Positions 1 through 64,000 of a stretch of 64,000 bases of DNA are shown here, piece by piece (the stretch's first letter is position 1; every line of letters starts with the position of its first letter). Position numbers and translations under genes: made by a program. The stretch is from positions 3,135,001-3,199,000 of the forward strand of contig NKIZ01000001.1 in the NCBI GenBank assembly GCA_002256425.1, given 5' to 3'. This DNA comes from Alphaproteobacteria bacterium PA2 (GTDB lineage: Bacteria > Pseudomonadota > Alphaproteobacteria > Caulobacterales > Caulobacteraceae). Below the pieces are notes generated by a model that worked only from the letters and a program-made list of their open reading frames with translations, did no database searches and was not told where the DNA came from.

Positions 1-1
1 T

Positions 2-283
2 GCCGGCATAGGCAAACCCTGGAAGTTCGAACGCGCCCTGAAGGCCGCAGGCTGCGACCTGGTCGAATTCGCCAACTTCCCCGACCACGCCGACTATTCC
101 GAAGACATGCTGACGCGCCTTTCCGATATGGCCGCGCACCGCGGGGCCGGTCTGATCACGACGGAAAAGGACTGGGTCCGCCTGCCGCCAGCCTGGCGGG
201 AACGGATCAGGGCCTGGCCGATCCGCGCGAGCTTTGAAGCCCCCGCGGATCTGGAAACACTCCTGTCCGGTCTGGGCCTCTAG
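2..283 (+). CDS. lpxK: LpxK, tetraacyldisaccharide 4'-kinase (3' end only)
   Basis: These are the last 93 codons of LpxK; the 5' part lies outside the window. LpxK phosphorylates the 4' position of the lipid A disaccharide precursor at the inner face of the cytoplasmic membrane. The visible fragment carries the family's C-terminal blocks: AGIGKPWKF at the cut edge, FPDHADYSEDM (the FPDH motif) and GLITTEKDWVRLP (the TTEKD motif). The stop codon TAG shares the palindrome CTAG with the stop of the convergent phosphotransferase gene. The assignment rests on motif recall and is confident despite the truncation. Confidence 0.9.
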   Translation, partial: AGIGKPWKFERALKAAGCDLVEFANFPDHADYSEDMLTRLSDMAAHRGAGLITTEKDWVRLPPAWRERIRAWPIRASFEAPADLETLLSGLGL

Positions 284-1347
284 GCGCCGGCCCTCTGGGC
301 GTAGTGCCAGGCCGACTGGGCCAGCAGGGGAACCCGTTCAGCCATGGCCGCCGCCTGCGGGCTGTTGGCCGTGCCGTCACGCACCCGACCGACAATGCCC
401 TGGCAGATGCCTGCCAACCGGAACATGTTGTACGAGAAGAACCAGTCCAGATCCCGGAGGCCGGGACGGTTGGTGCGCTGGCAATAGATCTCCACGGCCT
501 CTTCGAGCGTCGGCAGTCCATGGGCCTTGATGTCGGGCAGGGTGGAAATCGACCCGTTCACCCAGTTCATGAGCAGATAGGTGAAGTCGGCAAGGGGTTC
601 GCCGAGGGTTCCCAGCTCCCAGTCCAGAACTGCGGCCACCCTGGGTTCGGTGGGATGGAGGACCATATTGTCCAGGCGATAGTCGCCGTGAACGACGCTG
701 GTGCGCTCCTGCTCCGGCAGGGACTTCGGCAGGAAATCGATCAACCGCTCCATCTCTTCCAGGTGGACGGTTTCCGAGGCCTTGTACTGCTTGGTCCAGC
801 GATCGACCTGACGGCCCATATAGTTGCCGGGCTTGCCATAGTCGCCCAGGCCAATGGCTTCGTGGTCTGTGTTGTGCAGGTCAGCCAGGGTTTCGATCTT
901 GGCCTTGAAGATCGCAAACCGCTCCTGGGGCTCATAGGCCGGCAGGGACTGATCCCAGAGGATGCGGCCTTCCACCATGTCCATGATGTAGAACCAGGTG
1001 CCGATGACGGCGTCATCCGTGCAGAGCCCATAGGACCGCGCCACCGGGAAGCCGGTGGGATAGAGGGCGGTGATGACCTTGTATTCGCGATCGACGGCGT
1101 GGGCCGAGGGCAGCAGCTTGCCGGGCGGCTTGCGCCGCATGACATATTTCCTGGATGGGGTGATCAGCTGATAGGTCGGGTTGGACTGGCCGCCCTTGAA
1201 CTGGCGGACTTCCAGCGGCCCCTCAAAGCCTTCCACATTGGCCTGCATCCAGGCGGCCAGTGCGGACTCATCGAAACGGTGGCTTTCGGCGACGTCCTTG
1301 GTGCCCGAATTGGCGGCTTCGCGTTCCTGCTCGGCTGTATCGGCCAT
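280..1347 (-). CDS. APH-type phosphotransferase family protein
   Basis: A 355-residue kinase-like protein of the aminoglycoside phosphotransferase/choline kinase fold. Visible motifs are VVHGDYRLDNMV (the HGDxxxxN catalytic loop) and AVLDWELGTLGEP (metal-binding D followed by WE). The N-terminal block FKGGQSNPTYQL is the glycine-rich ATP loop, followed by YVMRRKPPGKLL. This set is typical of the family related to the N-terminal domain of acyl-CoA dehydrogenase 10, often linked to lipid or acyl-CoA metabolism rather than drug resistance. I chose the ATG at 1347 because AGGGAG precedes it; an upstream in-frame start at 1386 would add 13 residues. The substrate is unknown. It overlaps lpxK by 4 bp, tail to tail. 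Confidence 0.85.
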   Translation of the reverse strand: MADTAEQEREAANSGTKDVAESHRFDESALAAWMQANVEGFEGPLEVRQFKGGQSNPTYQLITPSRKYVMRRKPPGKLLPSAHAVDREYKVITALYPTGFPVARSYGLCTDDAVIGTWFYIMDMVEGRILWDQSLPAYEPQERFAIFKAKIETLADLHNTDHEAIGLGDYGKPGNYMGRQVDRWTKQYKASETVHLEEMERLIDFLPKSLPEQERTSVVHGDYRLDNMVLHPTEPRVAAVLDWELGTLGEPLADFTYLLMNWVNGSISTLPDIKAHGLPTLEEAVEIYCQRTNRPGLRDLDWFFSYNMFRLAGICQGIVGRVRDGTANSPQAAAMAERVPLLAQSAWHYAQRAGA

Positions 1348-1427
1348 GACGGGCTCCCTGGTTCTTACAAGTGTTTGAACCACCATACCGACCCGGAGAG
1401 GGATGCTGCAAGACCTCTAGGTCGAGA

Positions 1428-2699
1428 TCACCGGCCCAGGGCGCGCCAGCCAATGTCGGTGCGATGGAATCCGCCTGGCCAGTCGATCTTCGCCACAGCG
1501 GCGTAGGCCTTGGCCCTGGCCTCTTCAAAGCTGGCCCCGTGGGCGCAGACATTGAGCACCCGACCGCCTGAGGCCCGCAGGGTTCCGTCGGGGTCTCTGC
1601 GGGTTCCGGCATGGAAGACCACGACATTTGCGCCGAAATCCTGCTCAGCGCCGCGGATCTCGGATCCGGTCTGCGGTGCGTCCGGATAGCCCCGGGCGGC
1701 CAGGACGACGCAAACTGCGGCTTGATCGGACCATTCGGGGTCCGGCAATTGGTCCAGGGTCCCGGTGGCGCAGGCCATGAGGTAGGGAACCAGATCACTC
1801 TTCAGCCGCAGCATCAGGACCTGACATTCGGGGTCGCCGAACCGGGCGTTGAACTCGACCAGCTTGGGGCCATCCCGGGTTGCCATTAGCTCGACAAAGA
1901 GCACGCCGCGATAGGGCGCGCCCTCTGAGGCTATGCCGGCGAAGGCGGGTTCGGCCAACCGGGTCCGCGTCTGATCCACCAGGGCCGGCGTGAAGACCGG
2001 GGCGGGGGAATAGGTGCCCATACCGCCGGTATTGGGGCCCCGCTCGCCGTCATAGGCGCGCTTGTGGTCCTGGGCCGAGCCGAAGAGCCTGGAGGTCCTG
2101 CCATCGCAGAGGGCGAAGAGCGAGCCGATCTCGCCCTCCAGAAATTCCTCGATGACGACCCGTGCTCCCGCGCCGCCGAACCGGCCGCCAATGGCGTCAT
2201 CGATTGCCGCCTCGGCTGCCGCGAGGTCCTGGGCGATCACAACCCCCTTGCCCGCCGCCAGGCCGTCAGCCTTGACCACATAGGGAGCATTGAAGGCCGA
2301 AAGGCCCGCCTTTGCCTGGGCCGAATCTTCGAAGACGGCGTAGGCCGAGGTGGGCAGACCATGACGATCGCAGAAGGCCTTGGTGAAGGCCTTGGAGCTC
2401 TCCAGTCGCCCCGCCGCCGCAACTGGGCCGAAACAGGGTATGCCGGCATCAGCCAGGGCGTCCGCCAGCCCGGCCTCCACGGAGACTTCAGGACCGATCA
2501 CGACCAGATCAGCCGCCATGTCCTGCGCCAGGGCGACCAGGGCCGGAACATCTGTCGGACTGATCGCCCGGAGTTCGCCAAGATTGCCCATGCCGGGATT
2601 TCCCGGCGCCATGACCAGGGTCCGCACCAGGGGCGAGGCCTTGATCTTCCAGGCCAGGGCGTGCTCGCGGCCACCAGATCCGACAAGAAGTATGTTCAT
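1428..2699 (-). CDS. purD: Phosphoribosylamine-glycine ligase
   Basis: A 423-residue PurD (GAR synthetase), which joins 5-phosphoribosylamine and glycine using ATP in the second step of de novo purine synthesis. The N-terminus MNILLVGSGGREHALAWKI is the family signature. The ATP-grasp core follows with FCDRHGLPTSAY, VVKADGLAAGKGV and RGPNTGGMGTYSPAP. The C-terminal segment contains VVLAARGYPD and the usual C-domain block. Length matches the E. coli enzyme (429). It lies on the minus strand downstream of phoB with a 48-bp gap; read-through from the Pho cluster is possible but not shown. Confidence 0.97.
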   Translation of the reverse strand: MNILLVGSGGREHALAWKIKASPLVRTLVMAPGNPGMGNLGELRAISPTDVPALVALAQDMAADLVVIGPEVSVEAGLADALADAGIPCFGPVAAAGRLESSKAFTKAFCDRHGLPTSAYAVFEDSAQAKAGLSAFNAPYVVKADGLAAGKGVVIAQDLAAAEAAIDDAIGGRFGGAGARVVIEEFLEGEIGSLFALCDGRTSRLFGSAQDHKRAYDGERGPNTGGMGTYSPAPVFTPALVDQTRTRLAEPAFAGIASEGAPYRGVLFVELMATRDGPKLVEFNARFGDPECQVLMLRLKSDLVPYLMACATGTLDQLPDPEWSDQAAVCVVLAARGYPDAPQTGSEIRGAEQDFGANVVVFHAGTRRDPDGTLRASGGRVLNVCAHGASFEEARAKAYAAVAKIDWPGGFHRTDIGWRALGR

Positions 2700-2747
2700 A
2701 GCCGGGCTTTGACCTGCCGGGCGGCCAAGGTCAACCGACCCGATCTT

Positions 2748-3452
2748 CTAAGCGTCCAGATCCAGGGAATAGCCCGCTGACCGGACGGTGCGGATCGGAT
2801 CAACATCGCCTTCCCTGCGGTTCAGCGCCTTGCGCAGACGTCCGACGTGCACGTCGACCGTCCGCGCCTCCACATAGACCTCCCGTCCCCAGACCGCATC
2901 CAGCAACTGCTCCCGGGAGAAGACCCGGCCGGGATGCTGCATGAAGTGGTCGAGCAGGCGGAATTCGGTGGGGCCAAGGTGGATTTCCTCACCGGACCGG
3001 CGCACCCGGTGCGCGACCCGGTCAATGATCAGGTCGCCCCTGTGGACCCTGTCCTCGGAGAGGCCTGGCCGGATGCGGCGCATGACAGCGCGAATCCGCG
3101 CTGACAGTTCGGACATGGCGAAAGGCTTGATCACATAGTCGTCAGCCCCTGTGTCGAGGCCGCGAATGCGGTCGGTTTCTTCTCCCCGAGCCGTCAGCAT
3201 GATGATCGGCATGTTCCGGGTTTCCGTACGCTGACGAAGTCGCCGACAAACCTCGATCCCGGAAATCTTGGGCAGCATCCAGTCCAGAATGACCAGGTCA
3301 GGCGCCTGTTCCGCAACCTGGGTCAGGGCGTCTTCACCATCTGAGGCAAGGGCGACCTCGTATCCATCCTTCTCCAGATTGTACTGGAGAAGTGTGGAAA
3401 GTGCGTCTTCGTCTTCGACAACCAGAATTCGCGGCGCCATGGGGTTTGCCAT
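2748..3452 (-). CDS. phoB: PhoB, phosphate response regulator
   Basis: A 234-residue OmpR/PhoB-class regulator. The receiver domain (about residues 7-125) has the acidic pocket VVEDED, the phosphoacceptor D57 in LVILDWMLP, and a conserved Lys in DDYVIKPFAM. The C-terminal winged helix (about 135-230) carries LGPTEFRLLDHFMQHPGRVFS and RTVDVHVGRLRKAL, the DNA-recognition region. It is the last gene of the phoR-pstCAB-phoU-phoB cluster and starts 5 bp after phoU ends. The ribosome site GGAAGA overlaps the end of phoU, so the two are probably translationally coupled. An internal Met at residue 5 is an alternative start. Confidence 0.96.
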   Translation of the reverse strand: MANPMAPRILVVEDEDALSTLLQYNLEKDGYEVALASDGEDALTQVAEQAPDLVILDWMLPKISGIEVCRRLRQRTETRNMPIIMLTARGEETDRIRGLDTGADDYVIKPFAMSELSARIRAVMRRIRPGLSEDRVHRGDLIIDRVAHRVRRSGEEIHLGPTEFRLLDHFMQHPGRVFSREQLLDAVWGREVYVEARTVDVHVGRLRKALNRREGDVDPIRTVRSAGYSLDLDA

Positions 3453-3457
3453 TCTTC

Positions 3458-4153
3458 CTAGGAGGTCAGGCCGTCGGTCTTGGGACGGGCCGCACCGATC
3501 ATTTCATCGCCGGTGATCTCGTAGTGGATGATCTCGGCGATATTGGTGGCGTGATCGCCGATCCGCTCCATGTTCTTGGCGACGAACAGCAGGTGGGCGC
3601 AGGCGGTAATGGTCCGCGGATCGCCCATCATGTAGGTCAGCAGTTCCCGGAAGAGGCTGTTATAGTGCTCATCCACTTCATCGTCCCGCGACCACACCTG
3701 CATGGCGCGATCAAGGTTCGAGGCGGTGTAGGCATCCAGGACATCCTTCAGACGGCCTGTAACCAGCCGGCCCATGCGTTCGATGGACCGGGTCAGGGCT
3801 GCCATGGGTTCGGCTTCGGCCAGGACCATTGTGCGCTTGGCGATGTTCTTGGCCAGGTCGCCACAGCGTTCAAGATTATTGGCGATCTTCATGGCCGCTA
3901 CGGTGCGGCGCAGGTCATTGGCCATGGGCTGGCGCAGGGCGATCAGACGAATGGCCTTGCGCTCGATATCGGCCTGCAGGATGTCCAGCCGTTCATCGCG
4001 ACCGACGACCTGTTCGGCGAGCGCCTGGTCGCGCTTGATGACGGCTTCGAGGCTGTCGGCCACCTGGGCCTCGGTCAGGCCGCCCATCCTGGCGCATTCG
4101 GCGGTCAGGGCGTTGAGTTCGTCCTCGTAGGACTTGACGATATGCTCGTTCAT
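3458..4153 (-). CDS. phoU: PhoU, phosphate signalling regulator
   Basis: A 231-residue all-helical PhoU with two PhoU repeats. PhoU bridges the PstSCAB transporter and PhoR and restrains kinase activity when phosphate is plentiful. Visible conserved blocks are RQPMANDLRRTVAAMKIANNL and ERCGDLAKNIAKR in the first repeat, and LLFVAKNMERIGDHATNIAE in the second. These match the metal-binding E/DxxxD helices of the family. The N-terminal helix includes YEDELNALTAECARMGGL. It sits between pstB (10 bp) and phoB (5 bp), the standard order. Confidence 0.96.
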   Translation of the reverse strand: MNEHIVKSYEDELNALTAECARMGGLTEAQVADSLEAVIKRDQALAEQVVGRDERLDILQADIERKAIRLIALRQPMANDLRRTVAAMKIANNLERCGDLAKNIAKRTMVLAEAEPMAALTRSIERMGRLVTGRLKDVLDAYTASNLDRAMQVWSRDDEVDEHYNSLFRELLTYMMGDPRTITACAHLLFVAKNMERIGDHATNIAEIIHYEITGDEMIGAARPKTDGLTS

Positions 4154-4163
4154 GGGTGCGTCC

Positions 4164-4991
4164 TTAGCCGAACCGGCCGGTGATATAGTCCTGGGTGCGG
4201 TTGTCCCGGGGATTGGTGAAGATGTCGCCGGTGTCGCCAGCTTCCACCAGCTTGCCCATGTGGAAGAAGGCGGTCCTCTGCGAGACCCGGGCGGCCTGGG
4301 CCATGGAGTGGGTGACGATCACGATGCAGTACTGGTTGCGGAGTTCGTCGATCAGCTCTTCGATCCGGGCCGTGGCGATCGGATCGAGGGCCGAACAGGG
4401 CTCGTCCATCAGAATGACTTCAGGGCTGACGGCGATGGCCCGGGCGATGACCAGGCGCTGCTGTTGCCCCCCGGACAGACCCGTGCCCGGCTGCTGCAGG
4501 CGGTCTGCGACTTCGGCCCACAGGCCGGCCCGCTTCAGCGACTTTTCGACAATGGCGTCCAGCTCAGCCTTGGTGGTGGCGATGCCGTGAATGCGCGGAC
4601 CATAGGCGACGTTCTCGTAGATGGTCTTCGGGAAGGGGTTGGGCTTCTGGAAAACCATGCCCACCCGGGCGCGGAGGACCACGGGGTCAATGCCGCGGTC
4701 ATTCACATCCTCGCCGTCCAGCTCGATCCGGCCTTCCACCCGGGCGCCGGGAATGGTGTCATTCATGCGGTTGATACACCGCAGGAAGGTGGACTTGCCG
4801 CAGCCTGAAGGGCCGATCAGGGCGGTGACCGACTTCTCCGCCACATCGAGGGAAACGTCGAACAGGGCCTGCTTGGCGCCATAGAACACATTGATGTCCC
4901 GGGCGCGGATCTTGATCGGATCGCCGACCGTCGTCGCCCCTGCACCCTGGGTCAGGCCGTCGTCGCGTTGAAGGGTCATGTGATGTCTCAT
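4164..4991 (-). CDS. pstB: PstB, phosphate ABC transporter ATPase
   Basis: A 275-residue ATPase that energises PstCA-mediated import of phosphate. Walker A is GPSGCGKST at about residue 60, the signature is LSGGQQQR, and Walker B is [13 protein letters not shown]; the switch His is in IVTHSMAQA. The Q-loop block [19 protein letters not shown] is diagnostic of PstB. An N-terminal tail of about 25 residues precedes the core and contains a second Met at residue 5, so the exact start is uncertain. It follows pstA after 46 bp and precedes phoU by 10 bp. Confidence 0.96.
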
Positions 4992-5037
4992 GGGTGGATG
5001 CGGCGCAGGGATTGAACGAATTGAGGTGCCATCAGGG

Positions 5038-6327
5038 TCACCACCGACGCTCGAAGCGGCGTCGCAGCAGAATGGCGGCCAGGTTCATCACGATCATGAA
5101 GACCAGCAGGACAATGATCGCCCCCGCCGTTCGCTCGTGGAAGCCGCGCTCGGAGGCGTTTTCCCAGATGAAGACCTGAACAGGAAGGACCGTGGAGGCG
5201 CCGGTGAACCCTTCCGGGACGCCAGGAACAAAGGACACCATGCCGATCATCAGAAGCGGCGCCGTTTCGCCAAGGGCATGGGCCATGGACAATATGGCGC
5301 CAGTCATGACTCCGGGCATGGCCAGGGGCAGGACGTGGTGAAAGACGGTCTGGGTCTTTGAGGCGCCGACGCCCAGGGCCGCCTCTCGGATGGACGGAGG
5401 CACAGCCTTGAGGGCCGACCGGGTCGCAATGATCACGGTGGGCAGGGCCATGAGGGACAGGACCAAGCCGCCCAGCAGGGGAGATGACCTGGGCACATGC
5501 AGCCAGTTGATGAACACGGCCAAGCCGAGCAGGCCATAGACAATGGACGGCACCGCCGCGAGATTGTTGATGTTGACCTCGATGATGTCGGTCCAGCGGT
5601 TCTTGGGCGCGAACTCCTCAAGATAGGTGGCCGCCAGCACGCCGATGGGCACGGCCAGCAGGGCGGTTACGAACAGCATCATGGTCGACCCGACTATTGC
5701 GCCCCAGACGCCTGCCTGTTCGGGCTCGGTCGAGTCGGACTTGGTCAGGAAGCCGGAATTGAAGCCGGACGAGACCATGCCGGTGGACTTCATCCTGTCG
5801 AGCCAATCCAGCTGGGTATTGTCGAGCTTGCGCTCGTCCTCCGGGCTCGAACGCTTGATCTCGCCCTTGTAATAGAGCGCGCCGTCAGCCCGTACCGGCC
5901 CGGTGACCGAAATCGTCTTGCCGATCAGGCTCGGGTCAGCCCTGACCTTTTCAAGCACCTGGAAGCCCAGGTCATTGGACAGGATATCCATGACCTTGGA
6001 GGACTTGCTTCCAAAGTCATCATCCTTGACCCCCAGCCGCGCCAGGACCTGATCGGCGATGAGCAGGTCGAAATTGGTTCCGCTGATGTCGTTGCGATCA
6101 ACCCGCGCCGGATCCACAAAAACCGGAATCGAGACGCTGTATTCCTGGAAGGTCGTATAGCCCTGGGCGACGATCCGCCCCAGCAGGATGGCGAGGAAGG
6201 ACAGGGCGAAGGCTATGGCTGCAAAGCCATAGGCCCGGAAACGCTTTTCCTGGGCATGTCGGACCTTGAGCCGAGCCTCGACGGTCTGGCGAAGGGTCAC
6301 CGCAGCGGGGGTGGTGGCGTCAGTCAT
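5038..6327 (-). CDS. pstA: PstA, phosphate ABC transporter permease
   Basis: A 429-residue permease, longer than the enterobacterial protein (about 296) because of an N-terminal extension. That extension holds one membrane segment (about residues 30-52) and a periplasmic region up to about residue 210. Such long N-termini are usual for alphaproteobacterial PstA (DUF3333-type). The C-terminal permease core has [20 protein letters not shown], the coupling region [17 protein letters not shown] and [21 protein letters not shown] (the EAA loop). It overlaps the 3' end of pstC by 8 bp, so the two are probably coupled. Confidence 0.95.
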
Positions 6328-7762
6328 ACTGTTCCCGGTATCTCTGGACGATGCGCAGGGCGATGATGTTCAGGGTCAGGGTGACCACAAACAGCGTCAG
6401 CCCAAGGCCAAAGGCGGCAAGGGTCTTGGGACTGTCGAATTCCTGGTCGCCGGTCAGCAGGGTGACGATCTGGACTGTAACCGTCGTGACCGTATCGAGC
6501 GGATTGATGGTGGCGTTGGCCTGAAGTCCCGCAGCCATGGTCACGATCATGGTTTCACCGACAGCCCGGGAAACCGCCAGCAACATGGCGGCCATGATTC
6601 CAGGCAGGGCGGCGGGCAGGACGACCTTCTTTATGGTCTCGGACCTGGTCGCGCCCATGGCGAGACTGCCGTCCCGCAGGGACTGGGGCACAGCGTTGAT
6701 GATGTCATCTGACAGAGAGGAAACAAAGGGGATGAGCATGACGCCCATGACCGCCCCGGCCACCAGTGCCATCTGATTCTGCACCTGGCTGAGATAAACC
6801 CCCAGGCCGTCCAGCCCTCCGCCGATCAGCATGGCGCCGATGGCGTTGAAGAATTCACGGAACAGGGGCCCCACTGTCAGGGCGGCGAAGAAGCCATAAA
6901 CAACGGTCGGCACCCCGGCGAGAATTTCAAGAAGGGGCTTCACAACGGCCCGAGCCAGAGGGCTGGCGTATTCGGACAGGTAGATCGCAGAGAAAAGGCC
7001 AACCGGCGCCGCCACCAGCATGGCGATGAACATGATCAGGAAGGTGCCGATGAACAGCGGCACGGCGCCGAAGGCGCCGCTGGAGGCGTACTGGTCGGTG
7101 CGCATGGCGATCTGGGGATCCCAGTCCATGCCAAACAGGAAGTCGATCGGTGATACTGACTGGAAAAATCGCCAGCTCTCCCAGACCAGGGACCCGACAA
7201 TCCCCACCGTCGTCAGGACGGCTGTGACCGAGCAGAGTATGAAGAGCCCTGCAATCCAGGTTTCCACACTGTTTCGGGCGCGGAAATCAGGCCGGATTTT
7301 CGGCAGGGCGAAGGCGGCCCCGGCGAAGGCCAGTACCAGGGCGGCGCCAAGGGCGCTGTAGGTAATCTGATCGCGGAGATGGGCGGCCTTGTTGACCGCA
7401 GCATCCAGGGCCTGCTTCTGCGCACCCTCATAGAGGGTTTCACTGGGCTGTCCGCCGAGGGACAGGGTGACGGCGTCGTTGAAGAACACGTCCTGCTGCT
7501 GGGAATCCATTCCCTTGATCGCCGGTACATCCGCCGACCTCAACAGACCCGCTTCCAGCCGACCGCCAAAACCGGCCGCCAGCAGCAGGATCAAGGCGGC
7601 GGGAACAGCGACCCAGATGGCGACATAGCCGCCGTAATATCCAGGGAGGGAATGCAGGGCGACCGGACGACCGCCAACCGCTGCAAGAGCCTTGCGGCGG
7701 GCGGCGAAGAACGTAGCCCCGGAAAACAGGGCGAGCGCCAGGAGTGCGACCCAGGTCAGCAT
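6320..7762 (-). CDS. pstC: PstC, phosphate ABC transporter permease
   Basis: A 480-residue permease with an extended N-terminus. It has a membrane segment at about 5-22, another at about 55-70, a soluble stretch and another membrane segment before the transport core. The core shows FIGTFLIMFIAMLVAAPVGL, LLEILAGVPTVVYGFFA and the EAA loop DGSLAMGATRSETIKKVVLP. AAGG in the leader is followed by a suitable spacing to the ATG at 7762. It is the first gene of the Pst operon and is preceded by a three-unit Pho box. No pstS is present in the window, so the binding protein must be encoded elsewhere. Confidence 0.95.
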   Translation of the reverse strand: MLTWVALLALALFSGATFFAARRKALAAVGGRPVALHSLPGYYGGYVAIWVAVPAALILLLAAGFGGRLEAGLLRSADVPAIKGMDSQQQDVFFNDAVTLSLGGQPSETLYEGAQKQALDAAVNKAAHLRDQITYSALGAALVLAFAGAAFALPKIRPDFRARNSVETWIAGLFILCSVTAVLTTVGIVGSLVWESWRFFQSVSPIDFLFGMDWDPQIAMRTDQYASSGAFGAVPLFIGTFLIMFIAMLVAAPVGLFSAIYLSEYASPLARAVVKPLLEILAGVPTVVYGFFAALTVGPLFREFFNAIGAMLIGGGLDGLGVYLSQVQNQMALVAGAVMGVMLIPFVSSLSDDIINAVPQSLRDGSLAMGATRSETIKKVVLPAALPGIMAAMLLAVSRAVGETMIVTMAAGLQANATINPLDTVTTVTVQIVTLLTGDQEFDSPKTLAAFGLGLTLFVVTLTLNIIALRIVQRYREQYD

Positions 7763-7838
7763 GTCGTCCTTTTGATCCAGTACTCGTCAGGGTTCGGCCA
7801 CTTCAGCCCTTGCTCTAGTGCGCCAGTGCTGAGCCTCT

Positions 7839-7867
7839 ACGACAGTTTTGCGACAGTTTTGTCACAA
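7839..7867 (-). promoter_or_regulatory. Three-unit Pho box before pstC
   Basis: Reading the minus strand there are three 7-mers, TTGTGAC, CTGTCGC and CTGTCGT, each separated by AAAA, giving an exact 11-bp period. The PhoB consensus is two CTGTCAT-like 7-mers with 4 bp between. The site lies 77 bp upstream of the pstC start, and its distal unit runs into the last codon and stop of phoR. It is expected to make pstC-phoB induction depend on phosphorylated PhoB. Confidence 0.88.
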
Positions 7868-9265
7868 ACTCCGGTGGTCACCCAGGGCCATTGGGACATA
7901 TGCGGTGAATGTCGCCCCCCGTCCCTCGACGCTCTCCACCACCAGGCCGCCCCGGTGGCGATTGAGGATGTGCTTTACAATGGCGAGGCCCAGCCCTGTG
8001 CCGGGGCGAGCGCCGCTTTTCTGGCCTTCGACCCGGTAGAACCGCTCGGTCAATCGCGGGAGATGTTCCCGGGCAAGTCCCGGTCCGGAGTCCGAGACGT
8101 GGAGCACAAGATAGCGAGCCGGTCCATGGTCGGGCGTCAGCAGGGCCAGCCGCGCGCTGTCTTCCATTACGGGGGCAGCGGCATCCATGGCGCTGAGGTC
8201 GGTGAGCAGGCGAACCGTGACCACCCCATCGGGTGGCGTGTACTTAAGGGCGTTGTCCACCAGATTCTGGACCACCTGGACCAGCTGATCGCGATCGCCA
8301 ATGGTTACGGCGCTGCCTGGCGGCGGTATGTCCGATTTCAGATTTACCCGACCCTCCCTGGCGAGGGGACCGAGGGAGTCCAGAACGTCCAGGACCGCCA
8401 AAGCAAGGTCCATCTCGCCAGCCGGCGCGATGTGTTCATTGAGCTCTATGCGGCTGAGCGACAGCAGGTCGTCGATCAGCCGGCTCATGCGGTCAGCCTG
8501 GGTCTGCATGATCCCGAGGAACTTCTCCCTGGCCGCATCGTCGGCACGGGCATGGCCCCTGAGGGTTTCTATAAACCCGGAAAGGGAGGCCAGAGGCGTG
8601 CGCAGCTCATGGCTGGCATTGGCAAGGAAGTCGGCGCGGGTCCGCTCGGCCCGGCGGATGTCTGTCTCATCGCGCAGCACCAGAACCATGCTCATCATGC
8701 CGCCCTCTTCGCCGCCGAGCGGCTGGGCGAAGGCCTTGAGAACCCTGTCCTGGGCGCCGCCCTGATCGTAGAGCGCGGTCGCCGGAACCTGGCCGAACAG
8801 GGCCTCATCAACCGCTTCCAGCACCTCGGGATCACGTATTGCTGTAACCAGCAGTCCCGCCCCGGAGCTGAGGTTCAGAACCTCACGCGCCGCCCTGTTG
8901 GCGAGTACATAACGACGCCCCGTCGGGTCATCGGGCTCGATCGCCGTTACAAACAGAACCGGGTCCGGCAAGGCGTCCACAAGGGCGGCGTAGGGCGGAT
9001 CGCGACTGAGCTCACCTTCCCGGGCAGGCATCGCCTGGTCATCGTGAATCGCAATGCTGGAAGCGCCCCCAAAACCGATCAGGGCGCCGGCAGCCAGGAT
9101 CAGGGTCGCCCCGGCCATGGCCGAATCGAAATCAAGGAGTTTCAGGAACGCCAGGGCGCCAATGACCGCCGCACCGCACCCGGCGCTGGCCAGGGCTGTC
9201 CATATCGGCAGACTGTATCGGGATGGCGTCGGCAAGCCGATTCTCCATAAGCTGGGGTCAACCAC
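7862..9265 (-). CDS. phoR: PhoR, phosphate sensor histidine kinase
   Basis: A 467-residue membrane histidine kinase, partner of PhoB. Two membrane segments lie at about residues 20-47 and 49-70. A PAS-like region follows (about 90-210, with RYVLANRAAREVLNL). The HisKA block FLANASHELRTPLASLSGF contains the phosphoacceptor His. The ATPase has the N box LVQVVQNLVDNALKY, G1 VSDSGPGLA and G2 GTGLGLAIVKHIL. The modelled start is GTG at 9265, but a Pho box sits only 11 bp upstream of it, so a later start such as the TTG at 9235 is plausible. The 3' end overlaps the pstC Pho box. Confidence 0.93.
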   Translation of the reverse strand: MVDPSLWRIGLPTPSRYSLPIWTALASAGCGAAVIGALAFLKLLDFDSAMAGATLILAAGALIGFGGASSIAIHDDQAMPAREGELSRDPPYAALVDALPDPVLFVTAIEPDDPTGRRYVLANRAAREVLNLSSGAGLLVTAIRDPEVLEAVDEALFGQVPATALYDQGGAQDRVLKAFAQPLGGEEGGMMSMVLVLRDETDIRRAERTRADFLANASHELRTPLASLSGFIETLRGHARADDAAREKFLGIMQTQADRMSRLIDDLLSLSRIELNEHIAPAGEMDLALAVLDVLDSLGPLAREGRVNLKSDIPPPGSAVTIGDRDQLVQVVQNLVDNALKYTPPDGVVTVRLLTDLSAMDAAAPVMEDSARLALLTPDHGPARYLVLHVSDSGPGLAREHLPRLTERFYRVEGQKSGARPGTGLGLAIVKHILNRHRGGLVVESVEGRGATFTAYVPMALGDHRSL

Positions 9266-9276
9266 GCCCCAGTCCT

Positions 9277-9294
9277 GTGACAGTTGAATGACAA
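9277..9294 (-). promoter_or_regulatory. Candidate Pho box before phoR
   Basis: On the minus strand this reads TTGTCAT-TCAA-CTGTCAC, an almost exact match to the PhoB consensus with the correct 7-4-7 layout. It implies autoregulation of phoR. Its edge lies 11 bp from the modelled GTG start, which leaves little room for a -10 element and leader. Either the start codon is further in, or the message is leaderless or nearly so. Confidence 0.8.
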
Positions 9295-9414
9295 GACCCC
9301 GATTCTTGGCGAACGGCTTGGGTCCGGCGTGGAATTGGAAACCCGTCGGGCGCCGTCCTCGGTTGTCGCCGGGCTCCCCCCGCTCTAGGCCGTGGAAGCT
9401 TACATGAATTCGCC

Positions 9415-10191
9415 ATGGCTTACGCCGACCTGAGGGCCTCCGTGCCCAAGCTGGGTCTGGCCTGGTCCCTGGCGTCGCATGATGTGATTTCCCGCTATCG
9501 CGGCTCCATTCTCGGGCCGTTCTGGATCACCCTGTCCATGGCTTTCATGGTTCTGGGGATCGGCTTTCTCTATTCCGAGCTGCAGCACATCTCCCTGCAG
9601 GAGACCATGCCCTTTGTCGCCCTGGGCATTGTGTTCTGGGGCATGATCTCCCTGGTCATCATCGAGGGCTGTGAGACCTTCGTCCACGCCTCGGGCATGC
9701 TCAGCCAGACCTCCCTGCCCATGTTCACCTTTGTCTGGCGCACCCTGCTGCGCAATCTGGTGACCCTGCTGCATCACCTGATCATCATCGTCGCCGTCCT
9801 GATCTGGTTCGGCTACTGGCGGACCATGAACCTGCCCCTGGCGATCGCCGGCCTGGCCCTGACCCTGCTCAATGTCTCCTGGCTGAGCCTGGCCGTCGCC
9901 ATTTCCTCGGCGCGTTTCCGCGACATCCCGCAGATCGTGACCTCGGTCATGCAGTTTTCCATGTTCATGACCCCGGTCTTCTGGAAGCCGGATTTCAACA
10001 GCCCGATGTTGAAGCTGGTCCTGATCTACAATCCCTTTTTCCACATGCTGGATGCGATCCGCGGGCCCCTGCTTGGCGCCCAGCCGGCAATGCATACCTA
10101 TGTCGTCCTGGTGGTGATGGCGGTGATCGGCTGGGGCGTCACCTTCTCCCTGTTCGCCCTCACCCGTCGCCGGATTGTGCATTACCTATGA
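9415..10191 (+). CDS. Polysaccharide ABC exporter, permease subunit (Wzm/KpsM type)
   Basis: A 258-residue ABC-2 permease of the TagG/Wzm/KpsM group, which moves lipid-linked O-antigen or capsule chains across the inner membrane. The N-terminal amphipathic block DVISRYRGSILGPFW is characteristic, followed by about six hydrophobic segments. FRDIPQIVTSVMQFSMFMTPVFW is the conserved loop of the family, and YNPFFHMLDAIRGPLLG the C-terminal signature. Its last codon and stop overlap the start of the ATPase gene (ATGA), so the pair is translationally coupled. It is divergent from phoR, with 149 bp between. Confidence 0.9.
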   Translation: MAYADLRASVPKLGLAWSLASHDVISRYRGSILGPFWITLSMAFMVLGIGFLYSELQHISLQETMPFVALGIVFWGMISLVIIEGCETFVHASGMLSQTSLPMFTFVWRTLLRNLVTLLHHLIIIVAVLIWFGYWRTMNLPLAIAGLALTLLNVSWLSLAVAISSARFRDIPQIVTSVMQFSMFMTPVFWKPDFNSPMLKLVLIYNPFFHMLDAIRGPLLGAQPAMHTYVVLVVMAVIGWGVTFSLFALTRRRIVHYL

Positions 10192-10943
10192 AGGCGCCTC
10201 CGGTCTCCATTACGGTCAAGGACCTCACCCTGCGTTTCCCGGTCTACGGAGTCGACGCAAAGTCCCTGAAGAAACATCTGGCCCGGGTGGCGATCGGCGG
10301 ACGGCTGAGCAGCGCCCACCACGGCACAGCAGAAGTCACCGCCATCAGCGGCCTGTCCATGACCCTCAAGGCCGGCGACCGCCTGGGCCTGATCGGCCAC
10401 AATGGCTCAGGCAAGACCACCCTGCTCCGGGCCCTGTCTGGCGCCTACGAACCCGATGAGGGCCAGATCGAGGTCAAGGGCCGCATTGCCCCCCTGCTGG
10501 ATCTCAGCCTTGGCATTGACCCTTCTGCGACCGGCCTCGAGAACATCCGCCTGCGTGGCCGGATCGCCGGCCTGACCACAAAGGAAATCGACGCCAAGAT
10601 GGAAGAGATCGGCCGGTTCACCGGCCTGGGTCCCTTCCTGGCCATGCCGCTCAAGACCTATTCCGCAGGCATGGCGGCCCGCCTGGCCTTCGCAGTTGCT
10701 ACAGCCGTAGACGCCGACGTCCTGCTGATGGACGAATGGATCGCGGTCGGCGACGCCGAATTCCAGAAGATTGCCCACCAGCGGCTGCTCAGCCTTGTGG
10801 AACGGGCCGGTATTCTGGTCCTGGCGTCCCACGACATGGATTTGATCCGGTTGTACTGCAACAAGGTCATGCGTATGGAAGGCGGCGTCGCTTCGCCGGT
10901 CACGAGCATCAAGAATCTGGACCAGCTTCTCGCTCAGACCTGA
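10188..10943 (+). CDS. Polysaccharide ABC exporter, ATPase subunit (Wzt/KpsT type)
   Basis: A 251-residue ATPase that pairs with the upstream permease. Walker A is GHNGSGKTT, the signature is the atypical YSAGMAARLAFAVAT usual for polysaccharide exporters, and Walker B is LLMDEWIAVGDAEF; LASHDMDLIRLYC holds the switch His. It ends soon after the nucleotide-binding domain, so it lacks the C-terminal carbohydrate-binding extension of chain-length-terminating Wzt proteins. That suggests a KpsT-like exporter, or substrate selection elsewhere. It overlaps the permease gene by 4 bp and is followed by a glycosyltransferase after 31 bp. Confidence 0.9.
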   Translation: MKAPPVSITVKDLTLRFPVYGVDAKSLKKHLARVAIGGRLSSAHHGTAEVTAISGLSMTLKAGDRLGLIGHNGSGKTTLLRALSGAYEPDEGQIEVKGRIAPLLDLSLGIDPSATGLENIRLRGRIAGLTTKEIDAKMEEIGRFTGLGPFLAMPLKTYSAGMAARLAFAVATAVDADVLLMDEWIAVGDAEFQKIAHQRLLSLVERAGILVLASHDMDLIRLYCNKVMRMEGGVASPVTSIKNLDQLLAQT

Positions 10944-10974
10944 CGGCGTCGCGGGTCATCAACGGAATGCTCGC

Positions 10975-12921
10975 TTGCACCAGAAGAATGTGCCGCTGAA
11001 GGAACGCCTGTGGCAGCACATCCGGCCTGTGGCCGTCAGCCTGCTCGCCTCCATCCGCAAACGCCCCTGGCTGCACCGCCCCATGCATGCGCTGGCCGTT
11101 CGCGCCTCACGCTACCGGATGGCGGCGGTCTTCATCCAGGCGGTTCTCGAAGAACACTATCTGACAGCCTATGAGTATGACCGCTGGATCCAGGACAATG
11201 ACACCCTGAGCGAAGCGGATCGTCGGGAAATTGCCGAACGCGTGGCCGCCATAGCAGCGCCGCCACAGATTTCGGTGATCATGCCGGTCTACGCCACAAC
11301 GCCGGAATTCCTGATCGCCGCCATCGCCTCGGTCAGGGCCCAGCTTTATCCGCACTGGCAGCTCTGCATCGCCGACGATGCGTCTCCCGGTGAAGAGACC
11401 TGGGCGATATTGCAGGATCAGGCGGCGCAGGACCCGCGGATCAGGATTCTCCGTCGCAGGACCAATGGTCACATCAGCGCCGCCACCAATTCGGCCCTGA
11501 GCCTGGCTACCGGCGACTTTGTCGCCTTCATGGACCATGACGACATCCTGCCGCCCCACGCCCTCTATGAGGTCGCCGCCGAGATCCTGGCCGACCCTAC
11601 TGTGGAATTGATCTATTCCGATGAGGACAAGATCGACGAGACCGGCCGCCGGTTCGATCCCCACTTCAAGACCGGCTGGAACCCCGAACTCCTGCTCGGG
11701 CAGAACATGGTCAAGCACCTGTGCGTCGCCCGGCGGGAGCGTGTCCTGCACCTCGGCGGCGCCCGTCTGGGATTTGAAGGCAGCCAGGATTATGACCTGG
11801 CCCTGCGCATCGCCGAGGGCGTGCCGGCCGACAGGATCCGTCATATCCCCGCCATCCTCTACCACTGGCGCCAGAGAACGGCGGCGAAGTCATTCTCGGA
11901 GTCGGCTCTGGACCAGTGCCTGGAGGCCGCCCGCAAGGCGGTGACCGAGCATCTGGAACGCACCGGCGTCAAGGGCGCGAGCGTCGCCCCCCTGACCAAT
12001 GCGCCGGCCTATCTCAGCGTCAAACGCCCCCTGCCGTCGCCCGCCCCCCTGGTGTCGGTCCTGATCCCGACCCGCGACCGGGCCGAACTGCTGAAGCAGT
12101 GTGTGCAGGGCGTTCTGAAACAGACCAGATACCGACCCCTTGAAGTCATCATCATCGACAATGACAGTGTCGAGCCCGAGACCCATGCCCTGCTCAAGCG
12201 ACTGGCCCGGGACAAGCGTGTCCGCGTCATTCCGGCGCCGGGACCGTTCAATTATTCAGCGATCAACAACATGGCCGTCGGTCATGCCAGGGGCGAGACC
12301 CTGCTGTTCCTGAACAATGATGTGGCCGTGATCGAGCCAAACTGGCTGGGCGAGATGATCGCCCAGGCCGTCAGGCCCGAGGTTGGCGCCGTCGGGGCGG
12401 GTCTTCTCTATTCAGATGGACGGGTGCAGCACGGCGGCGTTGTCCTCGGAGTCGGGGGACTGGAGGGCGAGGATGCTGTCGCTGGACACCTCTATGCCGG
12501 GGCCCGCTCGATTTCGAAGAGCTATTTCAACCATCTCAGGCTGGCGCGGAACGTTTCGGCCGTGACCGCCGCCTGCATGGCGGTGCGCAAGGATGTCTTC
12601 CTGAAGGCCGGCGGTTTTGATGAGACCAACCTGGCCGTCGCCTTCAACGACGTGGACCTGTGCCTCAGGATCGGCGCCCTGGGCTACCAGCTGATCTGGA
12701 CGCCACGGGCCACCTTGTACCACCTGGAATCGGCTTCCCGTGGCTCTGATCTGGAGCCCGAGGTCATTGGCCGTTTCCGCAACGAGATCGCCTATATGCG
12801 CCGCCGCTGGGGTCCGGTTCTCGACAATGATCCCTTCTACGGCCCCAACTTCGACAAGCGCCATGTGGACTATCGGCTGGCGACGCCGGTGCAGCGCCTC
12901 AGGCCCTGGAAGCGTCCCTAG
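10975..12921 (+). CDS. Tandem-domain family 2 glycosyltransferase
   Basis: A 648-residue protein with two GT-A (GT2) modules. The first (about residues 98-330) opens with QISVIMPVYATTPEFL and has GDFVAFMDHDDILPP and IYSDEDKID. The second (about 357-600) opens with LVSVLIPTRDRAELL and has LLFLNNDVAVIEPNWL and FNDVDLCLRIGALGY. About 95 N-terminal residues precede the first domain. This architecture is common in O-antigen and capsule clusters where one protein adds two sugars. The modelled start is TTG at 10975; a GTG five codons later (10990), with AGAAG before it, is equally possible. It probably works with the adjacent exporter. Confidence 0.88.
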   Translation: MHQKNVPLKERLWQHIRPVAVSLLASIRKRPWLHRPMHALAVRASRYRMAAVFIQAVLEEHYLTAYEYDRWIQDNDTLSEADRREIAERVAAIAAPPQISVIMPVYATTPEFLIAAIASVRAQLYPHWQLCIADDASPGEETWAILQDQAAQDPRIRILRRRTNGHISAATNSALSLATGDFVAFMDHDDILPPHALYEVAAEILADPTVELIYSDEDKIDETGRRFDPHFKTGWNPELLLGQNMVKHLCVARRERVLHLGGARLGFEGSQDYDLALRIAEGVPADRIRHIPAILYHWRQRTAAKSFSESALDQCLEAARKAVTEHLERTGVKGASVAPLTNAPAYLSVKRPLPSPAPLVSVLIPTRDRAELLKQCVQGVLKQTRYRPLEVIIIDNDSVEPETHALLKRLARDKRVRVIPAPGPFNYSAINNMAVGHARGETLLFLNNDVAVIEPNWLGEMIAQAVRPEVGAVGAGLLYSDGRVQHGGVVLGVGGLEGEDAVAGHLYAGARSISKSYFNHLRLARNVSAVTAACMAVRKDVFLKAGGFDETNLAVAFNDVDLCLRIGALGYQLIWTPRATLYHLESASRGSDLEPEVIGRFRNEIAYMRRRWGPVLDNDPFYGPNFDKRHVDYRLATPVQRLRPWKRP

Positions 12922-12974
12922 ACTGCGGCGTAAGTGTCGGCCATGGTCCCCCTCCGAAAACCGGAGTGAAGAAG

Positions 12975-14222
12975 ATGGCGCGGGCGAAGCTGGCTTGGAT
13001 TGCAGCACTTGGACTTCTGGCGACCACGGCCCAGGCCGCACCGGCGCCGAAGAAGGACGCCAGGATCTGGGCCGCCGCAGAGGCCGCCCGCCCAGCCCAG
13101 CTGGAACTGCTGAAATCCGTGGTCAATATCGACTCCGGGACGGGCGACGTGGAAGGCGGTCGCAAGGTCGCCGCCATCCTGATCCCGAAGCTGAAGGCCC
13201 TGGGCGCCGCCATTGAGGTCGTACCCGCCGAGGCCCCCGGCCTGCCGGAAAACCTGGTGGCGACCCTCAAGGGGACCGGCAAGACCCGCATATTGCTGAT
13301 CGGCCATATCGACACGGTCTTTGGTCCTGGCACCGTCGCAAACTGGTCGTTCAAGCAGGATGGCGACCGGATCACCGGCCCGGGCGTCGGGGATGAAAAG
13401 GGCGGGGTGATTCAGGCGATCACAGCCCTGCAGATCCTGAAGGACCAGGGCTTCAAGGGTTTTGGCACCCTGACCTTCCTGATCGAATCCAGCGAGGAGC
13501 GTGGATCGCCCGGGACCCGGGCCCTGATCGACCGGCTGGTCAAGTCGCACGATGTGGAGCTCAACCTCGAACCCGGCGACGCCCCCGACCTGGTGACGGT
13601 GTGGCGCAAGGGCAGCGCCACAATGGACATTGACGTCAAGGGTCGCCCTGCCCACGCAGGCGTCGCCCCGCAGGATGGCCGCAACGCCGCCGTAGAACTG
13701 ATCCATCAACTGGCCGTGGTCGACACCCTGCCACACTCCGGAGAAGGCCTGACGGCCAACCTGACCATTCTTCAGGCCGGCAGCCGTTACAACATCATCC
13801 CCGAAGATGCCCGGGCGCAGATCAATGTCCGCGTCCGCCAGAAGGCGGATCTGGATCGGGTCGAGAACCTCCTGCGCGAGTCATCGAAGACCACAATCAT
13901 TCCCGACACCAAGGTGACCGTAACCCGGGAAACGTCCTTCCCGCCCCTGCCCAACAACCCCATGACCGACGCCCTGGCGGAGCGCGCCAAGGCCATCTAC
14001 GCCGGAATCGGACTGACCCTCGGCACCGGCGGCAATGGCGGCGCTTCGGAATCCGCCCTGGCCCATGAAGCCGGCACACCGACGCTGGATGGCCTGGGTC
14101 CGGTGGGCGGCGACTTCCACACAGACAAGGAGTGGATTGACCTGAAGTCCGTCACGCCGCGGCTGTACCTGCTGACCAAGCTGATCATGGAGCTCAGCGC
14201 AAGGCCGCCCAAGGCCAATTAG
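12975..14222 (+). CDS. Secreted M20 metallopeptidase (glutamate carboxypeptidase-like)
   Basis: A 415-residue exported zinc peptidase of the carboxypeptidase G2 branch of M20. A signal peptide covers about the first 21 residues (WIAALGLLATTAQA). Zinc and catalytic positions are visible: His and Asp in LLIGHIDTVF, Asp in GPGVGDEKGG, the Glu pair in IESSEERGS, Glu in LNLEPGDA and the C-terminal His in GGDFHTDKEW. The dimerisation domain includes KGRPAHAGVAPQDGRNA. I chose ATG 12975 over GTG 12966 because GGAG sits at a good distance from the ATG. It converges on the HAD gene with a 4-bp stop overlap. Confidence 0.88.
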   Translation: MARAKLAWIAALGLLATTAQAAPAPKKDARIWAAAEAARPAQLELLKSVVNIDSGTGDVEGGRKVAAILIPKLKALGAAIEVVPAEAPGLPENLVATLKGTGKTRILLIGHIDTVFGPGTVANWSFKQDGDRITGPGVGDEKGGVIQAITALQILKDQGFKGFGTLTFLIESSEERGSPGTRALIDRLVKSHDVELNLEPGDAPDLVTVWRKGSATMDIDVKGRPAHAGVAPQDGRNAAVELIHQLAVVDTLPHSGEGLTANLTILQAGSRYNIIPEDARAQINVRVRQKADLDRVENLLRESSKTTIIPDTKVTVTRETSFPPLPNNPMTDALAERAKAIYAGIGLTLGTGGNGGASESALAHEAGTPTLDGLGPVGGDFHTDKEWIDLKSVTPRLYLLTKLIMELSARPPKAN

Positions 14223-14815
14223 GGAACGAAGACCTCGGCCAGAGGCCGGCTGCCATCCCAGAGGGCGGCCGACCATCCGGCCGCCAGGGCCCCGTCCACA
14301 TTGTCCTGCCGGTCGTCCAGCAGGAAGTGATCCTGTGACAGCCTGCCGGTCCTCGCCTCAATGGCCCGGAAGAAGGCGAGGTCAGGCTTGGCGGCGCCAA
14401 GATCGGCAGCATAGTGCATGGCGTCGAACCGGGCGTTCAGGCCAAGAGTGTTCCACAGATAACCGGCGCGATGGTGTTCCTGGACGGTGGCGAGATGCAG
14501 GGCCACCCCCTGGCTCCGCAGAGTCGCCAGATCCTCAAGCAGGGCCTCGTCCAGCCGCCCGTCGTTCCGGAACCAGTAGTCCATCAGCACCCTGGCGTTC
14601 AGATGGGGCGCGATCTGGTGAAGTACATCGTCCAGCACCCCCTGCAGGTCTGCTCGCCCATGAATGATGGATGGCCAGTGTGGGACGAAGAGATTCGCCT
14701 GCAGGTCAGCCCTAGTGATCCCGAGATCAGCCTCGATCTGGGCCGCCCAGCCACCCTGATGAACCGGATGGACGATGACGCCGTCCACATCCACCATCAG
14801 GATCTTCTGGGTCAC
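14219..14815 (-). CDS. HAD superfamily hydrolase
   Basis: A 198-residue haloacid dehalogenase-fold protein of unknown substrate. Motif I is LMVDVDGVIVHPV, with the nucleophile and acid/base Asp pair. Motif II is probably HLATVQEH. Motif III/IV is the Lys of GAAKPDLAFF and HFLLDDRQDNVDGALAAGW. The cap between motifs I and II is helical, as in subfamily I phosphatases such as YihX. The start overlaps the mutS stop (ATGA), so it is co-transcribed with and coupled to mutS. The 3' end overlaps the M20 stop on the opposite strand. Confidence 0.85.
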   Translation of the reverse strand: MTQKILMVDVDGVIVHPVHQGGWAAQIEADLGITRADLQANLFVPHWPSIIHGRADLQGVLDDVLHQIAPHLNARVLMDYWFRNDGRLDEALLEDLATLRSQGVALHLATVQEHHRAGYLWNTLGLNARFDAMHYAADLGAAKPDLAFFRAIEARTGRLSQDHFLLDDRQDNVDGALAAGWSAALWDGSRPLAEVFVP

Positions 14816-17511
14816 GTGGCGAGACCCTTAAGTCGGTAGAGCGCCGCCATGGCCTCCCGGGGGCTCATGCCGTCCGGGTCGAGGTCGGCCAGGGCCACTT
14901 CAACCGGACTGGGCCCGGTGCGCCCTGGTGCAGCTGGCGCGGCGCCGGAAAACAGCGGCAGGTCTTCAAGATGGGCGGGGGCGCCGGCTTCGCGCTCCAG
15001 CCGGTCCAGAACCTCCCGCGCCCGGGCCACCACGGCCGGCGGAACTCCGGCAAGCTTGGCCACCTGGACCCCGTAGGACCGGTCCGCCGGACCGGGACCG
15101 GCCTCATGCAGGAAGATCAGGTCGCCGTTCCATTCCTTGGCCTTGAGGGACAGGTTGGTCACATAGGCGAGCCGGTCCTCAAGGACCGCAAGCTCATGAT
15201 AGTGGGTGGCGAACAATCCCCGGCTGCGGTTGGTTTCGTGAAGGGCCTCGGCGCAGGCCCAGGCAATGGCCAGGCCGTCATAGGTGGCCGTGCCCCTGCC
15301 GATTTCGTCCAGAATGACCAGTGAGCGCGGCGTCGCCTGGGCCAGGATGGCGGCGGTCTCCACCATTTCGGCCATGAAGGTCGACCGGCCCCGGGCCAGA
15401 TCATCTCCGGCGCCGACCCGGCTGAACAGACGGTCGACAACCCCCAGACGGAAGCTGACCGCCGGCACGAAGCAGCCCGCCTGGGCAAGGATGGCCAGCA
15501 GGGCGTTCTGGCGCAGGAAGGTCGACTTACCCGCCATGTTCGGGCCGGTGACTATGGCCAGTCGGGCCCCGGCGATGCCCTGCCCATCAAGGCGGCAGTC
15601 ATTGGGGGTGAAGGCGTCGCCATTGCGCCTGACGGCCGCCTCCACCACCGGGTGGCGGGCGCCGACAGCCTCAAAGGCTGTGGAGCCATCCAGGACCGGA
15701 CGGCAGGCGCCGGCGTCCTGCGCCCACTCAGCCAGGGCCGAGGCCACGTCCAGGGTGGCGGCCGCCTGGGCCGCAGCCTGGATCTGGTCAGCCACGGCGA
15801 TGGCGGCCTCACGCCAGGCCTCGAATATGGCGGCTTCCATGGCCAGGGCCCGCTCGGCGGCCTGGGCGATCTTCGCGTCCAGCTCGGCCAGTTCCACCGT
15901 GGTGAACCGCACCTGGTTGGCCAGGGTCTGGCGATGGATGAAGGTGGCGTTGAGCGGCGCGCTCATCAGGGGCTCGGCCGCCTTGGCCGTGGTCTCGACG
16001 AAATAGCCCAGCACAGCGTTGTGGCGGATCTTCAGGGCCACCCCGCTGTCAGCCACCAGCTGGGCCTCGAGACCCAGTATGACCCGGCGGCTGTCATCAC
16101 GCAGGGCGCGGGCCTGATCCAGCTCGGCGCGGACACCGCCGGCGACAAAGCCGCCGTCCCGCGCCTGGAGGGGAAGGTCCTGCCCCAGACCTGCATCCAA
16201 AACCGCCTTGAAATCCGCCAGGGCAGGGTGTCTGGCGGCGTCCAGCGCCTCCAGGGCTGTCGTGATCTCCTGCGGCGGCGCAGCCGTCAGCGGGCCCCTG
16301 GGCCGGGCAAACTGGGCGCAGATCGTCTGGCCGACGGAAAGGCCGCTGCGCAGACCCGCAAGGTCCCTGGGGCCGCCCCGGCCAAGAGCCAGCCGGGACA
16401 GGGCCCGGGCCATGTCGCCAAGACCCTTGAGGGCGTCACGCAGGTCGGCGCGCAAGGGGCGCTGCTCCAGGAACCAGGCGACGGAATCCAGCCGGGCGTC
16501 GATGGCCGCCGGATCCAGCAGGGGCCGGGCCAGCCTCGCCGCCAGCAGCCGGGCGCCCGGCGCTGTCATGGTCCGGTCGATGGCGGCCAGCAATGAGCCT
16601 TCCCGCGCGCCGGACAGGCTGCGCTCGATTTCCAGGCTGGTGCGGGTGGCCGGGTCGATGGCCATGACATCGGCCTCGCCCGAGCGGCGGGGCGCGCTCA
16701 GGGCCGGGGTCTTGCCGGCCTGGGTGGTTTCAAGGTGGGCGGCGATCAGGCCAAGGGCTGAAACCTCGGCCCCGGAAAACTGGCCAAAGCCGTCCAGGGT
16801 ATCGACCCCATACAACCGTTTCAGGCGGGCCTCTGCGGCGCCGGGTTCGGCCAGGGCTGAGGGCATGGGCTGGACAAGCCCGCCCACCGACCGCAGCAGG
16901 GTGTTCAGGCCGTCGTCGGCGAACAACCGGTCAGGGACCAGGATTTCTGAGGGACCAAGAGCCGCCAGGGCCGAGCCCAGACTCTCCCTGGCTACGGCCC
17001 AGACCTCGACCTCTCCAGTAGAGAGCTCGACACTGGCGACGGCAGCGGACCCGGCCCGCCAGGCGACGGCGGCCAGACGGTTGGCGCCCCGGGCGTCCAG
17101 CAGGCCGTCCTCGGTCAGGGTGCCCGGTGTCACCACCCGGGTGACATCCCGCCGGACAATGGACTTGGAGCCCCGCTTGCGGGCTTCAGCCGGGTTTTCC
17201 ATCTGCTCGCAGACGGCGACCTTGAACCCCGCCCGGATCAGCTTGGCCAGATAGGCCTCGGCCGCATGGACCGGCACGCCGCACATGGGGATGGGCGCCC
17301 CGCCGTGATTGCCGCGGGCAGTCAGGGTTATGCCAAGGGCGACGGACGCCTTCTGGGCGTCCTCGAAAAACAGTTCGTAGAAGTCGCCCATCCGGAAGAA
17401 GACCAGGGCGTCAGGCTGCCGGGACTTGGCCTCAAAGAACTGGGCCATCACCGGCGTGGCGCCGGCGGAGTCGGCCGCTGCCGTGGTCAGGGAAGGATCG
17501 TGGGCGGTCAT
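14812..17511 (-). CDS. mutS: MutS, DNA mismatch recognition protein
   Basis: An 899-residue MutS from the chosen ATG. Domain I has the mismatch-reading motif in DALVFFRMGDFYELFFEDA, the Phe-x-Glu-like wedge region of the family. The C-terminal ATPase has Walker A GPNMAGKSTFLRQ, Walker B LVILDEIGRGTATYDG and the helix-turn-helix and dimer regions. It recognises mismatches and recruits MutL. I chose the ATG at 17511; a GTG at 17538 would add nine residues. It lies upstream of the HAD gene with an ATGA overlap. Confidence 0.97.
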   Translation of the reverse strand: MTAHDPSLTTAAADSAGATPVMAQFFEAKSRQPDALVFFRMGDFYELFFEDAQKASVALGITLTARGNHGGAPIPMCGVPVHAAEAYLAKLIRAGFKVAVCEQMENPAEARKRGSKSIVRRDVTRVVTPGTLTEDGLLDARGANRLAAVAWRAGSAAVASVELSTGEVEVWAVARESLGSALAALGPSEILVPDRLFADDGLNTLLRSVGGLVQPMPSALAEPGAAEARLKRLYGVDTLDGFGQFSGAEVSALGLIAAHLETTQAGKTPALSAPRRSGEADVMAIDPATRTSLEIERSLSGAREGSLLAAIDRTMTAPGARLLAARLARPLLDPAAIDARLDSVAWFLEQRPLRADLRDALKGLGDMARALSRLALGRGGPRDLAGLRSGLSVGQTICAQFARPRGPLTAAPPQEITTALEALDAARHPALADFKAVLDAGLGQDLPLQARDGGFVAGGVRAELDQARALRDDSRRVILGLEAQLVADSGVALKIRHNAVLGYFVETTAKAAEPLMSAPLNATFIHRQTLANQVRFTTVELAELDAKIAQAAERALAMEAAIFEAWREAAIAVADQIQAAAQAAATLDVASALAEWAQDAGACRPVLDGSTAFEAVGARHPVVEAAVRRNGDAFTPNDCRLDGQGIAGARLAIVTGPNMAGKSTFLRQNALLAILAQAGCFVPAVSFRLGVVDRLFSRVGAGDDLARGRSTFMAEMVETAAILAQATPRSLVILDEIGRGTATYDGLAIAWACAEALHETNRSRGLFATHYHELAVLEDRLAYVTNLSLKAKEWNGDLIFLHEAGPGPADRSYGVQVAKLAGVPPAVVARAREVLDRLEREAGAPAHLEDLPLFSGAAPAAPGRTGPSPVEVALADLDPDGMSPREAMAALYRLKGLAT

Positions 17512-17597
17512 GGTCAGGAAACAGGTTAACGCCCCCACAGCAGGGCGCCACCCCCCGCAAGCAGCGGGAGGGGCTCAGGCCTGTGGGCAAGTCGCTC

Positions 17598-19490
17598 CTA
17601 GTAGCGCGTGACGACCCCAAGGGCCCTGGGTGTCGGCGTGGTCGCCACCCCTTTGGACCGCTTCAGGACCCAGTCGATCAGGGTGTTGGCGACGGCGGAG
17701 TTGCCGGCATCCCCTGGCCGTCCCTTGTCCGGGGTCGAATCATCGGCCGAGACAAAGTCGGTATGGCGCAGGATGGCTACGTTGATCTTCGGGTCGAAGG
17801 GGGTCACCGCCCTTGCGGCTTCAGTCTGCCAGGTCCCGGTCTTGTTGATCTCGGTATAGTCGCTGACCCCCGGGAAGGGATTGCCGCCGGTCCCCTGGGT
17901 GAAGCCCTGGCGCGCCACATAGACCGGGACATTGGCGATGGCGCTCTTGTCCAGATCCAGCTTCACGCCGTCACGATCGACTTTCAGCACCTTGTAGCGG
18001 CCGACAAAGTTGGCGTCATAATCCCACCGCTCGGAAGCGTACCAGTTGGACGCCACCATGTCCGAGGCGTCGATGACCCGCTCGCCCGATTGGCTGAACA
18101 CCACCTTCACCGGACGGATATTGGACCTTGCAGGCGCGAAGCCCTGGCTCTCCATCCAGAGCTTCGCCTTGCCCCCGTCAATGGACGATCCGCCGTTTCC
18201 ACCGCCCTCGACCCAGTCATAGACCTTGTTCGGATCGACCATGGCGGCCGATGGCGCGCACTTTGGCGGCGGCGGCGCCATGGCCCGCATGGGGCCAGCC
18301 ATGGGCGCAGGTGGCGTCAGGTCGCACTTGTCCTCGGTTCCGGGGACCGGCTTGAAATCCAGATAGCCCATGCCCTGCCCCAGAAACTGCAGGACCGGCA
18401 TCTGGACGCCGCCGCCAGGCACCGGATCGGTGTCAAAGCTGGTTCCGGCCCGGGCCAGCCAGGTGGTGCGGATGGCCTTCAGGAATCCGCTTCCGGGCAT
18501 GTCAGGCATGCCCTGGACCCGCAGGGGAAAGATGGACTCCGCCTTGGGGTCGACAAAGGCATAATAGATCCCCGTCACCGACTGGCTGACCGCCGCATTG
18601 GGGCCGGCCACGGCGCCCAGCAAGCCAGAGGCGTCGGTATAGACCGGGACCTTGCCGGTCCGCAGATCCTTCACATGGGCGAAATAGCCGTCCAGATCAG
18701 CAGCCGTTGGCGCAGGCTGGTTTCCGGCCGAGGGTCCACCGTCCAGAAACACGAGGCCGGCCAGTTTGGAGACAGCCCGCTTGCCGTCGGCCTGCTGCCG
18801 GGCCGCATAGTTGGAGACAAAGCCGCCGCCCTGACTGTGTCCGGCCAGGAAGATGTTGCGATTGCCGGTCTTCTGGGAAATCAGGCCGATGATCTGATCA
18901 ACATCGCCGGCATAGGTCTGGAAGTCCCAGTCGGCCATGAAGCTGAGGTCGTTCGGGGTCAGGGCCTTCCATTTGGCCATCTCGGTGGCGGTTCCCACCT
19001 GGCCGGGGGCGCCCTGAATCGTCGAGGGCCTCTGGGCGTCGGGGCCGAGGTAATAGTCCAGGGCGACCTTGGGATCGCGGGCCTTGCGGGCCGCGGTCAG
19101 GGCTGTGGTCTCCGCCAGATTGGCGCCGCGCCTTTGCAGGACCCAGACCTCGACCCGGCATGGCTTGCCCTCACAGTCGCGGGCCTGCGCCTTGTGGACC
19201 AGCTGGCTGGCCAGGAAGAGCCAGTGGGCAGGGGTGGATGAGAATCCGGGAAGGCCGACAATGACCGCATTGGCGGCCTTGGGGGCGTCGCCATCCGCAG
19301 CAGCCCGCAGACGCAGGAAGGTGGCGGTGTTCAGGCCCTTTGGCGTACTGGGGGCGGCATATCCAGGGATCTGGATGTATTCCGCGGTGACGTCGGAATA
19401 GCCGGGCACGAGGCTCTTGGAATAATCCGCAGCCAGAGCCGGTGTCGCGATGGCGAGACTGCCCGCCAGGGCCAGAGCCTTAAGAGACAT
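17598..19490 (-). CDS. Large secreted alpha/beta hydrolase
   Basis: A 630-residue exported protein. The signal peptide is about residues 1-21 (LALAGSLAIATPALA). The hydrolase fold is shown by AVIVGLPGFSSTP, VWVLQRRGANL (oxyanion side) and the nucleophile elbow NIFLAGHSQGGGFVSNYA, with Ser in GHSQG. A Pro/Met-rich low-complexity patch (PMAGPMRAMAPPPP) interrupts the C-terminal half. The late His in VAILRHTDFVSADD is a candidate catalytic base. It is larger than most lipases, and the region after about residue 330 is not recognised. The substrate may be an ester or acylated polymer. GGAGG precedes the start. Confidence 0.75.
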   Translation of the reverse strand: MSLKALALAGSLAIATPALAADYSKSLVPGYSDVTAEYIQIPGYAAPSTPKGLNTATFLRLRAAADGDAPKAANAVIVGLPGFSSTPAHWLFLASQLVHKAQARDCEGKPCRVEVWVLQRRGANLAETTALTAARKARDPKVALDYYLGPDAQRPSTIQGAPGQVGTATEMAKWKALTPNDLSFMADWDFQTYAGDVDQIIGLISQKTGNRNIFLAGHSQGGGFVSNYAARQQADGKRAVSKLAGLVFLDGGPSAGNQPAPTAADLDGYFAHVKDLRTGKVPVYTDASGLLGAVAGPNAAVSQSVTGIYYAFVDPKAESIFPLRVQGMPDMPGSGFLKAIRTTWLARAGTSFDTDPVPGGGVQMPVLQFLGQGMGYLDFKPVPGTEDKCDLTPPAPMAGPMRAMAPPPPKCAPSAAMVDPNKVYDWVEGGGNGGSSIDGGKAKLWMESQGFAPARSNIRPVKVVFSQSGERVIDASDMVASNWYASERWDYDANFVGRYKVLKVDRDGVKLDLDKSAIANVPVYVARQGFTQGTGGNPFPGVSDYTEINKTGTWQTEAARAVTPFDPKINVAILRHTDFVSADDSTPDKGRPGDAGNSAVANTLIDWVLKRSKGVATTPTPRALGVVTRY

Positions 19491-19596
19491 GGACAATCCT
19501 CCCACACATCGCGCCCGATGCAGGGCGCTGATCCTGGCCGGACTATAGCCAACCGCCTGGGAAGTTCGCGGGAAAAATCTCCGCCGCGCGCCGGGA

Positions 19597-20745
19597 TCAG
19601 ACCCCGGTGACGTCTTCCCAGAACCGTTTGGCCTTGCCGAGGAAATTGGCCGATTTCGGATGCTGCTGGTCGCCGCAGAGTTCGGCGAATTCCCGCATCA
19701 GGGCCTTCTGCTGGGCGTTCAGCTTGGCCGGGGTTTCCACGAAGAGCTCAACCACCAGATCGCCGCGCTCCCGGGACCGGAGGGAAGGCATGCCCTTGCC
19801 CTTCAGGCGGACGGTCTTGCCCGTCTGGGCGCCTTCAGGAACCTTGACGGCGATCTTGCATTCGCCGTCGCAGTTCTCGCCCCCCATCAGGCAGGGGGCG
19901 TCAATCTCGCCTCCGAGGACCGCGACGGTCATCGGCACGGGTACGGTGCAGAGCAGGTCCAGACCATCACGGTCGAACAGTTCATGAGGCCGGACAGACA
20001 GGAAGATGTAGAGATCGCCCCTGGGGCCGCCCCGTGCGCCCGCGTCGCCCTCGCCCGCCAGGCGGATCCGGGCTCCGTCATCGACGCCGGCCGGAATGCG
20101 GACCTGCAGGGTGCGCTCCTTGCGTACCTGCCCATGGCCGCGGCAGGTGGTGCAGGGGTCGGCAATGACCCGGCCCGCGCCGCCGCAGCGTGGACAGGCG
20201 CGCTCGATGGAGAAGAAGCCCTGGCTGGCGCGGACCCGTCCGGCGCCGCCGCAGGTTCCGCAGACGGTCGGACTGGTGCCGGGTTTGGCGCCGGACCCTT
20301 CGCAGCTTTCACAGGTCATGGAGGCCGGGACCACAATCTCGACCTCTGAACCGGCATAGGCCTGTTCCAGGCTGATCTCGAGATCGTAGCGCAGGTCCTG
20401 GCCGCGGGCCGGGCCGCTGCGCCTCTGGCGTCCGCCGAACATGTCGCCGAACACATCGCCAAAGACCTCGGAGAAGATGTCGTTCACATCGCCAAAGCCG
20501 CCAGCGCCCTGGCCGCCGCCCTGACCATTGACCCCGGCATGGCCGAACCGGTCATAGGCCGCACGCTTCTGGGCGTCGGAAAGGATGGAATAGGCTTCGT
20601 TGATTTCCTTGAACTTGGCTTCAGAGTCCGGATTGCCCGCATTGCGGTCCGGGTGGTGCTCCATGGCGAGCTTGCGAAAGGCGGATTTCAGCGCTGCGTC
20701 ATCGACGTCGCGCCCCACACCCAGGATTTCGTAATAGTCCCGCAT
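19597..20745 (-). CDS. dnaJ: DnaJ, Hsp40 co-chaperone
   Basis: A 382-residue class I DnaJ. The J domain (1-70) contains [11 protein letters not shown] with the HPD motif that stimulates DnaK ATPase. A glycine-rich linker follows ([11 protein letters not shown]). The zinc-binding region has four CxxCxGxG repeats, starting CESCEGSG and ending CTTCRGHG. The C-terminal substrate domains close the protein. It lies downstream of dnaK on the same strand with a 128-bp gap that contains a perfect hairpin, so its level relative to dnaK may be set by partial termination or processing. Confidence 0.97.
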
Positions 20746-20835
20746 TGAAGATCAGGTCTCTGAGGAATTCGGAATTGAAGGTGGGGGTCTTTCAACGCCG
20801 CCACAACCACGGACTTGGTCCGGGCGTATGAAATC

Positions 20836-20864
20836 GGCCGCGACAGGGTGATCCTGTCGCGGCC
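20836..20864 (-). terminator. Perfect 12-bp hairpin between dnaK and dnaJ
   Basis: GGCCGCGACAGG and its exact reverse complement flank a 5-base loop, starting 10 bp after the dnaK stop. On the minus strand it is followed by GATTTC rather than a run of T, so it is not a classic strong terminator. It could be a leaky terminator or an RNA-stabilising or processing element that favours dnaK over dnaJ. Confidence 0.65.
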
Positions 20865-20873
20865 TGAAAGCCC

Positions 20874-22778
<1,905 letters not shown>

Positions 22779-22918
22779 GATTGAGTCTCTATTCGCTCCA
22801 TTGAGGCGGGCCACGCGTTGCAGAGCCTTGAAATCAAGCGCTCCATTTCTCGTCATGACCCCCGGTTCGATCAGGGTCTCGGGCGGTTAGCCTGTGAGCC
22901 GCCCGCCGTCGAGTCGCG

Positions 22919-22949
22919 ATATGGGGCTGATGGCGGCCGCCGCAAGGGG
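22919..22949 (-). promoter_or_regulatory. Sigma-32-type heat-shock promoter of dnaK
   Basis: On the minus strand CCCCTTGC (-35 side) is followed after 15 bp by CCCCATAT, an exact match to the heat-shock -10 consensus CCCCATnT. It sits 141 bp before the dnaK start and just after the end of the Vgr-related gene. This predicts RpoH-dependent induction of dnaK-dnaJ and a long 5' leader. Confidence 0.82.
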
Positions 22950-22957
22950 AAATGCCC

Positions 22958-23458
22958 CTAAACCTGGTGTGGATTTGTAAAATTTGATCCAGGCCAAGTC
23001 GCCAGGACCTCTGAATAAACACGGGTTTCAAAGGGCGTTTCCGCCCCATGGTGGGCCAGAAAGGCGTGCTGCACAATCATGGCCTGCTGCTCGATATTCA
23101 GGCCGGCAAATTCACAAGGGGCGCTGAGATCATAGGCATAGGCCCTGTGTCCGTCGCCGGCCCGCAGCTTGGCGAGAATCAGGTTTACCCCCGACTGCGC
23201 CTGCCAGACATGGGTCAGCTCATGGACGAACACGCTCCGCAGATGCAGGGATGCCGTGGAAAAGTCCCGGCAGGCGCTGGCGGCTGGCCAGAAGATGAGG
23301 CGGGCGCCCGTCACAAAGGCGCGGTTCCAGACCGGCAGGGCGAAGATGGCAACCTTGCCTGCGTCCAGGCTTTCGCCAAACACCTCCCGGGCGAGGTCGC
23401 GCTCCCCGGGGGTCAATGTCCGGATTGCGCCAGGAGACATGCGCAGGGCCTGGTTCAT
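22958..23458 (-). CDS. Vgr-related HExxH protein
   Basis: A protein of about 166 residues with a metalloprotease-like motif, FVHELTHVWQ (HExxH). It resembles proteins annotated as Vgr-related in alphaproteobacteria, whose N-termini carry RTLTPGERDLAREVFG as seen here. No signal peptide is visible. Function is unknown; zinc binding is an inference from HExxH. The start is uncertain: ATGs at 23479, 23464, 23458 and 23440 are all in frame and none has a convincing ribosome site. The first of these overlaps the alkB start on the other strand, so I used a later one. Confidence 0.6.
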   Translation of the reverse strand: MNQALRMSPGAIRTLTPGERDLAREVFGESLDAGKVAIFALPVWNRAFVTGARLIFWPAASACRDFSTASLHLRSVFVHELTHVWQAQSGVNLILAKLRAGDGHRAYAYDLSAPCEFAGLNIEQQAMIVQHAFLAHHGAETPFETRVYSEVLATWPGSNFTNPHQV

Positions 23459-23477
23459 GTGCATAATATGGCTGACC

Positions 23478-24089
23478 ATGAGCCTTTCAGCGAGCGACGG
23501 ATTCCGGATTTTTCCACAGCGGCTCACACCCGGGGCGCAGGCCGCCCTTGTCGCTGAAATCCAGGCGCTTCTGGTGCGGTCGCCCCTTTATCGCCCTGTG
23601 ACCCCTGGCGGCCGGCCGATGAGTGTTGAAATGACCAATCTCGGCGCCCTGGGCTGGTGCACGGACGCCTCGGGCTATCGCTATCAGGATCGCCATCCGG
23701 TCACGGGAGATCCATGGCCGGACATTCCCCGTATCCTCCTGGACCTCTGGACCGACCTGGGAGACCCGGTGACAGGGCCAGACGCCTGTCTGGTGAATGT
23801 CTATGGCCCCGACGCCCGTATGGGACTTCATCAGGACAAGGACGAAGCTGATTTCCGCTTCCCGGTGGTCTCAGTGTCCCTGGGGGACACGGCCATGTTC
23901 AGGATCGGGGGCCAGAAAAGATCAGACCCGACGCGATCCCTGAGGCTCGCATCGGGCGATGTCTGTGTGCTGGATGGTCAGGCCCGGCTTGCCTTTCACG
24001 GCGTGGACCGGATCCTGACGGGGTCCTCCCGGGTCTGGCCGGGAGGTGGGAGGCTGAACTTGACCCTGAGGCGGGCCAGACCAGCCTGA
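23478..24089 (+). CDS. alkB: AlkB, alkylated DNA repair dioxygenase
   Basis: A 203-residue Fe(II)/2-oxoglutarate dioxygenase that reverses 1-methyladenine and 3-methylcytosine damage. The N-terminal block is RPMSVEMTNLGALGW and WCTDASGYRY. The metal and co-substrate residues are visible: His and Asp in MGLHQDKDE, the distal His in LAFHGVDRIL, and Arg residues in GGRLNLTLRRAR. VVSVSLGDTAMFRIGG is the expected strand pair. Length is close to E. coli AlkB (216). The start ATG shares the palindrome CATG with a possible start of the divergent Vgr-related gene. Its stop is 18 bp from the chemoreceptor stop. Confidence 0.95.
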   Translation: MSLSASDGFRIFPQRLTPGAQAALVAEIQALLVRSPLYRPVTPGGRPMSVEMTNLGALGWCTDASGYRYQDRHPVTGDPWPDIPRILLDLWTDLGDPVTGPDACLVNVYGPDARMGLHQDKDEADFRFPVVSVSLGDTAMFRIGGQKRSDPTRSLRLASGDVCVLDGQARLAFHGVDRILTGSSRVWPGGGRLNLTLRRARPA

Positions 24090-24107
24090 TCTGTGACCTG
24101 TCCGGGT

Positions 24108-26216
24108 CTAGAATTCTTCCCAGTTATCAATGTCACTCTTGAGGGCCAGGGCGCCCATGGTCCGGGTCTGCGTGGCGGGATATGCGGGCTCCCGGATGGC
24201 TGGAGCCTTTTCCTGCCGCGTCTGGCCGGCCTGCTGGGGCGCGTTGCTGATCCTGAAACCGCCAATCTGCTCGCGGAGCTGGTTGGCGTTGTTGCGCATG
24301 GAGTGCGCCGAGGCCGTGGTCTTTTCCACCATGCCGGCGTTCTCCTGGGTCGCCTGGTCCATGTGGTTGACCGCGATATTGACCTGGCTGAGGGCGGCGG
24401 ACTGTTCCTGGGCGGAGGCTGCAATGTCGGTGATCAGCGCATCGATGCGGGAAACCTGATCGACAATGACCGCCAGGGCCTTGCCGGTTTCACTGACGTG
24501 GTTCACGCCGTTGCCGACGTGGCGCTCAGAGGCCTGGATCAGGCCCTTGATCTCCTTGGCGGCGTCGGCCGAGCGCTGGGCCAGGGCCCGCACTTCCGAG
24601 GCGACCACCGCGAAGCCGCGACCGGCGTCGCCGGCCCGGGCGGCTTCAACACCGGCGTTGAGGGCCAGCAGATTGGTCTGGAAGGCGATTTCGTCGATGA
24701 CGCCGATGATCTGGGTGATCTGCTTGGACGAGGACTCGATCTCGCCCATGGCGTTGACCGCCTGACCGACTACCTCGCCGGACTTGTGCGCGCCTTCCTT
24801 GGCCTCCGCCACGAACTGGCGGGCCTCCTGGGCGACCAGTGAGGTCTGACGCACGGTGGCGGTCAACTCATCAAAGGCTGCAGCTGTCTGGCCGAGAGAG
24901 GCTGACTGCTGCTCGGTACGCTGGGCAAGGTCGTCGGCGGCCTTGGCGATGTCACTGGCGCCGGCGTCGACGCTGACCGTCGAGACGGCGATGGTGGAGA
25001 GCAGGCTGTCGAGGGCCTCAACTGCGGCGTTGAAGTCCTGACGGAGCTGTTCATATTCGGACGGGAAGGGATCGGGCAGACGGACCGTCAGATGGCCGCC
25101 TGCAACGGCCGACAGGCTTTCGGCCAGCTTGCGCACCACATCGCCGCGGATTTCATCAGCGGCCACCAGGGACTTTTCATGCTGCTTGTGCTCGGCGTCC
25201 AGCTTCTGGAGGGCGGCGACCGCGGCGTTGAAGTCCTGACGCAGCTTTTCGTATTCCTGCGGGAAGGCGTTGGGAAGTCGCACGTCATTGCGGCCGGCGG
25301 CCACATGGGACAGGCCATCCGCCAGCTGCTGGATGACCTCATTGCGCTCGGCCTCGGCGACCTGCATCTCGGATTCATGCTTCTGCCGCTCCTGTTCCGC
25401 GGCTTCGCGCAGGGCGGCCTGTTCCTTGTTACGTGCGCGGCGATCCTCTTCATTCACCCTGAAGACCTCGACGGACTTGGCCATCTCGCCCATTTCATCG
25501 GGACGGTCCGTGAAGGGGATCTTGACCGAGGCGTCACCTGAAGCGAGCCGGGTCATGATTTCGGTCAGGCGAACCAGGGGCGCCACCAGGACCTTTGTGG
25601 CGGCGGTCAGCATCAGGCCGACGCCCAGCAGGCTGATGACCAGGGCTGAAACCATGATAGTCTGCGCCGTGGCCGCAATGGCATTGGCCTTCTTGGTCTC
25701 TTCGGCGACGCGCGCCTCGATCTTGTCGGAGGCGTTGCTCATCAGGCCTTCAAGATCATGGAACTTGTCGATGAACTTCGGCAGGGCGGCGACGGCGGCG
25801 GCCGGGTCGGAGCCCGCAAGGGTGACCATGTCATCGGTCGCCTTGGCGTAGTCTTCAATGGGCTGGTCAAGGGCGTGAAGGGTGACTTCCAGGTCCTCAT
25901 CGGCGAGGGCCTCCCCGGCCCGCACGGAAGCCCGGAAGGTCTGGGCGTGGTCAGCCGCGTCCGCCTTGATTTCCGCGAGGTCGATTCCCATCGCCGGATT
26001 GCTGGCCAGCAGGGAGGACAGCACATCGCCACGCATGGCGTCGTGCATCATGTCGGCTTCCATGTGATTTCGCAGAAGGCTCGAGACCCTGGCGGACGTC
26101 GCCATTTCACCTGAGAGCTGCTGCGCCGCGTAGACGCCGCAGCCGCCGGTAATGGCGCTGAGCACCAGCATTGCCGCGCCGGCAATCAAGACCTTCGACT
26201 TAATCGACTTCATCAT
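24108..26216 (-). CDS. Methyl-accepting chemotaxis protein A
   Basis: A 702-residue transmembrane chemoreceptor. TM1 is at about 8-31, followed by a periplasmic four-helix-type sensor (MEADMMHDAMRGDVLSSLLA) and TM2 at about 185-215. The canonical HAMP domain follows (LASGDASVKIPF). Two more HAMP-like units contain LPNAFPQEYEKLRQDFNAAV and LPDPFPSEYEQLRQDFNAAV. The signalling hairpin has IIGVIDEIAFQTNLLALNAG. The C-terminus NWEEF fits the xWxxF CheR/CheB tether. Its sensor differs from those of the two neighbours, but part of its signalling domain is nearly identical in DNA to that of receptor C. Confidence 0.95.
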   Translation of the reverse strand: MMKSIKSKVLIAGAAMLVLSAITGGCGVYAAQQLSGEMATSARVSSLLRNHMEADMMHDAMRGDVLSSLLASNPAMGIDLAEIKADAADHAQTFRASVRAGEALADEDLEVTLHALDQPIEDYAKATDDMVTLAGSDPAAAVAALPKFIDKFHDLEGLMSNASDKIEARVAEETKKANAIAATAQTIMVSALVISLLGVGLMLTAATKVLVAPLVRLTEIMTRLASGDASVKIPFTDRPDEMGEMAKSVEVFRVNEEDRRARNKEQAALREAAEQERQKHESEMQVAEAERNEVIQQLADGLSHVAAGRNDVRLPNAFPQEYEKLRQDFNAAVAALQKLDAEHKQHEKSLVAADEIRGDVVRKLAESLSAVAGGHLTVRLPDPFPSEYEQLRQDFNAAVEALDSLLSTIAVSTVSVDAGASDIAKAADDLAQRTEQQSASLGQTAAAFDELTATVRQTSLVAQEARQFVAEAKEGAHKSGEVVGQAVNAMGEIESSSKQITQIIGVIDEIAFQTNLLALNAGVEAARAGDAGRGFAVVASEVRALAQRSADAAKEIKGLIQASERHVGNGVNHVSETGKALAVIVDQVSRIDALITDIAASAQEQSAALSQVNIAVNHMDQATQENAGMVEKTTASAHSMRNNANQLREQIGGFRISNAPQQAGQTRQEKAPAIREPAYPATQTRTMGALALKSDIDNWEEF

Positions 26217-26275
26217 CAGAATTCAGTCCCTGGGAAACGCAACGCGCCTGAGCGTGCTAGGTGGGACTGATTTCA

Positions 26276-26290
26276 TTAATCACCCGTAAA
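26276..26290. promoter_or_regulatory. Weak CtrA-like box before chemoreceptor A
   Basis: On the minus strand this reads TTTA-N7-TTAA, one mismatch from TTAA-N7-TTAA. It lies 60 bp before the start codon, the same place as the better boxes of receptors B and C. Position is the main support. Confidence 0.45.
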
Positions 26291-26343
26291 ATGCGGTATC
26301 CACAGGCTTGAGTTGTGCGCGGCGTTTCGCCACACCCATCGGC

Positions 26344-28443
26344 CTAGAAGTCGCCCCAGGCGTTCGCATCTTCCTTCAACGCCAGGGCGCCCTGGGTTCT
26401 TGGCCGGGATGCAAAGTCCTGCAGATCCTTGGGCTGGCTCGGATTGGCGCCCTGGCGGCCCGGTCGGCTGGTGGAGAAGCCGGCGATCTGCTCGGCGAGG
26501 GCGTGGGCGTCCTGACGCATGGCATGGGCGGACACTGTGGTCTTTTCGACCATGCCGGCGTTCTGCTGTGTCGCCTGATCCATGTGGCTGACGGCGACAC
26601 TGACCTGGTTGAGCGATGTCGCCTGGCCCTGGGCCGAGGCTGCAATGTTGGTGATAAGGGCGTCAATGCGCGTGACCTGGGTCACGATCTCGGTCAGGGC
26701 CCGGCCGGTCTGGTTCACATGGTTCACGCCATTGCCCACCTGGCCCTCGGAGGTGGTGATCAGATCCTTGATCTCCCTTGCGGCGCCGGCCGATCGCTGG
26801 GCGAGGGCCCGCACTTCGGATGCAACCACGGCGAAGCCGCGGCCGGCCTCGCCTGCCCTGGCGGCTTCGACTCCGGCGTTGAGGGCCAGAAGATTGGTCT
26901 GGAAGGCGATTTCATCAATGACGCCGATGATCTGGCTGATCTGTTTGGACGAAGCCTCGATCTCGCCCATGGCCGCGATGGCCTGCCGCACAACGGCGCC
27001 GGACTTGTTGGCGCCCTCCTTGGTCTCTGCCACGAACTGGCGAGCCTCCTGGGCCACATTGGAGGTCTGGCTGACCGTCGCCGTCAGCTCCTCGAAGGCG
27101 GTGGAGGTCTGCCCCAGGGAGGCGGCCTGCTGTTCTGTGCGGCGGGCCAGTTCGTCGGCCGCTACGGCGATGTCGTGGGCGGCCCGATCCACGTTCCGGG
27201 TAGAGTCGCCGATAGTGGAAAGCAGGCTGTCGAGGGCTTCTACAGCCGCGTTGAAGTCACGGCGCAATTGTTCGAATTCGGACGGGAAGGATTCAACCAG
27301 ACGTACGGTCAGCCGGCCTGCAGCGACCTCGGCCAGGCCCTGGGCCAGTTTCCTGACCACATCGGAGCGCAGACGATCAGCAGCCTCAAGGGATTCCTCG
27401 TGGATCTTCTGCTCAAAAGCCAGGGCCTCGAGAGCGTCGACCGCTGAATTGAAGTCCAGGCGCAGCTGTTCATATTCGCCGTGAAAGACCTCATCCAGCC
27501 GCGCGCCGACACCACCCTTGGAGAGGTTGGCCAGGCCGCGCGCCAGTTTGGCCACCACGGAGCGTCGGACCTCATCGGCCTCATGGGTCATGGCCTCATA
27601 GGCTTCCCGCTCCCGCGCCGCGGTCTCACGCAGTTCTTCCTGTTCGCGGCGTTGGGCCTGACGTTCAATGGCTCCCAGCCGGAATCCTTCCAGCGACTTG
27701 GCGATCTCGCCAACCTCATCGTGTCGGCCAAGATACGGGACCTTGATCTGGAAATTCCCGGCGGCCAGGTTTTCCGTATAGGCCGATATGCCCTGAATGG
27801 GCCTGATGACCCGCCTGAACAGCAGCCAGAGGGCGGCCATGGACACCAGGGTCATGGCCAACAGCATGGATCGCATCAATGTCCGGCTGGCGTTCAGCTC
27901 TGCCAGGGTCCCTGACTCAGCCCTGTCCCGAGCTGCAGAGATCAGGGGGACCAGCTCATCAATCGCCTTGCGGTGGGCCGAATAGGCGATCTCGATCTCA
28001 TCTCCGGCGGCCAGCATGGCCTGGGTGTCACCGGCCCTGGCGGCTGGCAAAAGCTTGGACTCGGTTATCGACCAGAACTGCCTGGCGGCCTGATCAGAGG
28101 CGCCAAACATCACCCTGGAGAGATCCTCTGGGGGGTTCTGGGTCTTCCAGAAGGCGAGCCGCTGGTCATAGTCTTCATGCAGACGTTCAAGGTCGGCCTG
28201 CAGGTTGGCGACACGGGATGGTCGGGCCTGGACTTCCAGAACGGCGTTGTGGGCGTCCACCAGGTAGAGCGGCGGCGGCAGGACATCTGCCCGCAGGTCC
28301 TTCAGCGCTGATATCTCGCGATAGGCCGTCCCCCCGACCCGGGTCTGTTCCGTCGAGAAATAGAAGGTAATGGCCAGGATGAAGTTGCCGATGAACAGGA
28401 AAATCCCCAGGGACAGGGCGGCCTGGGAAAGGCGGACGTTCAT
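26344..28443 (-). CDS. Methyl-accepting chemotaxis protein B
   Basis: A 699-residue chemoreceptor. TM1 is at about 8-30, followed by a periplasmic sensor with DVLPPPLYLVDAHNAVLEV and KLLPAARAGDTQAM, a TM2 near residue 195-215 and the first HAMP. Two further HAMP-like units are visible (ARLDEVFHGEYEQLRLDF and VRLVESFPSEFEQLRRDF). The signalling tip is IIGVIDEIAFQTNLLALNAG. The C-terminus NAWGDF keeps the xWxxF pattern. Its sensor is paralogous to that of receptor C but its signalling DNA is more diverged. A CtrA-like box precedes it. Confidence 0.95.
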   Translation of the reverse strand: MNVRLSQAALSLGIFLFIGNFILAITFYFSTEQTRVGGTAYREISALKDLRADVLPPPLYLVDAHNAVLEVQARPSRVANLQADLERLHEDYDQRLAFWKTQNPPEDLSRVMFGASDQAARQFWSITESKLLPAARAGDTQAMLAAGDEIEIAYSAHRKAIDELVPLISAARDRAESGTLAELNASRTLMRSMLLAMTLVSMAALWLLFRRVIRPIQGISAYTENLAAGNFQIKVPYLGRHDEVGEIAKSLEGFRLGAIERQAQRREQEELRETAAREREAYEAMTHEADEVRRSVVAKLARGLANLSKGGVGARLDEVFHGEYEQLRLDFNSAVDALEALAFEQKIHEESLEAADRLRSDVVRKLAQGLAEVAAGRLTVRLVESFPSEFEQLRRDFNAAVEALDSLLSTIGDSTRNVDRAAHDIAVAADELARRTEQQAASLGQTSTAFEELTATVSQTSNVAQEARQFVAETKEGANKSGAVVRQAIAAMGEIEASSKQISQIIGVIDEIAFQTNLLALNAGVEAARAGEAGRGFAVVASEVRALAQRSAGAAREIKDLITTSEGQVGNGVNHVNQTGRALTEIVTQVTRIDALITNIAASAQGQATSLNQVSVAVSHMDQATQQNAGMVEKTTVSAHAMRQDAHALAEQIAGFSTSRPGRQGANPSQPKDLQDFASRPRTQGALALKEDANAWGDF

Positions 28444-28493
28444 GATCGAAGCCTCGGGCGACAGATAACCGGGAACTCAGACGCTGTTTCGGC

Positions 28494-28508
28494 CTAACGT
28501 CAGTTTAA
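28494..28508. promoter_or_regulatory. CtrA-like box before chemoreceptor B
   Basis: The minus strand reads TTAA-ACTGACG-TTAG followed by G, seven of eight consensus positions with the exact 7-bp spacer. It lies 51 bp upstream of the start. CtrA is the cell-cycle regulator that drives flagellar and chemotaxis genes in Caulobacter. Confidence 0.65.
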
Positions 28509-28531
28509 CGGGGCCAGCTTCATCGTCAGGC

Positions 28532-28563
28532 AAAGAAAAAGGCGGGGCCCGAAAGCGCCCGCC
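28532..28563 (-). terminator. Rho-independent terminator of chemoreceptor C
   Basis: On the minus strand GGCGGG and CCCGCC pair around an 11-base loop and are followed by TTTTTCTTT. It lies 38 bp after the stop of receptor C and before the start of receptor B. The three receptor genes are therefore probably transcribed separately. Confidence 0.8.
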
Positions 28564-28600
28564 TGATCCTGTTACTGTCCTGGATCGTTCAGGTCAGGGA

Positions 28601-30523
28601 CTAGAATTCTTCCCAGCCGTCCACGTCTTCCTTGAGGGCCAGGGCGCCCATGGTGCGGGGCGCTGCGGCGCGAGGCTCAGAACGGGCCTCATTATGGTGG
28701 GAAGCCTGGCCAGAGGGCTTGCGACTGACCGGGCCCATGCTGCTGGTGCGGAACCCGCCGATCTGGGCGGAGAGTTCGTTGGCATTGCTGCGCATGGTGT
28801 GGGCTGCAGCCGTGGTCTCTTCCACCATGGCGGCGTTCTGCTGGGTCATCTGGTCCATGTGATTGACCGCGATGTTCACCTCGCCAAGGGCTGAAGCCTG
28901 CTCCTGGGCCGAGCCGGCCATGTCGGTGATCAGGGAGTCGATCCGCGAGACCTGCTCAACGATCACGCTGAGCGCCTTGCCGGTTTCACTGACGTGGTTC
29001 ACGCCGTTGCCGACGTGGCGTTCAGAAGCCTGGATCAGGCCCTTGATCTCCTTGGCGGCGTCGGCCGAGCGCTGGGCCAGGGCCCGGACTTCCGAGGCGA
29101 CCACCGCGAAGCCGCGACCGGCGTCGCCGGCACGGGCGGCTTCAACACCGGCGTTGAGGGCCAGCAGGTTGGTCTGGAAGGCGATTTCGTCAATGACGCC
29201 GATGATCTGGGTGATCTGCTTGGACGAGGATTCGATCTCGCCCATGGCTTCCACGGCCTGGCTGACGACTTCGCCGGACTTGTGGGCGCCGGCCCGGGCT
29301 TCCGCCACGAACTGGCGGGCTTCCTGGGCGCCGGTGGCCGTCTGACGAACCGTCGCTGTCAGCTGGTCGAGGGCGGCGGCCGTCTCTTCCAGTGAGGCGG
29401 CCTGCTGCTCGGTGCGGCGGGCCAGGTCGTCTGCGGCGTGGGCGATTTCGGTCGCTCCGCTGTCAACGCCGGCGGTGGACATGCCGATATTGGCGATCAG
29501 ATTGTCGAGGGCCTCGACAGCGTCGTTGAAGTCGGCGCGGAGCTGCTCGTACTCCTGCGGGAAGGATTCCTGCAGGCGGATCGTCAGGTGTCCGTTCGCG
29601 ATCTGCGAGAGGCCGTCGGCCAGCTGGCGGACAACTTCGGTGCGGATCTGATCGGCCTGCTCCAGCTCACGCTCGTGGCGGCGGCGATCGGCCTCGGCCG
29701 ATTCACGCAGGGCGTCCTGTTCCTTGCGCTGGTCCTGGCGTTCCACGGCGCTGACCCGGAAGACTTCCACCGAGCGGGCCATGTCGCCCACTTCGTCGTC
29801 GCGATCGAAGTAGGGAACCTTCTTGTTGTAGTCGCCGGAGGCCAGCTCGCCCATGTACTTGGAGATACCCTGGATCGGAACCACGATCCGGCCCTTCAGA
29901 ACCTGCAGACCCAGATAGGCGATGACACTGATCAGCACGCCTGCGCCGATCAGCAGGATGCGGCTGTAAAGAACCGCCTGCTTCGATTCGGCCAGTTGCT
30001 CATCGACGTTTGCGGCCAGCAGGGGAACCATTTCATCCACCGCCTTGCGGTGGGCCAGGTAGGCGGCGTCGATTTCTGCACCAGCGGCGGCGATGGCTGC
30101 GGTATCGCCAGCCCGGGCTGCGGGAAGAAGCTTGGTTTCGACAGTGGTCCAGAATTTCTGGGCGGCGTCATTGGACGCCCCGAAGAGAAGGGTCGCAATT
30201 TCGGCCGGAGGCTTGGTTTCCTTCCAGAAAGCCAGGCGGGTCTCGTAATCCTTGTGGAGCTGGGCAAGCTTCGCGCTGGCTTCAGTAAGCTCCGCTTCCG
30301 GATGGGCGACGATGAGCTGGGCTGCAAGGTCTGCCTCGACCAGGTAGAGGGGCGGGGGCAAGATGTCCGCAACCAGGTCTTTCGAGTCCGATATGCTCTG
30401 ATAGGACGTGCTGCCAATCCGCACCTGATCCATGGCTGCGTAGGAAATCGCGCAGAGGATCAATATGGCGGCGACGAGAAAATACCCGAACCACTTGGTG
30501 GCCTGTGCAATCCGGAACGACAT
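28601..30523 (-). CDS. Methyl-accepting chemotaxis protein C
   Basis: A 640-residue chemoreceptor. TM1 is at about 10-32, followed by a sensor with DILPPPLYLVEADLAAQL and KLLPAARAGDTAAI, clearly paralogous to that of receptor B, and TM2 at about 190-212. It has the canonical HAMP (LASGDYNKKVPYFDRDDEV) plus only one extra HAMP-like unit (IRLQESFPQEYEQLRADF), against two in A and B. The signalling domain is nearly identical in part to receptor A. The C-terminus DGWEEF is the xWxxF tether. It is divergent from the M16 peptidase gene. Confidence 0.95.
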   Translation of the reverse strand: MSFRIAQATKWFGYFLVAAILILCAISYAAMDQVRIGSTSYQSISDSKDLVADILPPPLYLVEADLAAQLIVAHPEAELTEASAKLAQLHKDYETRLAFWKETKPPAEIATLLFGASNDAAQKFWTTVETKLLPAARAGDTAAIAAAGAEIDAAYLAHRKAVDEMVPLLAANVDEQLAESKQAVLYSRILLIGAGVLISVIAYLGLQVLKGRIVVPIQGISKYMGELASGDYNKKVPYFDRDDEVGDMARSVEVFRVSAVERQDQRKEQDALRESAEADRRRHERELEQADQIRTEVVRQLADGLSQIANGHLTIRLQESFPQEYEQLRADFNDAVEALDNLIANIGMSTAGVDSGATEIAHAADDLARRTEQQAASLEETAAALDQLTATVRQTATGAQEARQFVAEARAGAHKSGEVVSQAVEAMGEIESSSKQITQIIGVIDEIAFQTNLLALNAGVEAARAGDAGRGFAVVASEVRALAQRSADAAKEIKGLIQASERHVGNGVNHVSETGKALSVIVEQVSRIDSLITDMAGSAQEQASALGEVNIAVNHMDQMTQQNAAMVEETTAAAHTMRSNANELSAQIGGFRTSSMGPVSRKPSGQASHHNEARSEPRAAAPRTMGALALKEDVDGWEEF

Positions 30524-30575
30524 TAGCAGCCTCGAAGACGTGGGATGTATGACCCTACCCTTCCGCCCCGCCGAC

Positions 30576-30590
30576 CTAACAACGGCTTAA
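30576..30590. promoter_or_regulatory. CtrA-like box before chemoreceptor C
   Basis: The minus strand reads TTAA-GCCGTTG-TTAG followed by G, the same variant as before receptor B, 53 bp from the start. The 251-bp divergent spacer could in principle also serve the M16 gene. Confidence 0.65.
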
Positions 30591-30774
30591 CACCCCGGCC
30601 AAATTCGCACAAAAGTCAAAATGGTTAGGTCATGCCAACCATAGTCAGGCTGACCGCGGTGCTTATTTACCGCATATCGGGCCCTGACGCCGAAAACATG
30701 CCCTTGAACGGGGTTTGCAGAGCCCGGGTGGTTGCATGCTAGGCTGACCGCAAACCAGATCAGGAATTGCCGGA

Positions 30775-33600
30775 ATGCTCGTCGCCCGAATCGCCGCCGC
30801 TGCCCTTGGCCTCTCACTTGTCGGCTCCGTGGCCCACTCTGCGCCGGCGGCGCCGGACAGGATTCCGCCCATCCAGTTTTCACAGCGGACCCTGCCCAAT
30901 GGCATGAAGGTCTTTGCCTCCCGGGATGCGTCGACACCCAATGTGACCATCCAGGTCTGGTATGGCGTTGGATCCAAGGACGATCCGGTCGGTCGGTCCG
31001 GCTTCGCCCACCTGTTCGAGCACATGATGTTCAAGGCGACGCGCGATCTGCCCGCCGAGAGCATGGATCGCTTCACCGAGGATGTGGGCGGCTTCAACAA
31101 TGCTTCGACCTGGGATGATTTCACCAACTACTACGAGGTGGTTCCGGCCAACCACCTGGAGCGCCTGCTGTGGGTTGAAGCCCAGCGCCTGGGCTCGCTG
31201 GTGGTGGACGAAGCCAACTTCAAGTCCGAGCGGGATGTGGTGAAGGAAGAGCTGCGCCAGCGGGTTCTGGCTGACCCCTATGGCCGTCTGTTCGCCCTTT
31301 ACCTGCCCAAGGCGACCTACAAGCTTCACCCCTACAAGCGGCCGGGAATTGGCTCGATCGAAGAACTTGATGCGGCGACCCTTGATGATGTCAGGGCCTT
31401 CCACCACGCCTATTACCGACCGGACAACGCCGCCCTGATTGTGGTCGGAAACTTTGACGAAGCCCAGCTTCAGGCCTGGGTCGACAGGTATCTCGCCCCC
31501 CTGAAGAACCCTGAGGTCCCGCTTGCGCGGGTCACAACCGCCGAACCTGCGCGGACCGGCCCATTAGTCTATGACGGATACGGACCGAATGTGCCCCTGC
31601 CAGCGGTCGCCATCACCTGGCTGGGCGCGAAGGCGGCGGATCCTGACGCCCCGGCCCTGCGGGTCCTGGACGCCATTCTGTCCTCGGGCAAGTCATCGCG
31701 GCTCTATGACAGCCTGGTCTATGAGCAGCAGATCTCGGCCCAGATCTTTTCCACCGCCGACCTGCCACAGCAGCCGGGCATGTTCATGGTCGGTTCGATC
31801 ATGGCCTCCGGCCACACGGTGGCTGAGGGTGAGAAGGCCCTGCTGGCCCAGATCAAGCGTCTGCGCGACGCCCCGCCCTCCGCAGCCGAACTGTCAGAAG
31901 CCAAGGCAGAGCTGGTGTCGGGCAAACTGCGCGAGCGGGAAACCATTGATGGCAGGGCCTTCGCCCTGGGCTATGCCTTCCTGACTGAGGGCGACGCCAG
32001 TCAGGCCAACAGCGCCCTCGCCGCCCTGCAGGCCGTGACCGCCGCCGACATCCAGAAGGTGGCGCGCAAGTACCTCGCCGACGACCGGCGCATGACCATC
32101 CGCTATCAGGCCGAGGACGCCAGGCCAAAGGATGCGACGGACCAGGATCCGCCCGCCCCGAAGGTTGCGTCTGTCGCCTATAATGGCCCGGTCACTGCAC
32201 TGGCGCCGGAAGGTCAGCGCACGCCGCCACCCCAGGTCGCTGCGCCGGCAGCCGCCGTCCTCCCCAGGCCGGTGGAGAAGACCCTGGCCAATGGACTTCG
32301 AGTGATTGTCGCCAGATCATCGGACCTTCCCCTTGTGACTGCGGACCTGACCGTCCGGGCAGGCGCCTGGGCTGACCCGGCCGGCCTGGCCGGTACCGCC
32401 AATCTTGCGGCCGGCATGCTTACGGAAGGCACGCGAACCCAAAGCGCCCAGGCCATTGCCAAGGCCGCCGAGTCGGTCGGCGCCGTTCTGAGCTCCGGGG
32501 GCGGCCAGGAATCGGCCTCAGTGACCCTGAACGTCATGCCCGGCAAGCTGGCCCAGGCCATGCCCCTGATGGCGGACGTGGCGCGAAACCCTGCCTTCGC
32601 AAAGGAAGAGCTGGACCGCCAAAGGGCCCAGGCCCTGGACGGCCTTTCGGTCTCCCTGCAGGAGCCCGGGTCCCTGACCAGCTTCGCCACGGCGCCAGTC
32701 CTGTTCGCGGGAACCCCGTTTGGACACGTCTCAGGCGGGACCCCGGTGTCCCTCCAGAAGATCACGCCGGAAAATCTCCGGAAGATACACCAGACCTATT
32801 TCAGGCCCGACAACGCCACCCTGGTCCTGACGGGCGACATCACTCCGGAAAAGGGGTTCGCCCTGGCCCAGTCCGCCTTCGGAAACTGGGCGCGTCCGAA
32901 GAGCGTCCTGCCACAGCAACCGGTGATCGCGCCGAACCCGGGTCAGAGGGCTGTCGCCATTGATCTTCCGGGTACCGGTCAGGCGTCGGTGACGGTCGCC
33001 AAGGCCAGCATTCCCCGCAGCAGTCCTGACTACTATTCCGGCCTGGTCGCCAATACCGTCCTCGGAGGGGGCTATTCGGCCCGCCTGAATTCAGAAATCC
33101 GCATCAAGCGGGGCCTCTCCTATGGTGCGTCTTCCCGTCTGGCAGCCCAGCAGAGCACCGGCCAGTTCCGCGCCTCGGCCCAGACCAAGAACGAATCCGC
33201 CGCACAGGTCCTGGACCTGATCCGCGAGCAGATGCGTGACCTGATGACCACCCCGGCGACAGCCGACGAGTTGAAGGCCCGCAAGTCTTCACTGGTCGGA
33301 GGATATGGCAGAAGCCTGGCCACCACGGACGGCCTGGCGGACATCCTTGGCAACCTTGCCCTGTTCAATATCCCGCTGAACGAGTTGAACGCCTATGCGG
33401 ACAAGGTTGAGGCGGTGAGCGCTGATCAGGTCCAGGCCTTCTTCAGAACCTATCTGAATCCGGACAGCGTCTCGGTCATCATTGCCGGCGACGCAAAGAC
33501 CTTTGCCTCTGACCTGAAGACCCGGACGAACAATCTCGAAATCATCCCGGCCGCCGATCTGGATCTGGACGCCCCCAGCCTGCGCAAGGCTGCAAAATAA
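30775..33600 (+). CDS. Exported M16 family zinc peptidase, full-length fusion
   Basis: A 941-residue exported pitrilysin-type protease with two M16 halves in one chain. The signal peptide is about residues 1-24 ([15 protein letters not shown]). The active half carries the inverted zinc motif [12 protein letters not shown] (HxxEH) and a downstream Glu in [10 protein letters not shown]. The second half starts around residue 500 ([20 protein letters not shown]) and lacks HxxEH. It keeps the R/Y substrate motif in [13 protein letters not shown]. It probably degrades peptides in the periplasm. The stop overlaps the next start as TAATG. Confidence 0.93.
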
Positions 33601-33854
33601 TGGGGGACTTTCAGTTCGACGCCCTGTCGTTGTTTGGCCTGGCTTCGGTGTCGTCGAGCCTGCTCTGCTATGTGATGGAGCCCCGCAGCAACTGGTGGAC
33701 CCTGGGCTTCATGGCCGCAAACCTGGCCTCGGCGCTCTACGGTTTCCTGCAGGGCGCCTGGCCGTTTGGTCTGATCGAACTGTTCTGGGCAGGGGCCGCC
33801 TTCGCCAGGTGGCGAAAGACGGGACTCAGTGGCGGAACACCCGCACCCCAGTGA
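33600..33854 (+). CDS. Small membrane protein, CBU_0592-like
   Basis: An 84-residue protein with about three hydrophobic helices. The segment [25 protein letters not shown] resembles the small CBU_0592-like membrane proteins of unknown function. It starts on the last base of the M16 stop (TAATG), which indicates translational coupling. Its 3' end runs 29 bp into the convergent purH gene. The family name is from memory and is moderately sure. Confidence 0.65.
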
Positions 33855-35439
33855 AGGCCATGGTCACGCCGGCCTCGTCTGCGGCGGCGATGACCTCGGC
33901 GTCGCGGATGGAGCCGCCGGGCTGGATCACCGCCGTAGCCCCCGCTTCGGCTGCCTGGATCAGGCCATCGGCGAAGGGGAAGAAGGCTTCGGACGCACAG
34001 GCTGATCCCTTGGCCAGGCTGACCGGAAGACCGGCGGTCTCTGCGGCCTCGCCGGCCCGGATGGCGGCGATGCGAGCTGAATCCCGGCGGTTCATCTGGC
34101 CAGCGCCAATGCCTGCGGTCTGGCCGTCCTTTGCGAAGACGATGGCGTTGGACTTCACATGCTTGGCCACAGTGAAGGCGAACAGCATATCGGCGACTTC
34201 TGACGGCGTCGGCTGACGCTTGGTGACAATCTTCAGGTCCGCCGCGGTCAGATGCGAGGCGTCACGGCTCTGGACCAGGAAACCTCCGGCCACCTGCTTG
34301 AAGACGTCGCCGGCCGAGCGGGGGTCCGGCAGGCCGCCGGTCAGCAGAAGGCGCAGGTCCTTCTTCCTGGCGAACAGGGCGATGGCTTCCTCGTCGGCCT
34401 CGGGGGCGACCACAACCTCGGTGAAGATCTTGATCATCTCCCGGGCGGCGGCGGCGTCGAGGCGCGTGTTGACGGCGACAATCCCGCCAAAGGCCGAGAC
34501 CGGGTCACACTGCAGGGCGCGTTCATAGGCGGTCTTGAGATCAGACCCCAGGGCGACGCCGCACGGATTGGCGTGCTTGATGATGGCCACAGCCGGCGCC
34601 GTCTTCGGATCAAACTCGGCGATCAGTTCGATGGCGGCGTCTGTGTCGGCGATATTGTTATAGCTCAGCGCCTTGCCCTGCAGCTGGCGGGCGGTGGCGA
34701 CGCCAGTGCGCGGATTTTCCTCGCGGTAGAAGGCGGCGGACTGATGGGGGTTTTCCCCATAGCGCATGGTCTGGACCAGGGTCCCCGCAAAGGCCCGGCG
34801 GCGCGGCGCGACATCGCAGATCGCCTGGGCGAACCAGGCGGAAATGGCGGCGTCATAGGAAGCCGTGCGGGCATAGGCCCGGGCAGCCAGCTGTTTGCGC
34901 AGGGCAATGCCGGTGGTTCCCGACGTCTCAAGCTCGGCGATCACTTCCTGCAGGTCTGCCAGCTCGGTGCACACTGCGACATAGCCGTGATTCTTGGCCG
35001 CAGACCGGATCATGGCCGGCCCGCCGATATCGATATTCTCCACCGCCGTTTCGAAGTCGGCGCCGGCTGCGATGGTGGCCTCAAATGGATAGAGATTGAC
35101 GTAGACCAGATCGATGCCGCCGATCCCGTGGTCAGCCATGGCCTGGGCATGCTCCGGCGCATCACGGACCGCCAGCAGGCCGCCATGCACGATGGGGTGC
35201 AGGGTCTTCACCCGGCCATCCATCATTTCCGGAAACCGGGTCAGGTCCGATATGTCCCGCACCTCAAGGCCTGCAGCAGCAATGGCCGCCCGGGTTCCGC
35301 CTGTGGAAACCAGCTCGACGCCTGCCTTGGCCAGGGCGCGGGCGGCGTCGATCAGGCCGGTCTTGTCAGAGACGGAAATCAGCGCCCGCTTGATGGGCGC
35401 GCGGTCGGCTGGCTTGGGGAAATCGGGTGCGGCGGGCAT
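33826..35439 (-). CDS. purH: PurH, AICAR transformylase/IMP cyclohydrolase
   Basis: A 537-residue bifunctional enzyme for the last two steps of IMP synthesis. The N-terminal cyclohydrolase has [24 protein letters not shown] and [17 protein letters not shown]. The transformylase has [26 protein letters not shown] and [13 protein letters not shown] with the catalytic Lys and His. The C-terminus holds the conserved block [22 protein letters not shown] lies 6 bp before the ATG. A ZTP riboswitch occupies its leader, which fits control by its own substrate analogue. Confidence 0.97.
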
Positions 35440-35469
35440 GGCGTTCTCCTGACGGGATCAAAGAAGAAG

Positions 35470-35547
35470 TGCCCAGGCGAGCGGCGTCTATGGCCCGCCT
35501 GCTCCCCGGTGGTCGCCCACCTTCATCGCCAGTCACACGCGGTCGAT
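35470..35547 (-). ncRNA. ZTP/ZMP riboswitch in the purH leader
   Basis: The minus-strand RNA carries the two conserved halves of the pfl (ZTP) motif. The 5' half has GUGACUGGCGA, then GGUGG and CCACC closing a GCGA tetraloop, then GGGGAGC. The 3' half has CCGCUCGCCUGGGCA, which forms the pseudoknot side. Known ZTP riboswitches sense the AICAR phosphates ZMP and ZTP and turn on folate and purine genes. Here the 3' edge is about 20 nt from the AGGAG of purH and no T-rich terminator is visible, so translational control looks more likely. Confidence 0.9.
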
Positions 35548-35605
35548 GAGCCTCTAGAGCAAGTTACGGATCGAGGGAACCGCCTATCAGCCGCAGACTG
35601 CGACT

Positions 35606-37351
35606 TCAGGCCTCTGACAGGGGCTCCATCCGCGGCGCGGCAGGGACATCTGAAGCCAGCTTCCAACGGACCCTGGCCCCGGCGTCGAGGCGCGCCTGCC
35701 CCTTCAGGACAACCTGCTGACTGCGCCGCGCCCGCAGGCCTTCAAAATAGACCGAAGCCTCTACCGAGATATCCTGGGCATCTGACCGCAGGCGCCATCC
35801 CACCGGGGCGTCTGCGGCCTGCAGGACGACGCTGCGGCCATCCCTGGCCAGACTGGCCCGGACCGTCGGATGCAGATGGAACCGCAGGGTGAAGGGCACA
35901 AAGCGACGGCTGGCCTGGGCGGCGGCGTTGTCGCCCAGGGGGGTCAGGCGATCCTCGCCGCGCAGCTCATCGGCCTCTATGTCCAGGAACAGACGCCGCT
36001 CGTGCCGCAGATGATATCGGCGGGCCCAGCCGTCGTGATGCAGGTCCAGCCAGATCCCGCCTTCAGCCTCGTGACGGCGCACATCGACCTCCCGATAGGC
36101 GCTGTCCAGCCGTGACCCGAGAATCTCGGCCGGAAACCCGCTGAGCGGGGCGCCGCAGGCGCCGTCACCGACCGAGAGGGTTGAGCCGGCGTCCACCAGA
36201 CGCAGGGCCTGCGGGCCAAGGGCGTCTGGCGACCAGCCACAGGCGACGATCAGGCGACGACTGTGCGCCAGGACATCAAGGCCAAGAGGCTGGGCGCAGG
36301 CCCCCAGGCTCCAGGCTCCCTCCGCAGGCGGCGCTGCATCGACCATGATCTGCAGACCACGGCCATCCAGTCGCTGATATCCATTGCGGCCCGAGGGCAG
36401 GTCCGACCCTGGAGGCTCGATTTCTGCGGCGGCGACATAGGCCTGCCGGCACGCTTCGCCCCCCTGCATTTCGGGCAGCCGACCATCCTTCAGCATAAAG
36501 AACTGAAGGGTCTGATGAAGATCCTCCATGGCGCGGATCATGGCCGCCGGTGGTGGCTGCCCCCGCTGATGAAGGGCGCCCGCCAGGGTCTGCAGGTCGA
36601 ACATCAATTCCAGAGCGGCCTGGGGACTGCGGGTCGCATGACCACCAGAAGGTTCAATCGTCGCCGCCAGCGCCGGGCTCAGACGGCGCAGACCCTTGCG
36701 CAGCAGGCCAGCGCCGACCTTGCCCGACAGAACGCATCCCGCCAGGGCGACAGCAATGGCCTGTTCCGCCGCCCGCTGGGGCTTGTGCATGCTGGAAGCC
36801 AGATATCGCGCCTGCCGTGCAAAGTCGAAGAGGATCTGGGCTTTCTCGGCTGGAGCGGCTTTGAGCAGGACCTCCGGCAGGGCGCAGGACAGGGCGTAGA
36901 CCCGGCGACTGAGGACCGCCTCGCCCCAGGAGAAGGCGTTCCACTTCCCGAAGACCCTGGCCCAGTCCAGGACAAGCCGAAGGGCTTCGGCCCGGGCCTC
37001 CGGACCCGCAGACAGCAGGTCGGGCAACCATTCCATCCGGTGCAGCGCCCTGGCGAAGGCCATGGACGGGCTGGGACGGTCCCAGGGGTCTCCCAGGGTT
37101 CCGGTGTCCAGCACCGAGCCGCCCAGTTCAAAGCGGCCAGAGAGAATTGCGCGTCCGTGGACAAGGTTGGCGGGGCGGGGATCGACAGGAACCAGGTCCG
37201 TAACGCCCCTTGGCGCAGGCCGGGCGATCAGCCAGCGATTTAGCAGGGACAGGGCCCCATCGCGCCGGAACCATCCTCTGAGGGCATGGGTAAGGGCCAG
37301 GGCGTAGGTCACGCCAGGAAGCTGGGTCAGTGCAAGACGCCCCCCCGCCAT
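35606..37351 (-). CDS. Heparinase II/III family protein
   Basis: A 581-residue protein of the heparinase II/III-like family. The N-terminal helical toroid region includes AFSWGEAVLSRRVYALSCALPEV split over about residues 140-165, and the C-terminal beta domain has GGIWLDLHHDGWARRYHLRH and HLRHERRLFLDIEADEL. No signal peptide is obvious. Such proteins occur widely in alphaproteobacteria near rsmB and purH without a proven polysaccharide substrate. It is followed by the purH leader, and it may be co-transcribed with rpe (12-bp gap). Confidence 0.82.
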   Translation of the reverse strand: MAGGRLALTQLPGVTYALALTHALRGWFRRDGALSLLNRWLIARPAPRGVTDLVPVDPRPANLVHGRAILSGRFELGGSVLDTGTLGDPWDRPSPSMAFARALHRMEWLPDLLSAGPEARAEALRLVLDWARVFGKWNAFSWGEAVLSRRVYALSCALPEVLLKAAPAEKAQILFDFARQARYLASSMHKPQRAAEQAIAVALAGCVLSGKVGAGLLRKGLRRLSPALAATIEPSGGHATRSPQAALELMFDLQTLAGALHQRGQPPPAAMIRAMEDLHQTLQFFMLKDGRLPEMQGGEACRQAYVAAAEIEPPGSDLPSGRNGYQRLDGRGLQIMVDAAPPAEGAWSLGACAQPLGLDVLAHSRRLIVACGWSPDALGPQALRLVDAGSTLSVGDGACGAPLSGFPAEILGSRLDSAYREVDVRRHEAEGGIWLDLHHDGWARRYHLRHERRLFLDIEADELRGEDRLTPLGDNAAAQASRRFVPFTLRFHLHPTVRASLARDGRSVVLQAADAPVGWRLRSDAQDISVEASVYFEGLRARRSQQVVLKGQARLDAGARVRWKLASDVPAAPRMEPLSEA

Positions 37352-37363
37352 CCTGCCTTCCCC

Positions 37364-38029
37364 TTAATCGCCCTTCAGGGCGGCGATGTTGGCGGCGTAG
37401 GCAGAGGGTCCGCCGCGGAAGACTGCTGTTCCGGCCACCAGGGCTGTAGCTCCAGCCTCGACGCACTGTCTGGCCGTCACCGGGGTGACGCCGCCGTCCA
37501 CCTCAAGGGGAATGTCCCGGCCGGTGGCGTCGATCATCTGTCGAAGCCGACGGATCTTTTCCAGCTGTGACGGCATGAAGCTCTGCCCGCCAAAGCCGGG
37601 GTTGATCGACATGACGAGGATCAGGTCCACATCCTCCATCATCCACTCGATGACATTGGGAGAGGTTGACGGATTGAAGACCACGCCGGCCTTGGCGCCC
37701 AGTTCGCGGATGCGCTTGAGGGTCCGGTTCAGGTGGGGACCGCTTTCGGGGTGCACGCTGATGATGTCAGCGCCGGCGGCGGCGAAAGCCTCGAGATAGG
37801 GATCGACCGGAGCGATCATCAGGTGGACATCAAAGGGGATGCCGACATGGGGCTTCAGCGCCTTCACCACGTCTGGCCCGATGGTGATGTTGGGGACGAA
37901 GTGCCCGTCCATGACATCAATGTGCAGCCAGTCAGCGCCCGCCGCCTCGACCGCCCGGGCCTCTTCCCCGAGACGCGCGAAATCTGCAGCAAGAAGCGAG
38001 GGCGAGATGATGGGCGGCCTGGAGGTCAT
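37364..38029 (-). CDS. rpe: Ribulose-phosphate 3-epimerase
   Basis: A 221-residue TIM-barrel epimerase interconverting ribulose 5-phosphate and xylulose 5-phosphate. Motifs are SPSLLAADFARLGEE, WLHIDVMDGHFVPNITIG with the metal-binding His and Asp, DVHLMIAPVDPYLEAF, ILVMSINPGFGGQSF and LEVDGGVTP. Length is typical. It follows rsmB with a 37-bp gap and precedes the heparinase-like gene by 12 bp on the same strand. Confidence 0.97.
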   Translation of the reverse strand: MTSRPPIISPSLLAADFARLGEEARAVEAAGADWLHIDVMDGHFVPNITIGPDVVKALKPHVGIPFDVHLMIAPVDPYLEAFAAAGADIISVHPESGPHLNRTLKRIRELGAKAGVVFNPSTSPNVIEWMMEDVDLILVMSINPGFGGQSFMPSQLEKIRRLRQMIDATGRDIPLEVDGGVTPVTARQCVEAGATALVAGTAVFRGGPSAYAANIAALKGD

Positions 38030-38066
38030 ATTCCCGACTTAACCCCGGCCCTGCGTCGCGCCAACC

Positions 38067-39353
38067 CTATTCCGCGGTCTTGCGGAAGCGGGCGGCGAAG
38101 AAGCCGTCGGTCCCGCCGGGTCGGTGATGCGGCAGTATGCGCAGATCGCCGCTGGCCAGGAGGCTTGCCGCCGGAGCCCCGCCCTCTCCGGCACTCATGG
38201 GCGCCCGGGTCATTCCGGGGGTCCGCTTGAGGAAGGCGGCGGCCTGGGCCTCACCCTCCTCCGGCTCCAGGGAGCAGACGCAATAGACCAGCAGGCCGCC
38301 GGACTTCACGCGCTTGGCGGCGGAATCCAGCATCCGGGCCTGGACCTCGGCCAGGGCGGCGATATCCCCCGGGCGTGCAGCCCACAGCACATCAGGATTG
38401 CGGCGATAGGTGCCCGTCGCACTGCAGGGGGCGTCCAGCAGAACCGCATCAAACTGCCGGCTGTCAGTCCATTGGGCCGCGTCGGCGGCGACCACTTCGG
38501 CCTTCAATCCCATGCGCTCCAGATTGGCCTGAACCCGCTTGAGGCGTGCAGCCGAGCGGTCGACGGCGACCACCTGGGCGCCTGCAGCGGCCATCTGCAG
38601 GGTCTTGCCCCCCGGGGCTGCGCAGAGGTCCAGGGCGGTCTGACCGATCCGAAGATCAAGCAGGCGGACAGGCGCAGCGGCGCTGGCGTCCTGGACCCAC
38701 CAGGCGCCCTCGGCAAAACCCGGCCAGGCTGAAACATCGCCGCGCAGGGCTGTGCGCCAGGTCCCGCCTGACAGAACTTCTGCCTCAAGCTCAAGCTCGG
38801 GCTGGGCAAGGGGGTCCCTTGGCGTCAGGTCGGTGGCGGGTTCGGCGGCGATTTCCCTGGACATGGCCAGGGCGGACTCGCGGCCATAGGCGGCCTGCCA
38901 GCGCGTAAACAGCCAGGGTGGGGCAAAGGCTTCGGGATCGGTGAAATCCGGCGGCTCACGGGTGAATCCGCGCAGGACGGCATTGACCAGGCCCTTGAAA
39001 TTCCGGGTCGCGCCGGAGTCGCCCACCAGATCCACACTGGCGCTCACGGCGGCATAGGCCGGGGCGTTCAGGACAAAGGCCTGGGCCATGCCCAGACGCA
39101 GTATGTTCAGGACCCTGTCAGGGGGCGGCTTCTTGAGCTTGCTTTCCAGCGCCCGGTCGATAGGCCCCAGATGTCGCAGGGTGGCCAGCACCAGGGCATG
39201 AGCGAAGCCGCGATCGCGGGGGGACAGGTTGGCGAAGCCGGGGGTGGAGGTCGCTTCCTCAATGCCGGCCCGGCGCGCAAGGGCGGCGGTCAGCAGATCG
39301 AGGGCGGCCCGGCGCGCGGGCAGGCCGGCTATGTCTTCAGGGTTTTCGGTCAC
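38067..39353 (-). CDS. rsmB: RsmB, 16S rRNA m5C methyltransferase
   Basis: A 428-residue RsmB/NOP family protein. The N-terminal NusB-like domain (about 1-140) has RDRGFAHALVLATLRHLG and LNILRLGMAQAFVL. The catalytic domain holds ALDLCAAPGGKTLQMAA for SAM binding, LLDAPCSATGTYRRNPD with the TCxxP-like PC motif and LLVYCVCSLEPEEGE with the nucleophilic Cys. It methylates C967 of 16S rRNA in E. coli; the site here is inferred. Confidence 0.95.
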   Translation of the reverse strand: MTENPEDIAGLPARRAALDLLTAALARRAGIEEATSTPGFANLSPRDRGFAHALVLATLRHLGPIDRALESKLKKPPPDRVLNILRLGMAQAFVLNAPAYAAVSASVDLVGDSGATRNFKGLVNAVLRGFTREPPDFTDPEAFAPPWLFTRWQAAYGRESALAMSREIAAEPATDLTPRDPLAQPELELEAEVLSGGTWRTALRGDVSAWPGFAEGAWWVQDASAAAPVRLLDLRIGQTALDLCAAPGGKTLQMAAAGAQVVAVDRSAARLKRVQANLERMGLKAEVVAADAAQWTDSRQFDAVLLDAPCSATGTYRRNPDVLWAARPGDIAALAEVQARMLDSAAKRVKSGGLLVYCVCSLEPEEGEAQAAAFLKRTPGMTRAPMSAGEGGAPAASLLASGDLRILPHHRPGGTDGFFAARFRKTAE

Positions 39354-39433
39354 GGCGGTGGGGGTGCCCGCTCAGGACGCCGAATGCAAGGGCCATGCTG
39401 GCGAAACCGCTGGAACTCCCCTATTCTGAAGCC

Positions 39434-39625
39434 ATGCGTGATCGTGACGATGACATTCCCCGCAAGGTCCTGACTCCCGAAGCCCAGCGGGCCCTGGCCG
39501 AAGCCCAGGCTCGTCGGGAGGCTGCCGAGAAGATCGAGCGGGATGCAGAAAACGGCGGACCGTCTGGCCTTGAGCCGACCCGATACGGGGACTGGGAGCG
39601 CAAGGGCATCGCCGTCGACTTCTGA
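39434..39625 (+). CDS. DUF1674 / SDHAF4-like protein
   Basis: A 63-residue protein ending in GLEPTRYGDWERKGIAVDF, the hallmark of DUF1674. The mitochondrial relative SDHAF4 binds flavinylated succinate dehydrogenase A and helps assemble complex II, so a similar role is inferred. The N-terminal half is a charged helix (RALAEAQARREAAEKIERD). I chose the ATG at 39434; an upstream in-frame start at 39395 would add 13 poorly conserved residues. It is divergent from rsmB. Confidence 0.88.
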   Translation: MRDRDDDIPRKVLTPEAQRALAEAQARREAAEKIERDAENGGPSGLEPTRYGDWERKGIAVDF

Positions 39626-39631
39626 GCCTTA

Positions 39632-39668
39632 CGCCTGATTGGGCGAGCGCCCCTCGCCCATTAGGCGC
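39632..39668 (+). terminator. Hairpin after the SDHAF4-like gene
   Basis: TGGGCGAG and CTCGCCCA form an 8-bp stem with a 5-base loop at 39640-39660. A further CGCCT/AGGCG pairing extends outward after a short internal bulge. No T-run follows, so termination strength is unclear. Confidence 0.55.
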
Positions 39669-39732
39669 AAGCGTTCGCCCCTGCGGTATTTTGTGCATAG
39701 TTTCCCGGCTTCCACGTTAGGAGGCGGAAATT

Positions 39733-40875
39733 ATGGGTTGGATTATTCGCGGGTCCCTCGGACTTGCAGCGGCTTTGACCGCCTCGATGGCCATGGCCGG
39801 GTCCATGGCGCCCTACCAGAACAGCGACCTTGCCGGCGCAGGCCCGGGCTGGAACGCCATCTCGGATCGCGGCGGCGCACGCTACGTGCCGGTCCCCGTG
39901 CGCTCCGCCGATGACTATTACGCCTATGACAATGGCTACAGCAGCTATCAGTCGTCCGGCGCGGCCTATGCGGGACAGTCATCCTATGGCCGCCCTTCAT
40001 ATATGAGCCCGGCCTATCCTGAGCCGACCTATGTGGCGCCCTCGGCCTGCTGCGTGGCCCCACCCCCGCCGCCGCCGGTCTATATTGAGCCTGCGCCTTG
40101 CTGCGCCCCTCCTCCCCCTCCTCCGCCGTCCTGCTGCAGTGGCGGAGACCGTCGGGGCTATTATGATGAGAGCGCCTACGGCCGCACCATGTCCAACCGG
40201 ACCTACAGCACCTATGGCTCGGCCTATCAGGGCTATTACGAGGACCGCTACGCCGCCCCGGCGCCGGTCGTCTATTACGGCGCGGACTATGACAACCAGT
40301 CGGTCTATCGCGGCGGCTATGCGGTCCAGTCCTATGTGGACGATACCCGCTACTACAATGGCGGCGGATACGGCTGCTGCAATCAGCCCCAGGACCGCTA
40401 TGCCCCGCCGGTCCAGCAGCCCCGCGACTATGGCTGCGGCGCCAGCGGACCGGCCTTCCATGTCCGCAGCTATGGCGGCGCTGAACAGCACTATGGCGCC
40501 CCGCGCTGCAATACTGGCTGCGGCGCCTGTGACGCCGTGAGCACCCGGTCTTCCGGGGAAATCACCCTGGGCCAGGGCTTCATGTATTCCGAAGGCGGCG
40601 TCGGCCCAATTCCTGACGGTTATGTCGGCGGCGGCGGTGGCGGCATGGTCGTCATCGGCGGCGGCGGTGGCGGAAACGCCTATGCGTCTTCCCACGCCTA
40701 TGCGTCATCCAGCTCCAATGTGAGCATCAATATCGGCGGACGCGGCGGCTATGGCGGCGGTCACGGTGGTTATGGCGGCCATGGCGGCGGCAAGGGTGGC
40801 GGCCACGGCGGTGGTCACGGCGGCGGCGGCGGGTGCAGTTCCTGCGGCGGCGGCGGCCACGGCGGCGGCCACTAG
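39733..40875 (+). CDS. Secreted Gly/Tyr/Pro/Cys-rich low-complexity protein
   Basis: A 380-residue protein with a signal peptide at about residues 1-22 (LGLAAALTASMAMA). The mature part falls into zones: Tyr/Ser-rich (50-105), Pro-rich with paired cysteines (ACCVAPPPPPP, PCCAPPPPP, SCCSGG; 105-140), Tyr/Asp-rich (140-235), a Cys-containing patch (NTGCGACDAV), and a Gly/His tail ending in HGGGH. The CC pairs suggest disulfide cross-linking or metal binding, and the Gly/His tail also suggests metal binding. AGGAGG precedes the ATG. I do not recognise a family; a surface structural or adhesive role is speculative. Confidence 0.8.
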   Translation: MGWIIRGSLGLAAALTASMAMAGSMAPYQNSDLAGAGPGWNAISDRGGARYVPVPVRSADDYYAYDNGYSSYQSSGAAYAGQSSYGRPSYMSPAYPEPTYVAPSACCVAPPPPPPVYIEPAPCCAPPPPPPPSCCSGGDRRGYYDESAYGRTMSNRTYSTYGSAYQGYYEDRYAAPAPVVYYGADYDNQSVYRGGYAVQSYVDDTRYYNGGGYGCCNQPQDRYAPPVQQPRDYGCGASGPAFHVRSYGGAEQHYGAPRCNTGCGACDAVSTRSSGEITLGQGFMYSEGGVGPIPDGYVGGGGGGMVVIGGGGGGNAYASSHAYASSSSNVSINIGGRGGYGGGHGGYGGHGGGKGGGHGGGHGGGGGCSSCGGGGHGGGH

Positions 40876-40904
40876 CCCTAAACCTGAATCACCTCGGACT
40901 ATGG

Positions 40905-40929
40905 ATGGCCGGAGCTATGCTCCGGCCAT
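40905..40929 (+). terminator. 11-bp perfect hairpin after the Gly/Tyr-rich gene
   Basis: ATGGCCGGAGC and its exact reverse complement flank a 3-base loop, followed on the plus strand by TTTCCGTT. It lies 30 bp after the plus-strand stop and contains the last codons and stop of convergent pyrF, so it probably ends the plus-strand transcript. Confidence 0.7.
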
Positions 40930-41631
40930 TTCCGTTATGATCCTTTGAGCGGCGACCTTTGGATCGTTGGCGGCCGTGATCGGCCGGCCGCAGACAATGT
41001 GCGAAGCGCCAGAGGCCAGGGCCTCGGCAGGTGTGGCCACCCGGGCCTGATCATTCTTTGCCGCCCAGTCCGGACGAACCCCCGGTGTGACGACCAGAAA
41101 ATCCTTGCCGCCGATGGCCCGGGCCATGGCCGCTTCCTGTGGACTGGCGATGACGCCGTCACAACCGGCCGCCAGGGCCTGATGGATCCGGCGCTCCACC
41201 AGGGAGCGGGGGCTCTCGGAAAAGCCCATCTCGATCAGGTCCTTGTCCGACAGGCTGGTCAGCACGGTCACCGCCAGGATCTTGAGGCTGGAACGACCCT
41301 TGCCGCGCACGGCGGCCTCCATGACCTGGGGCTCTCCGTGAACAGTCAGGAAGTCGCCGCCGGTATCGGCCAGGACCGCAGCGGCCTTCTGGACGGTGGC
41401 GCCGATGTCGTGGAGCTTCCAGTCGAGGAAGACCTGCTTGCCCTGGGCTTTCAGGTCGCGGGCCAGGTCCATGCCCCCTGTCGCGAAAAGTTCAAGGCCG
41501 ACCTTGTAGAAGCTGATTGAATCACCCAGCAGGTCGACCACCTGGCGGGCCTCGTCCACAGTCGGGAAGTCCAGGGGGACGATGAGGCGGGGATCGGCCT
41601 TCAGGCGCAGTTCTGCAGCGACCAGGGTCAT
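40915..41631 (-). CDS. pyrF: Orotidine 5'-phosphate decarboxylase
   Basis: A 238-residue OMP decarboxylase for the last step of UMP synthesis. Motifs are LIVPLDFPTVDEA, FYKVGLELFATGG, the catalytic block FLDWKLHDIGATV (DxKxxD-type, here DWKLHDI), LTVHGEPQVM and VVTPGVRPDWAAKNDQARV. I chose the ATG at 41631, which has GGAGA 6 bp upstream; an in-frame start at 41655 would add eight residues. It is divergent from the marC-like gene. Confidence 0.96.
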   Translation of the reverse strand: MTLVAAELRLKADPRLIVPLDFPTVDEARQVVDLLGDSISFYKVGLELFATGGMDLARDLKAQGKQVFLDWKLHDIGATVQKAAAVLADTGGDFLTVHGEPQVMEAAVRGKGRSSLKILAVTVLTSLSDKDLIEMGFSESPRSLVERRIHQALAAGCDGVIASPQEAAMARAIGGKDFLVVTPGVRPDWAAKNDQARVATPAEALASGASHIVCGRPITAANDPKVAAQRIITEMAGA

Positions 41632-41706
41632 GGGCGTCTCCCGACAAACGCGCACGGTCCTTCGCTGAAGGTCGGCGCCGGTTTCAAATTAGGCTAAGGA
41701 CCTCCC

Positions 41707-42399
41707 ATGAGCCCCGAAAACTTTGCGGTCAACTTCTTCGTCGCCCTGTTCGCCCTGATCGATCCGATCGGCAATGTGCCCCTTTTCGCCGCGGCGACCA
41801 GCGGCGTGCGCAACAAGGATGCCCGGCTGATTGCGGTCTATGTGGCCGTCGTCGTCCTGCTCTTCCTGACCTTCTTCTATTTCACGGGTCTCAGCCTTCT
41901 GGCCTTCTTCGGCATTTCCCTGCCGGCCTTCCGGATCGCCGGGGGGATCATCCTCTTCCTGCTGGGTCTGGAAATGGCCCGGGATGACTTCTCCGCCACC
42001 TTCGCCCTTGAGGATGACGGCGTCCCCCTCCACGGCCGGGCCGGCGCCCGCAAGCGATTCGAGCGGATGATCGTGCCCTTCACCATGCCCCTGCTGATCG
42101 GGCCTGGCGCCATCTCAACCGTGATCATCTACGCCAGTGAAGCCAAGGCCTATGGGCTGACCGGAACCTTCATCGGCCTGGGCGTCTTCGTCGCCGTTGC
42201 AATCTCCACCATGCTGTCCTTCTGGGCGAGCCCGCTGATCTCCAAGCTGATGGGCAAGATCGGCCTGACGGTCATTGTCCGAATTCTCGGCCTGATCCTT
42301 TGCGCCATGGCCGTGCAGTTCATCCTGTCGGGGATCGCCGACTCCACCCACGACGTCATCCTGAAGAACGCCTCAGCGCCCTATCAGTCGGGAAAGTAG
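41707..42399 (+). CDS. MarC family integral membrane protein
   Basis: A 230-residue inner-membrane protein with six hydrophobic segments, of the MarC/UPF0056 family. Family blocks are FVALFALIDPIGNVPLF, FRIAGGIILFLLGLEM, IVPFTMPLLIGPGAIST and RILGLILCAMAVQFILSG. The biochemical role of the family is unresolved; the old link to multiple antibiotic resistance is not supported. An 18-bp tandem duplication covers its stop codon. Confidence 0.92.
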   Translation: MSPENFAVNFFVALFALIDPIGNVPLFAAATSGVRNKDARLIAVYVAVVVLLFLTFFYFTGLSLLAFFGISLPAFRIAGGIILFLLGLEMARDDFSATFALEDDGVPLHGRAGARKRFERMIVPFTMPLLIGPGAISTVIIYASEAKAYGLTGTFIGLGVFVAVAISTMLSFWASPLISKLMGKIGLTVIVRILGLILCAMAVQFILSGIADSTHDVILKNASAPYQSGK

Positions 42400-42425
42400 G
42401 CGCTGGCGGGAAAGTAGGCGCTGGC
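42390..42425. repeat. 18-bp perfect tandem duplication at the marC-like stop
   Basis: The unit starting GGGAAAGTAG and ending GCTGGC occurs twice in direct succession (42390-42407 and 42408-42425). A degraded third copy may follow. The first copy contains the stop codon, so it is probably a recent slippage product. Confidence 0.9.
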
Positions 42426-42482
42426 CAGAAAATGGGCGCCGGGAGGTTGGCGGTCAGGGGCGGCATCCGCTAGATGCGGGGC

Positions 42483-44273
42483 ATGAACGCTCCTACGACC
42501 TTTGAGACCCTGCCCGAGTGGCGCCTGGACGACCTCTATTCCGACCGGAACGATCCCAGGATCGAAGCCGACCTGGTCGCCGCCAGATCGGCTAATGACG
42601 AGCTGGTCAAACTCAAGGGCCGGTTCCTGGCCATGCGCGCCGATCCCCTGCATCTGGGCGAAATGCTGGACCACGGGATCGGCCTCTACGAAAAGGCCAC
42701 CAACGGCCTCTGGAGTGTCGGCGCCTTTGCGTCCCTGGCCTCATCGACCGCCCGGGACGATCCGGCATGGGCCAAGTTCGAGGCTGACCTGCGGACCCGC
42801 TCGGCCCAGATCGCCGCCGAGAGCCTGTTCTTCACCCTCGAGCTCAACCAGCTGGACGACAATGAGCTGGAGCAGGCCTTCAAGGCCCACGCGCCGGCCG
42901 CCCGCTGGCGGCCCTGGATGCGCCGGGTGCGCCTGTCGCGGCCCCACGAGCTGTCCCCGGACCTTGAGCGCCTGCTGATCGATCGCGGCCCCGGCGTCGC
43001 CAACTGGACCCGGCTGTTCGACGAGACCCTGGCCAAACTTTCCGCCCGGGTGGGCCGGGAAGACCTGACCCTGCCCGAGGCCCTGAACCGCCTGTCCGAC
43101 CCCAGCGCCGAGCGCCGCAAGCAGGCCGCCCAGGGTCTGGCCAGAGCCCTTGAGGCCCGGACATCGGTCCTGGCCCTGTCCCTCAACACCCTGGCCTTCG
43201 AAAAGCAGGTGGAGGACCGCTGGCGGCGCTATGCCAGCCCCGCTGCGGCCCGGCACCTGGCCAATGAAGTGGACGCCGACGCCGTCGAGGCCCTGGAGGC
43301 CGCCGTGGTCGAGGCCTATCCAAGCGTCAGCCACCGCTATTACGCCCTCAAGGCGAAGGTGATGGGCCGCAAGACCCTGGACTACTGGGACCGCAATGCG
43401 CCGCTCGAGACCGGTCAGCCCCGGACCTACAGCTGGGGCGAGGCCCAGACCATGGTGCTGGACAGCTTTGCTGACCTGGCGCTCAAATTCGCCGACACGG
43501 CCCGGACCTTCTTCGCCAATCCGTGGATCGACGCCCGCCCCCGGGCCGGCAAGCAGTCGGGCGCCTATTCCCATCCGGTGAATTCCGACCGCCACCCCTA
43601 TGTCTTCATGAACTATATGGGCGAGCGCCGGGACGTCCTGACCCTGGCCCACGAGCTGGGCCACGCCGTCCACCAGACCCTGTGCGCGCCCCTGGGCACC
43701 CTGCTGGCCGACACCCCCCTGACCCTGGCCGAGACCGCCTCCATCTTCGGCGAGGGCCTGGTCTTTGAACGCCTGCTGGCGGGCGCTTCAAAGGAAGAGC
43801 GCCTGGGCCTGCTGGCTGGCCAGATCGAGGATGGCCTGAACACCGTGGTCCGGCAGATCGCCTTCCACCGGTTCGAGACCCGCTTCCACGCCGCCCGGCT
43901 GGAGGGTGAACTGGCCCCTGCCGACATCAGCGCCCTGTGGCTGGAGGTCATGGGCGAGAGCCTGGGCCCGGCGGTCAAGCTGAACGCCGGATACGAGCAC
44001 TACTGGGCCTATGTCAGCCACTTCGCCCACGCCCCCTTCTATGTCTATGCCTACGCCTTCGGCGACCTGCTGGTCCGCGGCCTGATGGAGGCTCGCCAGG
44101 AAAACCCCGACGCCTTCGCCCCGCTCTATGAGGACCTGCTGGCCGCCGGCGGCACCCGCACCTATGTGGAAGCCCTCAAGCCCTTTGGTCTCAATCCCCG
44201 GGAAAAGGCCTTCTGGGCGGCGGGGATGAAGCAGCTGGAGCGCCGGGTGGACGCGTTTGAAGCGCTGATATGA
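42483..44273 (+). CDS. pepF: M3 family oligoendopeptidase
   Basis: A 596-residue cytosolic zinc endopeptidase of the PepF branch of M3. The zinc site is LTLAHELGHAVHQ with a downstream Glu in LAETASIFGEGLVF. The substrate-binding tail has AGYEHYWAYVSHFAHAPFYVYAYAFG. The N-terminal lobe is helical as expected. I chose ATG 42483; an in-frame ATG at 42474 adds three residues. Its last 25 bases, including the TGA, are duplicated 1 kb downstream, which marks the left edge of an inserted islet. Confidence 0.93.
   Translation: MNAPTTFETLPEWRLDDLYSDRNDPRIEADLVAARSANDELVKLKGRFLAMRADPLHLGEMLDHGIGLYEKATNGLWSVGAFASLASSTARDDPAWAKFEADLRTRSAQIAAESLFFTLELNQLDDNELEQAFKAHAPAARWRPWMRRVRLSRPHELSPDLERLLIDRGPGVANWTRLFDETLAKLSARVGREDLTLPEALNRLSDPSAERRKQAAQGLARALEARTSVLALSLNTLAFEKQVEDRWRRYASPAAARHLANEVDADAVEALEAAVVEAYPSVSHRYYALKAKVMGRKTLDYWDRNAPLETGQPRTYSWGEAQTMVLDSFADLALKFADTARTFFANPWIDARPRAGKQSGAYSHPVNSDRHPYVFMNYMGERRDVLTLAHELGHAVHQTLCAPLGTLLADTPLTLAETASIFGEGLVFERLLAGASKEERLGLLAGQIEDGLNTVVRQIAFHRFETRFHAARLEGELAPADISALWLEVMGESLGPAVKLNAGYEHYWAYVSHFAHAPFYVYAYAFGDLLVRGLMEARQENPDAFAPLYEDLLAAGGTRTYVEALKPFGLNPREKAFWAAGMKQLERRVDAFEALI
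44249..44273 (+). repeat. Left 25-bp direct repeat (pepF tail)
   Basis: These 25 bases, GGACGCGTTT to GATATGA, encode the last seven codons of pepF plus the TGA, with one partial codon. The preceding bases GCGCCGGGT resemble but do not equal those before the right copy. Confidence 0.9.
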
Positions 44274-44329
44274 TTTCATCGAGCTCCAAATCGGGCTGAC
44301 TGGCCACTGCCGGGGCAATGTTCGCATGA

Positions 44330-44485
44330 GACACCCACCGTCTGATCGACAAGGTGGCCGCGCTCGAAATCAGCGAGAAAGAGGCCAATTTGCGGAACAA
44401 GATCACCCACGGCGGATGCACCAGGGCGTTTTTGATACAGAGTCTCATCGCGATGGGCGTTACCGCCCTGAGAGTGGAAGACTAG
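44330..44485 (+). pseudogene. 5'-truncated DUF6471 remnant
   Basis: An open frame of 51 codons begins directly after an in-frame TGA and has no plausible upstream start. It reads KEANLRNKITHGGCTRAFLI then IAMGVTALRVED and stop. The block EANLRNKI followed by AFLxQSLxAxGV is typical of the C-terminal half of DUF6471 proteins. The N-terminal half expected for that family is not found in any frame upstream. Its stop shares CTAG with the stop of the convergent islet gene, as two intact convergent neighbours would. Confidence 0.65.
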
Positions 44486-45144
44486 GCGTACTCGGGCGCA
44501 ACGTGGAGATAACATGGAGACCCGGGGGGATTTGCCTGATCTGCTGTCTCGGTGAACGGTATGCCAGCGGCGGCGAGTGCTTCAGCCAAGGAAGCAGCCT
44601 GCGGTGATCGTTCGCCAGATGAGGGAAGATATAGGAAAAGCCCAACCTCCCCCTCATCGTGCCGCCCCACCTCAAGCCTCCAGTTTATGCCCGCCTCTTC
44701 GAGCGCGGCTCCCAAACTTGATGCGTATCGTGTCGATTCTCGGTCTGGCGCATACCCGACTATGACGCGAAAGCTGCGGAGGCTTTCCGCGCTTCTAAGT
44801 CGCTCCACGAACAAAGTCTTCGCGGGACCATTTAAGCGCCGCTGCGGGGCGTTCACGATGCGCTGAATTTCAGCCACCGAGCCTCTCAGGTCCGCGACAA
44901 GACTAGAGATATCGCCAGGGGAACCTCCTCCAAGCTTGTCCTTATAGTCGTCAATGACGCCTTGCTTCTGGGCTACTGACGCGGACAGCGTTTCAATTCG
45001 TTCTCGGTAGTGCGCACGCAGCACTACGAACCCCGGAACGCCAACGATGAAGATGGCAAGCAGAAAGAGCGCGGGGGCACCAGCAACGACTGCCCACTCC
45101 GCTGAAAAATTCGTTATCCACCATGACGGGTCAGTAAGGTCCAT
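44482..45144 (-). CDS. Single-pass membrane protein of unknown function (islet gene)
   Basis: A 220-residue protein I do not recognise. One membrane helix at about residues 18-43 (VAGAPALFLLAIFIVGVPGF) is followed by a coiled-coil stretch (RERIETLSASVAQKQGVIDDY). A linker with PQRRLNGPAKTLF leads to a compact C-terminal domain of about 95 residues starting RSFRVIVGYAPDRESTRYAS. That alternation of strand, helix and strand resembles small alpha/beta domains seen in other single-pass hypothetical proteins. The topology would put the domain in the cytosol. No clear ribosome site is seen. Base and codon use differ from neighbours, consistent with acquisition. Confidence 0.7.
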   Translation of the reverse strand: MDLTDPSWWITNFSAEWAVVAGAPALFLLAIFIVGVPGFVVLRAHYRERIETLSASVAQKQGVIDDYKDKLGGGSPGDISSLVADLRGSVAEIQRIVNAPQRRLNGPAKTLFVERLRSAESLRSFRVIVGYAPDRESTRYASSLGAALEEAGINWRLEVGRHDEGEVGLFLYLPSSGERSPQAASLAEALAAAGIPFTETADQANPPGSPCYLHVAPEYA

Positions 45145-45247
45145 TTGGCAATCATGGCCGCGAATCTCTTATGATAGCAACGCCTGCAAGTTTCGCCTTG
45201 TTTCCATGGGCATAATCAATCGTATTTGGCGGCACCCGCGCCGGATT

Positions 45248-45272
45248 GGACGCGTTTGAAGCGCTGATATGA
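45248..45272 (+). repeat. Right 25-bp direct repeat (copy of pepF tail)
   Basis: Identical to 44249-44273. It lies in non-coding DNA 66 bp before the next gene. The bases before it (CGCCGGATT) match pepF only imperfectly. Confidence 0.9.
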
Positions 45273-45337
45273 CGCCGAATTAACGCCACACATTCCCACT
45301 AGGTCGCTAGGCTTCGAGCACACACCCGGAGCGCCCC

Positions 45338-45985
45338 ATGGATCGTCGTCACCTCTTGCTGGGTCTGGCCCTGGCCGCCCTGCCGCAGCTGGCCCAGGCA
45401 GAGACCAAGCCGCCAGTGCCGCTCAACAAGGTGTTCGGTTATCTGGACAAGTACCTGGCCCTGCCGCCGGCCGAGCGGAACCGGTTCACCCTGAACTATC
45501 AGTTCCGGATGGATGGCAAGCCTGCAGCAGGTTTGAAGGGCGACATCATCGAGGCGGACGGCCGCCACACGCCGATCCTGCTGGGGCCTGACGGTCGCGC
45601 CCGGACCCTGCCGACCCTGGCCCAGCTGAAGACCGCCACCCTGAAGATGGACGTGCCCCCCGGAACCAAGATGGGCGTCGCCCTGGAGGTCGTGCCCCTG
45701 CTGCCCTTGAGCCAGCAGATCACGGCCAGGGATCTGGAACTGTCCGTCGCCCAGGCGGGCAAGGGAATTTCCGCAGTGGCAGGCGTGCTGAGTTTCGCCG
45801 CCCCCAAGCTGACCGGCGTCAGCTTTGTCGGCGCGGGATCAGGAACCCTGCGCTATGCCGACGGCAAGGAAGCGCCCCTGCCCGTGGCAAAGGGCAATCC
45901 CTATTACGACGTCAAGCTGGCCAAGGGGGCAGTGAGCGTCACCCTGGCCAAGGCGCCGACCAAGGTGGAATTCAGGGACTCCTGA
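45338..45985 (+). CDS. Secreted protein of unknown function
   Basis: A 215-residue protein with a signal peptide (about 1-21, LLLGLALAALPQLAQA). The mature part is predicted largely beta, with PPAERNRFTLNYQFRMDGKP, KMDVPPGTKMGVALEVVPLL and a C-terminal strand set ending KVEFRDS. No catalytic motif or cysteine is visible. I do not recognise the family. It begins 66 bp after the islet's right repeat, so it may have been the original neighbour of pepF. Confidence 0.75.
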   Translation: MDRRHLLLGLALAALPQLAQAETKPPVPLNKVFGYLDKYLALPPAERNRFTLNYQFRMDGKPAAGLKGDIIEADGRHTPILLGPDGRARTLPTLAQLKTATLKMDVPPGTKMGVALEVVPLLPLSQQITARDLELSVAQAGKGISAVAGVLSFAAPKLTGVSFVGAGSGTLRYADGKEAPLPVAKGNPYYDVKLAKGAVSVTLAKAPTKVEFRDS

Positions 45986-46003
45986 CAGGCCGGGGTTTGA
46001 CGG

Positions 46004-46780
46004 TCAGATCCCGGCGTACCACTCATAGCCGCGGTCTTCCCAGAAGCCGCCATTGCCGCCGCCGATGGACTTGAAGTCCGACACAGCCTCGATCCGCGCG
46101 ATGTACTTGGCCTGCTTGTAGCCCAGCTGGCGCTCGACCCGCAGGCGCAGGGGGGCTCCGTGGGCGACGGGCAGGACGGCGTCATTCATCCGGTAGGCCA
46201 GTATGGTCTGGGGATGGTAGGCGTCGATCAGGTCAATGCTCTCATAGTACTGGTTTGACCCGTCCATGGCTTCGCCCAGGGTGTCGAAGCAGTGGAAGAC
46301 CAGATAGCGGGCCTCCCTCTGCAGGCCGACCTTGTCCAGCAGGGGACCCAGGCGGGCGCCGGTCCACTTGCCGATGGAGGACCAGCCCTCCACGCAGTCG
46401 TGCCGGGTGATCTGGGAGCGGGACGGCAGGGCGCGGATTTCAGCCAGGGTCAGCTCCATGGGGTGGTCCACCAGGCCGTCAATCTTCAGCCGGTAGTCGG
46501 CAAAGCCCGCCGTGAGATGCTCGCGATAGGCCTTGTCTCCGGGACTGATCGAGCCATTGGCCTTGAAGTCCTTCGAAATGTCCGCAGCCGTGAATTCCCT
46601 GGCCAGGGCCTTGCGGTCGATCAGGGCCCTGTGGACCCGGCGGTTCAGACCTTCGGCTTTGAGCAGGGTCTTCTGGACGCCGGGGCTGTCATTGATTTTG
46701 TCGCAGGCGGCGAGCCAGAGGCCGGCCATGCTGGCGGCGACGCCCTTGATCCAGCCGCGGCGGTGGAGGACTTCGGTCAT
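46004..46780 (-). CDS. Molybdopterin-dependent oxidoreductase (sulfite oxidase fold)
   Basis: A 258-residue periplasmic oxidoreductase of the sulfite oxidase/YedY fold. The molybdenum ligand Cys is in RHDCVEGWSSIGKWTG. The block HGAPLRLRVERQLGYKQAKYI is the family's C-terminal signature. The N-terminus has HRRGWIKGV followed by LWLAAC, which could be a twin-arginine signal and a lipobox-like site. Its start overlaps the stop of the cytochrome b gene (ATGA), so the two form one unit. The physiological substrate is unknown. Confidence 0.88.
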   Translation of the reverse strand: MTEVLHRRGWIKGVAASMAGLWLAACDKINDSPGVQKTLLKAEGLNRRVHRALIDRKALAREFTAADISKDFKANGSISPGDKAYREHLTAGFADYRLKIDGLVDHPMELTLAEIRALPSRSQITRHDCVEGWSSIGKWTGARLGPLLDKVGLQREARYLVFHCFDTLGEAMDGSNQYYESIDLIDAYHPQTILAYRMNDAVLPVAHGAPLRLRVERQLGYKQAKYIARIEAVSDFKSIGGGNGGFWEDRGYEWYAGI

Positions 46781-47610
46781 GCGGCGTCTCCTTCGACTTC
46801 GATGGCGTAGCGGCCGGTAATCATGGATCTCATGCTGTTGAAAAAGCCCACCACGAACACCAGGGCGACGTGGATCACGATGAAGAGGACGATCAGGCCT
46901 GCGCAGATGAAGTGAAGCGTCCGGGCCGACTGGCGGCCGCCGAACACCTCCACCAGCCAGGGCTGCCAGGCGTTGACCGCCGGCGACATGGTCAGGCCGG
47001 TGAGGATCATCAGGGGCAGGACCCCGAAGATCACCGCCAGATAGGTGAACTTCTGGATGACGTTATAGCGCCGCGCCTCCTCCCCCTTGGGGAAGCGCAG
47101 GCGGGCATGGTCGATGATCTCGTGCCACAGGTGTTTGCGGGTCAGCTGGTCGGGTGTGGGCAGAAGGTCGCGCTTGATATGGCCGTTCAGCAGGTTGCCG
47201 ATCACATAGAAGGCGCCGTTCAGGACGAAGACCCAGGCGAAGAAGAAGTGCCAGTGGCGGCCATAGACCAGGGCGCGATAGCTCGGCAGGGTGGCCCAGG
47301 ATGGAAAGCCCCGGGGTTCGCGGGCGCCGACCTTGCCGGAATAGCCGAACAGGCCGGTGGTGTTGAAGGCGAGGTCGCCGATCTTGGTGACGCCTATGGT
47401 GGTTTCACCCTGGGTGACCGCGCCCATGCGCAGCCAGGGCTCTTCGAAGGTCGACTTGTGTCCCCAATAGAGGGCGGGGTGGGCGTTGAAGATCTGCAGG
47501 CCGCTCATCAGCAGCAGGCATATGGCCAGGACATTCAGCCAGTGGCTGATCCGCACCACCACTGTGTGGCGATAGGTCAGCACCTTGGTGACCGACTTCT
47601 TGTCTGCCAT
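46777..47610 (-). CDS. Cytochrome b (b561/thiosulfate reductase type) subunit
   Basis: A 277-residue membrane protein with four to five hydrophobic helices. Candidate haem ligands are the His residues in VVRISHWLNVLAI, GRHWHFFFAWVFVLNG and LHFICAGLIVLFIVIHVALV. This is the cytochrome b561-domain type found in formate, thiosulfate and Ni-Fe hydrogenase partners. It would pass electrons between quinones and the coupled molybdopterin enzyme, taking the place that MsrQ holds beside MsrP. Confidence 0.87.
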   Translation of the reverse strand: MADKKSVTKVLTYRHTVVVRISHWLNVLAICLLLMSGLQIFNAHPALYWGHKSTFEEPWLRMGAVTQGETTIGVTKIGDLAFNTTGLFGYSGKVGAREPRGFPSWATLPSYRALVYGRHWHFFFAWVFVLNGAFYVIGNLLNGHIKRDLLPTPDQLTRKHLWHEIIDHARLRFPKGEEARRYNVIQKFTYLAVIFGVLPLMILTGLTMSPAVNAWQPWLVEVFGGRQSARTLHFICAGLIVLFIVIHVALVFVVGFFNSMRSMITGRYAIEVEGDAA

Positions 47611-47747
47611 TCCGTTCTCCCCCGAACTTCCTGATCATGCCCCAGTCTACCCGGTCAGGGCGGAGGCTGACGACCATCACTATCAACGCTTCGTATGACA
47701 ATGGATATTGGTTACACGATGCCGTGCAGGATTTTGGGGGTGCGGTG

Positions 47748-48677
47748 ATGGGGCAAGCGGTCGAGGTCTGGAGCGGGGGCGCCAACACCTGGGAAAGCGA
47801 CGAAATGGGCCACCTGAACGTCAGGTTCTGGGTCGCCAAGTCGCTGGAGGCCCTGGGGGGCCTGGCCCGGGTTCTGGGCATGCCGGAGGCTTTTTCCGCC
47901 GAGGCCGGCGCGACCCTGGTGGTCCGCGAGCAGCACATGCGCTTCCTGCGGGAGGCCCGGGCCGGCATGTCCCTGACCGCCCAGGGCTCGGTGATCGAGA
48001 TGGGCGAGACCGACGCCCGCCTGCTGATCGTGCTGCATCATCTGTCAGGCGAGCCGGCCGCCACCTTCCAGACGGTGGTTTCCCACGTTACAGCCGGTGA
48101 CCTTAAACCCTTCCCCTGGCCAAGGAGGGTGCTGGAGGCCGCCGCAACCATCACAGCGCCGGTTCCCGCCCATGCCGCCGCCCGCAGTATCGATCTCTCG
48201 CCGGTAACCACCATGGCCAGCCTGGCCCGGGCCGAGGCCCTTGGGCTCCAGCGCATAGGCCTTGGAACCATCCAGGCAACCGAGCTGGATGTCTTCGGGC
48301 GGATGCGGGGGGAAATGCTGGTGGGCCGGATTTCAGACGGCGTCTCGCGCCTGTTCGGCAATGACCGGCCCGGCCCCGCTCTGGCGGCCGGTGAGGCCCC
48401 GAAGCGGATCGGCGGCGCTGTCCTGGAATACCGGATCGTCCACCATGATTGGCCCCGGGCCGGGGATCATGTGGAGATCCGCTCAGCCCTGGCGGAAGTG
48501 ACGCCCCGCATCCGCCGGGTCATGCACTGGATGGTGGATCCGGTTAGCGGCAAGCCCTGGGGCAGCACCGAGGCGGTGACCATCAGCTTTGACCTGGACG
48601 CCCGCAAGGCCGTGGACATCAGCCCGGAAGCCATGGCCGAGATGAACACAAAGGCTGTGCCTGGCCTCGGTCTTTAG
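47748..48677 (+). CDS. Acyl-CoA thioesterase family protein (double hotdog)
   Basis: A 309-residue protein built from two hotdog domains. The first has TWESDEMGHLNVRFWVAKS, matching the D/E-MGHxNVxxY type helix of 4-hydroxybenzoyl-CoA-like thioesterases. The second has TELDVFGRMRGEMLVGRISD and TEAVTISFDLDARKAV. I chose ATG 47748, which follows GGGGG; an in-frame ATG at 47637 would add 37 residues with no family similarity. The substrate is not known. Its TAG overlaps the TAA of the convergent hydrolase. Confidence 0.75.
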   Translation: MGQAVEVWSGGANTWESDEMGHLNVRFWVAKSLEALGGLARVLGMPEAFSAEAGATLVVREQHMRFLREARAGMSLTAQGSVIEMGETDARLLIVLHHLSGEPAATFQTVVSHVTAGDLKPFPWPRRVLEAAATITAPVPAHAAARSIDLSPVTTMASLARAEALGLQRIGLGTIQATELDVFGRMRGEMLVGRISDGVSRLFGNDRPGPALAAGEAPKRIGGAVLEYRIVHHDWPRAGDHVEIRSALAEVTPRIRRVMHWMVDPVSGKPWGSTEAVTISFDLDARKAVDISPEAMAEMNTKAVPGLGL

Positions 48678-49555
48678 AGATTGCGCAGGACCTCGACCAC
48701 CAGGTCGGGCCGCTCCATGGGCAGGAAGTGGCTGGTTCCGGGGACCACCTCGACCATGACCTTGCCGGACCTGGTCAGTATGGGCTCGGGTCCTTCAAGA
48801 CGGCAGGTCGAGCCGTTCTCCGCCCGGAGAATGCGGATCGGAATGTTCAGGAGGTCAAAGGCCGCATAGGGCTCATGGCCCTGGGCGGTGAAGTTCGAGG
48901 CCTCCCAGGCAGGGGCGCATGTCAGGGCGACATCGCCGTCGGAGGTGTCGGCAAAGCCATCCTCTACATAATCTACCAGCATGGCTTCGGACCAGGACCG
49001 GAAGGCGCCGCGTCCGCGATAGGCCTCGACGGCCGCCGCCTTGGTGGGAAATGACGGACGCCGCTTGCGGGCGCCGACCGCCAGGGGGCTGTCATTGAGG
49101 CTGTCGCGGTTCATGCCGGCCAGGACGTCCGGCGACATGATCACCGGATCGAACAGGGCCAGGGCCCTCACCCGCTCCGGCCGCGCGGCGGCGGCCAGCA
49201 GACTCGAGGCGCCGCCCATGGAATGTCCGGCCAGGACAGCGTTTTCCAGGTCCAGGGCGTCAATGACGGCGGTGAGGTCCTCCCCCACATCTCGCCAGGA
49301 ATCCCGCGGCTGGCTGGCGTCGGCGGGCAGATGCGACAGGCCGTGGCCCCTCTGGTCGACTATCAGGACCCGCAGGCTGTCGCCCAGGGGTTCGAGAATG
49401 GAACGGTAGGTCCGGGCGTTAAAGCCGTTGGCATGGGAGAAGACGATGTCGATGGGACGATCGGCCGGCCCGAACTCATAGGCCGTGGTCTCGCCGCCCC
49501 TCTGCGGTATGGCGATCAACCGGGGCCGCAGGCGGCTGTTGTCCGTGGACGTCAT
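48674..49555 (-). CDS. Alpha/beta hydrolase
   Basis: A 293-residue soluble alpha/beta hydrolase. Motifs are DIVFSHANGFNA (oxyanion hole HxNG), VLIVDQRGHGLSH, the nucleophile elbow AVLAGHSMGGASSLL and the late catalytic His in VVPGTSHFLPMERPD. A helical cap lies between about residues 140 and 210. Substrate unknown; esterase or epoxide hydrolase-like. It overlaps the thioesterase stop by 4 bp. Confidence 0.88.
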   Translation of the reverse strand: MTSTDNSRLRPRLIAIPQRGGETTAYEFGPADRPIDIVFSHANGFNARTYRSILEPLGDSLRVLIVDQRGHGLSHLPADASQPRDSWRDVGEDLTAVIDALDLENAVLAGHSMGGASSLLAAAARPERVRALALFDPVIMSPDVLAGMNRDSLNDSPLAVGARKRRPSFPTKAAAVEAYRGRGAFRSWSEAMLVDYVEDGFADTSDGDVALTCAPAWEASNFTAQGHEPYAAFDLLNIPIRILRAENGSTCRLEGPEPILTRSGKVMVEVVPGTSHFLPMERPDLVVEVLRNL

Positions 49556-49793
49556 CGTGTGTCTCCCTCACCTAGCTATAGCAAGGTCACGGAGTTGGGC
49601 TAGGGGACCGGGCTGCAACTCAGGACGGCGCCCCGGCAGGCGGGCCCATGCGGGGATGAAAAAAGTGATCACGAAACCGTGAAAAGGTGACTTGTGCCGC
49701 CGTTTCTTCGGCGCATAGTCCTCCTGCCCTCGCGCCCCGCCATTGGCGGATCGGGAGCGGCGCCCCACCTTCGTTTCCTTCAGGAACAAGCAC

Positions 49794-50120
49794 ATGAACA
49801 CGTCTATTCTTCGCAAGCTGATGGTCGCCGGCGTCGCCGTGGCCGCCCTGTCCGTCTCCGCATGCAGCAAGCCCGCCGAGAAGGCCGCTGAAGCTGCTGC
49901 CGAAACGGCGACCGAAGCCGCCGCCACCGCGACGGACGCCGCCCAGACCGCTGCTGACGCCGCCGCTGACGCCTCCAAGGCCGCCTCGGACGCCGCCGCA
50001 GCGCCAGCTGCAGCTACGGAAGCCGCTGCGGGCGCCGTCGCCGGCGCGGCAGACGCCACCGCCAAGGCTGCGGACGCCACCAAGGCCGCTGCAGAATCCA
50101 TGGCTCCGGCCAAGCACTAG
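49794..50120 (+). CDS. Alanine-rich lipoprotein
   Basis: A 108-residue predicted lipoprotein. The signal sequence ends in the lipobox LSVSAC. The mature part is almost only Ala with regularly placed Asp, Glu, Thr and Lys, in near-repeats such as AADAT and AAEAA, and should form a long helix or coiled coil. This resembles small envelope lipoproteins that span the periplasm, but no homologue is recognised. AGGA precedes the ATG. A rho-independent terminator follows, so it is a monocistronic gene. Confidence 0.82.
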   Translation: MNTSILRKLMVAGVAVAALSVSACSKPAEKAAEAAAETATEAAATATDAAQTAADAAADASKAASDAAAAPAAATEAAAGAVAGAADATAKAADATKAAAESMAPAKH

Positions 50121-50143
50121 CCCTTACAGGGCTTCACGACCGG

Positions 50144-50172
50144 AAGGGCCGCTCCTTGTGGGCGGCCCTTTT
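50144..50172 (+). terminator. Rho-independent terminator of the lipoprotein gene
   Basis: AAGGGCCGC and GCGGCCCTT pair around a 9-base loop, followed by TTTT overlapping the stem end. It lies 24 bp after the stop codon. Confidence 0.88.
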
Positions 50173-50203
50173 CATTTGAAGCCCATGGCGCCATGGGTCA
50201 GCC

Positions 50204-52030
50204 ATGAGCGCGGACGACACCCTTCTCGACTGGTCGCCAGAGGGCGAGCCGAGGTCGCGCCTCTATGGGGATGTCTACTTCTCGGCCGAGGACGGACTGA
50301 GTGAGGCGCGGACGGTTTTCCTGCAGGGCTGCGACCTGCCCCGGGGGTGGAGCGGCCGCCAGCACTATGTGGTCGGGGAGCTGGGCTTCGGGACCGGCCT
50401 GAACATTCTGGCCCTGCTGGACCTCTGGCGAGCAAACCGGCCCGATCAGGGGCGGCTCTCGGTCTTTTCAATTGAAGCCCATCTCATGTCGCAGGAGGAG
50501 GCCCGCCGAGCCCTCAGCCGGTGGCCGGAACTGTCTGACCTGGCCGGAGAGCTACTGGCCCAATGGCCGCGGACCCGCAGCGGGCGACATCGCATTGAGA
50601 TGCCAGAGCTGGGCGTGACGATCGACCTGGCCCTCATGGAGGTCTCCCAGGCCCTGGAGGGTTGGCTGGGCCGCGCCGACGCCTGGTTCCTCGATGGATT
50701 TTCGCCAGCCCTGAACCCGGCCATGTGGAGCGACGAGGTGCTGGCTCTTGTCGCCGCCCGAACGTCGCCCGGAGGACTTGCGGCGACCTTCACCGTCGCG
50801 GGGCAGGTGCGGCGGGGGCTGCAGGCGGCAGGCTTTGCGGTGGAGAAACGGCCGGGCTTCGGGCGGAAACGCGAGCGGCTGGAGGCCATCATGCCCGGCG
50901 AAGGGCCGGTGGTCGGATCCATGCCGCGGATTGCCATCATCGGCGCGGGAATTGCCGGGGCCTCAGTCAGCCGCGCCCTCACCGCCCTTGGGGCCAGGCA
51001 TCAGGTCTTTGATTTCGGGGGACCGGGCGCCGCAGCCTCGGGCAATCCAGCGGCGCTTGTGACACCCCGCCTGGACGCCGGCCTGGGCCCGGTGGCCCGC
51101 CTGACCACCCAGGCCTTCCTGCGGTCCCGCGACCTTTACCGCCAGACCGCCGGCGCCGTCATTGATCAGGGTGTCCTGCAGCTGGCCGTGGGCGAGCGCG
51201 ACGCCGGGCGCTTTGGGAAGGTTGCAGCCTCAGACCTCTTCGCCCCCGGCGACCTTGAAATCCTGACCAGCGACCAGTCTTCAGACCAGCTCGGCGAACC
51301 GACTGCCCTGTCTGGTCTGAACCTGGCCAGCGCCCTGGTCATCCGCCCGCAGGCCGTAATGACCGCCTGGCTTGCCCCTTGCCTGCAGCAGAAAGTGGCG
51401 GTGCTTGAGCAGGTTGATAAGGGATGGCGGCTGATTGGTGACGCCGGCGAAAGCCTTGGTGAGTTCGAGGCCGTGATCCTGGCCGGCGGGCAGGACAGCT
51501 TGAACCTGGCGCCTGACCTGGATCTGCGGCCCGTGCGGGGCCAGGCGACATGGGTGAAGACCGACGAGCCGGTGGGGGCGGCGGCCTGGGGCGGCTATCT
51601 GGTCCCGACGATTGACGGCCTGCTGTTCGGCGCGACCCACGACCGGGGCGATGGGCAGAAGGACGTCCGGCCCGGGGATCAGACCCGCAATCTGGAAGCA
51701 CTTGGCCTGGCGCGTCCGGACCTGGCGGGGCGGCTGGCGCGGGGCGAACTTCAGAACCGGGCGGCCGTGCGCGCAACAACCGCCGACAGCCTGCCCCTGG
51801 CCGGTCCGTCAGCCAGGGACGGGCTTTACCTGCTGTGCGGCCTGGGATCCCATGGCTTTTCCTTCGGGCCGGTCATGGGCGAGCATGTAGCCGCCCTGGT
51901 CATCGGGGCGCCATCGCCCCTTTCAGCCGAGGCCGCCGCCCTGATCGACCCCGACCGGTTCCGACGGCGAGAGGAAAGGCGTGGTCGTATTCCGACCAAT
52001 ATTCGGGCTGACATTCCTGACGTCGTGTAA
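50204..52030 (+). CDS. mnmC: MnmC, bifunctional tRNA wobble-uridine modification enzyme
   Basis: A 608-residue fusion. The N-terminal methyltransferase (about 1-235) has the SAM motif GELGFGTGLNILAL and DAWFLDGFSPALNPAMW. The C-terminal FAD oxidase (about 245-600) starts with IAIIGAGIAGASVSRAL and ends with LYLLCGLGSHGFSFGP. It converts cmnm5(s2)U to mnm5(s2)U at tRNA position 34 in two steps. Gene length and domain order match the E. coli enzyme. It is followed after 15 bp by a DUF6491 gene. Confidence 0.94.
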   Translation: MSADDTLLDWSPEGEPRSRLYGDVYFSAEDGLSEARTVFLQGCDLPRGWSGRQHYVVGELGFGTGLNILALLDLWRANRPDQGRLSVFSIEAHLMSQEEARRALSRWPELSDLAGELLAQWPRTRSGRHRIEMPELGVTIDLALMEVSQALEGWLGRADAWFLDGFSPALNPAMWSDEVLALVAARTSPGGLAATFTVAGQVRRGLQAAGFAVEKRPGFGRKRERLEAIMPGEGPVVGSMPRIAIIGAGIAGASVSRALTALGARHQVFDFGGPGAAASGNPAALVTPRLDAGLGPVARLTTQAFLRSRDLYRQTAGAVIDQGVLQLAVGERDAGRFGKVAASDLFAPGDLEILTSDQSSDQLGEPTALSGLNLASALVIRPQAVMTAWLAPCLQQKVAVLEQVDKGWRLIGDAGESLGEFEAVILAGGQDSLNLAPDLDLRPVRGQATWVKTDEPVGAAAWGGYLVPTIDGLLFGATHDRGDGQKDVRPGDQTRNLEALGLARPDLAGRLARGELQNRAAVRATTADSLPLAGPSARDGLYLLCGLGSHGFSFGPVMGEHVAALVIGAPSPLSAEAAALIDPDRFRRREERRGRIPTNIRADIPDVV

Positions 52031-52045
52031 TTGGAGGAAACTGGG

Positions 52046-52435
52046 ATGACCTTCTCCCGCACCCTGCTGGCCTTGCTGGCCACTGCGGCCCTGACAACGC
52101 CAGTCGCAGCGGCCGAGACCGCCAGCAAGCCGGCGCCCCGGGCCTGCTTCCGACCTGACAATATCCAGAACTTCAGCGCCCCTGATGAGAAGACGGTCTA
52201 TCTGCGGGTCAACCGCAAGGAGGTCTATCGCCTCGATCTGATGGGTCCCTGCCCGGACGTCGACTGGGCCTGGGAGATCGCCCTGCAGAACCGTGGCTCG
52301 TCCTGGGTCTGCTCCGCCATGGACGCCACCGTGCTGGTCAAGACGCCCATCGGACCCCAGCGCTGCGTGGTGGACCGGATGACCAAGGTCTCGCCGGAAG
52401 AGGTCGCGGCCCTGCCCAAACGCAGCCGGCCCTAG
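52046..52435 (+). CDS. DUF6491 family exported protein
   Basis: A 129-residue protein with a signal peptide (about 1-22, LLALLATAALTTPVAAA). The mature block has CFRPDNIQNFSAPDEKTVYLRV, YRLDLMGPCPDVDWAWEIAL and a final Cys pair around VCSAMDA and QRCVVD, as in DUF6491. Four cysteines suggest disulfides. GGAGG lies before ATG 52046; an upstream TTG at 52031 is weaker. Its stop overlaps the first bases of the intergenic repeat. Confidence 0.78.
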   Translation: MTFSRTLLALLATAALTTPVAAAETASKPAPRACFRPDNIQNFSAPDEKTVYLRVNRKEVYRLDLMGPCPDVDWAWEIALQNRGSSWVCSAMDATVLVKTPIGPQRCVVDRMTKVSPEEVAALPKRSRP

Positions 52436-52545
52436 AGCGCGTTCCCTTTAGACGGAATCGTCTAAAGGGTAAAACTGCGCTCTAATTCAAAGGCTTAGAG
52501 CACGCTTGTCGCGATAACCGGTTCCCACTTATCGCTGCGTGCTCT
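52434..52545. repeat. Structured two-hairpin intergenic repeat, copy A
   Basis: Two hairpin modules lie in tandem. Module 1: AGAGCGC and GCGCTCT enclose CCCTTTAGACG and its exact reverse complement around GAAT, giving a central GAATC (a CcrM GANTC site). Module 2: AGAGCACGC and GCGTGCTCT enclose GCGATAA and TTATCGC around CCGGTTCCCAC. Long intergenic repeats linked to GANTC sites are known in Caulobacter relatives. A second, inverted copy lies at 62137-62244. Confidence 0.85.
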
Positions 52546-52573
52546 AGGGCCAGGACGCAAAAAAGAAAGCGCG

Positions 52574-52606
52574 CAAAGAAAAAGGGGCGCTCCGAAGAGC
52601 GCCCCT
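52574..52606 (-). terminator. Rho-independent terminator of the TonB receptor gene
   Basis: On the minus strand GGGGCGCTC and GAGCGCCCC pair around the tetraloop TTCG and are followed by TTTTTCTTT. It lies 26 bp after the stop codon. Confidence 0.93.
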
Positions 52607-52631
52607 GATCCTTAAGTCCGACTGATCGGGC

Positions 52632-55600
52632 CTAGAACTGCTTCTTGATGCCAACCTTGATCACCCGGCCGAGCGGGTTACCGTTGGTTACATCGTAGTT
52701 GTAGAAGCTCTGGGCGAAGGGCGGATCAGCATCCAGCAGGTTCTGGACGCTGAGGGTGCCCTTGGAGTCCAGCGGCAGGTCGACGCTGAGGGTCACGTCC
52801 GACTGCCAGAAGTCTTCCAGCTTGCCGACGCTCTCATAGACACCGCTGGAGTAGTTGTAGCGGCAGTCAGCCGTCGCACCGGCGCTGGCGTCGCCAAGGC
52901 AGACCGGACCAGCCAGGGTGGTGCCTTCACGATAGAGCAGCTGATAACGCAGGTTCCAGTTGGAGCCGGCGACGTTCACGAAGCCGTTCGCACGGACCTT
53001 GGGGAAGGAATAGAATTCCCCGGTGAGGTCGTGCTTGCCGGCGCGGTCGATCGCAGGCGCGATGATCACGGACGGATCTTCCAGCAGGGTCGTGGCGGTC
53101 CGGTTGTATTCCTTCAGCAGGGTCGCTTCACCGCCAACCGAAACCCGGGTGTCGTGGAAGTCGAAGCCAAAGAAGTTGTCCCAGTCATACTGAGCCCGCA
53201 GGTCGTAACCCGAGGTCTTGGTATTCTGACCGTTCACGATCTTGATGGTTTCCACCAGAACGTTGGCCTGCGAGCAGGCGCCGACGAAGACAAACCGGGC
53301 TGCGAAGGCCGGCTTGGCGCAGTTCGCCGCGTTGATGGCGGCATAGAGCTGGCTGGCGTCTTCGGTGATCAGTTCCTTGCGGAAGTCGAAGGTCCAGTAG
53401 TCAACCGAGGCCGAGAAACCGCCATAGTTGACCAGGACGCCGAAGTTGCCGGTCTTGGCAGTTTCCGGTTCCAGACCCGGATTGTTCTGGGTCACGGCTG
53501 CGCGGTACTGGCCGCCCAGCTGACGAACGCCCTTGGTGCTGCCAGGGGTAAGAGCCGCCTGACCGGGAGCCCGGAAGGTGGTGCCGCCCGAAGCGCGGAA
53601 GGCCAGCCAGTCCAGAGCCTGCCAGCGAGCCGACAGACGGGGATTGGTGGTGGTTCCGACCCGGCCGCCGAAGTCTTCGTGACGGAGAGCGGCGCTGACC
53701 TCGAGGTTGTCGAGGATGGGCAGCTTCAGTTCGCCGAAGACGGCGCCGACGCGGCGGTCGACATCATAGTCGCCCTGGGCGCCGAAGAAGACGAAGGGTC
53801 CGGTCGGGTCCGTGCACTTGCCTTGCTGGCCATCGATGGAGTCAACGCACGGGGTCGCCTGAACGTCGCCGAGGTCGGACCAGTCATCGATATTGCGCTC
53901 GAAACGCCACTGGGCGCCGGCCGCCCAGCCGATATTGCCGCCGGGAAGGGCGATCTTGGATTCACCGCTGATCACCGCGTCAGCCACCAGGATCTGGTTG
54001 GTGCGGACGTTGGTGTAGGTGCCGTAGAGCCAGTTCTTCATCTGCGGGTCATTGGCCACAGACGCGACATAGAACGGGTTGGTAGCGCCCGTGATCGCGC
54101 TGGCGGCGATGCCGTTGGAGAAGGGGTTCAGCCACTTGCAGTTACCAACGCCGGGGGTGCCGGTCCGGTAATCGCAGCCGGGGCCGCCAAGGCCGTTGAA
54201 GGCGCGCTGGATGCGGTTCACCAGCAGGTCATTGGTGGTCACAATGCCCTGGTTTTCCATGAAGGTCAGGGCGGTGTCCCACTTGACGCCGTCGAGCATG
54301 CCGCCGTCGAACTTGCCGTGCAGCCCGCCGGAAATCCGGTACTGGGTCTGCTCGATGTCCTGGTGGTCAGCGCCGTCGGAATTCAGCGGGTGGCCTTCAA
54401 CACCGATCAGACGCCAGGAAGCCTGGCTGGTGGTGACGCCGGCCGCCATGGCGGCGCACTGGGCGGCCGTCAGAGGGGCTGCGCAGTTGGTGCGCAGGGC
54501 GATCAGGCCAGGATTGGTGGCCGGGATGAAGTAACGCGACTGGCCATTGAAGCCAGCGGCCACCGAGGCGCCCGAGGTGCCGCCATTGATGGTCGGGGTC
54601 GGGAACTGGGTGGTCAGGTTGGCCGGCGAAATACGCTGATCCGGAACGGCATTGCGGTTCCAGGCCACTTCGCCGTGGAAGCCGATATTGTCAGACAGGT
54701 CGAAGTTCAGTTCCGAATAGAGCTGATAGTGATGCTCTTCGTTCACCAGGTCGTTGAAGTGGGTGAACTGATAGCGGCACAGGGCCGCATTGCCGGCTGC
54801 CGTGGTGGTCGGCTTGAGACCGCCCGTCAGGAGCTGGGAGCCCAGTTCGTTACAGCCATTGTCCCGGAAGAGGGTGGCGCCGGTCGCCGTACCATAGGTT
54901 CCGGGGCTCGCAGAGCCGGACCAGCCGCCGTAGAAAACGGATTCGAAAGGCACCCGGGCGAAGTCACGGTCGTCAACAGCCAGGCGGCCGCGGTCGCGGA
55001 GACCGGCGGTGATCAGGAAGTTGCCGTTATCGAACTGGTGGCCATAGGCGAGGCTGGCGTCCCAGTCTCCGCTGGAGTCCTGGATGAAGCCGTAGTTGGC
55101 GTTGAACTCGAAGCCGTTCAGGTCCTTGCGGGTGATGAAGTTCACCACGCCGGCGACGGCGTCAGAGCCGTAGGTCGCGGCGGCGCCGTCCTTGAGGATT
55201 TCGATACGGCCGATGGCCGCGGTGGGCATGAAGTTCAGGTCCGCGCCGCCGCCCTGGAAGGCTGCAGCCGTGGTGTCGGCCAGACGACGGCCGTTCATGA
55301 GGACCAGGGTGCGCGAGGAACCCAGACCACGAAGATTGATGGAGGCCGTGCCGGCGCCGCCGTTGTAGCGGTTGCTTTCGCCGAGCGAAGACTGGGCTGC
55401 GGTAAGGGTCTTCACCAGCTGGACGACGCTGGGCGCGCCCTGCTTGGCCAGTTCCTGCTGGCCGAAGACGTCAACCGGCTGAGCCGCTTTTTCAGAAGAA
55501 CCGGCGATGAATGAGCCGGTGACGACAACCTCGGATACGGTTGCGTCCGCCGCCTTGTCGTCAGCCGCAAGTGCTTGGCTGCTGAGGCCCATGGCGAGCA

Positions 55601-55646
55601 CGACGGCGAGAACAGACCCGCCGCACAGGAAATTGCTTTTAGACAT
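52632..55646 (-). CDS. TonB-dependent outer-membrane receptor
   Basis: A 1004-residue receptor with a signal peptide (about 1-27, ending SSQALA). A TonB-box-like segment is SEVVVTGSFIAG. The plug (about 50-175) has PSVVQLVKTL and LRGLGSSRTLVLMNGRRLA and closes with LKDGAAATYGSDAVAGVVNF. The beta-barrel ends with the aromatic C-terminus VGIKKQF. Such large receptors of Caulobacteraceae often import sugars, metals or phosphorus compounds; the ligand is unknown here. The upstream Pho box suggests phosphate-starvation induction. A strong terminator makes it monocistronic. Confidence 0.94.
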   Translation of the reverse strand: MSKSNFLCGGSVLAVVLAMGLSSQALAADDKAADATVSEVVVTGSFIAGSSEKAAQPVDVFGQQELAKQGAPSVVQLVKTLTAAQSSLGESNRYNGGAGTASINLRGLGSSRTLVLMNGRRLADTTAAAFQGGGADLNFMPTAAIGRIEILKDGAAATYGSDAVAGVVNFITRKDLNGFEFNANYGFIQDSSGDWDASLAYGHQFDNGNFLITAGLRDRGRLAVDDRDFARVPFESVFYGGWSGSASPGTYGTATGATLFRDNGCNELGSQLLTGGLKPTTTAAGNAALCRYQFTHFNDLVNEEHHYQLYSELNFDLSDNIGFHGEVAWNRNAVPDQRISPANLTTQFPTPTINGGTSGASVAAGFNGQSRYFIPATNPGLIALRTNCAAPLTAAQCAAMAAGVTTSQASWRLIGVEGHPLNSDGADHQDIEQTQYRISGGLHGKFDGGMLDGVKWDTALTFMENQGIVTTNDLLVNRIQRAFNGLGGPGCDYRTGTPGVGNCKWLNPFSNGIAASAITGATNPFYVASVANDPQMKNWLYGTYTNVRTNQILVADAVISGESKIALPGGNIGWAAGAQWRFERNIDDWSDLGDVQATPCVDSIDGQQGKCTDPTGPFVFFGAQGDYDVDRRVGAVFGELKLPILDNLEVSAALRHEDFGGRVGTTTNPRLSARWQALDWLAFRASGGTTFRAPGQAALTPGSTKGVRQLGGQYRAAVTQNNPGLEPETAKTGNFGVLVNYGGFSASVDYWTFDFRKELITEDASQLYAAINAANCAKPAFAARFVFVGACSQANVLVETIKIVNGQNTKTSGYDLRAQYDWDNFFGFDFHDTRVSVGGEATLLKEYNRTATTLLEDPSVIIAPAIDRAGKHDLTGEFYSFPKVRANGFVNVAGSNWNLRYQLLYREGTTLAGPVCLGDASAGATADCRYNYSSGVYESVGKLEDFWQSDVTLSVDLPLDSKGTLSVQNLLDADPPFAQSFYNYDVTNGNPLGRVIKVGIKKQF

Positions 55647-55754
55647 AAAATCCTCCCCTCAAGGGTCCGCTGTCATCCACTGAACTGGGAGGTCGGCCAC
55701 TTGATCAGGTACAACAGAACCCGAGAACCACGCTTCGCGCAAGGTCCCGCCGCA

Positions 55755-55769
55755 TTAAGCTGTGATTAG
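55755..55769. promoter_or_regulatory. CtrA-like box in the TonB receptor promoter
   Basis: The plus strand reads TTAA-GCTGTGA-TTAG followed by G, the same one-mismatch variant as before chemoreceptors B and C. It lies 109 bp before the start and 20 bp downstream of the Pho box, near where the -10 would be. Confidence 0.5.
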
Positions 55770-55789
55770 GTTTACGGTGCGGCGCCCTT

Positions 55790-55807
55790 GCAACAGTTTG
55801 ACGACAG
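55790..55807 (-). promoter_or_regulatory. Candidate Pho box before the TonB receptor
   Basis: The minus strand reads CTGTCGT-CAAA-CTGTTGC, two 7-mers with the exact 4-bp spacer. It lies 144 bp before the start and is flanked by an inverted repeat, GGCGCCCT and AGGGCGCC. The first half-site equals one of the pstC units. Confidence 0.75.
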
Positions 55808-55884
55808 GGCGCCGGAGACGGCTGCAGACGATCAATGCCCCCCAGCTGCCGCCAGGATCTATCTGATTGTTTTTGAAAGAAGAA

Positions 55885-55959
55885 TGGTGGACGTGACAGG
55901 GATTGAACCTGTGACCCCCTCGATGTCAACGAGGTGCTCTCCCGCTGAGCTACACGTCC
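55885..55959 (-). tRNA. tRNA-Val (anticodon GAC), CCA encoded
   Basis: The minus strand begins GGACGTG, pairing with CACGTCC at the 3' end, followed by discriminator A and encoded CCA. The D arm has TAGCTCAGCGGGAGAGC. The anticodon stem CCTCG/CGAGG closes a loop with GAC, and the T arm has GGTTCAATCC. Length is 75 with CCA. It reads valine codons GUC and GUU. Confidence 0.96.
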
Positions 55960-56028
55960 GACCTGCGGTCTCCCTTTCGGGAGCGGGAGCGGCGGTATAA
56001 CGGGGCCGGAGCCCCGGCGCAAGGTGGC

Positions 56029-56388
56029 TTAAGCCGCGGCCATCATGCGTTCGACTTCAGAGACGATTTCCCGAAGGTGAATGGGCTTGGACAGCACCTT
56101 GGCGCCGAGGGGAGCCGACTCATTGGCGGCCAGGGCCACAGCTGCAAATCCGGTGATGAACATGATGCGCAGGCCCGGATGCTTGGCGGCCGCCAGACGC
56201 GCGACCTCGATTCCGTCCATCCCGGGCATGACGATGTCGGTCAGAAGCAGGTCCCAGTCCTGGTCAAGCACGGCGACGGCCTCTTCGCCGTCTGCGCATG
56301 AAGTAACCTCATAGCCCGCACGTTCCAGGGCCCGCGCCAGGAATCCTCGGAGGGAATCGTCATCTTCGGCGAGGAGGATCCGGGGCAT
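56029..56388 (-). CDS. cpdR: CpdR, cell-cycle single-domain response regulator
   Basis: A 119-residue receiver-only protein. The pocket is LLAEDDDSL, the phosphoacceptor Asp lies in LLLTDIVMPGMDGIE, the conserved block FITGFAAVALAAN is nearly diagnostic of CpdR, and Lys is in KVLSKPIHLREI. In Caulobacter, unphosphorylated CpdR primes the ClpXP protease so that CtrA and other regulators are degraded. I chose the ATG at 56388, which gives the usual length; upstream in-frame DNA to 56469 is non-conserved. It is divergent from the amidohydrolase gene. Confidence 0.95.
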   Translation of the reverse strand: MPRILLAEDDDSLRGFLARALERAGYEVTSCADGEEAVAVLDQDWDLLLTDIVMPGMDGIEVARLAAAKHPGLRIMFITGFAAVALAANESAPLGAKVLSKPIHLREIVSEVERMMAAA

Positions 56389-56503
56389 GGGGGCTCCAAA
56401 GTCAGGAATGGCAGTGAGCGAGGTTAGCGCCCTAGGGGTAAATTCACCATGAACCAATCGGCCGGACACGGCAGTTTGACCTCGGCGACAAACGCGGGGT
56501 CAT

Positions 56504-57424
56504 ATGAATGTCATGAGTGCTGGCCCCCAGACTGAAAAACCGCTGGAAATGGCGCTGGCGCATCCGGGCCCCTTGCACAGTGTGCACTATGCTCAGGCTG
56601 GCTCGATCGATCCACCGACCCCTCTTGTCTTCTGCTCGCCGCACTCCGGCCGGATCTATCCCGATGACATGGGCGCCCATCTCTCGGGACTGGATATCCG
56701 TCGGTCAGAGGACGCCTTCGTCGACCGGCTGATGGACTCCGCCCCTGGCCATGGCGCAGCTCTGATCACAGCCCTGGCCGCCCGCGCCTATCTGGACGTC
56801 AACCGCCATGCCTATGAACTTGACCCCGGCATGTTTGATCAGCCCCTGCCCGCCTTTGTCCGCGAACATTCGCCCAGGGTGGCGGCCGGGCTTGGGGCCG
56901 TGGCGCGCCTGATCTCGGAAGGCCTGGAGATCTATGCGCGGAAGCTGACCTTCGCAGAGGCCCAGGCCCGGATTGATCAGGTGCATACGCCGTATCACGA
57001 CGCCCTGTCCGGACTGATCACGCGGGCGAAAAGCGTCCATGGTTTCGCCATCCTGCTGGACTGGCACTCCATGCCTGCAGCGGCTGGACGACTGGCCAGC
57101 GCGGCCGACCCTGTAGATATTGTCCTGGGCGATCGCTTTGGCGCCTCATGCCACCCGGCGCTCACGACCCGCGTCGAGGGTCAACTTGCTGGCCTGGGTT
57201 ACCGGGTTGCGCGGAATATCCCCTATGCCGGCGGCTATACCACCGAACACTACGGACAGCCGCACAACAGGGTTCATGCCCTGCAGATCGAAATCAGCCG
57301 CGCCCTTTATCTGGACGAAACCTGTCTGAAACTCACCGAGGGGTTTGGGCGCCTGAAGGCCGATCTGGACCGGCTTTCGCAAAGCCTGGCTGCCGAGGAC
57401 TGGAAATCCGTGGGCCTCGCCTGA
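56504..57424 (+). CDS. N-formylglutamate amidohydrolase
   Basis: A 306-residue amidohydrolase of the HutG/N-formylglutamate deformylase family. Family blocks are LVFCSPHSGRIYPDD, LDVNRHAYELDPGMF, ILLDWHSMPAAAG with the catalytic DxH, NIPYAGGYTTEHYG and ALQIEISRALYLDE. It could take part in histidine breakdown, though no hut gene is nearby. It sits next to cpdR as in Caulobacter relatives. A second ATG at 56513 is an alternative start. Confidence 0.92.
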   Translation: MNVMSAGPQTEKPLEMALAHPGPLHSVHYAQAGSIDPPTPLVFCSPHSGRIYPDDMGAHLSGLDIRRSEDAFVDRLMDSAPGHGAALITALAARAYLDVNRHAYELDPGMFDQPLPAFVREHSPRVAAGLGAVARLISEGLEIYARKLTFAEAQARIDQVHTPYHDALSGLITRAKSVHGFAILLDWHSMPAAAGRLASAADPVDIVLGDRFGASCHPALTTRVEGQLAGLGYRVARNIPYAGGYTTEHYGQPHNRVHALQIEISRALYLDETCLKLTEGFGRLKADLDRLSQSLAAEDWKSVGLA

Positions 57425-57441
57425 AGCCAGGCATAGGGCAC

Positions 57442-57524
57442 AAAAAAAAGCCGCGCCCGAGGACGCGGCAGTTCATTAGGGAGGAAACGCCCAGGAAGGG
57501 CAGAGGCATCAGCGACGCCTCACG
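57442..57524 (-). ncRNA. Candidate small RNA upstream of typA
   Basis: A minus-strand unit of about 83 nt is framed by a good promoter and a strong terminator. The RNA would start near 57524. Hairpin 1 pairs GAGGC with GCCUC, and hairpin 2 pairs GCCC with GGGC around UUCCU. A single-stranded UUUCCUCCCU follows. The terminator pairs GCCGCG with CGCGGC and ends in eight U. The CCUCCC stretch resembles the anti-Shine-Dalgarno motifs of known alphaproteobacterial trans-acting sRNAs. No reading frame of note lies in it. Confidence 0.75.
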
Positions 57525-57529
57525 AGGAC

Positions 57530-57559
57530 ATAATTAGAGTGCACTGCACAAAAGTTCAA
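57530..57559 (-). promoter_or_regulatory. Promoter of the candidate sRNA
   Basis: The minus strand has TTGAAC, exactly 17 bp, then TAATTA, a good housekeeping-sigma -35/-10 pair. The predicted start is about 6-7 nt further, at about 57524. Confidence 0.7.
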
Positions 57560-57766
57560 GGGTTAATTTCCTGATTGGATGAATTTGTTGCCGTAAATCG
57601 CGCCTTTCCGGGATAATCCATGGCGCGCGGGGCATGGGTCAGGTATGAACGTGCGCCGCATCGCACAAGTCCGTAAGGGAAAATGCGTCATCTGCGGCGA
57701 GAAGTCGCTGGCTTAACCCCGCAGGCTCAACTAACAAGCGCGCGCCCTTCAAAAGATAAGAAATCC

Positions 57767-59599
57767 ATGTCCCTCCGCAACATCGCCATCATCGCACACG
57801 TCGACCATGGCAAAACCACCCTGGTGGATCAGCTCCTCGCCCAGTCCGGCGTCTTCCGCGCCAATGAGGCGACGGTCGAGCGCGCCATGGACTCCAACGA
57901 CCAGGAGCGGGAGCGGGGGATCACCATTCTCGCCAAGTGCACCAGTGTTCTGTGGAACGGTGAAGCCGGCGAAACCCGGATCAACATCATCGACACCCCT
58001 GGCCACGCCGACTTCGGCGGCGAGGTGGAACGGATCCTCGGCATGGTGGACGGTTGCGTCCTGCTGGTGGACGCCGAAGAGGGCGTCATGCCCCAGACCA
58101 AGTTCGTTCTGGGCAAGGCGCTCAAGATGGGCCTCCGCCCCATTCTCTGCCTCAACAAGGTCGACCGGGCCCACGCCGACCCCGACCGGGTCCTCAACGA
58201 CGCCTTCGACCTGTTCGCCGCCATGGGCGCAACAGACGAGCAGCTGGACTTCCCGCACATCTATGCCTCGGGCAAGAATGGCTGGGCGACCCTGGACATG
58301 GACAAGCCCAACGACACCCTGGCGCCCCTGTTTGATCTGATCGTCCGCCACGTGCCTGAGCCCAAGGCCATCGTCCGCAGGGACGAACCCTTCCAGATCC
58401 TGTCGGTTCTCATCGAGAACGACCCCTTCCTGGGCCGCCTGCTCACCGGTCGCATTGAATCCGGCAAGGCTGTCCCCGGCCTGGCCATCAGGGCCCTGTC
58501 CTATGACGGCAAGGAAGTCGAACGCGGCCGCATCACCAAGGTCCTGGCCTTCCGCGGCCTGAAGCGTCAGCCCATCGAAGACGCCGAAGCTGGCGACATC
58601 GTCGCCATCGCCGGCCTGAGCAAGGCCACCGTGGCCGACACGCTGTGCGCCATGGAAGTCACCGAGGCCCTGCCGGCCCAGCCGATCGACCCGCCGACCA
58701 TTTCCATGACCGTATCGGTCAATGACAGCCCCCTGGCCGGCCGCGAAGGCGACAAGGTCCAGAGCCGGGTCATCCGTGACCGTCTTCTGAAGGAAGCCCA
58801 GTCCAACGTCGCCATCCGGGTGACGGAAACTGCCGACAAGGACGCTTATGAAGTGGCCGGCCGCGGCGAACTCCAGCTGGGCGTGCTGATCGAAGGCATG
58901 CGCCGCGAAGGCTTCGAGCTCTCCATCAGCCGCCCCCGGGTGGTCTTCCAGACCGATCCAGAGACCGGCGCCCGCCTGGAGCCCATCGAGGACGTCATGA
59001 TCGACGTGGACGATGAGTTCAGCGGCATCGTCATCGAAAAGCTGTCAGCCCGTAAGGCGGAACTGAAGGACATGGGCCCGTCGGGCGCGGGCAAGACCCG
59101 GATCAGCCTGATGTCTCCCTCGCGGTCTCTGATCGGTTACCAGGGCGAATTCCTCACCGACACCCGCGGCTCGGGCGTGCTCAACCGGGTGTTCAGCCAT
59201 TACGAACCCTATAAGGGCGCCATCGACGCCGGCCGTAAGGGCGTTCTGGTCTCCAATTCTGATGGTGAGACAGCGGCCTACGCCCTCTGGAACCTTGAAG
59301 ACCGCGGAACCATGTTCGTTGGCGGCGGCGAGAAGACCTATCAGGGCATGATCATTGGCGAGAATTCCCGCCAGGATGACCTCGACGTCAATCCAATGAA
59401 GGCCAAGCAGCTGACCAACGTCCGCGCTTCGGGCAAGGACGAAGCTGTCCGCCTGACCCCGCCCCGCCGGATGACCCTGGAACAGGCCATCGCCTATATC
59501 GAAGAAGACGAACTGGTCGAGGTTACGCCCAAGTCGATCCGCCTTCGCAAGCAGGTGCTGAACCCCAGCTTCCGCAAGCGTCGCGTCAAGGAAGAATAG
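57767..59599 (+). CDS. typA: TypA/BipA ribosome-associated GTPase
   Basis: A 610-residue translational GTPase. The G domain has IIAHVDHGKTTLVDQLL (P loop), the switch I block RERGITILAKC, IDTPGHADFGGEVER (G3) and LCLNKVDRAHADPD (G4). The C-terminal domain typical of BipA includes GVLNRVFSHYEPYKG and NPMKAKQLTNVRASGKDEAV. It helps ribosome assembly and stress adaptation. I chose the ATG at 57767 because MSLRNIAIIAHVDHGK is the family N-terminus; an upstream in-frame start at 57683 adds 28 non-conserved residues. Confidence 0.97.
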   Translation: MSLRNIAIIAHVDHGKTTLVDQLLAQSGVFRANEATVERAMDSNDQERERGITILAKCTSVLWNGEAGETRINIIDTPGHADFGGEVERILGMVDGCVLLVDAEEGVMPQTKFVLGKALKMGLRPILCLNKVDRAHADPDRVLNDAFDLFAAMGATDEQLDFPHIYASGKNGWATLDMDKPNDTLAPLFDLIVRHVPEPKAIVRRDEPFQILSVLIENDPFLGRLLTGRIESGKAVPGLAIRALSYDGKEVERGRITKVLAFRGLKRQPIEDAEAGDIVAIAGLSKATVADTLCAMEVTEALPAQPIDPPTISMTVSVNDSPLAGREGDKVQSRVIRDRLLKEAQSNVAIRVTETADKDAYEVAGRGELQLGVLIEGMRREGFELSISRPRVVFQTDPETGARLEPIEDVMIDVDDEFSGIVIEKLSARKAELKDMGPSGAGKTRISLMSPSRSLIGYQGEFLTDTRGSGVLNRVFSHYEPYKGAIDAGRKGVLVSNSDGETAAYALWNLEDRGTMFVGGGEKTYQGMIIGENSRQDDLDVNPMKAKQLTNVRASGKDEAVRLTPPRRMTLEQAIAYIEEDELVEVTPKSIRLRKQVLNPSFRKRRVKEE

Positions 59600-59602
59600 C
59601 TT

Positions 59603-60055
59603 CTAGAGCTTCAGCTCCATGAAGACGTCGGCCCTCGCATAGGGGGTCGACTGGGTGGGCATGTCCACAAAGCCCACAGCCCGGTAGAGACCGATGGCCG
59701 GCGCCAGGCTTGAATTGGTTTCAAGGTAGAGACGCACGGCGCCCAGGGCCTTAGCCTTGGCGATGCAGGCCTCCATGAGGGCCCGGCCCAGTCCTGTCCC
59801 CCGCATGGATTCATCCACGGTCATCTTGGCCAGCTCATAACCGCCATCTGACATCCTGATCAGGGCGGCGCAGCCCACGGCGGCGCCTGCCTGGTGGGCC
59901 ATGAAGATATGTCCGCCCTTCTCGAGGATGTTCTTCTCCGGAAAATCCAGGACCTCCCGGTCTTTTGGTTCAATCTTGAACAACTTTCCGATCCAGGCCT
60001 CATTGAGGGCTTTCCAGGCATCGGCGTCGCTGGGCTCGTAAGGGCGTACTTCCAT
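59603..60055 (-). CDS. GNAT family N-acetyltransferase
   Basis: A 150-residue acetyltransferase. The acetyl-CoA loop is VDESMRGTGLGRALMEAC (RxxGxG/A), preceded by a strand ELAKMTV and followed by LYLETNSSLAPAIGLYRAVGF. This set is common in small-molecule or amino-acid acetyltransferases of the PhnO/YjdJ type. I took the ATG at 60055 (MEVRPYEPSDADAWKAL); the frame stays open far upstream but that part is antisense to the aminotransferase. It converges on typA with a 3-bp gap. Confidence 0.88.
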   Translation of the reverse strand: MEVRPYEPSDADAWKALNEAWIGKLFKIEPKDREVLDFPEKNILEKGGHIFMAHQAGAAVGCAALIRMSDGGYELAKMTVDESMRGTGLGRALMEACIAKAKALGAVRLYLETNSSLAPAIGLYRAVGFVDMPTQSTPYARADVFMELKL

Positions 60056-60109
60056 GCTTGGATATTGCCATGGGCGCCGTGCTAGGCAAGACCGCAAGGG
60101 AGAGTCGCC

Positions 60110-61282
60110 ATGGTTCATTCCGTCTACGCCAACATGCCGATGACGGTGTTCGAGGAAATGTCGGGCCTTGCCCGAACCCTTGGCGCCGTGAATCTGGGTC
60201 AGGGCTTTCCGGACGCGCCAGGGCCGTTGGCCATACGGCAGAAGGCGGCGGACGCCGTCCTCAATGGCTATAACCAGTATCCGCCCATGGTGGGCTTGCC
60301 TGAACTGCGCCAGGCCGTCGCCGGCCACTATGCCCGCGCACAGGGGCTGGACCTGGATTGGGCGAGCGAGGTCACGGTCACCTCCGGCGCAACCGAGGCC
60401 CTGGCAGCCGCCTTCCTGGCCCTGGTCAATCCCGGCGATGAGGTGGTGGTCTTCCAGCCGGTCTATGACGCCTATCTGCCCCTGATCCGCCGCGCCGGCG
60501 GCACGCCTGTCCTGGTGACCCTTCAGCCCCCCCACTGGCGGTTCGACCGGGCCATGCTGGAGGCCGCCTTCAGCGACAGGACCCGGCTGGTGGTCCTGAA
60601 CAACCCCATCAATCCAGCCGGCGTGGTCCTGCCCCGGGAAGACCTGGAACTGCTGGCGGAATTCTGCATCGCCCATGACGCGCTCGCTATCTGCGACGAG
60701 GTCTGGGAGCAGGTGGTGTTCGATGGCGCGGTCCACACGCCGCTGATCGCCCTGCCCGGCATGCGGGAGCGGACGGTGAAGATCGGATCCGCCGGCAAGA
60801 TGTTTGGTCTGACGGGCTGGAAGGTCGGCTTCCTGTGCGCAGCGCCGGCCCTGACCCATGGCCTGTCCAGGGCTCACCAGTTCCTGACCTTCACCACCCC
60901 GCCCAATCTGCAGAGCGCGGTCGCCTTCGGCCTGGACGACCCCGGGGACTGGTTCACCGCCATGCCCCGCGAGCTACAGGCGTCGCGGGATCGCCTGAGC
61001 GCGGGCCTGACCCGGGAAGGGTTTGCAGTCCTGCCAAGCCAGGGCACCTATTTCCTGAATGTTGATCTGGCGGCCTCCGGCGTCACCGAAGGCGACAGGG
61101 ACTTCGCCCTGCGGGCGGTTAAGGAGGCCGGGGTGGCGGCCATCCCGGTCTCGGCGCTCTATGAGGCCGATCACGTCACCCACATACTGCGGCTCTGCTT
61201 CTCCAAGGCCGATGCGACCCTGGACCTGGGCATAGAGCGGCTGGCGCGGGCGCGGGATCTCTCCCGCGCCGCCCATCCGTAA
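60110..61282 (+). CDS. PLP-dependent aminotransferase, class I/II
   Basis: A 390-residue fold-type I aminotransferase. Motifs are NLGQGFPDAPGPLAIR, NGYNQYPPMVGLPELRQAVA, VTVTSGATEALAAA, LNNPINPAGVVLP and the PLP lysine in KIGSAGKMFGLTGWKVGF. The C-terminus includes HILRLCFSK with the substrate-binding Arg. The pattern fits the methionine/kynurenine/glutamine transaminase K branch (YbdL-like). It is divergent from the GNAT gene and abuts the SDR gene tail to tail with no gap. Confidence 0.9.
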   Translation: MVHSVYANMPMTVFEEMSGLARTLGAVNLGQGFPDAPGPLAIRQKAADAVLNGYNQYPPMVGLPELRQAVAGHYARAQGLDLDWASEVTVTSGATEALAAAFLALVNPGDEVVVFQPVYDAYLPLIRRAGGTPVLVTLQPPHWRFDRAMLEAAFSDRTRLVVLNNPINPAGVVLPREDLELLAEFCIAHDALAICDEVWEQVVFDGAVHTPLIALPGMRERTVKIGSAGKMFGLTGWKVGFLCAAPALTHGLSRAHQFLTFTTPPNLQSAVAFGLDDPGDWFTAMPRELQASRDRLSAGLTREGFAVLPSQGTYFLNVDLAASGVTEGDRDFALRAVKEAGVAAIPVSALYEADHVTHILRLCFSKADATLDLGIERLARARDLSRAAHP

Positions 61283-62047
61283 TCAGCTGGTCGAGCCGCC
61301 GTCGACGACGATGGTCTGACCGGTCATCCAGCTGCCGGCCTTCGATGCCAGGAAGACCGCCGCGCCGGCGATGTCGTCGGGCTCGCCCAGGCGGCGCAGG
61401 GGGGTGCCGGTGCTGGCCCGGGCCTCCCCCGCCGGGGTGTCCCAAAGGGCCTTGGCGAAGTCGGTCTTCACCAGACCGGGCGCAATGCAGTTGATGCGGA
61501 TATTGCTGGGCGACAGTTCCTGGGCGAGGTTGCGGGCCAGCTGCATGTCCGCCGCCTTGGAAATGGCGTAGGCGCCGATGACGCCTGTGCCGCGCAGGCC
61601 GCCAATGGACGAGATGATGATGATGGCGCCGTCCTTGCGCTCGGCCATCTCCGGCGCGGTCATGTTGATCAGCCAGTTATTGGCGATGATGTTGTTTTCC
61701 AGGATCTTGCGGAAGGCGTCATCGCTGATGCCGCTCATCGGGCCGTAATAGGGATTGGACGCGGCGTTGCAGACCACGATGTCCACCTTGCCGAAGGCCT
61801 TGCGGGTTTCGTCCACCAGTCGCTGAAGGTCATCCTTGGACGAGATGTTGGCCGGGCAGGCGATGGCGGCGCCTGGGTGCTTGGCGTTGATGGCGGCTGC
61901 GACCTCATCACAGGGGCCGGCCTTGCGCGAGGAGATCGCAACCTTGGCGCCGTGCTCGGCCATACGCTCGGCGATGGCCTTGCCGATGCCCTTGGTGGAG
62001 CCGGTGATGATGGCGACCTTGCCGGTCAGATCGAAGAGCTCGCCCAT
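61283..62047 (-). CDS. Short-chain dehydrogenase/reductase (SDR)
   Basis: A 254-residue classical SDR. The cofactor loop is AIITGSTKGIGKAIAERM (TGxxxGIG), the NAG-type motif is VVCNAASNPYYG, and the catalytic Ser and YxxxK lie in IIISSIGG and GAYAISKAADMQLA. The C-terminus ends in GQTIVVDGGSTS. The substrate is not predictable. The start precedes the inverted copy of the structured repeat. Confidence 0.93.
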   Translation of the reverse strand: MGELFDLTGKVAIITGSTKGIGKAIAERMAEHGAKVAISSRKAGPCDEVAAAINAKHPGAAIACPANISSKDDLQRLVDETRKAFGKVDIVVCNAASNPYYGPMSGISDDAFRKILENNIIANNWLINMTAPEMAERKDGAIIIISSIGGLRGTGVIGAYAISKAADMQLARNLAQELSPSNIRINCIAPGLVKTDFAKALWDTPAGEARASTGTPLRRLGEPDDIAGAAVFLASKAGSWMTGQTIVVDGGSTS

Positions 62048-62136
62048 GATGTTTCCTCTTAAACGCGCGTTTGATTGTTGGATGTCATTTGCCGTTGGGG
62101 TGGACGGGAGGTCAAGGCTTGGGTTTGATCGGGTCC

Positions 62137-62244
62137 GGAGCTTGGTCCGATAAGTGGGAACCGGTTATCGGATCGAACCAAGCTCCAACTTCTTGAGATT
62201 GAGCCTCATCCCTTGAGACGAAACCGTTTCAAGGGATGAGGCTC
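62137..62244. repeat. Structured two-hairpin intergenic repeat, copy B (inverted)
   Basis: The same two modules as copy A in the opposite orientation. First GGAGCTTGGT and ACCAAGCTCC enclose CCGATAA and TTATCGG around GTGGGAACCGG, the exact reverse complement of the copy A loop. Then a 20-bp stem begins GAGCCTCATCCCTTGA and closes on AAAC. Stems differ from copy A on both sides in a compensated way. The GANTC of copy A is lost here. Confidence 0.85.
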
Positions 62245-62257
62245 GGGGAGACAAAAC

Positions 62258-62869
62258 ATGACCGTGATCACCAGCATCGAAGGCCTTGAGCAAATCTATG
62301 GCGCTGTCGGGCCGACCTCGGCTCTCAAGGAGTTAGATCATCTCAATCCGGAATACCGCGCCTATATCGAGGCCTCGCCCTTCTGCGCCCTGGCGACCAG
62401 CGGGCCGGAGGGCCTGGACTGCTCCCCCCGGGGCGACAGGGGCAGCGTGGTCCGCATTGCTGACGAGCGGACCCTGCTCATGCCCGACCGGCGGGGAAAC
62501 AACCGTATCGATTCCCTGAGGAACATTGTCCGCGATCCCCGGGTGGCCCTGATGTTCCTGGTGCCGGGCTCGAACACCGCCATGCGGGTGAATGGCCAGG
62601 GCTCTGTCTCAGTCGACCCGGACCTGCTCGACAGCTTTGTCATGGAGGGAAAGCCGCCAAGGTCGGTGATCGTCATCAGGGTCGACACCGTCTATTTCCA
62701 GTGCGCCCGGGCCCTGATGCGGGGCGAAGTCTGGAACCCTGCAGCCTTCATTGACCCGGAAACCCTGCCCAGTGCGGGCCAGATGCTGGCTGCGGCCAGC
62801 CAGGGTCAGGTCGGAGGAGAGGCCTACGACAAGGAATGGCCAGATCGCGCCAGGGCGTCGATGTGGTAG
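62258..62869 (+). CDS. PPOX-type flavoprotein (MSMEG_1061-like)
   Basis: A 203-residue pyridoxamine 5'-phosphate oxidase-fold protein. Typical blocks are FCALATSGPEGLDCSPRGD, LLMPDRRGNNRIDSL and LMFLVPGSNTAMRVNGQG. The family binds FMN or F420 and acts as a reductase of small molecules; the true substrate is unknown. A GGGAG ribosome site lies directly after the copy B hairpin and 7 bp before the ATG, so the repeat may affect its translation. Confidence 0.85.
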   Translation: MTVITSIEGLEQIYGAVGPTSALKELDHLNPEYRAYIEASPFCALATSGPEGLDCSPRGDRGSVVRIADERTLLMPDRRGNNRIDSLRNIVRDPRVALMFLVPGSNTAMRVNGQGSVSVDPDLLDSFVMEGKPPRSVIVIRVDTVYFQCARALMRGEVWNPAAFIDPETLPSAGQMLAAASQGQVGGEAYDKEWPDRARASMW

Positions 62870-62894
62870 TGCAGACCCAAACGGAGGCGGCCCC

Positions 62895-64000
62895 ATGAAG
62901 ACCCCAGCAAAAATCCTTCTGGTCGGCGTCTGCGCCGGCGCACTGGTGGCAGGCGTGGTCGCCGTGCGGACGATCGGCCTGAAGCCTGCCGCAACCGAGA
63001 GCGATGTCACTGTCGCCCCATCCATAACCTATGACAGGGCGGCGGCCGCCCGGCATCTGTCCGAGGCCATCCAGATCCAGACCGTCAGCCATCAGGACCG
63101 GACGGAGGACGACCCGGCCCAGTGGGACAGACTGCATGCCTGGCTGCAGACCACCTATCCCGCCACCCACAAGGCCATGACCCGCGAGGTCGTGGCAGGC
63201 CATGGCCTGATCTACACCTGGAAGGGCTCAGATCCCGCCCTCGACCCGATCATCCTGATGGCGCACCAGGACGTGGTCCCGGTGACTCCCGGTACCGAAG
63301 GCGACTGGAAGTACGCACCATTCGCCGGACAAATTGCTGAAGGCGCCGTCTGGGGCCGTGGCGCCATCGACGACAAGGGTTCACTGGTCACCACCTTCGA
63401 GGCCATCGAGGCTTTGATGAAGTCAGGCTTTGCGCCCAAACGGACCATCATCCTGGTTTCCGGCCACGATGAAGAAGTTCGCGGCGAGGGCGCCGAAGCC
63501 GCATCTGCAGCCCTGAAGGCGCGGGGCGTGAAGGCTCACCTGGTCCTGGACGAAGGCCTGGTGGTGGTCGCCGATAATCCGATCACGGGAGGCCCTGCCG
63601 CCCTGATCGGCATTGCCGAGAAGGGTTATGGCACCCTCCAGGTCACGGCGAAGGCGGCTGGCGGGCACTCTTCAGCACCGCCGGCGGATGGCGGCGGGGT
63701 CGTGACCCTGTCCCGCGCCGTAACCGCCATCGCCGATCATCCCTTCCCCCTGGATCTGTCCGGACCCGGCGGGGAAATGCTCAAGGCTCTGGCGCCTCTG
63801 GGCAAGCTGCCGATCCGGATGGCGGTGGCCAATACCTGGCTTTTCAAGTCCGTGATCCTGAAGCAGATGGCGGCCACACCGGCCGGGGCGGCCATGCTGC
63901 ACACCACCATCGCGCCCACCATGCTGAAGGGCAGCCCCAAGGAAAATGTCCTGCCCCAGGACGCTACGGCCCAGATCAACTACCGCATAGCGCCCGGCGA
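62895..64000 (+). CDS. M20 family peptidase, carboxypeptidase S-like (5' part)
   Basis: The first 368 codons of an M20 zinc hydrolase; the 3' end is beyond the window. An N-terminal membrane anchor (about residues 7-27) precedes the catalytic domain. Zinc residues are His and Asp in LMAHQDVVPV, Asp in GRGAIDDKGS and the Glu pair in VSGHDEEVRGEG. This spacing is that of yeast carboxypeptidase S and vertebrate PM20D1, which cleave dipeptides or N-acyl amino acids. GGAGG precedes ATG 62895. Confidence 0.88.
   Translation, partial: MKTPAKILLVGVCAGALVAGVVAVRTIGLKPAATESDVTVAPSITYDRAAAARHLSEAIQIQTVSHQDRTEDDPAQWDRLHAWLQTTYPATHKAMTREVVAGHGLIYTWKGSDPALDPIILMAHQDVVPVTPGTEGDWKYAPFAGQIAEGAVWGRGAIDDKGSLVTTFEAIEALMKSGFAPKRTIILVSGHDEEVRGEGAEAASAALKARGVKAHLVLDEGLVVVADNPITGGPAALIGIAEKGYGTLQVTAKAAGGHSSAPPADGGGVVTLSRAVTAIADHPFPLDLSGPGGEMLKALAPLGKLPIRMAVANTWLFKSVILKQMAATPAGAAMLHTTIAPTMLKGSPKENVLPQDATAQINYRIAPG

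Follow-up and report, generated by a model that had tools for sequence, protein, structure and literature searches.

A SisA/MmgR-type small RNA gene upstream of typA with a putative PhaR operator in its promoter

The window (the whole stretch of 64,000 nucleotides that was analysed) very probably carries, on the minus strand between the genes for N-formylglutamate amidohydrolase (FGase) and TypA, an alpha-r8 (RF00519) sRNA gene, the counterpart of SisA of Caulobacter and MmgR of Sinorhizobium, whose RNA would act by anti-Shine-Dalgarno pairing, mostly on mRNAs for uptake and catabolism. As an ordinary and well-conserved representative of a family already described, the sRNA is not in itself a new finding; the part worth following is the conserved PhaR-type palindrome that lies in the spacer between the promoter elements. 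The first-pass annotation of this DNA, which had proposed a candidate sRNA gene at this position, overlooked the known family, the FGase neighbour as a clue to it and the palindrome. The features of the locus are collected in Table 1.

Table 1. Features of the sRNA locus, its neighbours and one predicted target site
Feature	Coordinates	Strand	Remarks
sRNA gene, SisA/MmgR (alpha-r8) type	57442..57523	-	82 nt; RF00519 match, 5' end inferred
Hairpin 1 (5')	57503..57521	-	fold and covariation
Hairpin 2 (GCCC-UUCCU-GGGC)	57488..57502	-	fold
Anti-Shine-Dalgarno 10-mer UUUCCUCCCU	57478..57487	-	unpaired in the predicted fold, hence single-stranded
Terminator stem-loop	57450..57469	-	followed by eight T, 57449-57442
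-35 element TTGAAC	57554..57559	-	conserved part TTG
-10 element TAATTA	57531..57536	-	separated from -35 by a 17-nt spacer
Palindrome TTGTGCAGTGCAC, putative PhaR (AniA) operator	57539..57551	-	within the -35/-10 spacer
FGase gene, convergent neighbour	56504..57424	+	PF05013, 231.6 bits
typA/bipA, divergent neighbour	57767..59599	+	BipA_C and GTP_EFTU
Predicted target site GGGAGGA	55651..55657	-	Shine-Dalgarno of the TonB-dependent receptor gene 52632-55646

The transcription unit and its family

The promoter TTGAAC-N17-TAATTA, the structured RNA of about 83 nt and the terminator with eight T, all proposed earlier from the sequence, were found on the minus strand as described (Table 1). The transcript would be 82 nt long with G57523 as its 5' end, a position suggested by analogy with SisA, in whose published numbering the footprint covers G33-C45 and C40 belongs to the seed (PMC12559287); this numbering places the start of the 10-mer at nt 37 and hence the 5' end here at G57523. 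The 84 nt from 57525 to 57442 have a folding energy of -37.9 kcal/mol (z = -4.9), which was equalled by none of 200 shuffled sequences. The spacer in which the unit lies, from the FGase stop at 57424 to the typA ATG at 57767, is 342 bp long as stated in the first-pass annotation, but the description 'otherwise empty' was loose, the typA leader being inside it as well. The output of a generic promoter scan did not include the sRNA promoter, and the single terminator-like site in the stretch, versus 1.1 on average in shuffles, carries no significance by itself, so the case for the unit rests on comparison.

The RF00519 model (suhB, described as mmgR; alpha-r8) matched positions 57435-57508 of the minus strand over its whole length (1-77) at 54.8 bits, the gathering score being 41 (E = 1.6e-8 over the whole window), and this was the single match above the cut-off in a genome-wide profile search of the own genome. 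A covariance-model search across related genomes had been put forward in the first-pass annotation as a check on the sRNA; with RF00519 it gave a match in 99 of 101 genus genomes, over the cut-off in 98, with up to six matches per genome, and among 289 class genomes a match in 159, over the cut-off in 126 (own genome counted in both samples). The alpha-r8 features present here are the single-stranded UUUCCUCCCU following a hairpin, the Rho-independent terminator and the adjoining FGase gene. SorX and the other Rfam matches to the sRNA stretch were rejected, every one of them being under its own cut-off. L002 was rejected as a second sRNA, since it scored 29 bits, under the cut-off, and has no 10-mer. 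The other two places of TTTCCTCCCT in the genome (L138 and L139) were also dismissed as sRNAs: they lie on the sense strand of long frames which resemble, by eye, nuoH and a thiolase gene and to which no family search gave a name.

The closest known systems are SisA and MmgR. SisA of C. crescentus is reported to have the same 10-mer, preceding hairpin, terminator and FGase neighbour, but C. crescentus has four siblings, SisA-D, versus the one copy over the cut-off in the own genome, and SisA-D are reported to have no promoter motif in common (PMC12559287). The copy of C. vibrioides OR37 (L102), scored at 59.3 bits, lies upstream of typA and has a loose palindrome at -61. MmgR of S. meliloti shares the Rfam family, the terminator and a PhaR-type palindrome in the promoter; it differs in being reported to limit the accumulation of PHB and phasins (PMC12542648, PMC9049629), whereas the own phasin leader has, by eye, no more than a weak match to the 10-mer. 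Separately, rows of three alpha-r8 copies, about 230-290 bp apart and each with a loose palindrome upstream, were observed among the class genomes (at L160, L163 and L166).

Conservation and linkage to typA

Loci with an FGase gene were compared using the best 80 of 106, a sample that therefore leans towards close relatives; the nearest matches are often labelled Phenylobacterium and others Caulobacter. The exact 10-mer was found at 63 of the 80 loci, in one copy each and on the same strand as in the window; its distance from the FGase stop is at most 300 bp at 48 of the 63. It was absent from the fetched stretches of 17 loci, 16 of which also lack typA there, and three of these 16 stretches reach no further than about 320 bp from the FGase stop. 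L034, also among the 17, has a one-base variant of the 10-mer upstream of typA. The sRNA was located directly upstream of typA at all 62 loci with a typA start found (at L034 by its variant), the 10-mer being 234-408 bp upstream of that start (61 loci). In L033, the closest relative, 82 of 82 sRNA positions are identical to those of the window, compared with 36 of 37 in the promoter and 166 of 206 in the remaining spacer. The linkage provides a stable landmark, directly upstream of typA, that separates the SisA orthologue from its siblings.

Such tight linkage might also be taken to mean that the RNA acts chiefly in cis on its neighbours, tuning typA or serving as an antisense RNA to the FGase mRNA, and is not a trans regulator. 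This is very improbable: the sRNA overlaps neither gene, its 10-mer has complements in Shine-Dalgarno regions elsewhere, and SisA is reported to work in trans, in E. coli included (PMC12559287).

In another reading, the terminator alone would be functional, as the 3' end of the convergent FGase gene, and the remainder of the unit would have arisen by chance. The stem-loop does lie 25 bp beyond the FGase stop, but a T run follows it on the minus strand and not on the plus strand. Moreover, the unit keeps to typA even at loci where the FGase gene is 1.6-3.2 kb distant. Conservation confined to the terminator, the outcome which the first-pass annotation had named as refuting the unit, was not observed either: hairpin 1, the 10-mer and the promoter are all conserved. 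Terminator function alone is thus hardly credible as an explanation and is already contradicted.

The predicted fold of the window's own sequence was used as the test structure in a covariation analysis of 47 of 64 sequences (46 distinct rows), for which 14 rows duplicating others were omitted and the short-form loci L037, L038 and L048 were set aside. Overall, 97.0 % of the cells were paired. Pairs changed on both sides numbered 11 versus 4.8 in shuffles and double-change cells 71 versus 20.5, with none of 500 shuffles as high. In hairpin 1, 96.4 % of the cells were paired and three of eight pairs had changes on both sides; the corresponding values for the outer stem of the terminator were 97.5 % and seven of seven pairs. 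Since four of the five pairs of hairpin 2 are invariant, covariation is silent on this hairpin, neither for nor against it. The covariation of the stems supports the fold predicted for the sRNA. Together with the RF00519 match, the spread in the genus and the analogy with SisA, it also supports the earlier proposal of an sRNA that acts in trans through an exposed anti-Shine-Dalgarno sequence.

The promoters of 61 loci (the window and 60 others) were aligned on the palindrome; none was excluded for lack of it, and the three short-form loci were again set aside. The TTG of the -35 element stands at a single fixed place in 60 of the 61, and the first T and A of the -10 element are identical in all 61, with a spacer of 17 nt. 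The conservation of TTGAAC and TAATTA between genomes, which had been suggested as a further check, is thus seen for the TTG of the former and the TA of the latter.

The short form of the sRNA is also found upstream of typA, at L037 (7812-7885, minus strand; an RF00519 match of 51.7 bits) and, on the minus strand at their 10-mers, at L038 and L048. Hairpin 1 is apparently missing from it, because the palindrome lies at -36/-37 from the 10-mer and not at about -60. In the window, a 23-aa frame (MNVRRIAQVRKGKCVICGEKSLA) was noted ahead of typA at 57645-57716 of the plus strand; by eye it has a counterpart in L033 alone among the 62 loci compared.

The promoter palindrome and PhaR

The palindrome YGCRNYGCR of the PhaR regulon is present in the sRNA promoter, with the core TGCAGTGCA at 57540-57548 of the minus strand. 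This pattern (loose motif) and TGCRNYGCA (strict motif) were counted up to 120 nt upstream of the 10-mer. At the FGase loci the loose motif was found in 63 of 63 sRNA promoters, versus 9.35 % of 3731 control stretches, and the strict motif in 49 of 63 versus 0.64 %. The control windows are mostly coding DNA, so Markov sequences matched to the promoters in composition were added, of which 12.3 % had the loose and 2.3 % the strict motif. By chance alone the loose motif is frequent (8-16 % of controls). In many Caulobacter loci the palindrome starts with CGC and is consequently less symmetrical; the C is present in 23 % of the 61 aligned promoters.

Beyond the FGase loci, genus and class samples were drawn with 30 loci each from the best matches, not at random. 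Genus copies chosen by Rfam score had the loose palindrome in 21 of 30 cases (Markov 11.4 %), and nine copies (L003, L012, L017, L026 and L028-L032) had not even the loose form. In the class sample the loose motif was present in 31 of 35 (in one solely at -119) and the strict one in 23 of 35, versus 44 loose and 2 strict in 556 control windows and 15.9 % and 3.7 %, respectively, in Markov sequences. As a separate observation, six of the nine palindrome-free genus copies have, by eye, an ACATA element in common.

PhaR is encoded once in the own genome (PF07879; TIGR01848, 154.8 bits versus a cut-off of 109.45). Its presence did not discriminate between the sRNAs, since 30 of the 30 class genomes examined had it, also where the sRNA has no palindrome. 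The 9-base core TGCAGTGCA occurs at ten places in the 3.47-Mb genome versus five for the backward pattern, and four of the ten lie upstream of phaR, the phasin gene, phaZ and the sRNA gene, a count made partly after the fact because the sites at the PHB genes had been noticed before the core was counted. The phaZ gene was identified by TIGR01849 (629 bits) and the phasin gene by PF09361, with TIGR01841 above and TIGR01985 below the cut-off. In the phasin promoter two palindromes flank TTGACT, an arrangement also reported for S. meliloti phaP1 and phaP2 (PMC12542648). TGCRNYGCA alone is not specific, being present at 229 places in the genome. Among the other six places of the core, those at L209-L211 are inside long frames and those at L204 and L208 have no long frame over them. 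The copy at L206 (about 1501-1509; GTATTGCAGTGCAGCATG) falls within a long frame, close to its beginning, and may mark a further PhaR target.

PhaR sites have been described as TGCRNYGCASMA in Bradyrhizobium (PMC6201568) and as NYGCRNYGCRN in S. meliloti (PMC12542648). The site in the window fits TGCRNYGCA and NYGCRNYGCRN; of the full TGCRNYGCASMA, it agrees with the S but not with the last two letters. That AniA/PhaR represses mmgR in S. meliloti has already been published (Ceizel Borella 2018), and PhaR is reported to shift the S. meliloti mmgR promoter, a shift abolished by changes in the palindrome (PMC12542648). The PhaR reading of the present promoter is therefore an extension of what is known for Sinorhizobium. 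The abstract of the Ceizel Borella work of 2018 is said to mention, in addition, that the promoters of PHB genes in other alphaproteobacteria contain a dyad TGC-N3-GCA, a statement which would lower the novelty of the PhaR part further. The main text of the SisA paper (PMC12559287) contains no occurrence of PhaR, and no PhaR control of SisA in Caulobacterales was seen among the open-access papers listed, judged by titles and the openings of abstracts. The palindrome thus adds PhaR as a candidate transcriptional input for SisA.

The palindrome could instead serve another regulator, for example a nitrogen-responsive one, or the core promoter itself, in front of an alpha-r8 trans-acting sRNA gene that stands outside PhaR control. 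A heptamer in the -35/-10 spacer, TTGTGCA, is reportedly linked to nitrogen control, and the window has exactly this sequence, though just 17 of the 61 promoters do. S. meliloti mmgR has been reported as NtrC-dependent (a title cited in PMC12542648), and SisA is described as nearly constitutive (PMC12559287), which was counted against PhaR control. Against such a regulator stand the identical core upstream of the own phaR, phasin and phaZ genes, the fit of the site to the published PhaR motifs and the palindrome-dependent shift of the mmgR promoter, so that this explanation appears possible but rather unlikely.

PhaR control is, on these sequence comparisons, the probable explanation. PhaR would occupy the palindrome in the -35/-10 spacer and so keep the sRNA gene repressed for as long as it is not drawn off by PHB granules, and the sRNA would be switched on when the carbon store is full. 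A wider proposal is favoured by a small margin of confidence: in Caulobacteraceae, and probably in much of the class, the typA-side alpha-r8 sRNA may belong directly to the PhaR regulon, freed by PHB granules to shut off the translation of nutrient receptors and of peripheral catabolic enzymes. If the former is right, carbon storage is joined to the feast-famine switch in relatives of Caulobacter. If the latter is true, the fullness of the carbon store feeds back on uptake through an sRNA that Caulobacter antagonises with CrfA in starvation, and sRNA copies would split by input signal, since some siblings have no operator. As to the CrfA question, AGGGAGGAAA, the exact complement, occurs in the genome only at the three TTTCCTCCCT places.

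Predicted action on mRNAs

SisA (alphaR8, beside the FGase gene) of C. crescentus is reported to repress mRNAs through pairing of the 10-mer just upstream of the start codon; the pairing was confirmed by matched changes in the sRNA and a TonB receptor leader, and repression was seen with eight of ten reporters (PMC12559287). Pairing and repression, demonstrated for SisA, are carried over here by analogy. The transcript would run from 57523 to the intrinsic terminator at 57442 and display UUUCCUCCCU between hairpin 2 and the terminator. On Hfq, for which the gene is present in the own genome, the 10-mer would pair with purine-rich Shine-Dalgarno regions and block translation, with uptake and catabolic genes, such as those for TonB receptors, as the main predicted targets.

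Duplexes with the 10-mer were scanned for 52 frames of the window, taken as long, non-overlapping frames and not as verified genes. The strongest, at -14.9 kcal/mol, was formed by the leader of the TonB-dependent receptor gene (product assigned by Pfam), the site of which is the genome match 3190644-3190657; the runner-up was a hydrolase-like frame at 17598-19505 (-14.2 kcal/mol). GGGAGGA followed by ATG after 3-9 bases occurs 55 times in the genome versus 13 times for the backward pattern, a difference that does not show targeting by the sRNA, because the control reflects any Shine-Dalgarno signal. Thirty of the 55 matches were fetched; seven of their frames are shorter than 60 aa, L175, L179, L196 and L197 (frames of 76-179 aa) were left out, and 19 were scanned by Pfam. 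These 19 include two further TonB-receptor plug domains, an MFS transporter, an AMP-binding enzyme, an aldehyde dehydrogenase, dioxygenase-type proteins, a P450 fragment, a ferredoxin, a dienelactone hydrolase and an alkylsulfatase-type protein. By reading of the Pfam names, most of them appear to concern uptake or catabolism; the exceptions include a histidine kinase, CinA and DUF2189.

Elsewhere in the window, a ZMP/ZTP riboswitch (RF01750, 60.1 bits) was found at 35464-35546 of the minus strand, directly ahead of a frame (33826-35439) which by eye is purH-like.
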